Source: Caulochytrium protostelioides (taxonomy: Eukaryota > Chytridiomycota > Caulochytriomycetes > Caulochytriales > Caulochytriaceae). From it: DNA of 53,830 bases. A model generated the notes under the pieces. The model searched no databases and was not told the origin of the DNA. It was given only the letters and a program-made list of their open reading frames with translations. Positions 1-53,830 of this stretch are shown here, in pieces. The position numbers and the translations under genes are program-made. Positions within the stretch are counted from its first letter, which is position 1; each line of letters opens with the position of its first letter. Where the stretch lies: contig ML014238.1 of NCBI GenBank assembly GCA_003615045.1, positions 1 to 53,830 of the forward strand. The letters run 5' to 3'.

Positions 1-2
1 GG

Positions 3-236
3 GTGTATGCCCAGACGCATGCGGTCCTGAAACCCGGTCAGCGCCGGCGCCAGGGGACTGCGGTTCGTGGATTGCTATGGTAATAAGATAACCACAGCAA
101 GTGTGTGAATCGCGACCTTCATGCCGCGTTGAACCTCCGACGCTGCCTGACTGTACCCGTCAGACCGACAACGCTGTGCCGCAACTCTGGGCGAAATCTG
201 CTGCGGCCCAAGGTCGGCAAGCTCATCCGGAGATGA
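3..236 (+). pseudogene. Fanzor-like (TnpB/OrfB family) C-terminal remnant, copy A
   Basis: This is the C-terminal end of a Fanzor-like RNA-guided nuclease gene that begins left of the window. Codons 3-80 read VYAQTH..VLKPGQ..RGLLW, nearly the same as copy B at 12586-12665. Two in-frame stops (TAA 81-83, TAA 84-86) follow. The same frame then stays open for 49 more codons with the RuvC-III-like motif NRDLHAALNL (Asp codon 114-116), ending at TGA 234-236. The NRD.NAA..N signature is typical of OrfB/TnpB/Fanzor C-termini. The cysteines expected around it for a zinc ribbon are absent. I infer a dead or non-autonomous copy. The family call rests on motifs and on the fuller copy B, not on a search. 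Confidence 0.6.
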
Positions 237-290
237 ACCAAATGCGCTACTGCCTCCGTGGGGGCACCACGGAGGGGATGGCGAGCGCGG
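237..290 (+). mobile_element. Right end of Fanzor-like element copy A with 9-bp hairpin
   Basis: Sequence shared with copies B and C continues about 50 nt past the TGA and then stops matching near 287-290. It contains a perfect 9-bp inverted repeat, CCTCCGTGG (253-261) and CCACGGAGG (267-275), with loop GGGCA. The same hairpin, altered in sequence, is present after the coding remnant of copies B (12371-12416) and C (50016-50048). In TnpB and Fanzor systems the guide RNA scaffold overlaps the 3' end of the gene and the transposon right end, so this block is the place to look for one. The RNA role is inference. Confidence 0.5.
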
Positions 291-584
291 TAGGTAAGGT
301 TGAGCGAGCCGTTAAAAACAAATCTCTGTCGGAGACATCGCGAGCGTTCGGGAGGTGACACTTCGATGAGGCGACCCTTTGATCGCGGAGGCCAGCCGGG
401 AGGCGGCCGGGGTGGCGGTCCCGCCCCTCGAGCTGAACGCCACCGCCCCCGTCTCCCTATTGCCCAGAGCGACGGCGGCGCGCGTCAGCGCGACGGCACG
501 TCCATGAGGCGCGGGAAGGGCGTCGCCACTCGCCCTTGCGGCACCGTTCGATCGCGCCAGCGTTGTTGAACGCGGCGACAAGGG

Positions 585-592
585 TATAAAAA
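585..592 (+). promoter_or_regulatory. TATA-like box (TATAAAAA) upstream of cyclophilin gene
   Basis: A lone TATAAAAA in GC-rich DNA lies 187 nt before the cyclophilin start codon. A 125-nt GC-mixed leader follows, then a CACGTG at 710-715 and a poly-T tract just before the ATG. It is a plausible core promoter but is not tested. Confidence 0.35.
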
Positions 593-709
593 CGTTGGGC
601 GCCCGCGCCGCGTCATCGCACGGCCTCGCGCATCGTTTCTTCATGCGCGGCACGTGGACGCCGTGTGATGGCATGAGCAGGCGATTTCGCATCGGCTGAT
701 CGTCGTCAC

Positions 710-715
710 CACGTG
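710..715 (+). promoter_or_regulatory. CACGTG E-box 69 nt before cyclophilin ATG
   Basis: Palindromic CACGTG within CCACGTGCT, the core that bHLH factors of the Cbf1/USF type bind. The same core sits at similar distances before the 5487 gene, the LRRC71-like gene and DPB2. Binding is inferred from the motif only. Confidence 0.35.
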
Positions 716-778
716 CTTTGCTCTCGAGACCCCGATCGATTCATACCACGGTTTTCCTTTTTTTTTTTCGAGTTTGCC

Positions 779-1605
779 ATGATGGTTTCTACGTCCGCTT
801 CGATGGCCCGCGTAATCCGCCTGGTCGCCCTCGTGGCAATGGTCGTCGGCTGCTGCCTCGCCGGCGTGTCGGCCAAGCCGCGTGTCAAAGCCGACCCCAA
901 GACGCCCGTAGACAAGGTGACGCAGAAACTTGTGATCGAAGTCACCTACAACGGTGACCAACGTGGCAACTTCACTGTCGGGCTGTTTGGCGAAACCGTG
1001 CCTAAGGTAATGTTTTCCAGATGATGGGGTCGATGCATGATGAGCATCCTCACACTTCCTGCTGATGTGCCCACTGACCTTCCTTGTTGAGGCTTTCCAT
1101 GACGTTCTCTATGACTGGACCATGTGTTCTCGCCTGCTAGACGGCCAAGAACTTCTATGAGCTGTGCGTGAGCAAGACTCCCGGCGAGGGCTACGTGGGC
1201 TCCACGTTCCACCGCATTATTCGTGAATTCATGCTGCAGGGCGGCGACTTTACCAACGGCGATGGGACCGGCGGCAAGTCGATCTACGGCGAGACCTTCT
1301 CGGACGAGAACTTCAAGCTGCACCACAGCACGCATGGCCTGCTCTCTATGGCCAACCGCGGACCCAACACGCAGTCATCGCAGTTCTTCATCACCACCGA
1401 GCCAACCGCCTGGCTCGACGGCCGCCACGTCGTCTTCGGCCAGGTCCTCGAGAACATGTCGACCATCATGGCCCTTGAGGACACGAAGACCAACTACTCG
1501 GACCGCCCGACCCAGGACGTGACGATCCAGTCGTGCACGGACGTCACGCCCGACGCGAGTGAGCCCGCCGCGGCCGCCCAGCCCGAGTCGCGCGAGGAAC
1601 TTTAA
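779..1605 (+). CDS. ER-lumenal cyclophilin-type peptidyl-prolyl cis-trans isomerase
   Basis: It catalyses cis-trans isomerisation of X-Pro bonds in proteins folding in the ER. Exons are 779-1006 and 1141-1605, separated by a 134-nt phase-0 GT-AG intron (1007-1140). The product is 230 residues. Residues 1-35 form a signal peptide with a hydrophobic core ending VSA. The cyclophilin fold then follows with the active-site string [15 protein letters not shown] (catalytic Arg, Phe, Met, Gln), the [16 protein letters not shown] loop and [10 protein letters not shown] with the drug-binding Trp. The C-terminus is REEL, a KDEL/HDEL-like retrieval signal after an acidic and Ala-rich tail. This matches the cyclophilin B (PPIB/CPR5) class in length and order. 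The start is a double ATG (779, 782), and either works. CACGTG and TATA-like sites lie upstream. Confidence 0.95.
1007..1140 (+). other. Intron of cyclophilin gene
   Basis: Donor AAG|GTAATG and acceptor CTGCTAG|ACG. Removal joins GETVPK to TAKNFYELC, the expected continuous cyclophilin sequence, in phase 0. Confidence 0.9.
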
Positions 1606-4600
1606 ATGCCTTTACTCTGTTCACAAGACCTTTTTTTCGTCCTCGTCATTGTCCTTCTTCTCGCGTGGAAAGACCACGTGCTTCTTTTTATCTTGATCGT
1701 ATGATGTGGCGATACCGAAACACCTGAGTCGACGCGTGGTCAGCACAACCTCGTGCTCACCAAGAAAACACGGGAGCAGAACGCGTGGTGCTTGCTTGGC
1801 TGAAGCACCACCGCTGTGATCCCCTGTCCCCCGAACAATACAGGGAAAACAGGGGACCTGTCGAACAAATCCTCTGTTCCTGCCAAGCCCGGCCGATGCT
1901 GTTCCTGTGTGGGGCGAGCAGCGTCGGCCCCCTGGGCTCGGGCGCTGGACTCGAGCGTTCGATGGGCCGAGGCGTGCGTGGCTCATGCTGAGCGCGGCAA
2001 GGCGCGGCGCATGCGCGAGCGCAAGAGGGCAAGAGGACAAGTAGGGCAAGCAGGGTAAGCAAGGAAGCGGCGCTGTGCGAGGTCGACGCCGTCGGTCGCC
2101 GGTGGCTGCCCGCGCCGGCGATGGGTGCGCGGCCGGGTCCCTGGATGACCCACGGCCGCGCCCGCCCTCGGCCAGCAGTGGGGTCGACGACGGTCTCGCC
2201 CGGCCGCGGCGCCGCCGCCCAGGCGTCATCTCGCTCGGCCTGGCCCGTCGCTTGCACGGAAACAGAACGCACGGAGCAGCGAGACTGCGGGCCGCCGGGC
2301 CGGTGCCGGGGCGGGCATCAGGGTGGCCGCGGCCTTGCGCACTTGCAGCCTTGCGCACCCGCGGGCGAGCTAAGCGGGCCAGAGGAAAGCATGAGGAGAA
2401 CGTGGTCGAGACCAAGACTAGTGTCGCGTGTTGGCCCCGCTTCGCTTGGCTCGTCCGCATCGCTGGACGCTTCTTCATCGCGCGCGGTGCAGACAGACAA
2501 AAGGCTCTCGGTTGCCGCTGCTACTGTCCCTTTCCTAGCGTCTCCTCGTCTCCTTGGCCGCATTGGCATGAGTGTTGTTCTTTCTGTGCGCACTCGCTCC
2601 TTTTCTTAATTCTCGCTCGTGCCACGTGGTCGACGTGATACCTCGGTTCTTGATAGTCTATCGATACCGCACCCCCTGGCGACGACCTGCCTCATACCGC
2701 GACAACCGCCCTGCCTCGTCTGGCTGTCTTCACGCCCCGTCTCTCTGAGCCCCTTCGGCCTCGTACCTCGTACTTCGTACACCCTGTGACGCTGGCCTTG
2801 ACCCGATACCGCCCGGCACTCTGACTCCTTCCACCGGCCAAAGCCTTGTTGACCGTACGGCCCGCCCGCCCACCTCGTTAGGGATCATTCTCAGCGCTGT
2901 TCCATCGGAGTCGAGCGTTGCGCTGGCAGTCCGCGTATTCGTCGTTGTCGCCGCATCGCTCGGCTCGACGTTGCTCTGAGCCTGAGCTTACTGATGTGCT
3001 GAGCCAATTGCGACGAACACCTGGAGACCGCGCGACCCACCCTCGTTCGCTTCACAGACAGTCCGACGCTCTGACGTCGACCTGCGCGCTTCCGTCGCGT
3101 TCATCCATTGCCTGCCGTCCGTCCGGACCGCTGGGATTTTCATCCTGCCTCGATCCTTCGCCCGCCTGTGGCACGTGGCATCTGCTCGCCCGCACCTGGC
3201 GCCAACACACCCGCCCGCACAATCCCTTTTCATTGCTTTGTCGGACGGACATTTCTCCGACGCGCCGCCCACGCCCGATATTGGGCATTGCTCTAACCTG
3301 TCACATTCGCGCGATCCCGCTGACCTGCGGTCGATCTTCGTGTACTCGTGGCAACTCCGACGCGTGCTTTCCAGCGCCTCCGCGACACCGTAGGCCGACG
3401 ATCGCCCGCAAGCATTTCCGACAACGCCACTACGGCGCATCAGACTGCATTCGGCAGGTTACTCCCGATTGCCCACACGACGGTCGACGCCGCTGCCCAC
3501 GTGGTTCCGGGGCGTACCGCGACCTTCTTTCCTTCGCGCTGTTTCACGTCGCCGCTTCGACATTTTTCGGCTGTCTGTGCCTTGATCTCGTGGGCCATCG
3601 TCACTAGCCACAGCCACCGTACGCCGTCCTCTGAAGCACGACGTCCGTCGACGGACGGATCGTCTTCATACCGCGTCGGCAGCGTGATCCCTCTTGTGAG
3701 GGATACGTGACCGGCTTCTGAGGTTGCGGCACGTGGCACAACCACCCGACGCACACGTAGGAGGGCACGCACATTGAGAGAGGGGGCTCGCCACGTTGGC
3801 CACTGGCAGCGTAGGGCATTGGTCCGATTTGTTGCCGTCGAGGGCTCGCTGGCCTTGCTCGGCTTGTGGATCGCTGCCCCCCATCCCGACAGCTCTGCGA
3901 CGGTTTTGAAAGGGGGGATTTTCAGCGAAACTACGACGACAAGACCTACGGACCCTGTCGAGCGTCTACTGCGTGGGAGACGCGTGCATCGCGTCGTATC
4001 GCATTGCAGTATCCGCTGCGTATTCGCTTGCGCTGTCTGCGCTGTCCCTGCTCCCTGCGGGGAAGCCCCGTCTCGCGTCCACGCGGTCCTGACGGCTTCG
4101 GTAGACTCGAGCCCTTTCCGCTAGTGCGCCAACGGTCAGCCACGCACTGCGATTGAAGCGACGGCGAGGTCGTCGGTCGTCGCCCATTCATGGTGAAAGC
4201 GTTGTGATGATTACGCACTCGCCTCTGCAGCCCACCCCTTAAACGACCTCCGCCCGTCGGCCGGCGAGACGAGCTTCTTTTCCCGGCGTGTGTGGTCGGT
4301 ATCCTCGCTTCCGCCGCATTCTTGGTCGATCCTTCCGTCACGTGCCGGCGCTCACCGTGATTTCCTGTCCCCGCCATCGTCTGTTATCGACTGACGGCCT
4401 CCGTGTCTTTAGTGTCCCGTCTCCTCGCGCTGTCTGCATTCTCCGAGGGCATCGTCTCGCTCGCGCCTCGCGCTTCGCCGCTTCTCCACCCAGTGCGACG
4501 CTGTGACTCGCGCCTCCATCTCCGCCGCGTTACTTTTTCTCCCCGCGCAGCAGTATACCCCATCGGCCTCCTCTTTTCCCGCATCGCTCCGGCCTCCTCC

Positions 4601-5486
4601 GTCCCTGGTCCTGACCTCCGTTTTTGTTGCTCTTGGTCTCAGGCATCCTCGTTTTTCTCGTCGTTAATGACACATCGCCGTCACCCTCAACTTGTCGACG
4701 CTGCCCCCGACTGCTTCATTTCATTTGTTGTTTCACCGTTTCTGTTCTGTTCTGCCCTTTTCTGTTCTTCCCCGTCGCGCGCACGCGGACGTCTTGTCTC
4801 CGCATCCTGCTTCCCCCCATCAGCGTCGTTTTCGCCTTGGTATTGACCGTGTTCTCGCTTGGTGTTGACCGCACCTCGCTCTTCTCCTTTTGGCTGCCAC
4901 CCTTGATTGCGTAGACCGACATTGCTTACATTCCTCCTAGTTGCGCTTTGGCGGCATCTCTCCGAGCCGGATTTTCGCCTCGCACCTCCCGGGTGAAGCA
5001 GCGTTCTCCCGAGCGTACTTACGGGTGCATCGTTGGGTTTAATTTTTCTGCCACGTATACGTTCGTCTCTCGCACGTATCACACGCCTCCCACGTATACA
5101 CTCACGACCGTCGTTCTTCATACGCCGGCCTTGCTTATGGGGACCGCTGTGTGCCCCTCCCCCTCGCCTCCCGTTGTTGCATCCTCACCGACCCCAGACG
5201 TCCGACTCCCGTGGACTGCGCCACTCCACGGCCCCGCGCCATTGACCTGTCCACACCCTTGACGGTGCTTCTGAACCCCGGGGTTCCCGTCGCGCGGCGT
5301 CGCGTCGCGTGGCGTCGCGTCTCCACCGAGCCCGCGGGCCTTCGGATCAGTCGTGCTCATAGCCACGTTGCTCCTGTGGGCGCCACAACGCTGCCGGGTG
5401 CGTGGACGACGCCACGTGCTCGTGCGTATACCTCTGCGTCCGGCTCACTCTTGTCGTGACGGTGCGCGTATAAGTTCCAGATCGAC
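1606..5486. other. 3.9-kb region without a supportable gene
   Basis: Long open frames occur on both strands, the largest being 285 codons at 1621-2478 minus. All are Arg/Ala/Pro/Ser-rich with no recognisable domain, as expected by chance in GC-rich DNA. From about 2640 to 5470 the plus strand is visibly pyrimidine-rich, which would suit a very long leader or promoter for the gene at 5487. A short CGTCG-type tandem run lies near 5288-5320. No tRNA, transposon match or strong terminator was seen. Confidence 0.5.
5413..5418 (+). promoter_or_regulatory. CACGTG E-box 69-74 nt before the 5487 gene
   Basis: It is part of GCCACGTGCTCGTGC. The same 15-mer also precedes DPB2 (47311-47325), which extends the match beyond the six-base core. 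Confidence 0.4.
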
Positions 5487-8400
5487 ATGGGCCATCCGAC
5501 GGGACGCTACGCTTCGTCTGCCGCGACTCTCGCCAGCTTTGCCGCCGTCGCGTCGCCACCCCCGAAGGCTTCGTCGCCCGCCTCAACAGCGACCGCGACT
5601 GCCACCGCCACCGCGGCGGCAGCGACCTCCGTCACGGCATGGGGCAGCGCCCACGGCGCTAATGCGCGGAATGGCAGCATTAGTGGCAGTGGCAGTCATC
5701 ATGCGGCATCGACCGCCACTGGCGGCGCCCGCGCCTCTACGGCTCTGGGCCGCAACGGCGCCAGCCGTCTCGGCAGCCATCTCGGCGTTGCGAGTATGAA
5801 CCTGCGACGGACCGTCAGTGGCAGCACCTTTTCAACCACGCACACACCCGCCGCGGCCGGTGCGCATACCAACCACTCAACCAGCATGCCTACTAGCAAC
5901 AGTCACCCTCCTGCTTCTATGGCAGCGTCCAGTCATGGCGCCTCGGCCGCGAACGCCTCGGCGCCGTCGGTCTCGTCTGCGAGCGCGGACACGACCGCCA
6001 CGACGGCGGCCTCGTCGTCTGCAGCGTCGACACGGCCGCCGCCACGGTCGGGGATGCTCGTTGGTGGTGCGTTTCAGTTCGCAAATGCCGGGACTCTCCC
6101 GAAATCATTAGCTAAGGCACCACAAGCCGCCTCCGCAGCGAACTCGGCGACATCGTCGCCCTCGCTGGCATCGTCCACGACCGCCGCGGGGAGTCACCCC
6201 GCCCAAAGCGCCTTGGTATCAGGAACCGCATCGAGCAAATCTGGGACAAGTCGTGGGGCCGCAAATCATCACCACCCCCCGAGCGCCTTGCTGACGCCCA
6301 CGACACCGCCGCCACCGCCGTCGCCGCCGCTGCAGGTCAATCACGGCGCGCGCAGCTGGCCCACGTCAGACGCGACAGCGCTGACCTCCCGTTCGGCCGA
6401 CGCGCTCTCGCCCTCGTCGCATCCGCCACATCCACCAGCGACCGGCCACCGGCCCGCGGCCAAGGCGGCAGCGTCGGCGGGCGCATCGCATCATTACGCT
6501 GCGAATCCACCTGGCGCACGCGGCAAAGCGGGTAACGCCCGTCGCCACAACGACCACGCCGCCTCGCAGCCTGCCGTCTCGCCCACAATGGCTGCGCCAT
6601 CTTCCGGAACGGCCACCGCAGCCTACAACGAGACAGCGAGCGAGTCGGTCTCGCATCACGTGCATCATTCGCGCGCCCACCATGGCATGACCACTCCACC
6701 GCCAGGCTGGGCCATGGGTATGTCGTCTGGTGCAACAACAACGACGCCGGCGACGACCACCGCCGCGGCCGCTTCGACACCAACGACATCGTCAGCAACG
6801 ACCTCGTCGACGGGGGCTCCGACCAGCCACACCCATCCGCATCACCCATTGCCTGCCATGCCTGCGACGTCCGTCTGGGCGCACGCCACCCGGAACGCCA
6901 AACTGACGCAAGCGTTCCCCTCGGCCAAGGCCCGACGGGCGCAGGCTGCCGCCGAGGAGGATGCCGCCGCGGCCCAGCTGAAGGCGCTGCTGCCCAAGAC
7001 GCTTCTCGCGCCCAACGGCCACATCGAGACGCTTGATGCCTCGGCATCACCCATGAAGAAACCGGGCGGCCGTCTCACCGCGCCGTCGCGGGGAACCGCC
7101 GGCGGCGCCGCTTCTGCTGCCACGGGCAGTACCGTCCTCGGGCCCGGCTCGGGGGCCGTCGCTAGCCTCGGTGGGCCGACCCTCACCTCTCGCCTCGTGC
7201 CACTGGTGCCCGCTCCGGCCGCTTCAGCCGCCGTCGCGGTTCCTGCCGTGTCGTCCGCTGCATCGCATGCGCCTGTCTCGCCGGTCATACTGGACGATGC
7301 GAGCGCTGCGGCGGCGCCGACGCCGCCAGCATCCGCGCTAGCAACCACCACGCCCCCGGCGGCGTCATCTACCGCCCCGACCGCCCCGACGTCGGCTACC
7401 CGCGCGACCGTCGCGCCGTCGTCAGGGCTCGGCAAAGCCCGTGCCGCCCCGGGTCTAACGGGACTCAAGCGTAGCCTGCCGGTCGGTTCGGTCCGCGGGA
7501 TTGTTCGTCGCGAAGCGGATCCGTCAACGCCGCCAGCCCATGAGACCCGTCCCGGCGGCAGCGCGGCGCCTACGACCGGCGGCGCGTCGAGTTCCTACGG
7601 TGCCGTGACGACCTTCGTGCCCGCGACCGTGGGCGGTCAGTCGCCCAGCCCGTCGCCGGCGCCGTCGCCAGGCGCCGCACCGCCCTTGACCTCCAAGTGG
7701 TCATCGGTGCTTACCGGCGACGCCGCCTCGCGGACAACGCGTCGGTCGCAGCCGCCGCCGGCGGCCCCGATCATCCTCGGCTCGGCGCGCAGTATGGTGT
7801 CCCGCGTCTCGCTGTCCCATGCGGCGACCGTGACGAAGGACGCGGCCGCCTTGAAAAGTGCGACGGCCAAAGAGCTCGGCGCTGCGATGAAGCAGAGCGC
7901 GGATGCCCGCAAGACAACCGCGACGAGTCCGAATCCTTGGACGGCGGCGCCGACGTCAGCCTCATCGACTCCAGCCTCGTCGCCGGCCGTGGCCGCTGCA
8001 CCGTTGGCGGGGGCAGGGGCGACGGCGGCTGCGGCCCCGTTCGGGGTCCCCTTAGAACGCAGCCGGTCCTATGATGCCTCGACAACGCCTGCTGTGACGA
8101 CGCCTCCAGCGTTGACGACGTTGACGGCGGCGGTGAAGACCGCCTTGTCGTCCCGGGCTGCCGATAACGGACCCACTTCCGCCGCTACGACGTTACCGAC
8201 GCCGCTGCCTTCGGCGCCGCCGACCGCGGGATCCAAGCCTGACGCGACGAAACCGACGACGGCCAAGGCGGGTACGTCGTCTCGTGGTGCCTCTAAGATT
8301 TCGAACGTCTGGCACACGGGCTCCATGCGTTCGGGTGCCCTCGGTGCGTCGCCTTCCACCTCAGCCGTCGCATCGGCAGGCGCTGCGGCTACTGTAACGC

Positions 8401-11400
8401 TGCCGGTGCAGCCCCGGCGCAGTGTGAGCTCCGATTTGGGTGTTCGCGGTAAATCAGACCACGGCTACGCGAGCAGCAGTGCTCACAGCGGCCCTCATTT
8501 CGCAGGACCCCATTGCGCTGCGCCTGCCTCGAGCGTCGGACGCGCCGCATCGATCTCGGGCCCGCTCCTCAGTTCTGAGACGCCGCTGTCGTCCAAATCC
8601 ATCGAGACGCCAGGCTTCTCGCTTCCGAGTAAGCCGGCCGGTAGCGCGTCCGTGGGCGCCACGGCGGCCTCCGTCGCGCCCTCTGTGACCGCTGCCCATG
8701 GTTCTGAAGGCTCGATGTCCTCACAAACCGCGACGCCTTCTCCTAATACAGCGGCGTCAGCGTTTGCGTCAGCGTCGGCGACCGCGCCGTCATCAACGAC
8801 GAGCAGCAAGAAATCGAAAGCGTTCAGCCTGCATTCGCGTCATTACGCCAGCCACCGTGACTCTCACGGCCAGGGCCAGGGTCATGTTCACGGCGCTGGG
8901 ACCCCGCGGGACGAGGGGTCGGAGGCGAGCGGGCCCCCGAGTGCACGCGCCTCGTTTTCCTCGTCGCCGCTCGCGTCGCCGATCCTGCATCGCCATGGCC
9001 TGCGCACGGCGGCAGCGCCATCGAGCACAGCCTCGGCGACGCCGCTCACGCACGCACTCGGCTCGCCGTTCGCGGCGTCTTCCCGCTCGGCCGTCTCCTC
9101 GTCGGCCATCTCGTCTCCCTCCGGCCCCGACGGTGCGGCGGACGACGCCGTCAGCGACCTGTTGCCGCCGCCGGCAGCGACGGCGTCCCTTTCTGCTGGA
9201 GCGGCCACAATGTCACTGGCCTCCGCCTCACCCACCGGCGCCACCGCCGCGACGCCGGTGGCGGCGCCGTCGTCTCTCATGACGTCGGCGCCGTCGTCGG
9301 CGGCGGCGTGGCCGTCGTTTCTTTTTGGCGGGGCGCCGTCGACGGGCCATGCACACGCGTCCGGCAACCCCTCCCGCGAAGGCTCGCGACCCACGTCACC
9401 GCGCACCCGATCGCTGGGCGAAATGGTGCCCACCTCCTTTGCGCGCGAGCTCTTTTCGTCGGTGGCGCCGCCCCTGGCCCCCTCGCCGTCACCCCCGTCT
9501 GGTGGTCTCCATCCAACGGGCGCCGCCGCCGCCGCGGCGGGTGCTGCCGATGCTGCTGCGACCGTTGCGGCGGCTGCTTCTGCGACCGGTACGGGCATGG
9601 CAACATCCGTGACGGCTACCGGACCCATCGGGTCTAAGCGGCTAATGACCCCTGGCGTCAGTGGGGCCGGCGGGCTGGGCTCGCCGCGCAGCGGCATGAG
9701 TGGTGGCCTGGGTCTCGTGGGCGCCAGCGCGCTGTTTGGCAGCCTGCCGTCACCGACGGCCTCCCATCCGGGGCCCGTCTCGGCGACCTTGAATACGACC
9801 ACGATTCTTGGATCGGCGGGCCTAGGCGGTCTACGCGTTGCATCGAACATGGCCCCGGGCTACCGCCCTACGGCGTCGTCGTCGTCTACATCGGTGGCGT
9901 CGTTGGCCGGCGGCAATAGCGGTACCGGCCCCGGCATTGGCGGACTCGCCACCGTCAGCTCGCCCCTCATTTCGGCACCGAGCGCCTTGTCGACGGCATC
10001 GATCCGTAGCCGTCCGACCAGTCCGATGACAGCGCCCGGCGTAGAGATGATGCCCCTGAGCGCTCACGACCCCGCCCACCACGCCAACGCCCGGCATTTC
10101 CCGGCGCCCGCCACGCCCTCCGCAACGTTTGATGCGGACGCTGCGCCCTTTATGCCGGGTCTCGCGTGGGCCGCGCATCGTGCCTCACTGCCCGCGACAT
10201 CGTCGGGGTCGACCTCCGCTGCGTCGGTGTCGGCTGCCTCGACAACTGCGCGTGGCCTGGCTAAGCATCAACGGTTCAGCACGACAAACTCGGACCTGAG
10301 TCATGGTGTGCCTGCGCGGCTGGCGACGCCGCATGAGCTCTTTCATCAGCACCAGCCTCTTCACGCGTCACCTCATGCGAGTCACGCAGCAGAGGAAGAC
10401 GATGACGATTTTGAGATCACTGAAGAAGAAAAGACGGCGTTCTGGAATGGCTTTGCGGGCCCGGAAGAAGATTTTGATGCCACGGCGCCGCCTGCGAGCG
10501 CCCATGGGCGTGGACACGTGCGTCGTGAATCTCCTTTGGATCAACAGCAGCAACAGCAACAACGGCAACAGCAGCAGCCGTCATTGGCCGCTGCGCAACT
10601 GTCTTCGGCACAGCGGTTAGATGGTCCGATGTCGCACCACCACCGCCATCACAGTGCCGATACGTTGGCGTCCTCGGGTGTGAACCCACCGAGCGGCGCC
10701 CTCCATGGTCACGACGGCCTTGGACTCTCCGGTCCTCGGAGTGCCATGATTCCCGGGATGGGGCCGCCGCCGCCGCCGCCGCATGCCGCGCCGTATACGG
10801 CTCCTGGTGACGGGACCAACGGCGCTGTGGCGCAGCCGCCGCATCAGCCGGCCCCGCCACCACTGCAGGGACCTGCGGGGCCGGCCGGGATGCCGCATCC
10901 GCATCCGCATCACGCGATGGGCCTGAATGGCTTAGAGCCGCACGAGTACGCGCCGATGCACCACCCCAGCGCGTCCGCGTCGCACCCCCAAGCCCACCTC
11001 AGTCCCGCGGCCGGCCACCATGCCAATGGCCACCCGAACGGCCACCGGACACCTCTCGGCGGGCATGACGGCAGCAGCGGAATGAGCGGGGGCTTCCGCG
11101 ACATGGGTCCGCCGGCCCCCTCGCACCACGTCGATGCACCCAGCAGCGCGGGCGTCGGTGGGGGTCCCGCCGCGTTGGTCATGAACCATATGATGGCCCA
11201 TCCTTATCTGGGCGCGATGGGACCGTCGCCGAGCGGGCCCATGGGCATGATGACCATGACTGAACCGCCGCCGTGCACATCGCCGTTGCTCGCGACTAGC
11301 CAGCAGCAGCAACAGCAGCAGCAGCAGCATCCAATGTATGGTGTCGTAACGGCCGCCGGCGCTGGCAACGGTGGCCTTCGCATGATGGGGACCATGCCGG

Positions 11401-12091
11401 CTGTAAGTCGTTCTGGCGCTCACCTGGCACCCGTCAACGTACACGCCCTGCGTGCAGGACCGTTTGCCCCTGGCATCTATGGACCCCGGAGCCCGGGCGG
11501 TGGCGTCGGCATGGGATCCAGTATGGAAGACGACCCGTCGATGGCGCTACATCTCAATCCTGTCACGGGCATGCATTTCCCGCCTTCCGGTTTCGGCTAC
11601 GCGCTGCCGACAGGCAACGGGTTCGCGATGACGATGCCGCACCACGCCGCGCGGCTGTCGCGGTACGGCAACGGTAGCAACACTAACACCAACGGCGCCC
11701 CCGGGAACGCACACGTCCCGACTCACGGGCTCGTGCATCCTCAGGGCGGCCACGGCAACGGCATGCCCTCGCCCCACTACGCCAATCCAGCGTCCACTGG
11801 CATGACGCCATCATCGACGCCCGCCTCCGTGGCGGGCCTTGAAGAGGTGAACCACATGCTTGTCCGCGGCGGTCACGGGCCGTGCCCCGCCCCCGGCCAA
11901 GGCCTTGGCCAAGCCCACGGCGGCCCGGGCAGCGGCGGCGGCAACAGCGGCTTCTCACAGCCGCCACCGCCGTCACAGCAGCAACAGCCACCGCTACAAC
12001 CGCCGCTCTCGCCGCATGTCTCGGTCGGTTATGACTTGATGTACCACCATGCACACCATCCAATGCAGTCGGGTCCGCCGCCGCCGCTTCA

Positions 12092-12138
<47 letters not shown>

Positions 12139-12278
12139 CGCTGTCGCAACCGATCATGCACCACGGGGGGCATCTGCACCCCGCGCATCACCCAGTGGTG
12201 CACGGGCATCCACCGCACCCGCAGCATCCGCTTCGCCCGCCGCCGCAGCAGCGTTGGATCTGGGGACATGACGCATAG
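5487..12278 (+). CDS. Giant low-complexity protein, poly-Q and Ala/Ser/Pro/Thr-rich, unknown function
   Basis: Single-exon frame of 2263 codons ending in TAG. I recognise no family. Residues 1 to about 1630 are almost wholly Ala, Ser, Thr, Pro and Gly with scattered basic and His patches. At about 1634-1662 there is one strongly acidic block, EEDDDDFEITEEEKTAFWNGF, the only stretch that looks like a conserved short linear motif. Residues from about 1680 are rich in Gly, Pro, His, Met and Gln, with glutamine runs near 1684, 1937 and 2202 (the last is 16 Gln). No globular domain, signal peptide or membrane segment is evident. The composition suits a disordered transcriptional or RNA-binding scaffold, but that is a guess. 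The start is the first ATG of the frame, just after the E-box. The intact 6.8-kb frame argues that it is really translated. Confidence 0.75.
12090..12137 (+). repeat. CAG/CAA repeat encoding 16 Gln
   Basis: Sixteen glutamine codons, nearly all CAG with one CAA near the start, inside the C-terminal part of the 5487 gene. Shorter mixed CAG/CAA runs lie near 10537-10580 and 11299-11328. A long pure CAG run is likely to vary in length between strains. Confidence 0.9.
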
Positions 12279-12370
12279 GTTCTGCATGTCAATACCCTTT
12301 TCTCTCTGAGTATAGGGGGTATATTTATATTTATTTACGGTCGTTCATATACCCAATACGCTCACCATGT

Positions 12371-12416
12371 CCTCGGTGGTGCCCCGTAGGGGTCTCCCCT
12401 CCCCCCTCCCCCGAAG
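12371..12416 (-). other. Right-end hairpin of copy B
   Basis: In element orientation the arms are CTTCGGGGG (12416-12408) and CCACCGAGG (12379-12371). They pair at 8 of 9 positions including one G-T. Compared with copy A, the fifth pair has changed from C-G to G-C, a compensatory change. The loop is longer (28 nt) and holds its own GGGG..CCCC pairs. Confidence 0.5.
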
Positions 12417-12432
12417 CAGACGCGCATTCGGT

Positions 12433-13858
12433 TCAGTGTCGGATGACGTTGCCGACCACGGGCTGCCACCTGGTTGGCTCCGGGTTGCGGCACAGCGCTA
12501 TCGGTCTGGCCGGTAAGGCCAGGCTGCGTCGGAGGTTCAACGCGGCATTGAGATCGCGGTTCACAAACTTGCCGTTGTTATCTTATTACCACAGCAGCCC
12601 TCGGACCACGATTCCCTGACGCCTTTGTTGACCAGGTTTCAGGACCACATGCGTCTGGGCGTATACCCGGATCTTGCGGACCGGGGTGGCCGGCGTCGGC
12701 TCGGCCGGGGAAGCGCCCGCGCGAGCACGGCGGGGCGGGTTGACCCGCGTCGGCGCGGTCAAGCGAGCGCCTGACCGGGACGCGCGGACCGAGTTCACGG
12801 CCGCAGGCGCGCTTTGAGAAACGCTCGTCCGAGACGCACGAGCGATCGGCACCTTCGTCGGGTCCCGGGTTTTCACCTTGGTCAGAAGGTCATCCTTGGT
12901 CAGGATGTTATCCGTCTCGGCATGCACCCGGGTCGTCCGGAACCCGTCGACCAGGACGATGTGGAAGCGCTGGGCGCATGCCTTGTACAGGCGATCGGCT
13001 GGAACCGAGATCTCGCCCTGGCAGCCGGGGGCAAACTTGTAGGCCCCGTAAGCGACCACCACTTCAGCGGCCACGGGCTCCATCGCCGCAGCTGCCCCCT
13101 TGGTGGCACGGTTTATGAACTTGGCAAACACGCGCTGTTTGCCGCTATACAATCGCAAGCGCTGGCGCGCCCAGCGCGGCTTCAGGGACTCGGCCCACAG
13201 CGGTTCGTACGTGGCGAGCCACACCTACAGGAAGCAGTGGTGCGCGGCGAGCGCTGTGCCCTTTAAGCTCACCTCGGACTGCCGCTGCAGTGGCTCTTTC
13301 AAATGGCGCTGCCATTTCTCTGACTGCTTTTGGCCGGCTTTCATGCCGGCTTTCACATAGCACTGCTTTCGAGTCAGTTTCCAGCTGACGGCCTGGTCTT
13401 TGGGCCCGACCATGGCCATAATAAAATGTTTGTGCGGCCCGGGTCGTTCCCGATGAAGCAGTACTGATCCCGGCGCTTTGCCAAGGGTTTCTTGGTCTGA
13501 TCGAGGCTGTATCCCGGGGGGTGCTTGGTCTGAGGGGCCGTCTCCCAGGGGTGTTCGGTCTGATCGGGGCTGGCGAGCAAGGATTCGTGGTCCTGAGGGT
13601 CGCGGTGACAATCAGCACGGCGTCGGCCACCCTTTTCTTTCGCATGAAGTGGACGCACATGCTGGTCCCGTCGCTGTCAGCTGTGCCTGCGAACTCGTGG
13701 TCTTTGCCTTCCAGCTTGCGGAACGCCAGAGTAACCGCCCGCCGCTCTGGCGTGGTCGTGGCCTTGAAGGTCTTGAAGTTGCAGGCCACCCGCTTGGGTT
13801 CCGTCAGCAGACCATAGAGCACGGAGGTGTCGATCGTGAAGGTGGGTGCACCTATTAT
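12433..13858 (-). pseudogene. Degenerate Fanzor-like RNA-guided nuclease gene, copy B
   Basis: Fanzor proteins are eukaryotic TnpB relatives that cut DNA under RNA guidance with a split RuvC domain. Reading down the minus strand, an N-terminal part in one frame has a tDG-type string (SDGTSMCVHFMRKKR). A RuvC-I motif, FIGNDPGRTNIL (Asp codon 13443-13445), follows in a second frame. A third frame carries SWKLTRKQCY..KAG..K, then an in-frame TAG (13225-13227), then WLATYEPLW, VVAYGAYKF, VP..LYKACAQRF and VLVDGFRTTRVHAET (RuvC-II region). It ends RGLLW, TAA TAA (12583-12588), then NRDLNAALNL (RuvC-III) to TGA 12433-12435. There are thus at least two frameshifts and three in-frame stops. The N-terminal domain is largely missing. 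The family call is from motif order and confidence is moderate. Confidence 0.6.
13491..13585 (-). repeat. Imperfect ~30-33 bp tandem repeat inside copy B
   Basis: Three units start with (C/T)T(T/C)GGTCTGA on the plus strand near 13491, 13524 and 13554 and end in CCC(A/G)GGGG(G)TG-like sequence. They fall in the linker between the N-terminal part and RuvC-I. The frame changes across this stretch, so the repeat may have caused a frameshift. Confidence 0.6.
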
Positions 13859-13955
13859 TATAGAATAATATAATACATGCGTGTGCTATCATGTGAGAGT
13901 ATGCACGAGGGAACGTCCATGATCGAGCACTGAGTTTTCGAGTATCGCGTGGTGG

Positions 13956-14741
13956 GTGTTCCGCTATGCCGTTATGTGGTGTGCGGCCTTTGGCACGTGC
14001 ACCCTTAACACGCGTCGTCTCGTCGGTGAATTGGACCAGGTCCCCACTGGTCACCTGGGCGCCGTGTTGAACGCGTGGGCCGATGCCATTTCCTGCTTCC
14101 TCGTATCGGGCATGATGCCGCTGGTCTTGGTCATTCTGCGCGGCCTCATTTGTCCGCTGGCACAGTCTGGGCATGGTCCTGAAACTAATCTTTGTCCGCG
14201 GCGCACTCAACATCACCGAAATCACTATCGCCATCATTTTTCTGGCAGTCGCTGAGTTTTTTGCTAAGGGCGCCGAGACTTGCTTGGCTGCTAGCTTGTT
14301 CCTGGAGATCCTCAGCACGACCCTGTGGCCGCCCGCCGCAATCATGTGGGCTTCGTTCTAGAAGCGCCGTTTCCGGTGCAAAGCTGAAACGATCCAACTC
14401 AAGTCGGAAGTGGCCTTGAAAGAGTTCTACAATTCATTGATCGGCCACGATATGGTCACATCACGGCCAAAAACTGTGCTGTCGGAAACTTTGTCTTCCT
14501 CGAGGTGACCCAAAAGCCCCACACCCCGAAACAGCTCGGCCATGTCTACCGCGATCTGATCGATCATCACGGTCCGTGGCAGATCGACATCACTTCGGCG
14601 CTGTACGAGCGCTGGGCGAAAGCGGTGAAGGATGCGCAGGACCAGGCGGTCGTGATCAAGGACACACGCCGCGCCGTGTTCTCCCTTCTGATTGCGAACT
14701 ATCGCCACGTGCTCATCAGGCAGGTTCATGACCTGAATTAA
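13956..14741 (+). pseudogene. Broken membrane protein with RGS-like C-terminal domain
   Basis: Three consecutive frames on the plus strand together resemble a multi-pass membrane protein with a regulator-of-G-protein-signalling domain. Frame one (13956 to about 14170) holds a hydrophobic segment (CFLVSGMMPLVLVILRGLI). Frame two (14173 on) holds two more, then an in-frame TAG (14359-14361), and runs into LKEFYNSLIGHDM. Frame three, from about 14450, reads NFVFLEV..LGHVYRDLIDHH..QIDITSALYERW..AVFSLLIANYRHVL, which matches the order of the second half of RGS domains (vYr-fI, qI-i, helix, then a vf-ll--nyr-fl helix). RGS proteins speed GTP hydrolysis on G-alpha. The frame breaks could instead be introns, but I see no convincing splice sites, so I call it a pseudogene. 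Confidence 0.45.
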
Positions 14742-15769
14742 ATAGGCTCCTGCGCGTCCGCCCAGCATCTGTCTGCTGCTGGCTTAAACACCTGGAACGC
14801 AAGACGGTGATGGTCACATAGTGTGCGATTGATTAAATAATAACAAAGTTGGAAGCTATAGCGACGTGGGCGCCCAGTCAAATCAGGGTGTGGACTGTGC
14901 ATGTCATCGTATCCGTAGTCATCAAATTCGTGGTATCGCTCGCCTTCAACCCACTCCGGGAACTTACGCCGTCGTCGAGAAGGCCGCGAATTACTGCGAG
15001 CGCGGAGGGGGGACCCCTCCCAGGAATAGGTGTCAACCGGAGCCGCATCAGCCCCGCGCCATGACTTCGTACCTATTTGGTCCTGCCAGGTTTTGGTCCT
15101 CCCGGCGAAAGACGATCCTGGCTCCCGACGATGAAGCGGTCTGATTGCATCGCGCATCGCGCCAACACGGCCGTCACCATCCCGAGGCCAAGCGAGACTT
15201 TCTTGGGGCGGCTGTTGGATGTCGATGCCGCTGAAAGCGAGTCCCTCGACCACAACGGATGGGGGGCCTTAGAGCGGATTTCAGAGCGCGCCGTCACGGC
15301 GCAGTCACGGTGCATGAAGGGCGACCAACCGCTATCATTTCCGCCCATTCTGCGACGGTCACCCGTGCAGCAGGACCGCGACGCGAGCGAGGCGATGTGG
15401 AGGCGCCGATGCGCGTCACCCTCGCGTCAGCCCCCGCTCCCCTCCGCCCCAGCCTCGGCCTGGGCGCGTGTCCACGTTACGTATCGTGCAGCGTTGATCG
15501 AAGCGGTGATGACTGATGCTGCGATGACGGCGCAGAACAGTGCAAACAATGCATAATATGAGCAGCGACAGAAGAATGGCATCCCGCCCTGACAACATGA
15601 GCCAGCGAAGGGTGTCGTCGCTAGGGGAAGGACCACGCAACGGTCAGCATGAAGTAGATTTCGGACGGCTGTGCACAACAATCTGCATCGCTTCCCATGA
15701 TCACGGTACTGACCCGGATCCCAACATTGACCCTGCCATACTTTTTTTTTTTTTTTTTACTTAAACCCC
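14742..15769. other. Region with only a weak minus-strand candidate frame
   Basis: A minus-strand frame at 14738-15253 (about 171 codons) has protein-like composition in its middle (KFPEWVEGERYHEFDDYGYDD). Another minus-strand frame at 15427-15681 holds one hydrophobic stretch (YYALFALFCAVIAASVI) and continues in frame past a TGA to 15073. These could be pieces of one decayed or intron-bearing membrane-protein gene. No family is recognised and I do not call a gene. A T-run lies at about 15740-15758. Confidence 0.25.
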
Positions 15770-16644
15770 TTGCTTTTTCTTTTCGAATCTCTTTGGGAGT
15801 TACGTCGTTAGCGGCATGTCGTGGGGGCCGACCAAGTGGGAGCGGACACCAAGAATCCCAGTCGACATGCGTTTGGTTAAACTACTATTGCAGAAGGTAA
15901 CAGCCCGGTGAAGGCAATGATCGTCCGCATTTCAATGGTCGTGCACAAGGGCCTTCCTTTTTCGCAGTTTATAATTGTTTACGATATTTATTGGTATATC
16001 TATTCTTCGCAACGAAGTGACATACACGGGTGGAGTTCACAGCAGCACATAGAGTGATGGCGTGTTTGAGCCGAATCGATGGCCTTGCCTACACCCATGT
16101 TCGGGAACCTCACGAGGACACGGACAGTGGATGCTCGACTCCTCCGGCCGGCTGGTGTGGCGCACCCCACCCGTGTTATTGTCCAGGCGTTGCCTGCATG
16201 CGCCTCGCTCCCCCCGCTTGGCTCGTCATTGTGTGTCAGTCGGAGGCGGCGTCATTGATGTTATTCCCAAGAACAGGTGACGCAGGAGAACTGTGGTGGA
16301 TAGGGTGCTTCAAAGCGCTGATCCATCGCACTCTCCTGGCAGCGGGAGGCCCCGTGCCGAAAATAAATAAAAGAAACCCCCGCACTCGTTTCCGACGGAC
16401 ACTCACGACTGCGCGTTTCAAGGCTCTCGCGCCCTTCTACGTCCCCGCCTGGATCGGCCGGCGAGCCACCGTGTCAGTGGAAGCGTGGAAGGTTCCTGCG
16501 TGTGCAGGAGAGAATCCGCACCTCTCTGCGCTCTCGAAGTAGCGATTTATGGGCGGACCATCCATCCAAAGAGGAGAACGCGCAGGAGGTCCGACCGGGG
16601 CCCGGCCATCGGCGCCGGCCGACGAGCACGGATGCACTCCGGCA

Positions 16645-16743
16645 TGCACACACACACGCACACACGCACACACACACACACTCACACACACACACACACA
16701 CACACGCACACACACACACACACACTCACATACGCACACACAG
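16645..16743 (+). repeat. CA dinucleotide microsatellite
   Basis: About 100 nt of CACACA with interrupting CG, CT and CATA units. It gives spurious His-Thr and Val-Cys open frames on both strands. Confidence 0.95.
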
Positions 16744-18784
16744 ATTGCCTTCAGTACTCTCCCTTCGGTTCCCGAGCTGCGCGATGGGCTATCTCCGAAG
16801 CTCCGATCCCACCCGAAGGCCGACTTCATCCCCAAAATGCCGAGAGCGACGGTCGAAAGGCCATTCGCGGGTGGCGCGGTTTAATGCGGCAAATGACATG
16901 ACATCGGAGACGATGCTCGTGGGCCTCCTTTTGGTAAGGAATGTGGATGATCTTATCGCGACATCGACCGCCCGGATGAAGTATGGCACGGGTCATCGGC
17001 TGATGCATCTTGCTGGCGCGGTGCCGCCCTTGTCGCGACCTCCGTGTTCCCCGATTGTGTTGCCGGTTGCTCTGAGCATTATGCAGCCGTAAGGGGACCT
17101 GCACCCCTGTTTCTCGTCGTCAGACCGAGGTGTAGATGATGTTGATGATGTTGATGAGAGTCCCCTTCGCGATCCTTCGGAACCGCCGGCGGCTTTCTTT
17201 CCTTGATTCGGGCGGTTTCGGAGGATCATGTCGATATTCGACTTTACGGGGCTGTCGGGGCGGACAAAGACAAGACGGGACGCGGCCCATCGCGCGAGCC
17301 TCGCAGAAGCATGGGTCTACGCATCGTACCGCGTTCCAGCGCATTGCATCGCGAGGATGAAGGGGGTCGACAGTGGAAGCATCCAGGCGCACCCATCAGC
17401 GTGTGCCGTCACGGCAGGCCGGAAGCATTCGTTGGTCGACCCGGAAAGCCGGGACCCACGACGTCAGCATGGTCCCGACGGCGGGCACGGGTCGCCGCCG
17501 TCTTGGCTGGCGACTGACCCTGATGTGAGTGCCGAGGGCGCGCGATCCGCCCCCGCTGTCGCCTTCGTTGGGGAAGGGGGAAAGGGGGTGCTTCTGTTGA
17601 GGGGTCCCGCCACCACTTCCCTTCCCGGCATTCCCTTCGAGCTTTGTGTGCATGCACCACGGCTCGGGACGCGGGTTTGGCAGGGAAGCCGCCAGCGGGC
17701 CCGTCGGCTCCCTCCGAGATGAACCGAGATAGGCCTTGGGTTACGTCGGTCATTCGGCTTCCCTTTCAGCAAATCGGATCGATGGCGTTCGTGTTTTTTC
17801 TCCATCTCGCGCTCAATCGATCGTTACTTCAGAATGTCCGCGGTCGATGACTGCACCTGGCCGTTCGAGCATGACGCCCAAGCGCACGGCACAGAAAAAC
17901 AAAATAAAAGAGAAACGGACCCCCTCGGCGCAACCACCGCAGGATGCGAGAGGCACACAGCGCGCTTAGGACGATCCAACCCCCGTGGACGATGAGACGA
18001 TGAGACGGCGGTCCCTTCCTCCGCCACGTCGCGATTGCAGGAGGTGCATCGCATCACCGCTGGCCCTCTTGGGCACCACGACCGTCCGCGCGGCTCGGCG
18101 CTGTCGCGCTTGTTCATCGCTGACGCCCACGCCGACGCCGTATTGGTCAGGGCCCGCGACCCGGTGCCCGAAGGCTCTTGGCTGCCCGTTGTTGCGAGAC
18201 GAAGGCTTCCAGCGCGCGACGCGGTGGGGCCGTCATGGCGTGCGCCTTCTCCCTCCCACTCTCCTTGCACGGCGGGTGGCGGCCGGATCTCTGTCGGGTG
18301 CGTGCCCCTTGCCTATCGGCGCAGGCACAGGCTCACAGTTCGAGCGCAACGCCGGTCCACTCGGCTCCCCAAAGTGGCCCCGTCTGTCTCTCTTCCCCGG
18401 TGCTTGCCGCCGACATCGTCTGGCCGGCCGCTCGCCTCCCGCGGCGCGCCGCGCTCGCGCGAATGAAAAGGGCGCCTGGCCATGCACGCCATCCTTCCAT
18501 CGCTCCGGCCCATCCTCCGCATCCGTACACGGATCGCCCCCTACGGCGCTACGCACCTCCGCTGGCGGCGGCGGCGGCCTGCGCTTTCGCTCTATCAGCC
18601 TGGACATGCATCCGCCCCTTCCCTTTCCCGCGAGGCTGCCGGAGCCCCCCCGCCGCCGGAGGAACGGCCCGTCATTCGATTCGCAATTTTCAAGTGATGC
18701 GACGATGCGTCCGATGCCATAATCACCGGCTCCGGCGCTCTCTCCCGAGCGCGCCAACGGCCGGCGGCGGTGGCTTCGGCGACC

Positions 18785-18830
18785 CGATGCAATGCGATGC
18801 GACGCGACGCGATGCGGCGCGATGCGAGGA
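18785..18830 (+). repeat. Degenerate GATGC/GACGC pentamer repeat
   Basis: About nine tandem five-base units of GATGC, GACGC and GGCGC type in gene-free DNA. A related CGTCG run lies at 5288-5320. Confidence 0.6.
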
Positions 18831-20441
18831 ACAGGCGCGGCGGCTGCTTCGATGCGCAGGAGCCCCAGCCGCTAAGGCACGTTCCTTCCTCGACGGGACG
18901 GGACGTATCGCGACGGGCCTCAGCGAGCTGCCGCTGCGACCAGCAGCGGTACCGACACGGGCACTCGCACTGGCACTAGCGACGTCTGCGGCGACCGTAG
19001 GGACCGGCACGCCCGGCCCAGCGGGACGTGGCCGCAGCGCTGGCACGTCGTGGCATTCAACGCGGCGCGCATGCGCATGGATGCGACACAAAACCGCGGG
19101 CGGTCTTTCGCCAACACCTATCGCGGGCGTCGGCGGCGGCGTGCGCCATGCACGAGCGGCTGCAGACGCCGTGGCGGAGGCGGAGGCGGCGTCGGCGGCC
19201 GCGGTCTCGGCGCGCCGTCACTCGCTCTCTCGCCGGCCCGAGACTTGGGCACCCGCGTCGCGCAGCCACGGCGCGGCGCGCCGGCCCTGCCGCGCCGTAG
19301 GGAGCCGGGGGAGGACGAGATAAGCAGCGCACCATAAAGAACGTGGCAGGACCCTTCATGGCCCTTTGCATGCGATGAACCACGGACGAGGAACTTCGCG
19401 ATCCCATCGCATCGCGTCTCCAACTCAAGACCCAGATGTTCGTAGCTCTGCTCGACATCTGCTTCCTGTTGCTGGACAACTCCTTCTGGGCATACTCTAG
19501 GCCATCGCCAACGCCCTTTTTCTTTCGATCGTCGACCTTTATCCCTACCCTCCCTTTTTGATTCCCTGTACGCTACCCTGCCGTGTGCGTCTCACGTTGC
19601 CTGATTGCATCACCACGCTCCACCACGCATTCCTCTTCTTTCCATTCTTCTGCTTCTTCACTTGGCTTCCTTTGCGTCTGCGCCTGCGGCCACCGTATCG
19701 CACCCCACCTCACGAACGCGGCAAGCCTCTTGCCGTCCTTGTCGGCCCTTCTCGGAGACATTTGCTGTCCCTGCTCTGCATTCGCCAAGATCACGACCGC
19801 TCCTGCTTGCGTGTCCGTGCCCGCTGAGGTAATTCCGCTCTTCACTTCCCGGATGCGTCGCGTCGCATCCCACCCGATTCCGCATCGTATCCACCATGCT
19901 CCCGCTGGGTTCTGGGTCCCCTCGTGATTTCTAATTCACGGCGGCCGGTCCCGGAGGCCAGTCTGGTCGTGCTGGATTTGCGTCAGCACTCGCTCTTTTG
20001 TGCGGCTTGCGCCCCTACCCGCGGGGTCCCGCCAGGACACTGGCGGAAGGGTAAGCGGCCGAGAAACGCGAGGCCCCCCGACTCCTGCCTGCGTGATCCC
20101 GCCTCCGCCGGGGGTGTTGATGTAATCCAAGAAAAACAAGATAAAGCGATTTCCATCGTCTCGCCTTGGATCAGTTGGCTACTGATCGGATTGTTCACAA
20201 TGGCTATTTGGTTTCTGCTTGCTTCTCTTCTACCTTGATTTGTCGCATCTCGCGTTCGTTGCATCATTGCGCGATCTTCATCTCCATGATACGTTTCGTA
20301 TCACGACATCTTGTTTTCCTCATCTTTTTTTTTTCTTTCGTGCTTCATCGGTCTCGCCTGCTCGCCGTCGCCAGCAGCACGCGTAGTGACTGTACCCACG
20401 ACACCTTTGTCAATTCTTCTCCTTTTTCCTCAGCCGACTCC

Positions 20442-22016
20442 ATGATCGCCATGTCCGCCTCCAAGTATGCTTACGTGACGCTGCTCACCTCCGACGCGTA
20501 CCTTCCCGGTGCACTCGTGTGGGCCGAGTCCCTGCGTGCCGCCAAGACGCCGCACGATCTCGCGATCCTGGTGACCCCGGAGACCGTGACCCACGCCGCC
20601 CTCGAGCAGATCAACCGCGTCTTCGACCGCGTCGTCAGCGTCCCCACAATCCGCTCGCAGGACGTCGGCAACCTTCAGCTCCTCGGCCGTCGCGAACTCG
20701 ACATCACATTCACGAAGCTCCACGTCTGGAACCCCGACACGCTGCCGTATGAGCGTGTCATCTTCATGGACGCCGACACGCTCGTGCTGAAGCCCATCGA
20801 CGAGCTCTTTGATGCCGTGGCCGGCGATGTCGCGTTCGCTGCGGCGCCCGATGTCGGCTGGCCCGACTGCTTTAACTCGGGGGTGTTCGTGACGAAGCCC
20901 GAAGCCGATCTGTTTGCCTCGCTGGTCGAGTATGCCCACACCAACGGCTCTTTCGACGGCGGCGATCAGGGCCTGCTGAACGCGTACTTCAACAGCTGGG
21001 CCTCCGGCTCGCCCCGCCCCGGCCAGACCAGCCCCACCGCGGCCCGCTTGCCCTTCCAGTACAATGTGACGCCCTCGACCGTCTACTCGTACCTGCCCGC
21101 CTACGTCTACTACAAGGCCGACATCAAGGTCGTTCACTTCATCGGCCCCAACAAGCCGTGGACCTTCGAGTACACCGCCGAGACCCACGAAATCAAGCGC
21201 GGCTCGGGCGTTCCCGGCGCCACTCTCGATCTCGTGCTCTCCTGGTGGGAGGTCTTTGAGGAGGCCGGCGTTATCAACCGCATCGGTCACATGTGGGCGG
21301 GCCGCGACTGGACCAGCTACAAGTCCTCGGGCCGCCCCGTGTCGGCCGACTCCGGTAAGGCGCTCCACTCGACGCTGACCGAGCGCGCAGGCCAGGTCTT
21401 CAGCCAGCTGCCCCACGACCACCACCACGGCCACGGTCACGGCCACCACGTCGCCGAGCCCTCCAACCCACACCAGGACATGATGGACTTCGCCAACTAC
21501 CGCGCCCACTGGAACCCCGACGATTTCCGCATTCCCTCGACGCCGGCGTCCGCGACCTCTAGCCAGCACAACGGCAGTAGCCCCACAGGCGCGTACCCGA
21601 CCTCCAGCGCGTCCAGGACGCCCAGCAAGCCCAGCCTGCCGTCGTCGGCGTCCTCGTCGCAGCAAAAGTCGTCCTCTCGCCAGCCCACGCCGTCTGCCGC
21701 GCCCGCCGCCGCCGGCGCCGCCGCCACGGCCCAGCCGCCCTCGGCCGCCCAGACGCCGTCGGCCCTCAACGGCAAGTCCGCCGTCCCGACCCCGCGCCCC
21801 GCCACCCACGCGACGCCCACCAAACAGCTGCCCTCGGCCAAGACGTCGGCACAGAACAGCGCCAAGGCCACGCCCAAAGCCTCGCCCAAGGCGTCACCGA
21901 AGGCCTCGCCGCCCGTGACGGCGAAGCCGAAAACGCCGACCGCGTATGGCGCGTCCCGCGGCGCGACGCCGGCAGCCTCGGCCCGCGGCACCCCCACCAA
22001 GACCCCGCGCGCCTAA
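20442..22016 (+). CDS. GLG1: Glycogenin (self-glucosylating glycogen initiator)
   Basis: A GT8-family glucosyltransferase that primes glycogen synthesis by adding UDP-glucose to its own tyrosine. It is cytosolic and a partner of glycogen synthase. Numbered from the ATG at 20451, YAYVTLLTSDAYLPGALVW opens the fold and FMDADT (D107, D109) is the metal-binding DxD. NSGVFV and GDQGLLNAYF follow, and VYSYLPA (Tyr212, Tyr214) holds the self-glucosylated tyrosine region, then VVHFIGPNKPW. The catalytic part ends near residue 300. The tail has an unusual His/Gly run (DHHHGHGHGHH) and a Ser/Pro/Ala/Lys-rich stretch with KASP repeats, ending PTKTPRA. An in-frame ATG further upstream (about 20287) would add a hydrophobic leader, but the family starts directly at the fold, so 20442 or 20451 is preferred. 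The length is 524 or 521 residues. Confidence 0.92.
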   Translation: MIAMSASKYAYVTLLTSDAYLPGALVWAESLRAAKTPHDLAILVTPETVTHAALEQINRVFDRVVSVPTIRSQDVGNLQLLGRRELDITFTKLHVWNPDTLPYERVIFMDADTLVLKPIDELFDAVAGDVAFAAAPDVGWPDCFNSGVFVTKPEADLFASLVEYAHTNGSFDGGDQGLLNAYFNSWASGSPRPGQTSPTAARLPFQYNVTPSTVYSYLPAYVYYKADIKVVHFIGPNKPWTFEYTAETHEIKRGSGVPGATLDLVLSWWEVFEEAGVINRIGHMWAGRDWTSYKSSGRPVSADSGKALHSTLTERAGQVFSQLPHDHHHGHGHGHHVAEPSNPHQDMMDFANYRAHWNPDDFRIPSTPASATSSQHNGSSPTGAYPTSSASRTPSKPSLPSSASSSQQKSSSRQPTPSAAPAAAGAAATAQPPSAAQTPSALNGKSAVPTPRPATHATPTKQLPSAKTSAQNSAKATPKASPKASPKASPPVTAKPKTPTAYGASRGATPAASARGTPTKTPRA

Positions 22017-22027
22017 AGCGAGGCGCG
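22008..22027 (+). other. 7-bp hairpin across the glycogenin stop codon
   Basis: CGCGCCT (22008-22014) and AGGCGCG (22021-22027) flank a six-base loop that contains most of the TAA. It could be chance in such GC-rich sequence, and is noted because stronger hairpins occur at other gene ends here. Confidence 0.3.
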
Positions 22028-23474
22028 GGCCGCACAGGGCTTCCTGCCTCGTCCCCTCCGGCATCTCTGGCTCTATCTATGCGTGCTCGTCGCGCTGCTC
22101 TGCCGCTCGTGAGCGAGTGGTCGATGGCAGATCGGACGTGGATGCGCCCGTGATGCGTTTTTTTTTGGTCGCGGCTGCTGGATGTGTGGTGGGGCAGGCG
22201 TAATTCGTGTCCTGCGCGGTTCCGCTGGGCGCGTGGCCACCGAATGCGGACGACGATGTCGTCTGTGTGCCATGCGTCCTCGTGCCTCCTTTTTGTTATA
22301 TCACTCATGCTTCCTCGTCAGTGGGAAGGCGATGGATGCGGCTTGCAATGACTGTCGCCGCGACTTTGCAGGATGTCTCGCGATGCACGCTCGAGGATGG
22401 CCATCCCCAGTTGGCCGATGTCGCTTCCCCGAAGGCGTGCCGTTGCCCTGCTTTTTGCTCCTTCTTGCCCGTCGTCCATCATTCAATGCAGTCATCGCTC
22501 TCGCTGCATTCTCTTCGTGCCGCTCCTTCCTCATCTTGCCATCCATTCCCTCCGCCAGCCCGTCGTCGCCAACGGCCCTCCTTGACCGGAGAGCGCCTTG
22601 GTGGTAGTCAACCTACCTCATGGGCTCTTCCTCTTTTATTTTTTGATTGCACGGATCTCCATCGCGTCGTCCACGTGGGTCGGGGTCATGCGGGCCTCAG
22701 CTACTGTGTCGCTGTCCTGGCATACCGTGACTCGCCTCGATGATAGACCGATTACGATTCCTCGACTACTTTCTGGAATCACCGACGGCCACTGTCGTGC
22801 TTCTCTCTCCCTCTCCCTCTCCCTCTCCCTTCCTTTCCTTGCTCGCTCTCGCTCTCCTCGACCGCCGTGAGCTCCTCTTCTTTCTCTGTCCCTATTGCAT
22901 TATGGTTGTCTTGTCATCGGCATTTGCCGAGTGTGAGTAGATTTTTGACGCGCCTGGCCTGGCGCGGTGGTGGCAAAGGTCGTGAACCGCGGGAGGCGAG
23001 TCGAGCCAATCGCGATTATGCACCAACGGCGGGGATCATCAGGATGCATCCGATGCATCAGACTCCGGATCGCAAATGTCCATCGAGAGTCATGGACTGC
23101 TGGACCCTTGTGGGGGTGGCGGCGGCAACGACCGATGCCACGCGCCGCGAAAGGGGGGGCGGCAGATGTGGCGGGCGCAAAGGGCGCTGCCTGCCCAGCT
23201 CCAAGAGGAAGGCGGCTTACGGCGGTCGCGTCGGCGACCGGCCGCCAGAGAACTGCCGTGGCCCCAACGATCGGCACGGCTGTCAGATCGGCGTCGACGC
23301 GTCTGGCTGTGTTTCGTGGCATTCACCACCCTTTCATTCGAGACCCTCCTCGCCTGTCTGCGACGCGGTCATTGCTGAGAAGAGCCGATCCGCCTCCCGC
23401 TTTCGGGTCGTGATCACGGACGGTCGTCGCCTCGTGCCGTCGCCTCGTGCCTTCGTCGCCATGCCGGTAGCGCC
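22017..23474. other. Intergenic region between glycogenin and UFE1
   Basis: No supportable gene. It holds a CTCCCT tandem run (about 22803-22831) inside a pyrimidine-rich stretch, a CACGTG at 22672-22677, and several chance frames on both strands. It must contain the UFE1 promoter. I see no TATA box close to the start codon. Confidence 0.5.
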
Positions 23475-24920
23475 ATGACGGACCGCACAGCACTTTTCCT
23501 CCAGTGCGCCGGCCATGCCGGCGCCGCCACGCCGTTCGCGCTGTCCACACCGTCCCCAGCTGACACGGCGGATTCCGCCCAGCGCCGGCCGCTGGAGGGT
23601 CTGCTCGTCACGGCGGCACGCAACCGCCGGGACGGATGGACCCGCGTCCGCACCGACGCGCTCGCGCTCGCTGCCGCCGCCGCCGACCGTGCCCATGCCG
23701 CCTTCTGGCGCGAGGCGTACGCCATGGCGCGCGACATCGCCGCGTACCATATGCTCCTGCTCGCGCTGCGGCGGCCCTTTCTCGACCCCACAGCGCTCGT
23801 CCGCCTCGACGCGGCGCACGGCGTGCCCGCCTGCGCGGCGCCGTTCCGGCTCACGCTGCGCGACGGCGAGCGGCTCACAGCGCAGCAAGCCGACGCCCTC
23901 AGCGGCCAGACCGCGATCCTGCTGCAGAGCCTCGGCGCGCGGTTCGCGTATCTGGAGGCGACGGGGCGCGCCGCGCTGGCACTGGCCCGCGCCTCCCACG
24001 GCTCGACCGCCGCCCAGGCGCTGCATGGCGCGCTGAAAGGCCCCGTTGCCTGGATGTGGGGCCAGCGCGACGCGGGCGGCGGGGTCGGCAGCGCCGGCAC
24101 GCCCGCGGCGTCCGCGGCGGCGCACGGCGGCCTCGCGCACTTCGACCCCGCCAAGCTCACCGACCTGCAGGCCGCCGTGTTTGCGACGCTGCGGTCGCGC
24201 ATGGCCCGCCTCGGCGCGCTCCAGGCGGCGCTCACGCAAGCACGCCGGCAGAGCGATGCCGCGGCCGCAGGCGATTACCGCAGCGCCGTCGGGATGCTGG
24301 ACGCCGTCCGCGTGCCCGGGCTCGTGCCCATGACGGACCTCGCCGAGGAAGCGCGTGAGGCGCGGCGCTTAACGGCGGAAGCGCGAGCCGCCGCCGCGGA
24401 TGCCCCCGCGGATGCCGACGACGCGCACGGCGCGATGCGGCGCGATGGGCTGCGGCGCCGCGGGGTGGGGAGCGCATCGCCGCCACGGACAGCGCTTAAC
24501 TCGGACGACCCCCACGCGACGGCTGCCGCTGCTGCCGCCCCGCCGGCGGGCCATCCGGCGAACGTGGATCTGGAGTCGGAGCTGGAGCGGATGACGCCGC
24601 AAGCGCGCATGATGCTCGAGGAAGAGAACGAAGCCTTGCTCGCCGACCTGGAAGATCAGACCGCGTCGGTGCGCGCGGCGACCCAGCGGATCGCGGACAT
24701 CGCCGCGCTGCAGGATACCCTCGCGCACCACCTGCAGGTGCAGGAAGAGTCGATCAATACGCTGTTTGACGAGGCGGGCAGCGCGACGATCCGGATGCGC
24801 GCCGCGAACACGGAGCTCGCGAGCGCCCGCGAGCGGTTTGGCGAGACCCGGCTCTGGGTCCTCATGGTCTTCCTGGTGGCGAGCGGCGTGCTTCTCTTCC
24901 TTGACTACTATGGCTCATAG
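23475..24920 (+). CDS. UFE1: Syntaxin-18/Ufe1-type ER Qa-SNARE
   Basis: A tail-anchored SNARE of the ER membrane that drives fusion of Golgi-derived COPI vesicles and ER homotypic fusion. It is 481 residues. The N-terminal half is Ala-rich and probably helical. The SNARE motif lies at about 385-450, with EEENEALLADLEDQ, IADIAALQDTL, and VQEESINTLFDEA carrying the zero-layer Gln. ATIRMRAANTELASARE follows, then a C-terminal anchor ending VLLFLDYYGS. That ending closely matches the LLFLDWY.S end of the family, which I regard as diagnostic. A disordered insert (about 300-375) makes it longer than the animal protein (about 335). It is convergent with the synthetase gene 117 nt downstream. Confidence 0.9.
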   Translation: MTDRTALFLQCAGHAGAATPFALSTPSPADTADSAQRRPLEGLLVTAARNRRDGWTRVRTDALALAAAAADRAHAAFWREAYAMARDIAAYHMLLLALRRPFLDPTALVRLDAAHGVPACAAPFRLTLRDGERLTAQQADALSGQTAILLQSLGARFAYLEATGRAALALARASHGSTAAQALHGALKGPVAWMWGQRDAGGGVGSAGTPAASAAAHGGLAHFDPAKLTDLQAAVFATLRSRMARLGALQAALTQARRQSDAAAAGDYRSAVGMLDAVRVPGLVPMTDLAEEAREARRLTAEARAAAADAPADADDAHGAMRRDGLRRRGVGSASPPRTALNSDDPHATAAAAAAPPAGHPANVDLESELERMTPQARMMLEEENEALLADLEDQTASVRAATQRIADIAALQDTLAHHLQVQEESINTLFDEAGSATIRMRAANTELASARERFGETRLWVLMVFLVASGVLLFLDYYGS

Positions 24921-25037
24921 CAGCGGTCTGAGGGTTCATGCAGATGCGGCTTAACGTGGTGGGATCATTAAATGATTAGTTAAAGCGACCTATCTACGGG
25001 GACATGAGGATGATGGAGCAAGGTTGAAGACGGTGCA

Positions 25038-26711
25038 TCAAGCAACGGCGGCGTTGCGGAGGGTCGGCACGGTGATCGCGTTGTTGGCGACCTTCGGCTG
25101 GACCGGCGCGTCGGCCCTCGGCGACTTGAAGACCAGGACGCCCTCGGCATCGATCGAAAAGTCTGGCATCACCTTCTCCAGGATCTTGTGCTTCGGGTTG
25201 AGCTGTGCATCGGGCTTGCGCTCGAAGCCCGCGATGGTCACGAGATCGCCGGCCTTGGCGTCCTCATCGGGCACGAGCAGCTCGACCTTCGGGGCGGGCT
25301 CGGCGACGGTCGCAGCGAGCAGCATGCCGTGAGACGCCACGCCGCGGAACTTGGAGGGCTTGACGTTCGCAGCGACAATGACAGACTTGCCCGTCAGCTG
25401 CTCGGGGGTGATGTGCGCGGCGATGCCCGAGACGATCGTACGCTCACCGAGCTCCGGGCCGAGGTCGACGGTCTCGACGTACTGCGCCGGGTTCTCGGGG
25501 TGGACGGCGACGTGGGTGACGACGCCGACGCGGAGGTCGATGCGGGACACGTCGGCCTGGATAGCGGGCACCGGCGCCGGGTATGCCTTGGCTAGCAGGG
25601 CCTGGGTCTCGGGCGTATCACAGAACGCACGGATCGGGTCCAGCAGCGAGACGAGGGCCGCGGCGAACCCGTTCTTGAGGTCGCCCGGGTGGATCTCCTT
25701 GGCGGCGAACAGCGTCTGGAGCTCCTCGAACGTGGCGATGCTCAGGTGGCCGCCAAACTTCTCGGGCCGGATGATTTCGAAGCAGCGGCGCGGCGCATCG
25801 GCGTGGTTCATGTTCCACAGATCGAACGCCGGGAAGATCACGGCCCGGCTGAAGGCCAGGATAGGGTTGTTCTCGATGTTGCCTTCCTCGCAGAAGGCCA
25901 TCTTGATCTTCTGCTTGACCATGTCCGCGCTGTCGAGCAGGTCGATTTTGGAGTTGGCATCCGAGGAGGACATCTTCGAGCCATTGAGGCCGCCGACCAT
26001 GGCGTTCATCAGATGGCTGCGCTTGCGGTAGCCGAGCTGGGGCAAGTACTTTTCCGCAAAGGTAAAGATCTTGCGCTGGTCCACGCCGCCAAACTGGGCG
26101 TCGCACTCGAGGTACTCCTCATCCAGCGCTTGCAGGAGTGGGTACACCAACCCCGAGAGCGCGGGGCTCGCGACCTGCTTAACGACTTCGGCGCCAGCCT
26201 TCTTAGCATCGTGCTCGGACACAATCGCCTCGAGGCGGTACACATCCAGCGTGTACTTGCGCTCGAGCTGGTACTCCGAGCCGACCACAAAACGGAGTTT
26301 ATCGATGGGCACGCCGATCGTCGTCAGGATAGCTTTAATGACCTGCTGGTAGTATTGCGTGCGCAGCTTCAGCTGGTCCCACGACGATTTCATGTTGTCG
26401 AGGTACGCGTGAATGTCCGCAAACAGGACCGTCACGTGGGCGCCCGCGCGCAGAAAGTCGGCGAGCTTGACCATCGGCACAAAGTAGCCGATGTGCGGGC
26501 GGCCTGTGGGCGCGGTGCCCCAGTAGATGGATACCTCGCGCTCGGCCATAATCGAGCGGAGTTTGTCGCGGCCCAGCGTCTCCTGTAGGTTCCGTGTGAT
26601 CAGGTCCATACGCTCGTCCACGGTCTCGGGCATGCTCGTAAACGCCGCCGCCGCCGACTCCATGATGACCGACGCGGCCGACTCGTTGGCAGGCGACATC
26701 GTGTGAGACAA
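25038..26711 (-). CDS. TYS1: Cytosolic tyrosyl-tRNA synthetase with C-terminal EMAP-II-like domain
   Basis: It charges tRNA-Tyr with tyrosine. It is 557 residues, class I. The HIGH motif is PHIGY (72-76) within [17 protein letters not shown], and the KMSKS loop is KMSSS (246-250) within [11 protein letters not shown]. The tyrosine-pocket strings YPLLQALD and [14 protein letters not shown] are intact. From about residue 388 an OB-fold tRNA-binding domain follows ([44 protein letters not shown]), as in EMAP-II, Arc1p and the tail of animal TyrRS. The yeast enzyme lacks this tail. The gene is divergent from COG7 across 791 nt. The first ATG (26711) gives a short Ala/Ser-rich extension, and 26609 (MDLITRN) would also start before the conserved part. 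Confidence 0.95.
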
Positions 26712-27502
26712 ATGCTATGGAAGTGGTAGCGGGTCAACCCGGTATAAATCAAGGATCGCTCGAGAACGCAGTCAGGACGGCGCCACGGTGAGGAAGGGCA
26801 CAGGGATGGCCGTCAGCAATGATTCGAAAAATCTCCGACGGTCTTGGGCATTGCGAATGAAGCCTTCACGCACCCATCTTATCCCATCTCAGACGCTGCT
26901 TCGACTACCCGTGATAGAACTGCTCCATGTCCATTCGTCCATAGCTATGAAGCCGGTCAGCAGGGGCGATGCTATGCATACCACTTCGTCTCGCATTAAT
27001 GCCCGCCTCCAGGTTTCGGAGCAGGAAGGCGCAGAAGGGTCAAGCACGGCCGCGGCGAGGGGCCCTCGCCTCGCCGACGAGCCCGAGGGAGACAACGAAC
27101 GCGGGTGCCAAGCCACCCCAGCCCACCTCGGACCCGCCGGCGCGCCATGCTGAGCACCCTCGTCGCTCGTCAAGCGGCCGCACCGCGGTTCACAAGGCCA
27201 GACCGGTGTCGCGTCGCATCTTCCGTCGGATCGGCGCCGTCTCATCTTGAAGGAGCCAGGTCACCGAGTCCGGTCGCGTCGCGCCATTTGGTGCCGTCAA
27301 GGGCCCATGCCGCGGCCTTCTCCCCCTAGGGCGTCGACTCGAGACGTCCGCCGATCCCTAGTTCGTTCCTTCTGCGCGTGCCTGCCAACCCGCGTTGCTA
27401 GCTAGGGTCGCATACTGCACGCGACGTCTGCGATCTTGCAGCTGCCGCCGTCTTCGTCGGCCGCGCCGGGGCCTGCCGGCTTCCCTGCGTCTCGCCGGCG
27501 CC
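26712..27502. other. Divergent promoter region of tyrosyl-tRNA synthetase and COG7
   Basis: 791 nt between two start codons. A TATAAAT (26743-26749) lies on the plus strand, far from COG7. No gene or strong repeat is seen, and short frames here lack any recognisable content. Confidence 0.4.
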
Positions 27503-30500
27503 ATGGCCACGGCCGCCTCGGCCGCCACGAGCGCCCCGGATCCGTCGGATCCGCTGCACGCTACCAAACTCTACGCGGCCTTCGCGGACCCGCACTTCGA
27601 TCTCGCAAGCTGGATCAACACGTCGCTCTCACACCTGGATGCCACGGGTGCCCATGAAGATCAGGCTGTCGAGCGCGGCGGCGACCCGAGCACGAGCCGT
27701 CCCGCATCGCCCATGACGCCGCGGGCGGCGACCGTCGACGCCGCCGCGTCGTCCACAGCGCCGCCGGCAGCGTCCTCAGAGTCGCCCATGGTCGAGCGGC
27801 TCGATCGGCACCTCGCCCACGTATCGCGGCTGCTGCTCAAGACGCAGCTGCAGATCAACGATGCGAACCGGCAAATGACGCAGAGCTTCGCGGCGCTAGT
27901 GGCCGGCACGCCGCGGGCCCTGCAGGGCGTGGAGCAGCTGCACTGGACGGCGCTGCAGCTGGCGTCGATCGCTCAGACGGCGCAGGCGGACGTCCAGGTG
28001 GGCGCGCCGATGACGGGCGATGCGCCGCTCGCGCGGCTCGCGCTCTACGACCGCATCAAGACCCGCATGGAGGGCGCGCGGACAGCGTTCAAGGAGCTCC
28101 GCGGGTGGGGGACGCTCGAAGACGACGTGCACCACGCGATGGCCGAAAAGGCCTGGCTGCGCGCCGCGGAGCGACTAGTCGGCGCGCGGCGGAGTCTGCG
28201 GTCGGCTCGGGTCGACGACGAAGACGATGCCGGCGCGGGATCGGGCGAGATAGTCAACGACGATGCCGGCGCCGCGGACGCCTCGCGGGAAAGCGCGCTT
28301 GCGGACGAAGAAACTCTCGAGTCGGCGCGACGCCGCCACAAGCGTCGCCAGCTACTGGATACGCTGCAGGACCAGCTCGTCCAGACGATCCGTATCCATC
28401 TGCTCACAAACCTGGAGTCCCAGTCGGACGCCGACTTGCGCGCAGTGGCGCAGTGCTTCACCACGCTGGGCCGTCCCGCGGTGCTGACCGAGATCCTCGT
28501 GCAGACGCAGCACCGCCACGTCTCGACGCTGTGGCCGTCCGCGGACCGTCTGGACGAGCAGGTCTCGTGCCAGGCGCCATTCTATGCCGCGTACGCGGCC
28601 TGGCTCGCACCCCTGGTCCAGCGCCTCCAGCCGCTGATGTGTTATCCGCCCGCCGCCGACTCCTTTGCCACCGATTCGCTCGTGGACGTGCTGCTCGCGC
28701 GCTTTGCGGAGGAGCACCACGATCTCATGGAAGCTCTACTGGATGGGTTTCTCCGCGACGCGACGCGACGCTCCGCCACTACCATTGCGCCCGTCGTCGA
28801 CGTCGTCGCCCTCGTCGCCCTCTTCCAAGAGACCGTCCTCGCCTCAGCCGCGTATGCCGATCTCGCGCACCGCTTGGCCGCGCCCCCTTCGGCGACATCG
28901 CCAGCTCTGCCAGGGACCGGCGCGCCGCTGGCCTTGGCCGCGGCCTCCTCGGCTTCCTCAGCGTCACCCGTGTTATCACCTGCCGTCTCGGCGACGGCAG
29001 CGCCCATGCCGACCATCGCGCCGACGGCCGCCACCGGGCCGATAGCGTCCGCTGCCCTCGTCCGCCGCCACGCCGTCCTGGCCCGTCTCTTTGCACCGTG
29101 GCAGACCTACCAGGCCAGCTTCACGACGTACCTGCAGCGCCACGCCGCCGCCGCCATGGATGCTATCGTGGCCGAATGGAGCCTCACCACCACCCCAAGT
29201 GAGCTGCTTGCGGACCGGCTGGCGGCAACGCTCGCCGCCATGACGACGGCACTGCCCTCGCTGTATGCATGCAACGCGCAGCTCACGTCGCTGTGGTTGG
29301 CGATCACGTACGGCACGGCCCCGGCGGCCTTCTGGGCCTCGCGCGATGCCGTCCACGACCGCATCTGGCGGCCGCTCATCGCACATGTGGAGCGGCTCCG
29401 CGACGCCCTGCTGCTCGTGCCCTTCTCCTCGAGTGGTCGCGGCGAGGGCAAGCCCACGTGGCTGCGCGCGGCGACGGTGCCGCCGCAGATCGCCGCCCCC
29501 CTGACGGGCGCCCTGGCCGAGTCGACGCTCGCGGCGCTCCGGGACCTGAAAGCCTTTGGCCAGGATCTCGGCCCGGGCTGGCGCGAGGCGACGCGGCGCC
29601 ACGTACAGGCCAAGCAGACCCTCCTGGACCGCATGGCATCCGACCCGCCGCCGCCGTTCACGGCGCTGTGCGAAGTGCCGTTCCCGACGGCCGCGGCCAC
29701 GCCGTTCGAGAGCCCCGAACACCCCGCCAGCTCGACCTACCCGGCCGCGCGGCTGCTCGCCACCACGGCGTCTTGGCAGGCGGCGACAGCGTCAGCGACC
29801 GACGTGGCTGTGCCACTCGCGGTCGCCGTCCTCGACGGGCCGTCCGGGGGCGAATCGGCGTTCCTCCTGGCCGCGCTCCAGACGCTGTATGACGCGTTTC
29901 TGACGCCCCTGGGGCCCATCCTGCATCGCCTGTGCCAGCGCGCGCCGCTGTCGGCCGACAGGAACGCGCCCGCGGCGGCTACAGCAGCGGTATCCGGCGG
30001 CGCGCCCGGCACGCCCGTCAGCGGTGCCGCGCCGCCACTGCCGCCGTCGCCGGCAGCCTATGGCCCCGCGGCGCTCGCCGATCTCGCTGAGCAGCTGCTC
30101 CTCATTCCGCAGCGGATCGAGAAAGTCATGCAGGAGCAGTTGACCCGTGACGGGCTCGCCCACCTGCCCTACATTACCTCAGACGACTTGCTGGTCGATG
30201 ATGACAATGACGAGACCAACGACGCGAAAGCCGACGCCGAGCCCTCTTCGAAAGCGGATAAGAGCGCCAATGAAGCGTCGGCCGCGGCGGATGCCGATGG
30301 CGGCAGTGCGGAAGACGATGCGCAAAACGACGACGAGAGTGACGAGAGCGACGAACAGTTAGGCGCGCTCCATCTGTGGATCACCTCAATCGCACGGACC
30401 ATTATGTATGCGCTGCTCTCTGGTGCGTATTGCGTACTGGTGGTCGCGCCCGAGCACGCTTCCGCAGGACCCGTGTTGACGCATACCACGGCCGTCCATG

Positions 30501-30685
30501 TGATTGAGGAAGTCGCGCATCTCTGCAACATTCTGCGGTTGCTTGATGTCGAGCCTCTGCCGGTTCTCGATGAGCTCGCCAAACTGGCGCGCAAAATCGC
30601 GCAGCAAGCTCCCGCGGCATCCGAAGCGGGCGACCAGCACAGTGAGCTCGCCGATCAGGTCGTCCAACTTTTGACCTCAGCCTGA
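27503..30685 (+). CDS. COG7: Conserved oligomeric Golgi complex subunit 7
   Basis: A lobe-B subunit of the COG tether, which captures retrograde vesicles at the Golgi. It is 1060 residues, longer than the animal protein (about 770) because of Ala/Pro/Ser-rich and acidic inserts. The N-terminus FADPHFDLASWINTSLSHL matches the COG7 opening (..FDVKEWIN..). A helical stretch follows (HVSRLLLKTQLQINDANRQM, ALYDRIKTRMEGARTAFKEL). Further helical blocks run to the end with LLTS.. near the C-terminus. An acidic insert (SEDDAQNDDESDESDEQ) lies near 930-950. The first ATG of the frame is 27503, and upstream codons in the frame have none. It is convergent with DDI1, whose stop lies 128 nt away. The call rests mainly on the N-terminal signature and helical layout. 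Confidence 0.75.
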   Translation: MATAASAATSAPDPSDPLHATKLYAAFADPHFDLASWINTSLSHLDATGAHEDQAVERGGDPSTSRPASPMTPRAATVDAAASSTAPPAASSESPMVERLDRHLAHVSRLLLKTQLQINDANRQMTQSFAALVAGTPRALQGVEQLHWTALQLASIAQTAQADVQVGAPMTGDAPLARLALYDRIKTRMEGARTAFKELRGWGTLEDDVHHAMAEKAWLRAAERLVGARRSLRSARVDDEDDAGAGSGEIVNDDAGAADASRESALADEETLESARRRHKRRQLLDTLQDQLVQTIRIHLLTNLESQSDADLRAVAQCFTTLGRPAVLTEILVQTQHRHVSTLWPSADRLDEQVSCQAPFYAAYAAWLAPLVQRLQPLMCYPPAADSFATDSLVDVLLARFAEEHHDLMEALLDGFLRDATRRSATTIAPVVDVVALVALFQETVLASAAYADLAHRLAAPPSATSPALPGTGAPLALAAASSASSASPVLSPAVSATAAPMPTIAPTAATGPIASAALVRRHAVLARLFAPWQTYQASFTTYLQRHAAAAMDAIVAEWSLTTTPSELLADRLAATLAAMTTALPSLYACNAQLTSLWLAITYGTAPAAFWASRDAVHDRIWRPLIAHVERLRDALLLVPFSSSGRGEGKPTWLRAATVPPQIAAPLTGALAESTLAALRDLKAFGQDLGPGWREATRRHVQAKQTLLDRMASDPPPPFTALCEVPFPTAAATPFESPEHPASSTYPAARLLATTASWQAATASATDVAVPLAVAVLDGPSGGESAFLLAALQTLYDAFLTPLGPILHRLCQRAPLSADRNAPAAATAAVSGGAPGTPVSGAAPPLPPSPAAYGPAALADLAEQLLLIPQRIEKVMQEQLTRDGLAHLPYITSDDLLVDDDNDETNDAKADAEPSSKADKSANEASAAADADGGSAEDDAQNDDESDESDEQLGALHLWITSIARTIMYALLSGAYCVLVVAPEHASAGPVLTHTTAVHVIEEVAHLCNILRLLDVEPLPVLDELAKLARKIAQQAPAASEAGDQHSELADQVVQLLTSA

Positions 30686-30812
30686 CCATGCCGCGATCTT
30701 AAAGATGGCACGACCAGCAGCCATGCGAGATCTTATACCATTATATATCCTTAAGCGCCGATGACGGGGGTTCCAATTCATTCATACATTCATCCGCTCT
30801 ATCAGTCTATCG

Positions 30813-32153
30813 TCAGAAGCCGCCAAAGAGCAGGCCTGCCGCGGCATCCGCGTTGCCGTTAGCCATCTCGAGAGCATGAATGGCCTCCTGCCGCGACACG
30901 CCCAAGACGACAAGCGCCGCGATCCGGTCTTCGGGCCATGCCCTCGGGCCCGAAAGATCGGCGGCGCCGGCGCCAGCCGGGGCCGTGGCTGCCGCGGGTG
31001 GCGCGGGGCTGCTGGTGCTCGTGAGCACGGTATTTGCAGATGATGCCGCCGGCGGATGCGATGTCTGCTTGATGGACGCGGCTCTTGCCGCCGCCGCCAT
31101 GGCCGCCGCCGCCGCCGGCCCCGTGGGCGCACTGATGCTGCTGCCGCTGCCGCCGCCCAGAATCTGTCCACCAGTCGTCTTTGTTTCGCCGTCTTTGCCC
31201 TCGCCGTCCTTGTACGGCTGCCCCGTCTTCGGATCGAGCCCCTCCGAGTCCCATCGCAGCGCCGGTTCGAGCTCATGCTCGGCCAGAAAAGGGATCGCCT
31301 CACCATGGATGATCAGCGCGCCCTGGGGCGTGGACAGGTCGATGTTGCACTGGAAGCGGCGCAGGGCGTCCAGACCAAAGAGCATGTCGGTGCCGAAGGA
31401 CTCCATGATGGTGAGCGAGCACTGCAGATACTGCGCGCCGATCTTGATGCCGACCGAGTGAATGCGGCCGACGATCTTAGCTGTGCCGACGCCGCGTGCC
31501 ATGCCCTGCATGCGTTCGTCGACGAGATGCATGATGTTGCAGCGCCGCGCACACTCCAAGCTCAAGATAGTGGCTTGGGCGCCGCTGTCGACGAATGCCG
31601 TGATCTTGGTCTTGTTCACCTCGACCGGCACATACAGCATCGTGACACGGCCAAAGGACTCGGGGTGGTACTCCATCGCGGCCTCCAGGTTATGTGCCAC
31701 ATTTCGGCGACGGATCGCCTCTGCAATCGCGAGCTGCGCTTCGGGGCTGAAGGGGTCGGCCTGCAACAGCGCGAGATCTGCTGGCGAGAGGCCCATCAGG
31801 TCTTCCGGATGGAAGCCGCCGTTATCGCCGCCGCTGCTGCCGCGGCTCATGGGCGCCGGCGGCGCGGTTCTCGACGGCACGGTCGCTGTCGCTGCGCTGC
31901 CCGCGGCGACCGAGCCAGCAGACGTGCCGCTCATGTTGCGGCGCACCAGCAGGATGCTGTGCTCCACGATTTTGAACTCGGAAAGCGTCTTGTCGTTACC
32001 ATCAAGACGGTCGCCGTTGAAGATGATTTCGATAAAACGCGACGGGATCTTCATTTCCTTCTCAATCGCGGCTTTTAGGACCTCAAGTGTGCTCGCGGGC
32101 GTCAACTCGAGCGAGTGGATGTCCCCCTCATCGTTGGTGATCGACAACTGCAT
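30813..32153 (-). CDS. DDI1: DNA-damage-inducible protein 1, UBL-RVP-UBA proteasome shuttle protease
   Basis: It binds ubiquitinated substrates and the proteasome, and cleaves heavily ubiquitinated proteins with a retroviral-type aspartyl protease. It is 446 residues. The UBL is residues 1-72 (MQLSITNDEGD..IIFNGDRL..SILLVRR). A helical domain lies near 115-160 (LMGLSPADLALLQADPF). The protease has the catalytic AFVDSGAQATILS with D189-S190-G191, then MARGVGTAKIVGRIH and DMLFGLDALRRFQCNIDL. The C-terminal UBA is residues 402-446 (WPEDRIAALVVLGVSRQEAI). All three domains are present in the normal order, so this is a complete full-length form. The catalytic aspartate is intact. Confidence 0.97.
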   Translation of the reverse strand: MQLSITNDEGDIHSLELTPASTLEVLKAAIEKEMKIPSRFIEIIFNGDRLDGNDKTLSEFKIVEHSILLVRRNMSGTSAGSVAAGSAATATVPSRTAPPAPMSRGSSGGDNGGFHPEDLMGLSPADLALLQADPFSPEAQLAIAEAIRRRNVAHNLEAAMEYHPESFGRVTMLYVPVEVNKTKITAFVDSGAQATILSLECARRCNIMHLVDERMQGMARGVGTAKIVGRIHSVGIKIGAQYLQCSLTIMESFGTDMLFGLDALRRFQCNIDLSTPQGALIIHGEAIPFLAEHELEPALRWDSEGLDPKTGQPYKDGEGKDGETKTTGGQILGGGSGSSISAPTGPAAAAAMAAAARAASIKQTSHPPAASSANTVLTSTSSPAPPAAATAPAGAGAADLSGPRAWPEDRIAALVVLGVSRQEAIHALEMANGNADAAAGLLFGGF

Positions 32154-33028
32154 CCTGGTGAACCGAATGAAACAGAAAGGAAGCTATAGGCAATTCTCTC
32201 GCCACACAGCGTAACTCGTGGCTTGTGGCAGGGCAAGGCGGGGCACGGCGGATAGGCGGAAGAACGGCGTCTGGGAGATGCCGCGTTGGTCGCAGAAATG
32301 TTGAGTCGGCGCCAGCAGACCACTTTCCTTGTGCTAACAGCTCTTCAGGACGTCTCCAGATGATCGTCACCATCCTTGCATCGTCGGCGCTCTGTTACGC
32401 GTCACTTGTATCTGTCGCGTGTCAGGATCGTGGCATCTTGTACAAGCATGAAATGTCTGCGACCTGCCGCCATTCGAAGGCTCACCTGTTCGCGAGCGGG
32501 GAGATCGGCCACGTTGGCAGCGCCCCTGCGCCGCGCTCCAACGTCGGCCCCCTTTGGGGCCGCCGTAAAGCAAAAGCAAAAAGAAATGAGGAAAATACGC
32601 AGAGATTGGTCATGCTGCGCCAAGCTTTGCGCGACTCTTCTAGTAACGCGTTCAAGCTTCCACGCGGAAATGCATCATGCTTGGCATTCGGTTCATAGGC
32701 AGTTTCTCTTCAACCACGTTCAACCACGTGCTCTACTATCTCGAGGACGAGTTCGTGAAGTCATCGGGATCGAAGGAGTCCCGAAGTCCGAGTGGGCACA
32801 ACAACCTGGGAAATTTGCTGAAGACAGCAGAATCCCTGAAGTCCCGATCCGATCTGGATACCATATTTGACGCCTTCGACAAATTTACATGCTACAAAAA
32901 ACCCGCCTGGCCTCGGCCGCCAGGCGGGTTTTTTGTACTAATCTTTCTGAAGGACGCCGCTGTATGAGGCGGATCATGATACCGGAAAGGGAGGCGGCAG
33001 TTCGGCGTCATCCGGGATCCACACGAGA
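32154..33028. other. Intergenic region between SEC10 3' end and DDI1 5' end
   Basis: 875 nt with chance frames only. It must hold the SEC10 3' UTR and the DDI1 promoter. Its notable content is the perfect 19-bp hairpin at 32893-32937. A CACGTG lies at about 32727-32732. Confidence 0.5.
32893..32937. terminator. Perfect 19-bp terminator-like hairpin after SEC10
   Basis: Left arm TACAAAAAACCCGCCTGGC (32893-32911), loop CTCGGCC, right arm 32919-32937, with no mismatch. The stem has a GC-rich core flanked by six A and six T, exactly the form of a bidirectional bacterial Rho-independent terminator. Here it lies 92 nt past the SEC10 stop on the minus strand. In a eukaryote its role is unknown: an RNA stem-loop, a small-RNA precursor, a mobile fragment or a cruciform are all possible. 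The structure is certain and the function is not. Confidence 0.6.
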
Positions 33029-35809
33029 CTACCGGCGCTCGCGGTCCCGCATGACGGCCTTCTGAAGTCCCAAGTCGCGCTCGTACTGACTCATCTTGGA
33101 CCAGTCCAGCCGGGACTGCAAAAACGGAAATAGAACTTGGGCTTCGACTTTGGCGAGATGGCCCTCGTTGATCACGGTCCACAGGTTCTCAGGCTTGACG
33201 ATGTAAAGCGTGCCCAGCTCCTTGAGCATCTCGAAGCGCTCAGTTAAGGCAGGCATATCGAGTTCGCTCATGATGCGGTGGTACAGGGCAAAGTCGCGCG
33301 CCAACAGCAGTCCGCCCGTGCAGCTGATACTGAGTTTCTTGACGTGGTCCAGCAAATGATGAAAAAGGAGCAGCCCCACGCTGTTGAGGAAAGCCATCTG
33401 ATTCTCGCGATCCGCGGTCTGGTTCGCCGGCCCGGCGAGGTGCTCGCTGAGCTTCGAAAACACCACCCGCAAGAAAGCGACGATCGCCTGGCACGTGGCG
33501 GTCGGTGTATCCTCGGCTTGCGGGAGCGGGACCGCCTCGGCGAGCAACGCGGCCTGCGCGGCCTGCGCCGCGGCCTTAATCGGGTTCACGGGCTCCGGCG
33601 TTTCAGTGATGCGATACTCCGTCTTGCGCTGCTTACTGAGCAACTGGTCGATCCACGCCGAGACGGCGTCCAGCTGTTTACTCAGCAAGGCGTTGATGCG
33701 GAACTCGACCGCCGCAACGAGGTCGTTCCTGAGGACGACGGCCTCGCGGTGGCAGGGGGCCAGGCTGGAGACGACGGGCACGACCGTATGCTGAAAATGG
33801 ATCTGGAGCAGCTGCAGGATATCGTTGACCGCAGGAATCATGGGCAACTGCGCGAACGTCGGGGCGACTGTCAGATCGGCGTTTTGGAGGTCTTCGATCG
33901 CCATCTCGAGCGCGCGCTCCAAGTAGTCGTGCCCGAGGTGCTCGATCAGCTCTTTGAAGAATAGCGTGTGCGCGCGCGGCTGATCGCCTTTTCGGGTGAG
34001 CTCGTGGCAGCGGCGGGCTGATGCGATATGGAGCTGCAGCATCAGCATCGCGGTCTCCACGCAGGGCACTCCCCGGCCGTCCGGCGACGTGGGGCCGCGA
34101 TTGGCTGATTCCTTTTCCGATGCCTTGTCACCGGTGAGGGTCGAAAGGAACGCGGTCATTTGAGCCGAGAGGTTCGCAGCTGTCTTTTTGGAGGGGTTGT
34201 TCTTGAGCTTCATGGCTTTCACATGCATCGCCTCATAGTTGTTGAATACGAGCAACGCCTTGCCGAGCAACGCTTTAAAGAGCCGCTGCTCGAGGATTTG
34301 GTAGCGCTGGTGGTCCAGATATGGCACAAACAGGTCTTCGGCACAACGCTCGAGCAGGTTCGTCAAATACGCTGCGTCATTCACCGATACGAGCTCGAGA
34401 TTGCGGAGGCTCCGAACGAGTCGCCAGATGAGGTGGTGCGCTAAGGTCAGATGTTGCACAAAGTAGAGCGGGCTGCGGTCCAAGGCGGCGGCAAGAAAGT
34501 TCTCGAGGTAGTTTTGCAGGGTCTGTGCGAACATACGCTGAATGAATTTGCCCATCACCTGGGAGGGCACGGGAAACACAGCCTGCAGCGTTTCCCAGTC
34601 GCGATGACACGTTTCATTCATGTCCGTGCACAGCTGCTGCAGCGTCGGGTGCGTCACGTCGCCACCAAGGGCTTCTTCAACGAGCACGTGGTGCACGGCG
34701 CGATGGGGGATCGCGTCCGGCACGGCCGAGGGATCGGCCGCGAATGTTGTCTCGCCCAAACTCATCCCGGCGCCGGGACTGCCGCTCGCGCTCATCCCGG
34801 AGGCTGCCGCCGTGCCCGGGCTCGGGTGATGCGACCCCTGCGGGGATGCATCGGCGGCCGCCTGGCTCGACAAGGGCGAGTGTAGTCGTTCGGCGCTGAG
34901 TTTGGTCTGGTTCATAAAGAACTCGTGCTGGTTGATCCAGAGCCCGACGACGCTGTCGCCGCCATTGAACTCAGTCAGGATGCGCGCATACTGCCGCATC
35001 TTGCCCAGATGGCGCTCGCGCAACGCGCTGTCGAAGCTGGCGAGGAACCGCTTCTCCAGCGCCTCCGAGTACGTCTCGATGGCCTTGCGGGCACGGTCGA
35101 TATCGGTGACATCGACTTCGCGCGCGATCGCCGAGAGCCGGCGGACCATGATGGCGGCGCGCGACTCGCCCGCGGGACCACCGTCGATAAGCGCATCGAG
35201 CTGGCCATGGCGTCCCGTATTGAGCTCATTGAGGATCGCGATCAGATCCGTGGCCTCTGAGGCGCGAGTACGCTGTTTGTCGATCGTTTCGAGCTGCTCG
35301 CCGATGCGCACCGCCGTGTTGCCGACGTCGGCGAGCCCACTCTCGAGACCTTCGAATGCCGTCTGCACGTGGTACGTCGCCGTCTGCAGCTGCGCCAGTT
35401 TCTGGCGCCGGAATGGCTCCCCAGCCGCGATCTCATCTTCAATGTTGTTGATTTTCCCCTGAATGGTGCGCTTCAACTTATTGAGCTGCTCGAGGGTCGC
35501 GCCGAACACGTCCGCGTATGCCTGCGGCGAGAAGTCCGCGAGCGCCGCGGACGGAGTCGATCGCATGAGCGACAGCGACGGCGACGGCGACGTCGTCCGC
35601 GCGGCTGATCCGCTCGACGCCGCTGCCGATGTTGCTGCGCCCGCTGCCGACGCCACCGGAATCGCGGCCGTCACTTGGTGGATAAACGCAATCGGGTTGA
35701 ACTGGTCGCGAAAGTATTCAGCCGTCCATGTCGTCGTCGTCGTCGCGCCGGCGCCGGCATTGGTGGCGAGGGGGCCTAGCGAGGCGGCCCCTTCAATCGC
35801 GTGGGCCAT
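33029..35809 (-). CDS. SEC10: Exocyst complex component Sec10/EXOC5
   Basis: A subunit of the octameric exocyst that tethers secretory vesicles to the plasma membrane. It is 926 residues from the ATG at 35809; the frame extends upstream but that stretch is Cys/Arg-rich and unlike the family. An Ala/Thr/Ser-rich N-terminus leads to FRDQFNPIAFIHQV, then a coiled coil (LEQLNKLKRTIQGKINNIEDEI). The Sec10 core follows: ATDLIAILNELN, RRLSAIAREV, IETYSEALEKRFLASFD, MRQYARILTEFNGGDSVVGL and WINQHEFFMNQ. The C-terminal half is helical (LFHHLLDHVKKLSISCTGGL). A disordered Ser/Gly insert lies near residues 325-375. It is followed on the same strand by DDI1 across 875 nt. Confidence 0.9.
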   Translation of the reverse strand: MAHAIEGAASLGPLATNAGAGATTTTTWTAEYFRDQFNPIAFIHQVTAAIPVASAAGAATSAAASSGSAARTTSPSPSLSLMRSTPSAALADFSPQAYADVFGATLEQLNKLKRTIQGKINNIEDEIAAGEPFRRQKLAQLQTATYHVQTAFEGLESGLADVGNTAVRIGEQLETIDKQRTRASEATDLIAILNELNTGRHGQLDALIDGGPAGESRAAIMVRRLSAIAREVDVTDIDRARKAIETYSEALEKRFLASFDSALRERHLGKMRQYARILTEFNGGDSVVGLWINQHEFFMNQTKLSAERLHSPLSSQAAADASPQGSHHPSPGTAAASGMSASGSPGAGMSLGETTFAADPSAVPDAIPHRAVHHVLVEEALGGDVTHPTLQQLCTDMNETCHRDWETLQAVFPVPSQVMGKFIQRMFAQTLQNYLENFLAAALDRSPLYFVQHLTLAHHLIWRLVRSLRNLELVSVNDAAYLTNLLERCAEDLFVPYLDHQRYQILEQRLFKALLGKALLVFNNYEAMHVKAMKLKNNPSKKTAANLSAQMTAFLSTLTGDKASEKESANRGPTSPDGRGVPCVETAMLMLQLHIASARRCHELTRKGDQPRAHTLFFKELIEHLGHDYLERALEMAIEDLQNADLTVAPTFAQLPMIPAVNDILQLLQIHFQHTVVPVVSSLAPCHREAVVLRNDLVAAVEFRINALLSKQLDAVSAWIDQLLSKQRKTEYRITETPEPVNPIKAAAQAAQAALLAEAVPLPQAEDTPTATCQAIVAFLRVVFSKLSEHLAGPANQTADRENQMAFLNSVGLLLFHHLLDHVKKLSISCTGGLLLARDFALYHRIMSELDMPALTERFEMLKELGTLYIVKPENLWTVINEGHLAKVEAQVLFPFLQSRLDWSKMSQYERDLGLQKAVMRDRERR

Positions 35810-36504
35810 CGCCGCGGTCAGAGGCCAGCAATGCCAGCAGTGAGAACGAAGCGGGATCTGTCGGGAGGAGGGTCTGCGGCAAGCGCAGTAGCGACGTGCG
35901 ATCACGCACGCGGCGTCATCTCCGACCGCTCCCCGTGAAAGTCCCGTCACGACGGGTCCTCGGGACCGTGATCATCCGCCCTATATGCATCGACGCGGGG
36001 ATCGCGCGGATGCGGCAGCAACTCTCTTTTGTAGAGAGCGTCCCGGGTGGGCGGTCACGTGGGGGAAGCATGCTCGCGGCATTCCGATCGCACCCCGACA
36101 TCGCACGAACGATCAGCACGCACTCAGGCGGGAAGAGGGTGCGTGGTCGCTGGGCGCGAGTGACGTTGTGGCAAGAGCGAGTGCCCGAGTGAGTGAGGGG
36201 GAAAGGCGATAAATGAGGCGTTATGCCACATCGTTGCGCTTCTTTCCCAACCAAGCCCCGCTCCCCCGCTCCTTGCCTTCCATGAGATACAGCATACATG
36301 TCCATCCATCCATCGGTCGTCGACGTCATGAGAAGCGAGACGACTGACTGAATCATCCAGGTGATCGAGCATACGGTCGACATGTTCCTACACGTGGTTC
36401 ATGCATCGGGCGATTGCCGCGATGCGACAAGCGCCTTCAGCAAGGAGGGACAATAATGGATTCTCCATATTTCATGATGGCGGTATTCTCATCTCATCAC
36501 AGAA
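35810..36504. other. Intergenic region between LRRC71-like 3' end and SEC10 5' end
   Basis: 695 nt without a supportable gene. A CACGTG at 36056-36061 lies about 247 nt upstream of the SEC10 start, and another lies near 36392. No strong hairpin or repeat is seen. Confidence 0.45.
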
Positions 36505-38563
36505 CTAAGGACACAGCGACGTGGTAACGGCCGGCGTCGTCGGGGCCACCTTCGCGATCGCAAGCAGCCGGCGAAGCGCTGGGTTATCGATATCCCCCAA
36601 GGCGTGAGCCAGCGCGGCATTGCCCTCCAAGATCCGAAGGCGAGCGAGCCCGGCGCCGAGGCCACGGTCACTCGCGAAAGCCGCAGAGATTTCCTGGTCG
36701 CGGGCGGCGGCCGCGAACGCGCGCAGCGAGGCAGCCGTGACGCCGGTGTTCCACGTCACATTGAGGCTCGAGAGCCCCCGGTTCAGCGGCAAGTAGAGCG
36801 ATCCTTCATACTCGAACACCGTATCCTCGGGGCCATACAAAATCTCCACCTCTGGCCGCGATCCGGAGGTCCGCAAGCCGGCGGCCGATGCATCCACGGA
36901 CGACGACACGCCGACAGCGCCGGGGCTCGCGGTGCCGTTAGCGGCGACCCCGCCCGCCGCATTCGTGGCGCTCTTGGCATTGAGGCTCGGCCGTACCTCG
37001 CCGGTCGTGAGGTGCTTGCCGGCCAAGTCCTTGCCTGCGTCCTTGCCGAGCGCGCTGGCCGCTGGTGCATTCGCTGCGGCGTTAACACTGGCCGCCGCAC
37101 TCGCCGTCGCGCCCGCCGTCGCGGTGTTATTTTCCTTCGTCGGGCTTGCCGACGTCTCTTTGCGCGGCTTGACCGCGCGCTTCGGCGACGTGCTGATCTG
37201 CGCCAGACTGCCGTTCGAGCCGTTCTTGGGCCCCAGCTTCATGTTGGCCTGGCTCCCGCGGCGTCCGAGCGCCGAGCCGCCCGTTTTTTTTCCGCGGTGC
37301 ACGGCTTCGTCTTGCTCGCGCTTGAACTTTTCTTCTTCTGAGAGCGCCTTGCGGCGGAGGTACGCGGCAGCGTCGTCCGGCGGGGCGACACGCGTGCCCA
37401 GACTCTGCGCCAGCGCCACGAGCCCAGCATCTCCCACGTGGTTGCGCGCCAGGCACAGCAAGCCCAGCGTCCGGTTCGTCCGCAGCATCGCGGCAAACGC
37501 CGAACCCGCGACCGAGGTGAACTTGTTGTGGCTCAGCACGAGCGCCGCCAGCGCGGGATGCTGCTGCAACCATCCCGCGGCAGCCACCGCAAAGCTGTCG
37601 TCAAGTTGGTTGCCTTTCAGCGACAGGTACTTCAAAGTATCACCCGATCCCGGGCGCAGCATGCACGCGAGTTGGTTGACGCCTTCTAAGGCTTCTTCGT
37701 CGGCATCGCTTTCATACTCCACCAGGTTCTCAGGATCAAGGATCGTGATGTAATCCACCATCAATACCTCGATCGAGGGAATGACGCCCGGCATCGAGAT
37801 CAGCGTATAAAAGATTTCGGCCGGCATGGCAATATTCCAGAATCTACCCGAGACAAAAAAAAAAAAAGAAAGAGCATGGCCAAGCCCGGCGTGAGTCCAC
37901 CCATTGATCAACATTGGCAGAGTCCCCGTCATGTGCAGGTTTCTTCGTCCCAGACGGCCTCTTGCACTTATCGCAGCTAACTCACTTGATTTGTGTCAAA
38001 TGGTGATATTTGGGCATCACGAGTCCTATCACTTGCAACGTGTTGTCCATGGGCAACGTCATATTGGCGATTTCCCATTGCACGAGCTCCTCAGTGCCAT
38101 CCTGGTGCTGCCCCACGAGCGTGATGGCCTTCTCGTCTTCGTGCCGCGCCATGCCCGCAAGACTCGGCACCGTCGACAGCGACGCCGTCGTGGCCGACGC
38201 TGCAGCCGCTGCAGACGCTGCAGACGCCGCTGCTGCGGTCGCGGCCGCCGCCGCCATCGACTCGGCCGCCATGTGCGAGCCGCTCCGCGGCGGCATGACG
38301 GGGGGCTCGACCGCGCCCGCCGCCGTGTTGGCCGCCGCGGTCGGATGCATCGCCCGCGGCGAGGGGCAGCGGTATCGCAGCGGCATGATGCTCAGCCCGC
38401 CCTTGCGCGCCGACTCGTCGTAGTCGGCCAGAAAGCGCTGAATCGGGGGCAAGGGTGGCGCGGCGGCCGCGGCCGCGGCCACGGCTGCAGCGGCATAGGC
38501 GCCGCCGGCGCCGCTGGCGTGGGGATGGGCGGCCGACGGCGCGCCGGCCGTGGCGGGCGGCAT
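36505..38563 (-). CDS. LRRC71: LRRC71-like leucine-rich-repeat protein
   Basis: Exons are 38563-37986 and 37843-36505, with a 142-nt phase-2 intron whose acceptor follows a long T-run. Joined length is 638 residues. The Ala/Pro-rich N-terminus is followed by EELVQWEIANMTLPMDNTLQ, then YHHLTQIK joined to FWNIAMPAEIF across the splice. Leucine-rich repeats follow (LKYLSLKGNQLDD, LAALVLSHNKFTSVAG, LGLLCLARNHVGDAGLVALAQ), then a basic RRKALSEEEKFKREQDE segment, a Lys/Ser/Ala-rich linker, and a further repeat (LNRGLSSLNVTWNTGVT). This order, with a charged linker splitting the repeats, resembles LRRC71, a protein conserved in ciliated organisms. The function is not established. Skipping the intron instead gives a frame with an implausible FFFF stretch. 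Confidence 0.7.
37844..37985 (-). other. Intron of LRRC71-like gene
   Basis: On the minus strand the donor is ATCAA|GTGAGTTA and the acceptor is a poly-T tract then GGGTAG|ATTCTGG. Splicing restores one frame (..LTQIK-FWNIAMP..) and removes the TGA that ends the exon-1 frame. Confidence 0.75.
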
Positions 38564-39240
38564 GGATCACGCGATCGCCGTGGATAAAGCGCCGGTGGTG
38601 GAGGCAAGCCGACACGCAGGCACGTGTCGCAGCAGGCAACGACAGCAACGGATCTCAGGGGATTTCCTGTGCTATGGTGTGATGGGGTGAGATCCCAAGT
38701 GGACGTAATCGTGCACCCAGCTTCGCTTCTCATGGCGAGATCTGCACGATTGGGACCCTGATTCAAACTGGCATACCGCGAATTTCATTGCGATCCGCGG
38801 TATGAAGCCCGTCCTTCGGCCACCGTTCAACATTGCATGCAATCGTGCATCCGATGCGCCAGATGGCTGGTCAGCTCGGGCACATGGGGTACACACTCGT
38901 CCATCCGCGGGCGGCCCCGATGATGCGTCTGTCAGCGGAGCTGAGCTTGAAAGTCGTCTCGCTGCCGGGCGCGACCATTCTGTGGCTTGGGCGCCGACGT
39001 CGATCGCTCACGAGGACCGCGCTTGGCTGTGGCTTGTGCACCAGCAACCCCCTTCGGGACCATCGAGAAGCCTTGAGGCCAGAGATGTATAAAAATGAAT
39101 GTATATGTATATGACAGTGTGCATGCGCATGGCTACAGCACCATTGTAGGAAGAAGGAATAGTACAGTTGATACTCTAGGTATGTTACAAGATGGTGGGA
39201 TGCATGAAGTGATGTTGGCACCACCCTTCTGACGATGCCG
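38564..39240. other. Intergenic region between CCDC77 3' end and LRRC71-like 5' end
   Basis: 677 nt with no supportable gene. An AT-rich part (39085-39190) probably serves as the CCDC77 3' UTR and poly-A region. Confidence 0.45.
38621..38626 (-). promoter_or_regulatory. CACGTG 58 nt before the LRRC71-like ATG
   Basis: The palindromic core sits at the same distance range as in the cyclophilin and 5487 genes. The regulatory role is inferred. Confidence 0.35.
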
Positions 39241-40596
39241 CTAGATGTGCAGGCTGCGGACATCTTGCTCGACATCGTAGACTTTGCCCTTGAGGCGATG
39301 GATCTCTGAGGAGAGCGCGCCCGCTTTCTGGCCGGTAGCATGCGCCATCGCGAGCAGCCGCAGCTCGCGGTCTTCGAGCGTGCCATACCGGTAGCAATTT
39401 TGCTCGACGGCTTTGAGCTGCTTGCGCAAGGCCATAATGTCGTTCGTGAACCCTTCGATTTCATAGTCGCGCCGCTTTTTGAGGCTCTGGTAGCTCGAGG
39501 TCAGGGTCTCGATTCGATTGACGAGATGGGCGTGCTTTTTCTTGCCGGTTTCGACCTCGTTTTCAAGCTGCTCACGCAGCGTACGGACCTCATCCTCCTT
39601 CTTGGCGAGCTGGTATCGGATATTGCTGAGTAGCCCCTCGTTCTTGCGGGTGACTTGCCCCTCCACGCGTTTTTCAAGGGTCTGGAACCGTTTAGCATGC
39701 GCATTTTGGGCATCGCGCAACTGCTTGACTTCGCTGGTTAGCGCCGCCTTTTGCTGCTGCATCGCGTGCTCCCGCCGCAAAAACGCCTTTTTGGTGAGCA
39801 GCACATCGCGCGTATTTTCGCGGTTGAGTGCGCGTAAGCGGTGGATCTGCTGGGTCAGCTCGGAGATGCGGTCAGCCTCTTGGTGTCGCCGGACTTTCTC
39901 CTCGTCTTCGCGGATGCGGCGGTCGCGCAAAAGGCCCTCGACGGCTTCCTCGTACGCTTTGCGTTCTTCCTCGCGCTGGATCTGCATCGCCTCGGCGCGC
40001 ATTCGCAACGCCGTCAGCTCGTCTTCCTCGCTCAGCAACGCATCCGCCAGCCGCCGCTCATCCAACGGATCTTTCTGGTGCTGGTGTTGCTGCTGATGCT
40101 GATGCTGCGGGTCATCGTTGACGAGGGTGGCCGATGACTGGATATGGCGCTGGTCAATGCGGGTCTTAAAGTACGTTGTCTCGTCAGGCATCCGGCCTTC
40201 AGTCATGGCCAGCAAACACCGGATCTTTTTCCGGTCCTTGATTTCCTGGACTCGCATCTCGTCGTTTTCGGCAATCACGCGCAAGAGCTTCTTGCGGTCG
40301 TCGTAGCCGCAGACCCGCGTGTCGCTCAAACTCGCCTGCAGCGCCGCGATCTCCGCACATCGCTGGTTCAACTCCCACGCGGCTTTATGCGCTTCGTCGT
40401 GGCTGATCTGCAGCGCGTCGATCTGGGCCAGAGCGTCATCATAGTCGCGCGCCGCCCGCTCAAGTTTGTCCCGGTAGTACGCCAGCAGCGTCCCGTCCCC
40501 GCCCTCGGCGCCGGCGAGCGCCGCAAGGCCGTCGGCGGGTACCGACGCCGCCGCTGACGACGCTCCAGTGGAGCCGCGCTTAGACGTCGCGGCCAT
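39241..40596 (-). CDS. CCDC77: CCDC77-like coiled-coil protein (centrosome/basal body)
   Basis: 451 residues, nearly all coiled coil. The N-terminal part matches the CCDC77 pattern: LLAYYRDKLERAARDYDDAL, ISHDEAHKAAWELNQRCAEI and ALQASLSDTRVC. It then has the diagnostic block VIAENDEMRVQEIKDRKKIR with CLLAM.. and ETTYFK. A His/Gln run (about 163-174) breaks the coil. Long heptad stretches follow (EEERKAYEEAVEGLLRDRR and onward) to a short C-terminus ending VRSLHI. In animals CCDC77 is a centrosome or ciliary-base protein, and its presence suits an organism that makes flagellated cells. It lies just downstream of the LRRC71-like gene on the same strand. The start is the first ATG. Confidence 0.8.
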   Translation of the reverse strand: MAATSKRGSTGASSAAASVPADGLAALAGAEGGDGTLLAYYRDKLERAARDYDDALAQIDALQISHDEAHKAAWELNQRCAEIAALQASLSDTRVCGYDDRKKLLRVIAENDEMRVQEIKDRKKIRCLLAMTEGRMPDETTYFKTRIDQRHIQSSATLVNDDPQHQHQQQHQHQKDPLDERRLADALLSEEDELTALRMRAEAMQIQREEERKAYEEAVEGLLRDRRIREDEEKVRRHQEADRISELTQQIHRLRALNRENTRDVLLTKKAFLRREHAMQQQKAALTSEVKQLRDAQNAHAKRFQTLEKRVEGQVTRKNEGLLSNIRYQLAKKEDEVRTLREQLENEVETGKKKHAHLVNRIETLTSSYQSLKKRRDYEIEGFTNDIMALRKQLKAVEQNCYRYGTLEDRELRLLAMAHATGQKAGALSSEIHRLKGKVYDVEQDVRSLHI

Positions 40597-41676
40597 GGCG
40601 GCGGCGTAACGACGTGGCCAGGAAGGGCTATCAAAACGCCGTGGGGTCGGCCGAGGTCGCGACGTTAGCGAGGTGTGACGGCGGTCATAGAGGATGCTGG
40701 GGGTGGGAGAGTCCGATAGGCTCGAGAGCCGCTAGGGAAGAAAACGTCGTTCGGGATGCGTCGATCACGCAGCGCGTTGGTAAACCGCCAGAAGCAAGGC
40801 AGGATGGTGGGCGGTGTCCGCCGCCCCGTGGAACCGGCTTGAAGCGCCTGGAGGAAGACGGATCCTCGTGCCAGACCATTTGTAGCTCGGGCGCCGACGC
40901 CACACTCCACGCCTAGCATCTGTCAGCGCCACGACAAGCAAGAGACAACCCCCGATAGAGAAAAGACGAAAGGCGCGGTCCGCGTGGCGGCGGTCGGTCG
41001 GATGCTGGGCGCGGCGGTACGGCGAACAGCAGTAGCAGCAGAGCGACGGCAGCGACGGCGGCGGCGGCGGCGGACGCGAGGTTCTTCGCAGGGAGTCGAC
41101 TCCGACGGCGGGAGCAAATCGACTCCGGTCGCAGGCCGTGTGAGCCGCGAAGAGCGCCACGCCCCCGGAAAGGACCAGGCACGACCACGCGTCGGCGAGG
41201 ACCGACCCATCGCCGGGCGAGCCATGGGCCGCCGACGCGCCCGACGCGGCGGATAAGCGCGCCCTGGGCGGTCTCTGACCCGCGTGAGACGAAGGACCAC
41301 GGCATCGACACGCGTGATGGCTGCAGCGACGCGGGCGTGCGGAGCACGTGGTGTGCACGTGCCCTCGAGGCGGGCGTGGCGATCGTGAGCGGCGATGATT
41401 TGTGGCGGCCTCTCCGCGCGTATGACTGCGACGCGACGCAACTCGCCTGTAGCCGCCTCCCCAGCCGCCGCCCACGTGGGTTCTGACCGGCCGCACTCGT
41501 ATCCTTTTCTGCGACTTTCTCGTGCTGCTGCTACGGTGATACGGTGGCGATCGCTCGGATCGGGTGTGGCCTTTCATTCGCTGATCTGTCTGTCGTCCTC
41601 TCTGCCGCCTGAGCCGGAGCACGGTCCGATCCTCTCGCCCCCCCCCATTCGGACCATCATCCTTTGATCGCCGACG
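40597..41676. other. Divergent promoter region of CCDC77 and SEC66
   Basis: 1080 nt between two start codons. CACGTG occurs at 41345-41350, 41356-41361 and 41473-41478, all on the SEC66 side. A CGG-rich run lies near 41055-41072. Long chance frames on the minus strand lack domains. Confidence 0.45.
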
Positions 41677-42954
41677 ATGAGCGAACCCATTATCATCACC
41701 GACAGCGGCGACGTGCCGCTGTCCAACGCATCGTCACCCTTTGCCGCGTTTGCGACCTTGGTGAACGGCACGTTTGCCAACGGCACGGCCTTTACCGAGG
41801 AGACGTTCGCCAGCTCAGCGGCCTTCCCGGGCGATACCTTTTTCAGCGGGACCTTTGCCAATGGCACGTTTTTCAACGGCACGTTCTCCAATGGCACGTT
41901 TTTTAACGGGACCGACTCACACGCCGCGGCGGCCGTGCCGCCGCTCAAGCAGCCGTTCTGGTTCCCCTTCGTCTACATGGGCTTCCTGTTCGTGGCGTTC
42001 GGAATGGTCGTCCGCTGGAACAACCGCCGCATGCGCAAGGACCTGACGGAAGCCGCCGAGGATACGTACTTCGGCCCGCACGTGACCGCCATGCGCTATA
42101 CCGAGCTAACCGAGCAGTACTCGCCCGAGGACCCGTTCGGCCGGCGACTGCTGTGCATTGCGCTCATTAAGCGCGCGGTCGAAGACGTCCGCCGCATCTG
42201 GAAGCTGCAAAGCGAGAAGGCGCCCATGCAGAACCTGCTGCGTCAGGGCGCGCTGAGCGAAGATTTGTGGGACAAGATCCTGCTGGCCGAAAAGCAGCTG
42301 GACGCCGAGGTCCAGGACCTGCTCGTTGAGGCGGAACTCTACCGCACCGGCTGGAAGGACACGATTCTCTCGGAGGCCGCGGGCCTCGCCAAGAACCAGA
42401 TGCGTCTCGAGGCCGAGGCCGAGGCCCAGGAGTCCGAAACCGACACGCCTCTGCTATCCCCGGCGTCCGCCACGTCGAGCGGCGCAGCGCCCCTCAGTGC
42501 CGCGTCGCCCACACGCATCGCGTCGCCTGGCGCCAGCGCCGCGCCCAAGAAAGCGCTCCGCTCGGCCGCCGCTGCCGCCAACGCCGCCGCGGCGCGTCCG
42601 TCGGCGTTGCCCAAGGCCGCCCAAGGCGCGCCCAAGGTGGCCACCAAGCCTGCCGCTGCCGCGGCGGCGGCGAAGCGCGGCCCCCACTCGGCGGCTTCCG
42701 TGGGATCGGCGGCGTCCTCGGCGGCGTCCTCGGCGCCGCCGTCGCCGTCCAGCAGCCGCCCGGGCTCCCCGGCTGCGTCGGGCTCGCCGTCGATGAGTGG
42801 ACGCCCGAGCACCGCCGAGTCCGACAGCGACCGGATGCGCCGCGAGGCCCTCGAGACCGAGCTCATGGGCGCGCCGCTGTCGCCGTCGGGAGCGCGGTCC
42901 AGCGCGCGTCCGGGCAGTGGCGGCAAAAAGGGCGGCGCGCGCAAGCGCAAGTAA
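41677..42954 (+). CDS. SEC66: Sec66/Sec71-type subunit of the Sec63 translocon complex
   Basis: A non-essential partner of Sec63/Sec62 in post-translational import into the ER, known from fungi. It is 425 residues. The lumenal N-terminus (1-93) carries seven N-glycosylation sequons (N17, N30, N35, N62, N67, N72, N77), six of them NGT in an F-x-NGTF repeat. One membrane segment (about 94-113, FWFPFVYMGFLFVAFGMVV) follows. The cytosolic Sec66 domain is YFGPHVTAMRYTELTEQY, LLCIALIKRAVEDVRRIWKL, NLLRQGALSEDLWDKI, LDAEVQDLLVEAELYRTGW and a final helix. From about residue 250 the tail is Ala/Ser/Pro-rich and disordered, ending in Lys/Gly-rich KKGGARKRK. The core layout fits the family, and the tail and sequon array are additions. 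Confidence 0.85.
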   Translation: MSEPIIITDSGDVPLSNASSPFAAFATLVNGTFANGTAFTEETFASSAAFPGDTFFSGTFANGTFFNGTFSNGTFFNGTDSHAAAAVPPLKQPFWFPFVYMGFLFVAFGMVVRWNNRRMRKDLTEAAEDTYFGPHVTAMRYTELTEQYSPEDPFGRRLLCIALIKRAVEDVRRIWKLQSEKAPMQNLLRQGALSEDLWDKILLAEKQLDAEVQDLLVEAELYRTGWKDTILSEAAGLAKNQMRLEAEAEAQESETDTPLLSPASATSSGAAPLSAASPTRIASPGASAAPKKALRSAAAAANAAAARPSALPKAAQGAPKVATKPAAAAAAAKRGPHSAASVGSAASSAASSAPPSPSSSRPGSPAASGSPSMSGRPSTAESDSDRMRREALETELMGAPLSPSGARSSARPGSGGKKGGARKRK

Positions 42955-43937
42955 ATGCCCTCGATAGCGTCGTGGGCGAGTTTCTGTAAACGCAACAAGA
43001 ATCCCCGCCGCGGGTGGATCTGGATGCGAGACGGGACGGGGGCTTGGATGCTGGTGATACCGAATGCGGTCGCTGGCGTGGCTCGTGCGGGGGCCGGTTG
43101 ATCGGGGAGCGCGTCGGGGGCCGGGCCGGGCCGGACTCGGATGGCGCTGCGCCCCCGTGGCCCCACGCGCGGGGCGGCAGGGTCCTTTTCCGCTCGGCGC
43201 TGCTTCGGGCGCGCTCGTCACGCCGCCCGAATCGCTGACGGCGTGCCGACGCGTCACGCCAGTCGGAGGCGGCCGCGCGGCATCAGGGCAGATAAGTCAG
43301 TATCGCGATGCAGCGAAGGCGCAGCACATACTCGCTGTTCCGCACAGTTCCGCACTGCTCCGCACATCACATCCGCCCATTGGCGATCTCCTCGGACCCC
43401 CTCACCTGCGACGCTGCGAGTCCTCGGCCCACCCCTGCGCCCACGCCGACATCTGCCGACGCTGCTGCTGCCGCTGCCGCTGCCGCTGTCGTGACGGTCG
43501 CCGCCACCGCCGTGGTGATCGCCGCCAAGTCACTCGACCGCATCTCCCGTATCACGCGTTTCTTCGAGACTTCCCGCGCCCGTGAGCGCCGCTGGCCAAG
43601 CGCCCTCTCGTTCTCCGCGCCGCCGCGTCGTCGTCGGCATTGCGCAGCGTCGGTGGTCCTCCTCGGAGACTCGCCACGGCCGCTGAGACCCTGCCTACCG
43701 CCGGCCCGCCGCCTGTTGCCCGCCGCCTGTTGCCTGTCGACCACTGCCTGCCGCCCGCCCGCGCGCCCGCTCGCCCGCTCGTCCGCTCGCCCGCGACGCG
43801 TGTGCTGAGCGGCCGACTGCGGGCGAGACGCCCGGCATCGGCCGCCGCGGCGGCGCTCACGCGGCTCCCGCCGTCCGTCTCGCTGCCTCGTTGGCGTTGG
43901 CCACGGACCGCCGCCGGACGCCGCCGCCACCGCCACG
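42955..43937. other. Intergenic region between SEC66 and MED17
   Basis: 983 nt of very GC-rich DNA. Frames on both strands are Arg/Pro/Ala-rich with no domain. A short TTCCGCACAG/CTCCGCACA duplication lies near 43336-43365. No gene is supported. Confidence 0.45.
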
Positions 43938-46634
43938 ATGCGGCTCAGCCTCGAGCGCGCCGACGAGCCCGTCCTCGTCGACATCGACGACCAGGGCCAC
44001 CGCACCCATGATGCGCCCGCCCATCCCGCCACGCTGCTTTGCCAGCGCGTCGCGCAGCTGCCGTTCGATGCGCTTCTCGAAGCCAGTGAGCAGGCCGACG
44101 CCGGCGGCGGCGGCGGTGATGCGGACCGTGGCAAGGCCGACGAATCGGCCGCGGCGGTCAAGCCGGACGCGGGCGCAAGCGAGGCGCCCACGGCATTCAA
44201 CGTCAAGCAGGAGAGCGGCGCCGCGGCTGTCGCCGTCGCTGTTGCCGCCGCCGCCGCCGCTGCGGCGATGCCCAAACCGCCACCCATTGAGACCGCGAAG
44301 CGGCTCATGTTCTATGCCCGCGAAGAAGTCACCCTCGCTTACGACGTTGTCAATCGTCTGATCGCATGGAAGATGGCCCACGCGGCACGATCCGGCGGCA
44401 TCGCGGGGCTGCCCCTGGCGGCGCCGGCGCCGGCGCTCGTCGGCCCACCGGGTACGATGTGTCTGCGGCCGGTCGGCACAACCCCCCGGCCATCGTCGAT
44501 GGCGCTCGCGCGGATATACGCGACACAGCATGCGTACGGTCTCGTCAGACAGTTTCTACGGACCGCCTATCGGCAGCTCGCGGCCCGCGCGGCGCGGCTC
44601 CAAACCATCATCGAGTGCGAAAACGCCTTCTACATCTCGTTTACGCTACGGCTGCGCGAGTCCGCCTGGTTTCTCCAGAGCCGCCGGCTGCATACCCGTG
44701 GCGAGGCCCGCTCCCTCCGCTACATCCAGTACGGCTTCCGTCCATGCGGGTCCTTCTTTAACGACCGCGGCGAAGCCTTTATCATTGGCACCTACCCGGG
44801 CGCCACAGCGTCCGCCACCGAAGGTGAGGCCGAAGCCTCCACGGCGTCGGCTGCGCCGACCGGATTGAAATATAAATTGATCTGCCCCAACCAGACGGCG
44901 ACGGCATTTATCGCCCGCGAGCAGCTCGTCTCCCGTGAGGCCATGCTAGAGATGGCTCAGACGGCGTTTCTCACGGCGTCGCCCACCGCGCTGGCTGCAT
45001 CCGCTGTGGCACCGTTGGCCTTATCGACATCGGCCGCCCGGCCGGTGCCTGCACCAGGCCCCACTGCGCCTTCGCCAGCGCCCACGACTGCCACCGCTGC
45101 GACGGCGACCGCGACAGCGACCGCGCTCAACCGTGCCGCGCTGCGGCTGTGTGACCAAGCGCTGCACCGGCTGGAGACAGCGCGCCAGACGATCTTCGCC
45201 CGCGAGCTTTTCCAATGCTTACTGATCGAAGTCGCACACGGCCAGGACGTTGGGTTTCTTAAACTCGTCTCGGACGACTGTCTGCAGCTCCTCGACTGGG
45301 ACGGGCGCCCGCTCACCTTCGGGCTGCTCCGCAATCCGGTCCCCGACCGCGATGATCTGACGGCCGATGTTGATGCCGAGGTCGAAGCGCAGACGAACGC
45401 CGCCAACGGCGTCAATAGCGACGGCACGTCGGTGATTCCCGTCGACGCCGCCAACGCCACCCCTAGTGCACTCTTGAAGGCCGAAAGCTTGCCGGTGGTC
45501 TCATCGGCCGCACCAGAGGAGTCAATTCTGGCGACGACGCGCCGCGGTCCGGACCCTGACGAAGCCTTTGAAGGGCTGTGGGCCCAGAAACTGCTTCTCG
45601 AGCACCACGCGCTCCAGCGCCGCGCCAATAAACCGATCCCGACGCGCATTCTCGCCCAGCTCATGGCTTTCCGCCATACCCAGCATGCTCTGCGACAGCT
45701 GACGGCGCTCGTGCACCGCTTGCACCGCGTACTCCACGGGATTCTACCCGTCACACTCACCCAGATGACGGCCGCTACCGCTGCCGCTGCCGCCGTTAGC
45801 GGCGCCGGCTCCGCAACGGCCACGGCAACCACCGCGGCATCAGCGCCCGCCGCAGCATCGGCCGCAAGGCCCGGCAGCCCGAGCCTCGCCAACACGGCAC
45901 GCGTGCACACACTGACAGTCTGTGGACGCCACACGTTCTGCTTCGCCGACGCGCCCACCGGCTTCCAGCTCCACCTGGCCTCGCGGCCGGTTACGCTCGT
46001 CACCTCCTCGGCGCAGCACCTGATCGATTACTTTGCCACGGACCTGCGCCATGTCTTGCTGCATGAGGCCGCCACCCTGATCGACGATGTGCTCGGGCTG
46101 ATCGCTTCTCCTCCTCCTCCTCCTCCTCCTCCTCCGCCGCCGCCGCCGCCGCCGCCGCCGCCATCCCGCAGGCTGGAGCCGGCGGCGCCTTCTGAATCGG
46201 GCGTCGACCGTATGGAGGTCGACATGGACGTGGACATGGCAATGGACATTGACGCCGCATTTAGAACGTCCGCAGCAGCTACGGCAGCCGTCGATCCCGT
46301 CGTCCGCGCCATGGATCCGGTCGCCCACGTGTTCCCGTGGCGCTTCCTTCACGAGACGGCGATGCTTGACGCGCCGCAGGCCCCCATCAAGTATCATCTG
46401 CAGTGGGCCGCCACCGGCCGTGCCGCCGCCGCCGCCGGGCCGCGTTTGGGTGACCCAACCACGGGGGCTTCTGAAGAGAACATGGCGCGACTCCTGGCCC
46501 TCCCGTGGGCGCTGCAAGTGCGTCGCGCGCCGCAGACGGCCGGCCTGGCCCTGTCCACCGCGCATACCGTCACGCTCGCGCCACACGGCGTCCCCTTCCA
46601 TTCGCAGCTCGCGCGGCTCTTTGCCGTCGCCTAG
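43938..46634 (+). CDS. MED17: Mediator complex subunit 17
   Basis: A head-module scaffold of Mediator, needed for RNA polymerase II initiation. It is 898 residues. The N-terminus MRLSLERADEP, then PATLLCQRVAQ, suits fungal Med17 openings. The helical core is present: RLMFYAREEVTLAYDVVNRL, YGLVRQFLRTAYRQLA, and FTLRLRESAWFLQSRRL followed by LRYIQYGFRPCGSFFNDRG. The stretch ALHRLETARQTIFARELFQC with LLIEV matches the conserved Lf-hElF--L--EA helix. Low-complexity inserts occur (Ala/Thr around 350-400 and 610-645, poly-Pro around 724-743). The C-terminal block is FPWRFLHETAMLDAPQ..FAVA. There are no introns. A strong hairpin overlaps the stop codon. The call is by conserved block order. Confidence 0.8.
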   Translation: MRLSLERADEPVLVDIDDQGHRTHDAPAHPATLLCQRVAQLPFDALLEASEQADAGGGGGDADRGKADESAAAVKPDAGASEAPTAFNVKQESGAAAVAVAVAAAAAAAAMPKPPPIETAKRLMFYAREEVTLAYDVVNRLIAWKMAHAARSGGIAGLPLAAPAPALVGPPGTMCLRPVGTTPRPSSMALARIYATQHAYGLVRQFLRTAYRQLAARAARLQTIIECENAFYISFTLRLRESAWFLQSRRLHTRGEARSLRYIQYGFRPCGSFFNDRGEAFIIGTYPGATASATEGEAEASTASAAPTGLKYKLICPNQTATAFIAREQLVSREAMLEMAQTAFLTASPTALAASAVAPLALSTSAARPVPAPGPTAPSPAPTTATAATATATATALNRAALRLCDQALHRLETARQTIFARELFQCLLIEVAHGQDVGFLKLVSDDCLQLLDWDGRPLTFGLLRNPVPDRDDLTADVDAEVEAQTNAANGVNSDGTSVIPVDAANATPSALLKAESLPVVSSAAPEESILATTRRGPDPDEAFEGLWAQKLLLEHHALQRRANKPIPTRILAQLMAFRHTQHALRQLTALVHRLHRVLHGILPVTLTQMTAATAAAAAVSGAGSATATATTAASAPAAASAARPGSPSLANTARVHTLTVCGRHTFCFADAPTGFQLHLASRPVTLVTSSAQHLIDYFATDLRHVLLHEAATLIDDVLGLIASPPPPPPPPPPPPPPPPPPSRRLEPAAPSESGVDRMEVDMDVDMAMDIDAAFRTSAAATAAVDPVVRAMDPVAHVFPWRFLHETAMLDAPQAPIKYHLQWAATGRAAAAAGPRLGDPTTGASEENMARLLALPWALQVRRAPQTAGLALSTAHTVTLAPHGVPFHSQLARLFAVA
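46109..46164 (+). repeat. CCT then CCG repeat encoding poly-proline in MED17
   Basis: About nine CCT codons run directly into about nine CCG codons, giving some 19 prolines. The switch of codon within one run suggests two expansion events or conversion. Confidence 0.85.
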
Positions 46635-46683
46635 TATGAGTGAAAAAAACTACCCGACATTTTTTCACTGATGCTAGGCGACG
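46625..46683. terminator. 20-bp two-part hairpin over the MED17 stop codon
   Basis: Outer arms CGTCGCCTAG (46625-46634) and CTAGGCGACG (46674-46683) pair perfectly. After a 4x4 internal loop (TATG/GATG), inner arms AGTGAAAAAA (46639-46648) and TTTTTTCACT (46660-46669) also pair perfectly around an 11-base loop. The TAG stop (46632-46634) is the last three bases of the outer left arm. The arrangement is seen directly, while a role in 3' end formation or translation termination is inference. Confidence 0.55.
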
Positions 46684-47332
46684 TGCTGCCAGCGCTTGCT
46701 ACGGCCGCCGTCGTTTCATTTCTTCTCATATGTGTACTGTCGAGTGAAGCTGCCGTGCTCAGATGATGAACGTTGATCTCGACCGCCCGATCGTGGCCAC
46801 GATCGCGCTAGGCGGCGTCCAGTCAGGATGGCGTGTGGCGTGGTGTGGCGTCGGGCTTATCGGCGCAGAGCAAGCGGGTCGGGCTTGGAGCTGGCGCAGC
46901 GGAGGCCCCGCCGGTCGGGGACTTCTCAAGCATGGGGGAGGCCATCGGCGCTCGGCGCTGGAGTCTGTGCCCACTGTGCCAGAGAACGGCCTGAGGACGG
47001 TGCCTGGGACCCTTGTCATGGCCATGCTTATATGGCGGCCATGCCGTCGACTGAGTTCTCCATGCGGAGACTTCCGAGAAACGATCACATCATGCTCACC
47101 AATAGCAATCGTATCCTTCTGAACCCGCTTCGTATCCTTCTGCGTCGGAATATCTCACTGGGAAGACACCAGGGGCTGCCGGCGCGGCGATCAATAAGGC
47201 CCCACGTGGTCCTTCACTGCTCCACAGTCCCGTCGACGCCTTGGCGTCGAGCTTGCTGTCGCCTTATTTCATCAGCTGTTGATCACGTGCTGAATACCGG
47301 ATACAGCGTGGCCACGTGCTCGTGCCGGCATC
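46635..47332. other. Intergenic region between MED17 and DPB2
   Basis: 698 nt with no supportable gene. CACGTG occurs at 47203-47208, 47284-47289 and 47313-47318, a cluster directly upstream of DPB2. A GTATCCTTCTG..GTATCCTTCTG direct repeat lies near 47110-47142. Confidence 0.45.
47313..47318 (+). promoter_or_regulatory. CACGTG 15-20 nt before DPB2 ATG
   Basis: It lies within GCCACGTGCTCGTGC, identical to the element before the 5487 gene. A second CACGTG lies at 47284-47289. The closeness to the ATG implies a very short leader or a site within the leader. Confidence 0.35.
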
Positions 47333-49569
47333 ATGGCTGCCGTCGACGCGATGGTCCGCCGGACCGTCTTCCAAATCTTCAACAAGCAGTACGGCCTCAC
47401 CCTACAAAGCGATGCGGCTGAAGTGCTGTATGCGACGTGCGCCGCGCACCGCGGCCAGCCCAAGGCGCTCCGCAGCGCGCTCGCGGCCATGGCCACGGTG
47501 GCGCTGCAATTCATTGATCAAGGAACCCTCATCGTCACCAAGCCGATCCTCGACGCGGTGCTCGCCAAGATGGCCGACGACGGCGCCCGCGCACGCCACG
47601 TGTCCGCCCTCACCGCCAACCGACGCGAGGCGTCAGCCGTCGGCCGTGCGGCGGCGGTCGACCCCGTGCCTGCCGCGGCGGCCCATGGCCAAGGTCCCGC
47701 TGGCGGGCTCGTCGGATCGGCCGCCGCGGCGGGACCGGCCGCCGGGCGAGACGAGCCATGGACGCCGCCGGCCTCCGACTCTGCCGCTGTCGCGGGGTCT
47801 TCTGCCGCCGTCGGATCAGCATTGGCCCCTCCGGTCTCGACCGCCATCATGGGCGCTGCGAGCGGCGTGCTGTATGCGACCTCGGCCTTCGATATGCCGC
47901 GGTACGTGTGGGACAGCTACGTGAACGACTTTGTGACGCCGCCCGCAGACGCGGTCAACGCCGTAGGCACGACGGCCGCACGTCGCGTCGCAGCCCATCG
48001 TGACCGCTACCATCTGATCTATCAGCGACTCATGCGGAACGCCCATTTCCAGCGCGCCACCCTCGGCTCCTCGGCCGCCGACCGGTTCGACATCACGCCA
48101 GTCAAGAACCTGGTGGGTCAGGCTCCCGGCATGTACCTGCTTTTCGGGATGCTCACACAGATGAGCGAGCACAAACTCCACCTCGAGGACCTCGATGACG
48201 TCATCGAACTCATTTTGCCAGGAGGAGGCATGGAGTCGGCATCGCCGGGCGCGAAACCGACGGCACCAGGCGTCCATCGCCTTTCCTTGCATGCCGCTGC
48301 GCCGTCGCAATCGTCCGGTCCGGGGGCTGCGCCGGCGGCCGCTGCCCCCGCGACATCGATGACGATCCACCAGACGACGGGGTTCTTTACCCACCATGCG
48401 TTTGTGCTTGTCGAAGGATACTTGCGTCCCGACCGCTCGTTCGAGATTCATACGATCGCGATGCCCCCGGCCGAGGAGCGCACCGCCACGCTTAAGTCGC
48501 TGAATCCGACTCTCGACTTCAGTATGCCGTCTCGGCATGTCCTGCCGGACTCACGGCTGACCAGCAACGCCGCCACCGGCCACGACGCCCGGCCGGCCGT
48601 AGCGCCGCTACTCTCGGAGCAGGACACGGCCCAGCTGCTCCAGATCGAGCGCACCGACGACGATGCCTCGATCGTGTTCGTCTCTGATGTCTGGCTCGAC
48701 CAGCCGCACGTCGTCCAGGCCCTGCGCGTGATGCTCGAGGGGTTTGTGGCGCAGGCGCCCACCATCTCGCCCCGTGCGTTCGTGCTGATGGGCAACTTCA
48801 CCCTCGAGCCGTTCGTCTTTTCGCCTCAGGCGGTGCGTGCCTATCGCGCCCATTTCGCCCAGCTGGGCAGTCTGCTAGCGGAGTTTCCTGCCCTCGCGGC
48901 CTGTCATTTCATCCTTGTGCCTGGCCCGACCGATCCTGTCGACGGCATGATTCTGCCACAACCCGCGATCCCACGCGATCTGCTGTCAGACCTTTACCGC
49001 AAAGCGCCCGCTAACTTCTCGATCAGCTCGATGAGCAACCCCTGCCGCATCCGATACTGCACTCAGGACATCGTCGTCTTCCGCCAAGACCTCATGGCCA
49101 AAATGCGGCGTCACCTCATCCTAAAACCCGACGTGGAACTCGAGCCTCACATGCACCAACATGTAAGTGACCTGTTGTCTTTCTGAGTTGCCGTGTCGTG
49201 ACACGTAAGCTCCGCCAGTTCGTATATCCCTAGGGGTTTGCCAACCAACCCTCGCTATCTTTTGTCACTCACCGCGCGAACGATGCTGACTTTTCTTCCC
49301 TGTCCCTGCTGATGGCACAGCTGGCCAAGACGGTGATTGATCAATCCCATCTTTGCCCGCTTCCAATGCGTGTCCAGCCGCGTCATGCGAGCTTCGACCA
49401 CGCACTGCGACTATTTCCTACCCCGCACGTCGTCGTTTTAGCAGACCGCGTAGACGCGTATCAGGCACGTGCCACCGAAGCCGATGTTTTTAACCCAGGG
49501 TCGTTCCCAAATAACGGGTTCTCCTTCATGCTCTACTACCCGTCGAACCGCACCGTTGAGGAAGGGTAA
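47333..49569 (+). CDS. DPB2: DNA polymerase epsilon subunit B (Dpb2/POLE2)
   Basis: The essential second subunit of the leading-strand polymerase, which links it to the CMG helicase. Exons are 47333-49162 and 49321-49569, with a 158-nt phase-0 intron (GTAAGT..CACAG). Length is 692 residues if the TAA at 49567 is used. The N-terminal helical domain (MVRRTVFQIFNKQYGLTLQ) is followed by an Ala-rich linker. The OB region has YHLIYQRLMRNAHFQ, FDITPVKNLVGQAPGMYLLF and LHLEDLDDVIELIL. The inactive phosphoesterase-like domain has IVFVSDVWLD, FVLMGNFTLEPF, HFILVPGPTDP, SMSNPCRIRYCTQDIVVFRQD and, after the intron, LCPLPMRVQPRHASFDHALR and ending FNPGSFPNNGFSFMLYYPSN. The stop overlaps a perfect GTAAGT (49566-49571), so a third exon is possible. 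Confidence 0.95.
49163..49320 (+). other. Intron of DPB2
   Basis: CAACAT|GTAAGT to GGCACAG|CTGGCC. Splicing joins HMHQH to LAKTVIDQSHLCPLP, the conserved run in POLE2 proteins. Confidence 0.9.
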
Positions 49570-49997
49570 GTAACTGCGTCACAATCCCATCGTTGATGGC
49601 ATGAGCCTTCTTATAACGCGATGTTCACGACAGGCCAGCTCACCGTGTCAACCTCGATATATCATATTGTCGGAAATGGTTTCGTCTTAAATGGAATGCT
49701 TAATCAGCCAAGTACAATTGTGAAACTCGTGACATCCCTTGGTGCCATTGTGGATGCCTTTTCCGAGCGCCGCTGTCGCGTACCGCGCAATCTTGACCAA
49801 GGACAGTCTTTGGTGAGATGAATCACAATTCAACGTCCAGCACGATGCGCTCGGTCACATTTTCTTGAAGAATGTGACCTCTGCTACGACCCATCATACA
49901 TGTTGCCCCACGTGGAGAACGCCGCCGTTCGAGACGTGACTGCTACGATGGCATTATTTTTGTTAAACGCGGTTGTATTTGCGGGCTTCCTGACACC
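49570..49997. other. DPB2 3' flank
   Basis: 428 nt of lower-GC sequence. Apart from the hairpin at 49853 and a possible small last exon of DPB2 near 49634, nothing recognisable is seen. Confidence 0.4.
49853..49879. other. 9-bp perfect hairpin downstream of DPB2
   Basis: GGTCACATT (49853-49861) and AATGTGACC (49871-49879) flank a nine-base spacer, with one further G-T and one A-T pair possible inside. It is in lower-GC DNA 284 nt after the DPB2 stop, just before the transposon debris. Confidence 0.4.
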
Positions 49998-50196
49998 TCA
50001 CGCTACGCACCATTCCCTCCGTGGTGCCCCCGTGGTCCCCCACCGAGGCAGTCACCCATTCGGTTCATGGTCGGATGAGCTTGCCGATCTCGGGCTGCAT
50101 CCCTGCTGAATAGCACGGCCACGTCAACCCTTCTACTGCGGATGCTGCCGCTATTAATAGCAACGCTCTCACCGATTTACATACGTTGTTGCCCAT

Positions 50197-50490
50197 TTAT
50201 GACACCAATTTTATATATATATGAGTATGTATTGATGAATCTAATTTAACAGGGGTGATTCCTGCCGTGCGTAGCTTTTCGAGTTCCTCTTTGGGGGTGA
50301 CTCCGAATCCTGGATTGACGTGGTACGGGTGCGTGACGACCGGCCGGGCGGAGCCAGTGTCTATTGCATGCGTGGCTTGCATCGTAGCTGTGAGCTTGCC
50401 AGGTTCACTGACCAAGACGTCTCGGGCACGTTGCAGCAGCTCCTGCACAGCGTCTAGCTGTTTCGCATCGAGTGAAGATGACGGTCAGCT
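50197..50490 (-). mobile_element. Ty3/gypsy retrotransposon pol fragment
   Basis: The minus-strand frame reads LDAVQELLQRARDVLVSEPG, then HAIDTGSARPVVTHPYHVNP and EELEKLRTAGITP. This is the classic linker between the aspartic protease and reverse transcriptase of Ty3/gypsy elements (h-IdTGdarPv--rpYr, eei-kLl-aGiI-P). It breaks off before the reverse transcriptase motifs, and no protease motif or LTR was recognised. It lies inside Fanzor-like copy C, so it or its carrier inserted after that copy. Confidence 0.7.
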
Positions 50491-50635
50491 TCAACAACGA
50501 CGTTGTCTACTGGCCGCGCATTTCATTCTAGCGACTCCGTGCCGTGCTATATCTGTGAGCACTGGCCGACGTCGTACCACAAGCCCTTGCACCAGCTGCC
50601 GCCCAGCGAGTGTCGCGGGTGTTAGCTTGAATGAC

Positions 50636-50985
50636 CACGACCTGCAGCTTGGTTTGCCGCACAACGCCGAAGACCTGATGAGCGCGGCCCGCAACGTATG
50701 TTCAGAGCGGTGAGGTCGTGGCTCACATAATTGCCGTTGATGGAATCATATCACAGCGAACCTGTGGCCACGAACTTCGTGCGCCGGCTCTTTTCAGGGA
50801 CCGATTGGTCTCTGCATATGTCTGGGTCGTGCGGAATGTGTCGACGAGGACGGTGTAGAATCGCTGGGCGCACGCCTTGTACGCCCGAGATGTTGGAACG
50901 GAGAGCCTGCCCGTGCCTGCTCTGCCGCCATGGCCCTGAGGGTCGCTTTGTTGAAGGTCGCTTCGGGGTCCTTCAGCACTCACGG
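50636..50985 (-). pseudogene. Fanzor-like nuclease remnant, copy C (RuvC-II and RuvC-III parts)
   Basis: The minus-strand frame 50983-50723 contains LSVPTSRAYKACAQRF and VLVDTFRTTQTYAETN. This aligns with copy B (ISVPADRLYKACAQRF, VLVDGFRTTRVHAETD). Downstream, INGNYVSHDLTALNIR corresponds to the RuvC-III block NNGKFVNRDLNAALNLR, and RSSALCGKP to RPIALCRNP. Where copies A and B have TGG TAA TAA, this copy has TGA TAT GAT, so the double TAA is not universal in the family. Frame changes and stops show that it is dead. Confidence 0.55.
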
Positions 50986-50987
50986 TC

Positions 50988-51110
50988 AGACCTCACGGGT
51001 CAGACCGACAGCGTTGTGCCCCATCCTGGGGCAAGCCCCACCGCTGCCCGCGGTCGGCAAGCTCATCCGGCGAAGAGCCTGTTGCGAACCGCCCTTGGGG
51101 GGCATCAGGT
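50988..51110 (+). mobile_element. Fanzor-like right-end fragment, copy D, inverted relative to copy C
   Basis: The plus-strand sequence GTCAGACCGACAGCGTTGTG then GGTCGGCAAGCTCATCCGG aligns with copy A 159-230, including the last coding codons. The right-end hairpin is degraded. It abuts the interior of copy C head to tail in opposite orientation, so the locus was rearranged. Confidence 0.6.
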
Positions 51111-52066
51111 GGTCTCAAAGGAAAGCCTGAATGTTCGTAAAATGAAATGCTTTTTGCCATCACTGAAAACAACGGTCGGCCGTAGGCATTACAACTAAAT
51201 ATCGATAGTCCCAGGCTTCTGGGGGCGCAGTTACCACCGCAAAAAAGATACCGCAAATCACCTCCGATCTTTCCCTAGGAACGTGAAATCAGTTTTGGGA
51301 AGTCCCCGAGTGATACGCCTCGCCAGCACGCGACGACTGCGTGCCCAGACCCTTGGGCTGGTGTTGTGGTTCTCCGAAAGACATTAGGCAAAGCCTTTCG
51401 TTCATTGGTGTTCTAAGCGGTCGGTTCGAACGCGGCCCGGTGCCCATCAGTCGAACAAGCCAAACAAAACAAACAGAAATAAAAAAGCAATAACGTTAAA
51501 AAATTCACCCCGCATTCAGCCGCCCACGTTTTCTATCTTCGACGTTATCTGGTCTCGATCTCCGCGCAACTTCCCTCGAGACATCGATCAGATTTGCAAT
51601 AGACCACGCGGACAACATAGGGACCTTTAAATGATTGAAATACCTGCGTTCGTCCTTTTCAGTGACGCAATAACAGCAACCGAAATTGGGATGCACTCGT
51701 AGATATGATGCCACGCGATACATGCCAACAGATGCTTCTAGAATATTAGCTATCTGCATCAAGGATACCTCTAACTTAAAATCTTGACCTGGCGGTTTCT
51801 CTTGTGGCGTATGGGGTTGCTGCTTAAATCAAGACAATATCACGATATCGAGACGGTCGTATATAAATCGTGTGGGTGTTGTAAACTCGCCGTAAGACTG
51901 TCCGTTCTGGTAATTCTGGGAATGTGGACTGAACGCATTGCACCATGGCTCCAAGAGAGACCACCTGCCAGCATCGTCATTTGTGTCATTGCATTTAACG
52001 GAATATTTAACCATCCCAACCGATACCACCATACCCACAGCCCCTGTCGCAGCCCCTGTTCACACC
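51111..52066. other. Lower-GC region before the vWA gene
   Basis: 956 nt. A minus-strand frame at 51505-51762 (85 codons, with HPNFGCCYC and KDERRYFNHL) is not recognised and may be a decayed fragment. GGTTCGAA at 51422 resembles a tRNA B box, but no cloverleaf fits. GAATATTTAA near 52010 is a possible TATA-like site for the downstream gene. Confidence 0.4.
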
Positions 52067-53830
52067 ATGCATTTCATACCATTTTATGTGGCATGGATGG
52101 GCCTCGCCTTTCTGGCGCTGGTTCCATTCTCGGCCATCGCTACCGATGCGAACTGGAGCGGTGTGGACCTCAGCACACCGGGCGCTAGCCAGCCTCTTTA
52201 CATCATGTCGCCCAGCTGTGCCTTCTGCCCTACCTGGAAAAACAATACCATCAACTATAGCGTAGATCGCACTTCTTACCAAAAAACTGATCTGGGTTCT
52301 AAGATTCTTAACTGCAGTGCTTCAAGGACTAGCAGGAGCTCCACAAATCCCTGGTTCAACTTCTACATCATCATTGACGCTTCTCTCAGCATGCAGCAGT
52401 TCAGAAACAACATCATTGCAGGCATGACCGCGCTACAATCGAAGTTCAGCACGCGAAACTCTTCCTTCTGGGTCGTCACCGTTGGTGGCCCCCCAACATT
52501 GATTCTTGGACCAGATAATCGGGGAACCAATCTTGTTGCGGCAGTCACTCAAGCCACCGATCCTAACAATGTGCGATCCGGTCACGAAGCTACTCTGGAA
52601 GCCATACGTATCGCACTGTACGATGACCCCGATTCAACGACGTACGGATTCAAACTGAACTGCATTTCCAAGCAGACGGTAGCATGCACGGGGAAGTGGC
52701 GGGAACCATCGTCGACGTACAACGTGACAAGACATATCATTGTCATTACAGATGAGGACAGTGACTTGCCTACCCTTGTTCCGAACAGAAACGCGGCCCA
52801 ACAAGTGGTGGGCAACCAGTTCTGTGCCATGTTGACGAAGCCAGGCTACTCTAGCGGAGGTTCCTACTGTAGCGTGGGCTCGGCGATCGAACCTGCATGG
52901 GTGGGCCCTCGTGGCATTTACACAGGCAACATCAGAGTCGATAAGTATCCGAATGACGGCACATGGACTGAGATGATCGCACAAATCATGCTACGCACCA
53001 GCGTTCAACCCGCATACCTCCATCCTGCAGCTCAGCGAGAAGTGCTGGATGTTGCCCGTAGCATTCTTCGTGTGAACGCCTTTGTATCCGTGTTCATCCG
53101 TCCGGACCTTGGCCTGGGCAACAAAGGCAATCCGTATCAGCCAGTAGCGGCCTGGAATAATTACAACCCGCTTTTTGATCCTAGATCAGCCGATCGAGAT
53201 GAGGCGTCCACGCCGACATGGCAGTTCGGTAGCCCCGGTATGAACTCAGCTTCCAACGAACCCCAAGGTCTTAAGACGCTGGACACCTACAACAGACTGG
53301 TGATGGGCAAGTTACCAAACTCGTTGCAAACACTTGTGCTCGGCGGCGGTGGGTACATGCGTGTCTACGAAACAGAGCGCTGGTTTGGCCGCGCTACAAC
53401 TGATGCTGTCCAGATAGCGAATGCACTGGCCAACGCTCAGGAGGAATGTACTGAAGTCCCCTATGACTCGAAGGCAGCACTTGCTAGCCTCTACCCAACG
53501 AAAGACGCTTCAAATGTTGCGTGTGACTGCAGTATCGACCGAATCAGCAAGCCTACGACAACAACCACCACGACAACCACGACAACTACTACCACTAAAT
53601 CAACCACGACCACAACCACCACCAAACCCACCACCACTACAACAACAACCACTACTACCAAGCCCACCACTACAACGACGACGACGACGAAGCCGACGAC
53701 AACGACGACCACTACTACAACCACCACTACAAAGCCGACGACGACTACGACGACTACGACGACTACGACGACTACGACAACTACGACGACTACGACGACC
53801 ACTACTACAACCACCACTACCAAGCCGACG
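52067..53830 (+). CDS. Secreted von Willebrand factor A-domain protein with Thr-rich stalk (3' end outside window)
   Basis: Open from ATG 52067 to the last base, 588 codons without a stop. Residues 1-23 form a signal peptide (MHFIPFYVAWMGLAFLALVP, cleavage near AIA). A Cys-containing segment follows, then a vWA fold. FYIIIDASLSMQQF has the MIDAS signature D104-x-S106-x-S108, and IIVITDEDSD (D229) is the second metal-site strand. The rest of the ectodomain (to about 494) has paired cysteines (CAMLTKPG, YCSVG, CDCS). From 495 it becomes KPT(n) repeats, a likely O-glycosylated stalk leading to a cell-wall or membrane anchor beyond the window. vWA domains of this type bind protein or carbohydrate ligands extracellularly, and the ligand is unknown. 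Codon use is less GC-biased than in neighbouring genes, so the gene may be young, transferred or in a different compositional domain. Confidence 0.8.
   Translation, partial: MHFIPFYVAWMGLAFLALVPFSAIATDANWSGVDLSTPGASQPLYIMSPSCAFCPTWKNNTINYSVDRTSYQKTDLGSKILNCSASRTSRSSTNPWFNFYIIIDASLSMQQFRNNIIAGMTALQSKFSTRNSSFWVVTVGGPPTLILGPDNRGTNLVAAVTQATDPNNVRSGHEATLEAIRIALYDDPDSTTYGFKLNCISKQTVACTGKWREPSSTYNVTRHIIVITDEDSDLPTLVPNRNAAQQVVGNQFCAMLTKPGYSSGGSYCSVGSAIEPAWVGPRGIYTGNIRVDKYPNDGTWTEMIAQIMLRTSVQPAYLHPAAQREVLDVARSILRVNAFVSVFIRPDLGLGNKGNPYQPVAAWNNYNPLFDPRSADRDEASTPTWQFGSPGMNSASNEPQGLKTLDTYNRLVMGKLPNSLQTLVLGGGGYMRVYETERWFGRATTDAVQIANALANAQEECTEVPYDSKAALASLYPTKDASNVACDCSIDRISKPTTTTTTTTTTTTTTKSTTTTTTTKPTTTTTTTTTTKPTTTTTTTTKPTTTTTTTTTTTTKPTTTTTTTTTTTTTTTTTTTTTTTTTTTTKPT
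53549..53830 (+). repeat. KPT(n) coding repeat
   Basis: Blocks of 7 to about 25 threonines are separated by Lys-Pro (once Lys-Ser). All four Thr codons are mixed, with ACG/ACT phases differing between blocks. It runs off the window edge. Confidence 0.9.

Follow-up and report, generated by a model that had tools for sequence, protein, structure and literature searches.

Does the short hairpin that follows the last codons of a decayed gene in Caulochytrium protostelioides belong to the scaffold of a guide RNA, or is it paired merely by descent? The DNA analysed here (the window, 53,830 nucleotides) is one entire contig of an assembly of 20.9 Mb in 337 contigs. Its GC content is 63.8%, its gene content is eukaryotic (cyclophilin; domains of DNA polymerase subunit B and of Med17), and Rfam gave zero matches across the window. 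A first-pass annotation had proposed a candidate guide-RNA scaffold from the position of the hairpin behind a TnpB/Fanzor-like gene, a compensatory change at its fifth base pair and a conserved block of sequence ahead of it. The position and, by profile, the Fanzor1 family held up; the compensatory change and the preceding block did not survive as evidence.

By profile, the gene before the hairpin belongs to the Fanzor1 family, and the element adds a member to this known family. Single-sequence queries with two proteins (P0001 and P0012) found no Fanzor. A search of 5.8 billion proteins recovered four distant relatives, to which P0001 ties the window family with an E value of 4.6e-27. Profile A1, built from two pieces of the genome's family and four relatives, matched the Parasitella parasitica Fanzor1 protein PpFz1 at E 1.1e-6, and a further profile match had E 3.2e-5. 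When the profile included the four distant relatives, 455 relatives were found among 8000 scored candidates. The profile made from 14 longer relatives matched PpFz1 at E 1.9e-16, SpuFz1 at E 2e-8 and, weakly, GtFz1 at E 0.009.

Among the 120 matches listed, many relatives are 545-616 amino acids long and others are shorter pieces; Fanzor1 proteins have a length of about 600-700 amino acids. The matches listed that carry a species name include proteins from Tetrabaena socialis and Chlamydomonas euryale, both green algae. The RuvC catalytic residues D366, E529 and D573 are invariant across the 14 relatives, and the RuvC motifs in the window's genome are scattered over different copies. Cas12f1-like_TNB scored above its cut-off in one of five relatives (P0088, 27.1 vs 26.3) and below it in all four others; it was absent from three of three pieces of the genome's copies, in which Pfam gave no match. 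In the window's genome, the longest open frame among the protein-level matches listed encodes 401 amino acids, and none of the copies seen there was both intact and full-length. Scans of viral contigs and genome contigs for relatives confirmed none.

The window carries the following copies and parts of copies, named A to E.

2..333, + strand: copy A, a decayed Fanzor1 3' end with C-terminal coding sequence and 3' region, by profile match and translation; its upstream portion is on contig C192 (768/768 overlap)
234..236, + strand: Fanzor-frame stop codon TGA of copy A
237..295, + strand: extended-stem region of copy A, with outer arms 237-247/285-295 by family consensus
253-261 and 267-275, + strand: hairpin of copy A, CCTCCGTGG / CCACGGAGG, with a 5-nt loop
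12303..13891, - strand: copy B, the window's longest Fanzor1 copy, with two in-frame TAA codons
12416-12408 and 12379-12371, - strand: hairpin of copy B, CTTCGGGGG / CCACCGAGG; stop codon at 12435-12433
49955..50107, - strand: copy C, a 3'-end fragment whose family match starts at the last codons
50048-50040 and 50024-50016, - strand: hairpin of copy C, CCTCGGTGG / CCACGGAGG; stop codon at 50067-50065
50984..51107, + strand: copy D, a 3'-end fragment that keeps the coding block GGTCGGCAAGCTCATCCG and lacks the stop codon (TGA) and the arms
50624..50917, - strand: copy E, a more decayed fragment adjoining copy D, in profile pieces 50917-50794 and 50790-50624

These copies are decayed. Copy B has the RuvC-I motif NDPGRTNI and reads DGFRTT where its relatives read DEFRTT, so that the catalytic E is lost. 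The match of copy E stops short of the hairpin. The arm positions and strands that had been given for copies A, B and C agree with the sequence, and the hairpin does follow the gene's last codons, a stop codon lying just upstream of it in all three.

Copies A and B and two copies elsewhere (L011 and L017) share TGGTAATAAGATAAC, with two stop codons at the same place; judged by eye, the other aligned copies mostly lack stop codons there. The copies with TGGTAATAAGATAAC perhaps form a subfamily that multiplied after the gene was broken. Positions 1-768 of the window repeat the final bases of contig C192 without a difference (768/768); the two contigs thus seem to join within copy A, of which the window shows only the 3' part. 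L011, at the start of contig C174, and L017, at the end of contig C248, are identical across the 234 bases compared, which is probably another assembly break within a Fanzor copy.

The Fanzor1 element is a degraded repeat. Allowing up to three mismatches, GGTCGGCAAGCTCATCCG had 615 matches in the genome compared with 33 for a reversed-pattern control, and the genome contains at least 183 protein-level matches to the family. Our sample comprised 41 matches (40 stretches) and 80 of 82 further places among 100 listed out of the 615, and it is biased toward copies that retain the 3' end, the 18-mer especially. The window itself (L010) and two of the 82 further places were left out, and the window row of copy A, identical to its C192 overlap, was dropped from the position-five counts. 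An element-end profile had 144 matches in the collected loci. Rows covering too few columns were excluded, which left 129 copies for the position-five counts, 125 for shuffles and slides, 126 for the tree-based null and the outer stem, 120 for per-copy energy, and 115 for hairpin-region energy and the tail hairpin.

Folding of the family consensus after the stop codon predicted a single stem, imperfect and about 71 nt long, which encloses the annotated hairpin and is followed by a variable, A-rich tail. Along the profile, the TGA occupies columns 140-142, the outer arms 143-153 and 203-213, and the inner arms, which are the annotated hairpin, 159-167/185-193; the last column is 259. The distance from stop to element end is about 117 nt, and the hairpin lies some 66 columns from that end. 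The consensus is predicted to form nine inner pairs and ten outer ones: 10 of 11 outer-arm positions can pair, two of them as G-U, and part of the inner arms pairs one column off the annotated register. The loop differs in size, with 5 nt in copy A and 17 nt in the family consensus. In the minimum-energy fold of copy A the outer helix is shorter, joining 245-249 to 279-283, and in the fold of copy C the left arm pairs elsewhere. We sorted the tails by pattern into five classes and an unclassified rest. The outer arms are paired in the consensus of each, with T3 in a slightly different form, and in the minimum-energy fold of the T4 consensus another pairing replaces the inner hairpin.

The tails are A-rich, and the right end of the element is not sharp. 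Up to 14 of 115 tails (e.g. L046, L118, L068 and L022) carry a hairpin just ahead of the A-rich end, ACGAGC..GCTCGT or ATGAGC..GCTCAT. The left motif was found in 22 of the 115 tails and the right arm in 14 of those 22, a set in which L075 looks spurious by eye and L057 is mis-registered. Its variable pair is T-A in 10, C-G in 2, T-G in 1 and C-A in 1 (Fisher P = 0.09), so a two-sided change in this end hairpin is suggestive only.

The best explanation, which we consider somewhat probable, is that the stem is the scaffold of a Fanzor1 guide RNA (omega-RNA) and is now mostly a fossil. Rather unlikely, in our judgement, is that the stem plays no part as RNA. On this view it would be a GC-rich 3' untranslated stretch of an ancestor, and the copies would descend from few sources and keep an inherited pairing. 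Conservation bears on both. The mean majority-base frequency is 0.848 in the arms, 0.835 in the loop and 0.854 in the coding end, compared with 0.796 in the gap between stop and hairpin, 0.754 in the 22 columns past the hairpin and 0.666 in the tail. Arms and loop are thus conserved about as well as the coding end and better than the non-coding sequence on either side, which speaks against mere inheritance; that the loop is almost as conserved as the arms speaks for it.

The conserved block ahead of the hairpin does not bear on this choice. With variation, the in-frame reading before the stop is ...NGKFVNRDLNAALNIRRCLALPARP.ALCRNPGQ..L.P.(I/V)GKLIR(R/H)-stop, and GGTCGGCAA.CTCATCCG encodes VGK(L/V)IR or VGN(V)IR immediately upstream of the stop. 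Because the block is coding, its conservation is no evidence for an RNA, and the use first made of it fails: it is the coding sequence VGKLIR(R/H)-stop. It had also been described as conserved in all four copies, which is correct for copy D as far as GGTCGGCAAGCTCATCCG is concerned and does not extend to its TGA and arms.

Pairing within the hairpin is not an accident of a single copy. Across its nine pairs in 125 copies, 82.3% were standard pairs, compared with 45-56% when the partner was slid by 1-3 columns, a control that favours any structure read off the same sequences. This excess over slid registers is a further point against inherited pairing without a role. The outer stem gave 74.1%, compared with 19-56% when slid, which tells against that explanation likewise; it hardly exceeded column shuffles, which averaged 73.1 (sd 0.51) and reached the observed value in 14 of 500. 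For the hairpin, column shuffles gave 80.3% paired (sd 0.55) and 20.7 cells changed on both sides (sd 3.4), and the observed 82.3% and 33 exceeded all 500 shuffles, an outcome in favour of covariation, from a control that ignores relatedness among the copies.

We then compared the fifth pair across copies. The reading of C-G in copy A, G-G in copy C and G-C in copy B as a compensatory change with an intermediate did not withstand the larger sample. Among the 120 copies with both positions filled, G-G was commonest (40), followed by T-G (24), C-G (18) and G-C (18), with the rest mixed; Watson-Crick pairs numbered 37 compared with 32.2 expected under independent columns, and the two arms drift independently at this position. 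By tail class, G-C occurs in 10 of 11 T4 copies, G-G in 12 of 16 T2 copies, and C-G and T-G in 7 and 6 of 27 T1 copies. The three states first noticed are partly class states, and the mismatch is carried by whole classes.

To take account of relatedness, the substitutions in each column were redistributed on a tree of 126 copies, with 100 simulated alignments and 5460 column pairs. No pair was significant against this null, the best of all 5460 having an E value of 7.8. Hairpin pairs ranged from E 90 to E 5423, the sixth being best (rank 58, E 90), and position five ranked 5441 of 5460. Position five had 39 changes on the left and 18 on the right, and its failure is informative because changes there are ample. 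On either side of the other pairs there were 7-32 changes. With an sd of 5.37, compared with 4.56 for the data, the null is the broader of the two and hence conservative; power at these pairs is therefore limited. The second pair in class T4 (C-G 7, T-G 2 and T-A 2 of 11) is a possible small compensation, and it ranks 294 of 5460 across all copies. RNAalifold on the class alignments returned almost no structure, and was uninformative because these alignments included non-aligning flanks. Independent variation of each side at position five, together with the lack of any pair covarying beyond the tree-based null, favours inherited pairing. More generally, a "compensatory change" seen in three copies can lose its force once more than 100 are compared.

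Folding energy is weak evidence and does not set the stem apart from coding DNA. The mean z per copy was -1.34 for the stem (120 copies), compared with -0.35 (115) and -1.21 (109) for coding stretches, and was -0.75 for the hairpin region alone (115 copies). The consensus had a z of -1.9, with 34 of 1000 shuffles equally good. Copy A had a z of -2.03; comparable values came from copy D, which lacks the arms (-2.01), and from a coding stretch of another locus, L111 (-2.46). Copy C, in which the hairpin is not formed at minimum energy, had -0.02. The likeness of the stem's z to that of a coding stretch, and the different folds of class T4 and copy C, again suit inherited pairing. Two of these results, the absence of the hairpin from the minimum-energy fold of T4, which is the class where G-C prevails at position five, and the equally good folding of coding DNA, led us to lower our estimate for the scaffold slightly and to raise that for inherited pairing by a similar step.

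Considering family, position, conservation and consensus stem together, we infer how a scaffold may have worked. The hairpin would be the inner part of the imperfect stem that starts directly after the Fanzor1 stop codon. In active ancestors, the 3' region would have been transcribed as the scaffold of a Fanzor omega-RNA, and the protein would have held the stem on its RuvC/TNB side. Judged by where it lies and how it is shaped, the stem may correspond to the SL1-like part and the class-specific tail to the variable part. A short variable structure would thus follow the stem, after which the DNA adjoining the right end would supply the guide. Against the scaffold counts that the right end of the element is blurred and that no signal of inverted repeats or target duplications marks where the guide would begin.

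Improbable, in our assessment, is a third explanation, in which the 3' region serves movement of the element as an end signal in its DNA or mRNA, such as a recognition structure for a transposase or reverse transcriptase. The tail is reached by 118 of 142 chained matches, and for 88 of the 118 a further 300 nt or more of upstream sequence was available. Six of the 88 start at the profile start; the other 82 start at various later points, of which 49 lie at 1000-1320 of 1449. These scattered starts suit an end signal, as do the A-rich tails, some of which finish in a further hairpin. Retrotranspositional truncation is only one reading, since copies with internal deletions and other 5' parts exist and also yield scattered starts. 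The shared 3' end, moreover, arises partly by construction because the loci were gathered by their 3' ends. Across 96 copies, target-site duplication gave no overall signal (own 6.08 vs swapped 5.99, sd 0.11); two of the 96 have a duplication-like match where one would be expected (15 bases in L020, which differ at two; 9 bases in L080), a point in favour of an end signal. Terminal inverted repeats gave no signal in 92 copies (own 6.91 vs swapped 7.01, sd 0.11), whose true 5' end was not reached. The tail was absent from the three reverse-transcriptase loci inspected among 19 matches, except for the Fanzor copy itself in one, and the annotated hairpin lies far from the element end; both count against the end signal.

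In two places a Fanzor copy is preceded, on its own strand, by a reverse-transcriptase match. One match, on contig C145 (2892-3185), precedes a copy near 5450. The other, on contig C183 (L131, G000:C183:9200-12600), is a fragment that we take by eye to be Gypsy-type; it was considered as a mobility partner of Fanzor and set aside as a Gypsy-like chance neighbour.

Finally, we regard as highly improbable that an omega-RNA-bearing 3' end spreads alone, its scaffold-region RNA being reverse-transcribed into the genome, as 3'-anchored, 5'-truncated copies without inverted repeats that acquire new flanking "guides" and no nuclease gene, an estimate that we lowered because the shared 3' end comes partly from the construction of the sample.

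Returning to the guide-RNA scaffold, the stem occupies the position of an omega-RNA scaffold, which lies between the last codons of the nuclease and the right end of the element, here fuzzy. Compensatory change, a supporting and not strictly defining feature of such scaffolds, was not found. We class the stem as likely working like an omega-RNA and not as an omega-RNA proper, a name that we keep for a small RNA which extends beyond the right end into flanking DNA and binds the protein. Should it be a scaffold, hundreds of Fanzor1 copies with several tail classes would allow scaffold variants to be compared.

The site and approximate length of the stem roughly match those of known Fanzor1 guide-RNA scaffolds. 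The omega-RNA described for SpuFz1 of Spizellomyces punctatus measures 88-90 nt, lies downstream of the gene and consists of a 75-nt scaffold followed by a guide of 14-15 nt; the scaffold spans the right inverted repeat, 3' of the stop codon, and the omega-RNA of GtFz1 is described as overlapping the last 17 amino acids (PMC10432273). Like SpuFz1 as presented there, the window family is Fanzor1 by profile, has a structured stretch past the stop at the right end, and occupies many loci, some of them without a gene ("ghost" loci) (PMC10432273). Unlike SpuFz1, for which 30-nt inverted repeats and RNA data are reported (PMC10432273), our family is known from sequence, in decayed copies with uncertain 5' ends and no inverted-repeat signal.

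Of the solved structures, PpFz1 comes closest by profile, and GtFz1 of Guillardia theta is a weak match (0.009). In the account of the solved complexes, each of the three Fz1 omega-RNAs has an SL1 of seven base pairs, which lies on RuvC/TNB and is followed by a variable part and then the guide (PMC11423790). PpFz1 and GtFz1 omega-RNAs have a first stem-loop, SL1, of seven pairs (PMC11423790), compared with the nine inner and ten outer pairs predicted for the consensus of the window family. A resemblance of another kind, alongside the green-algal origin of the named relatives, is to the green alga Auxenochlorella UTEX 250-A, whose most abundant repeat is described as a Fanzor-encoding "uncharacterized element" (PMC12633428). 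Its genome has 22.0 Mb and 63.9% GC (PMC12633428), compared with 20.9 Mb and, for the window, 63.8% GC here, and the two share, by description, an abundant Fanzor repeat.
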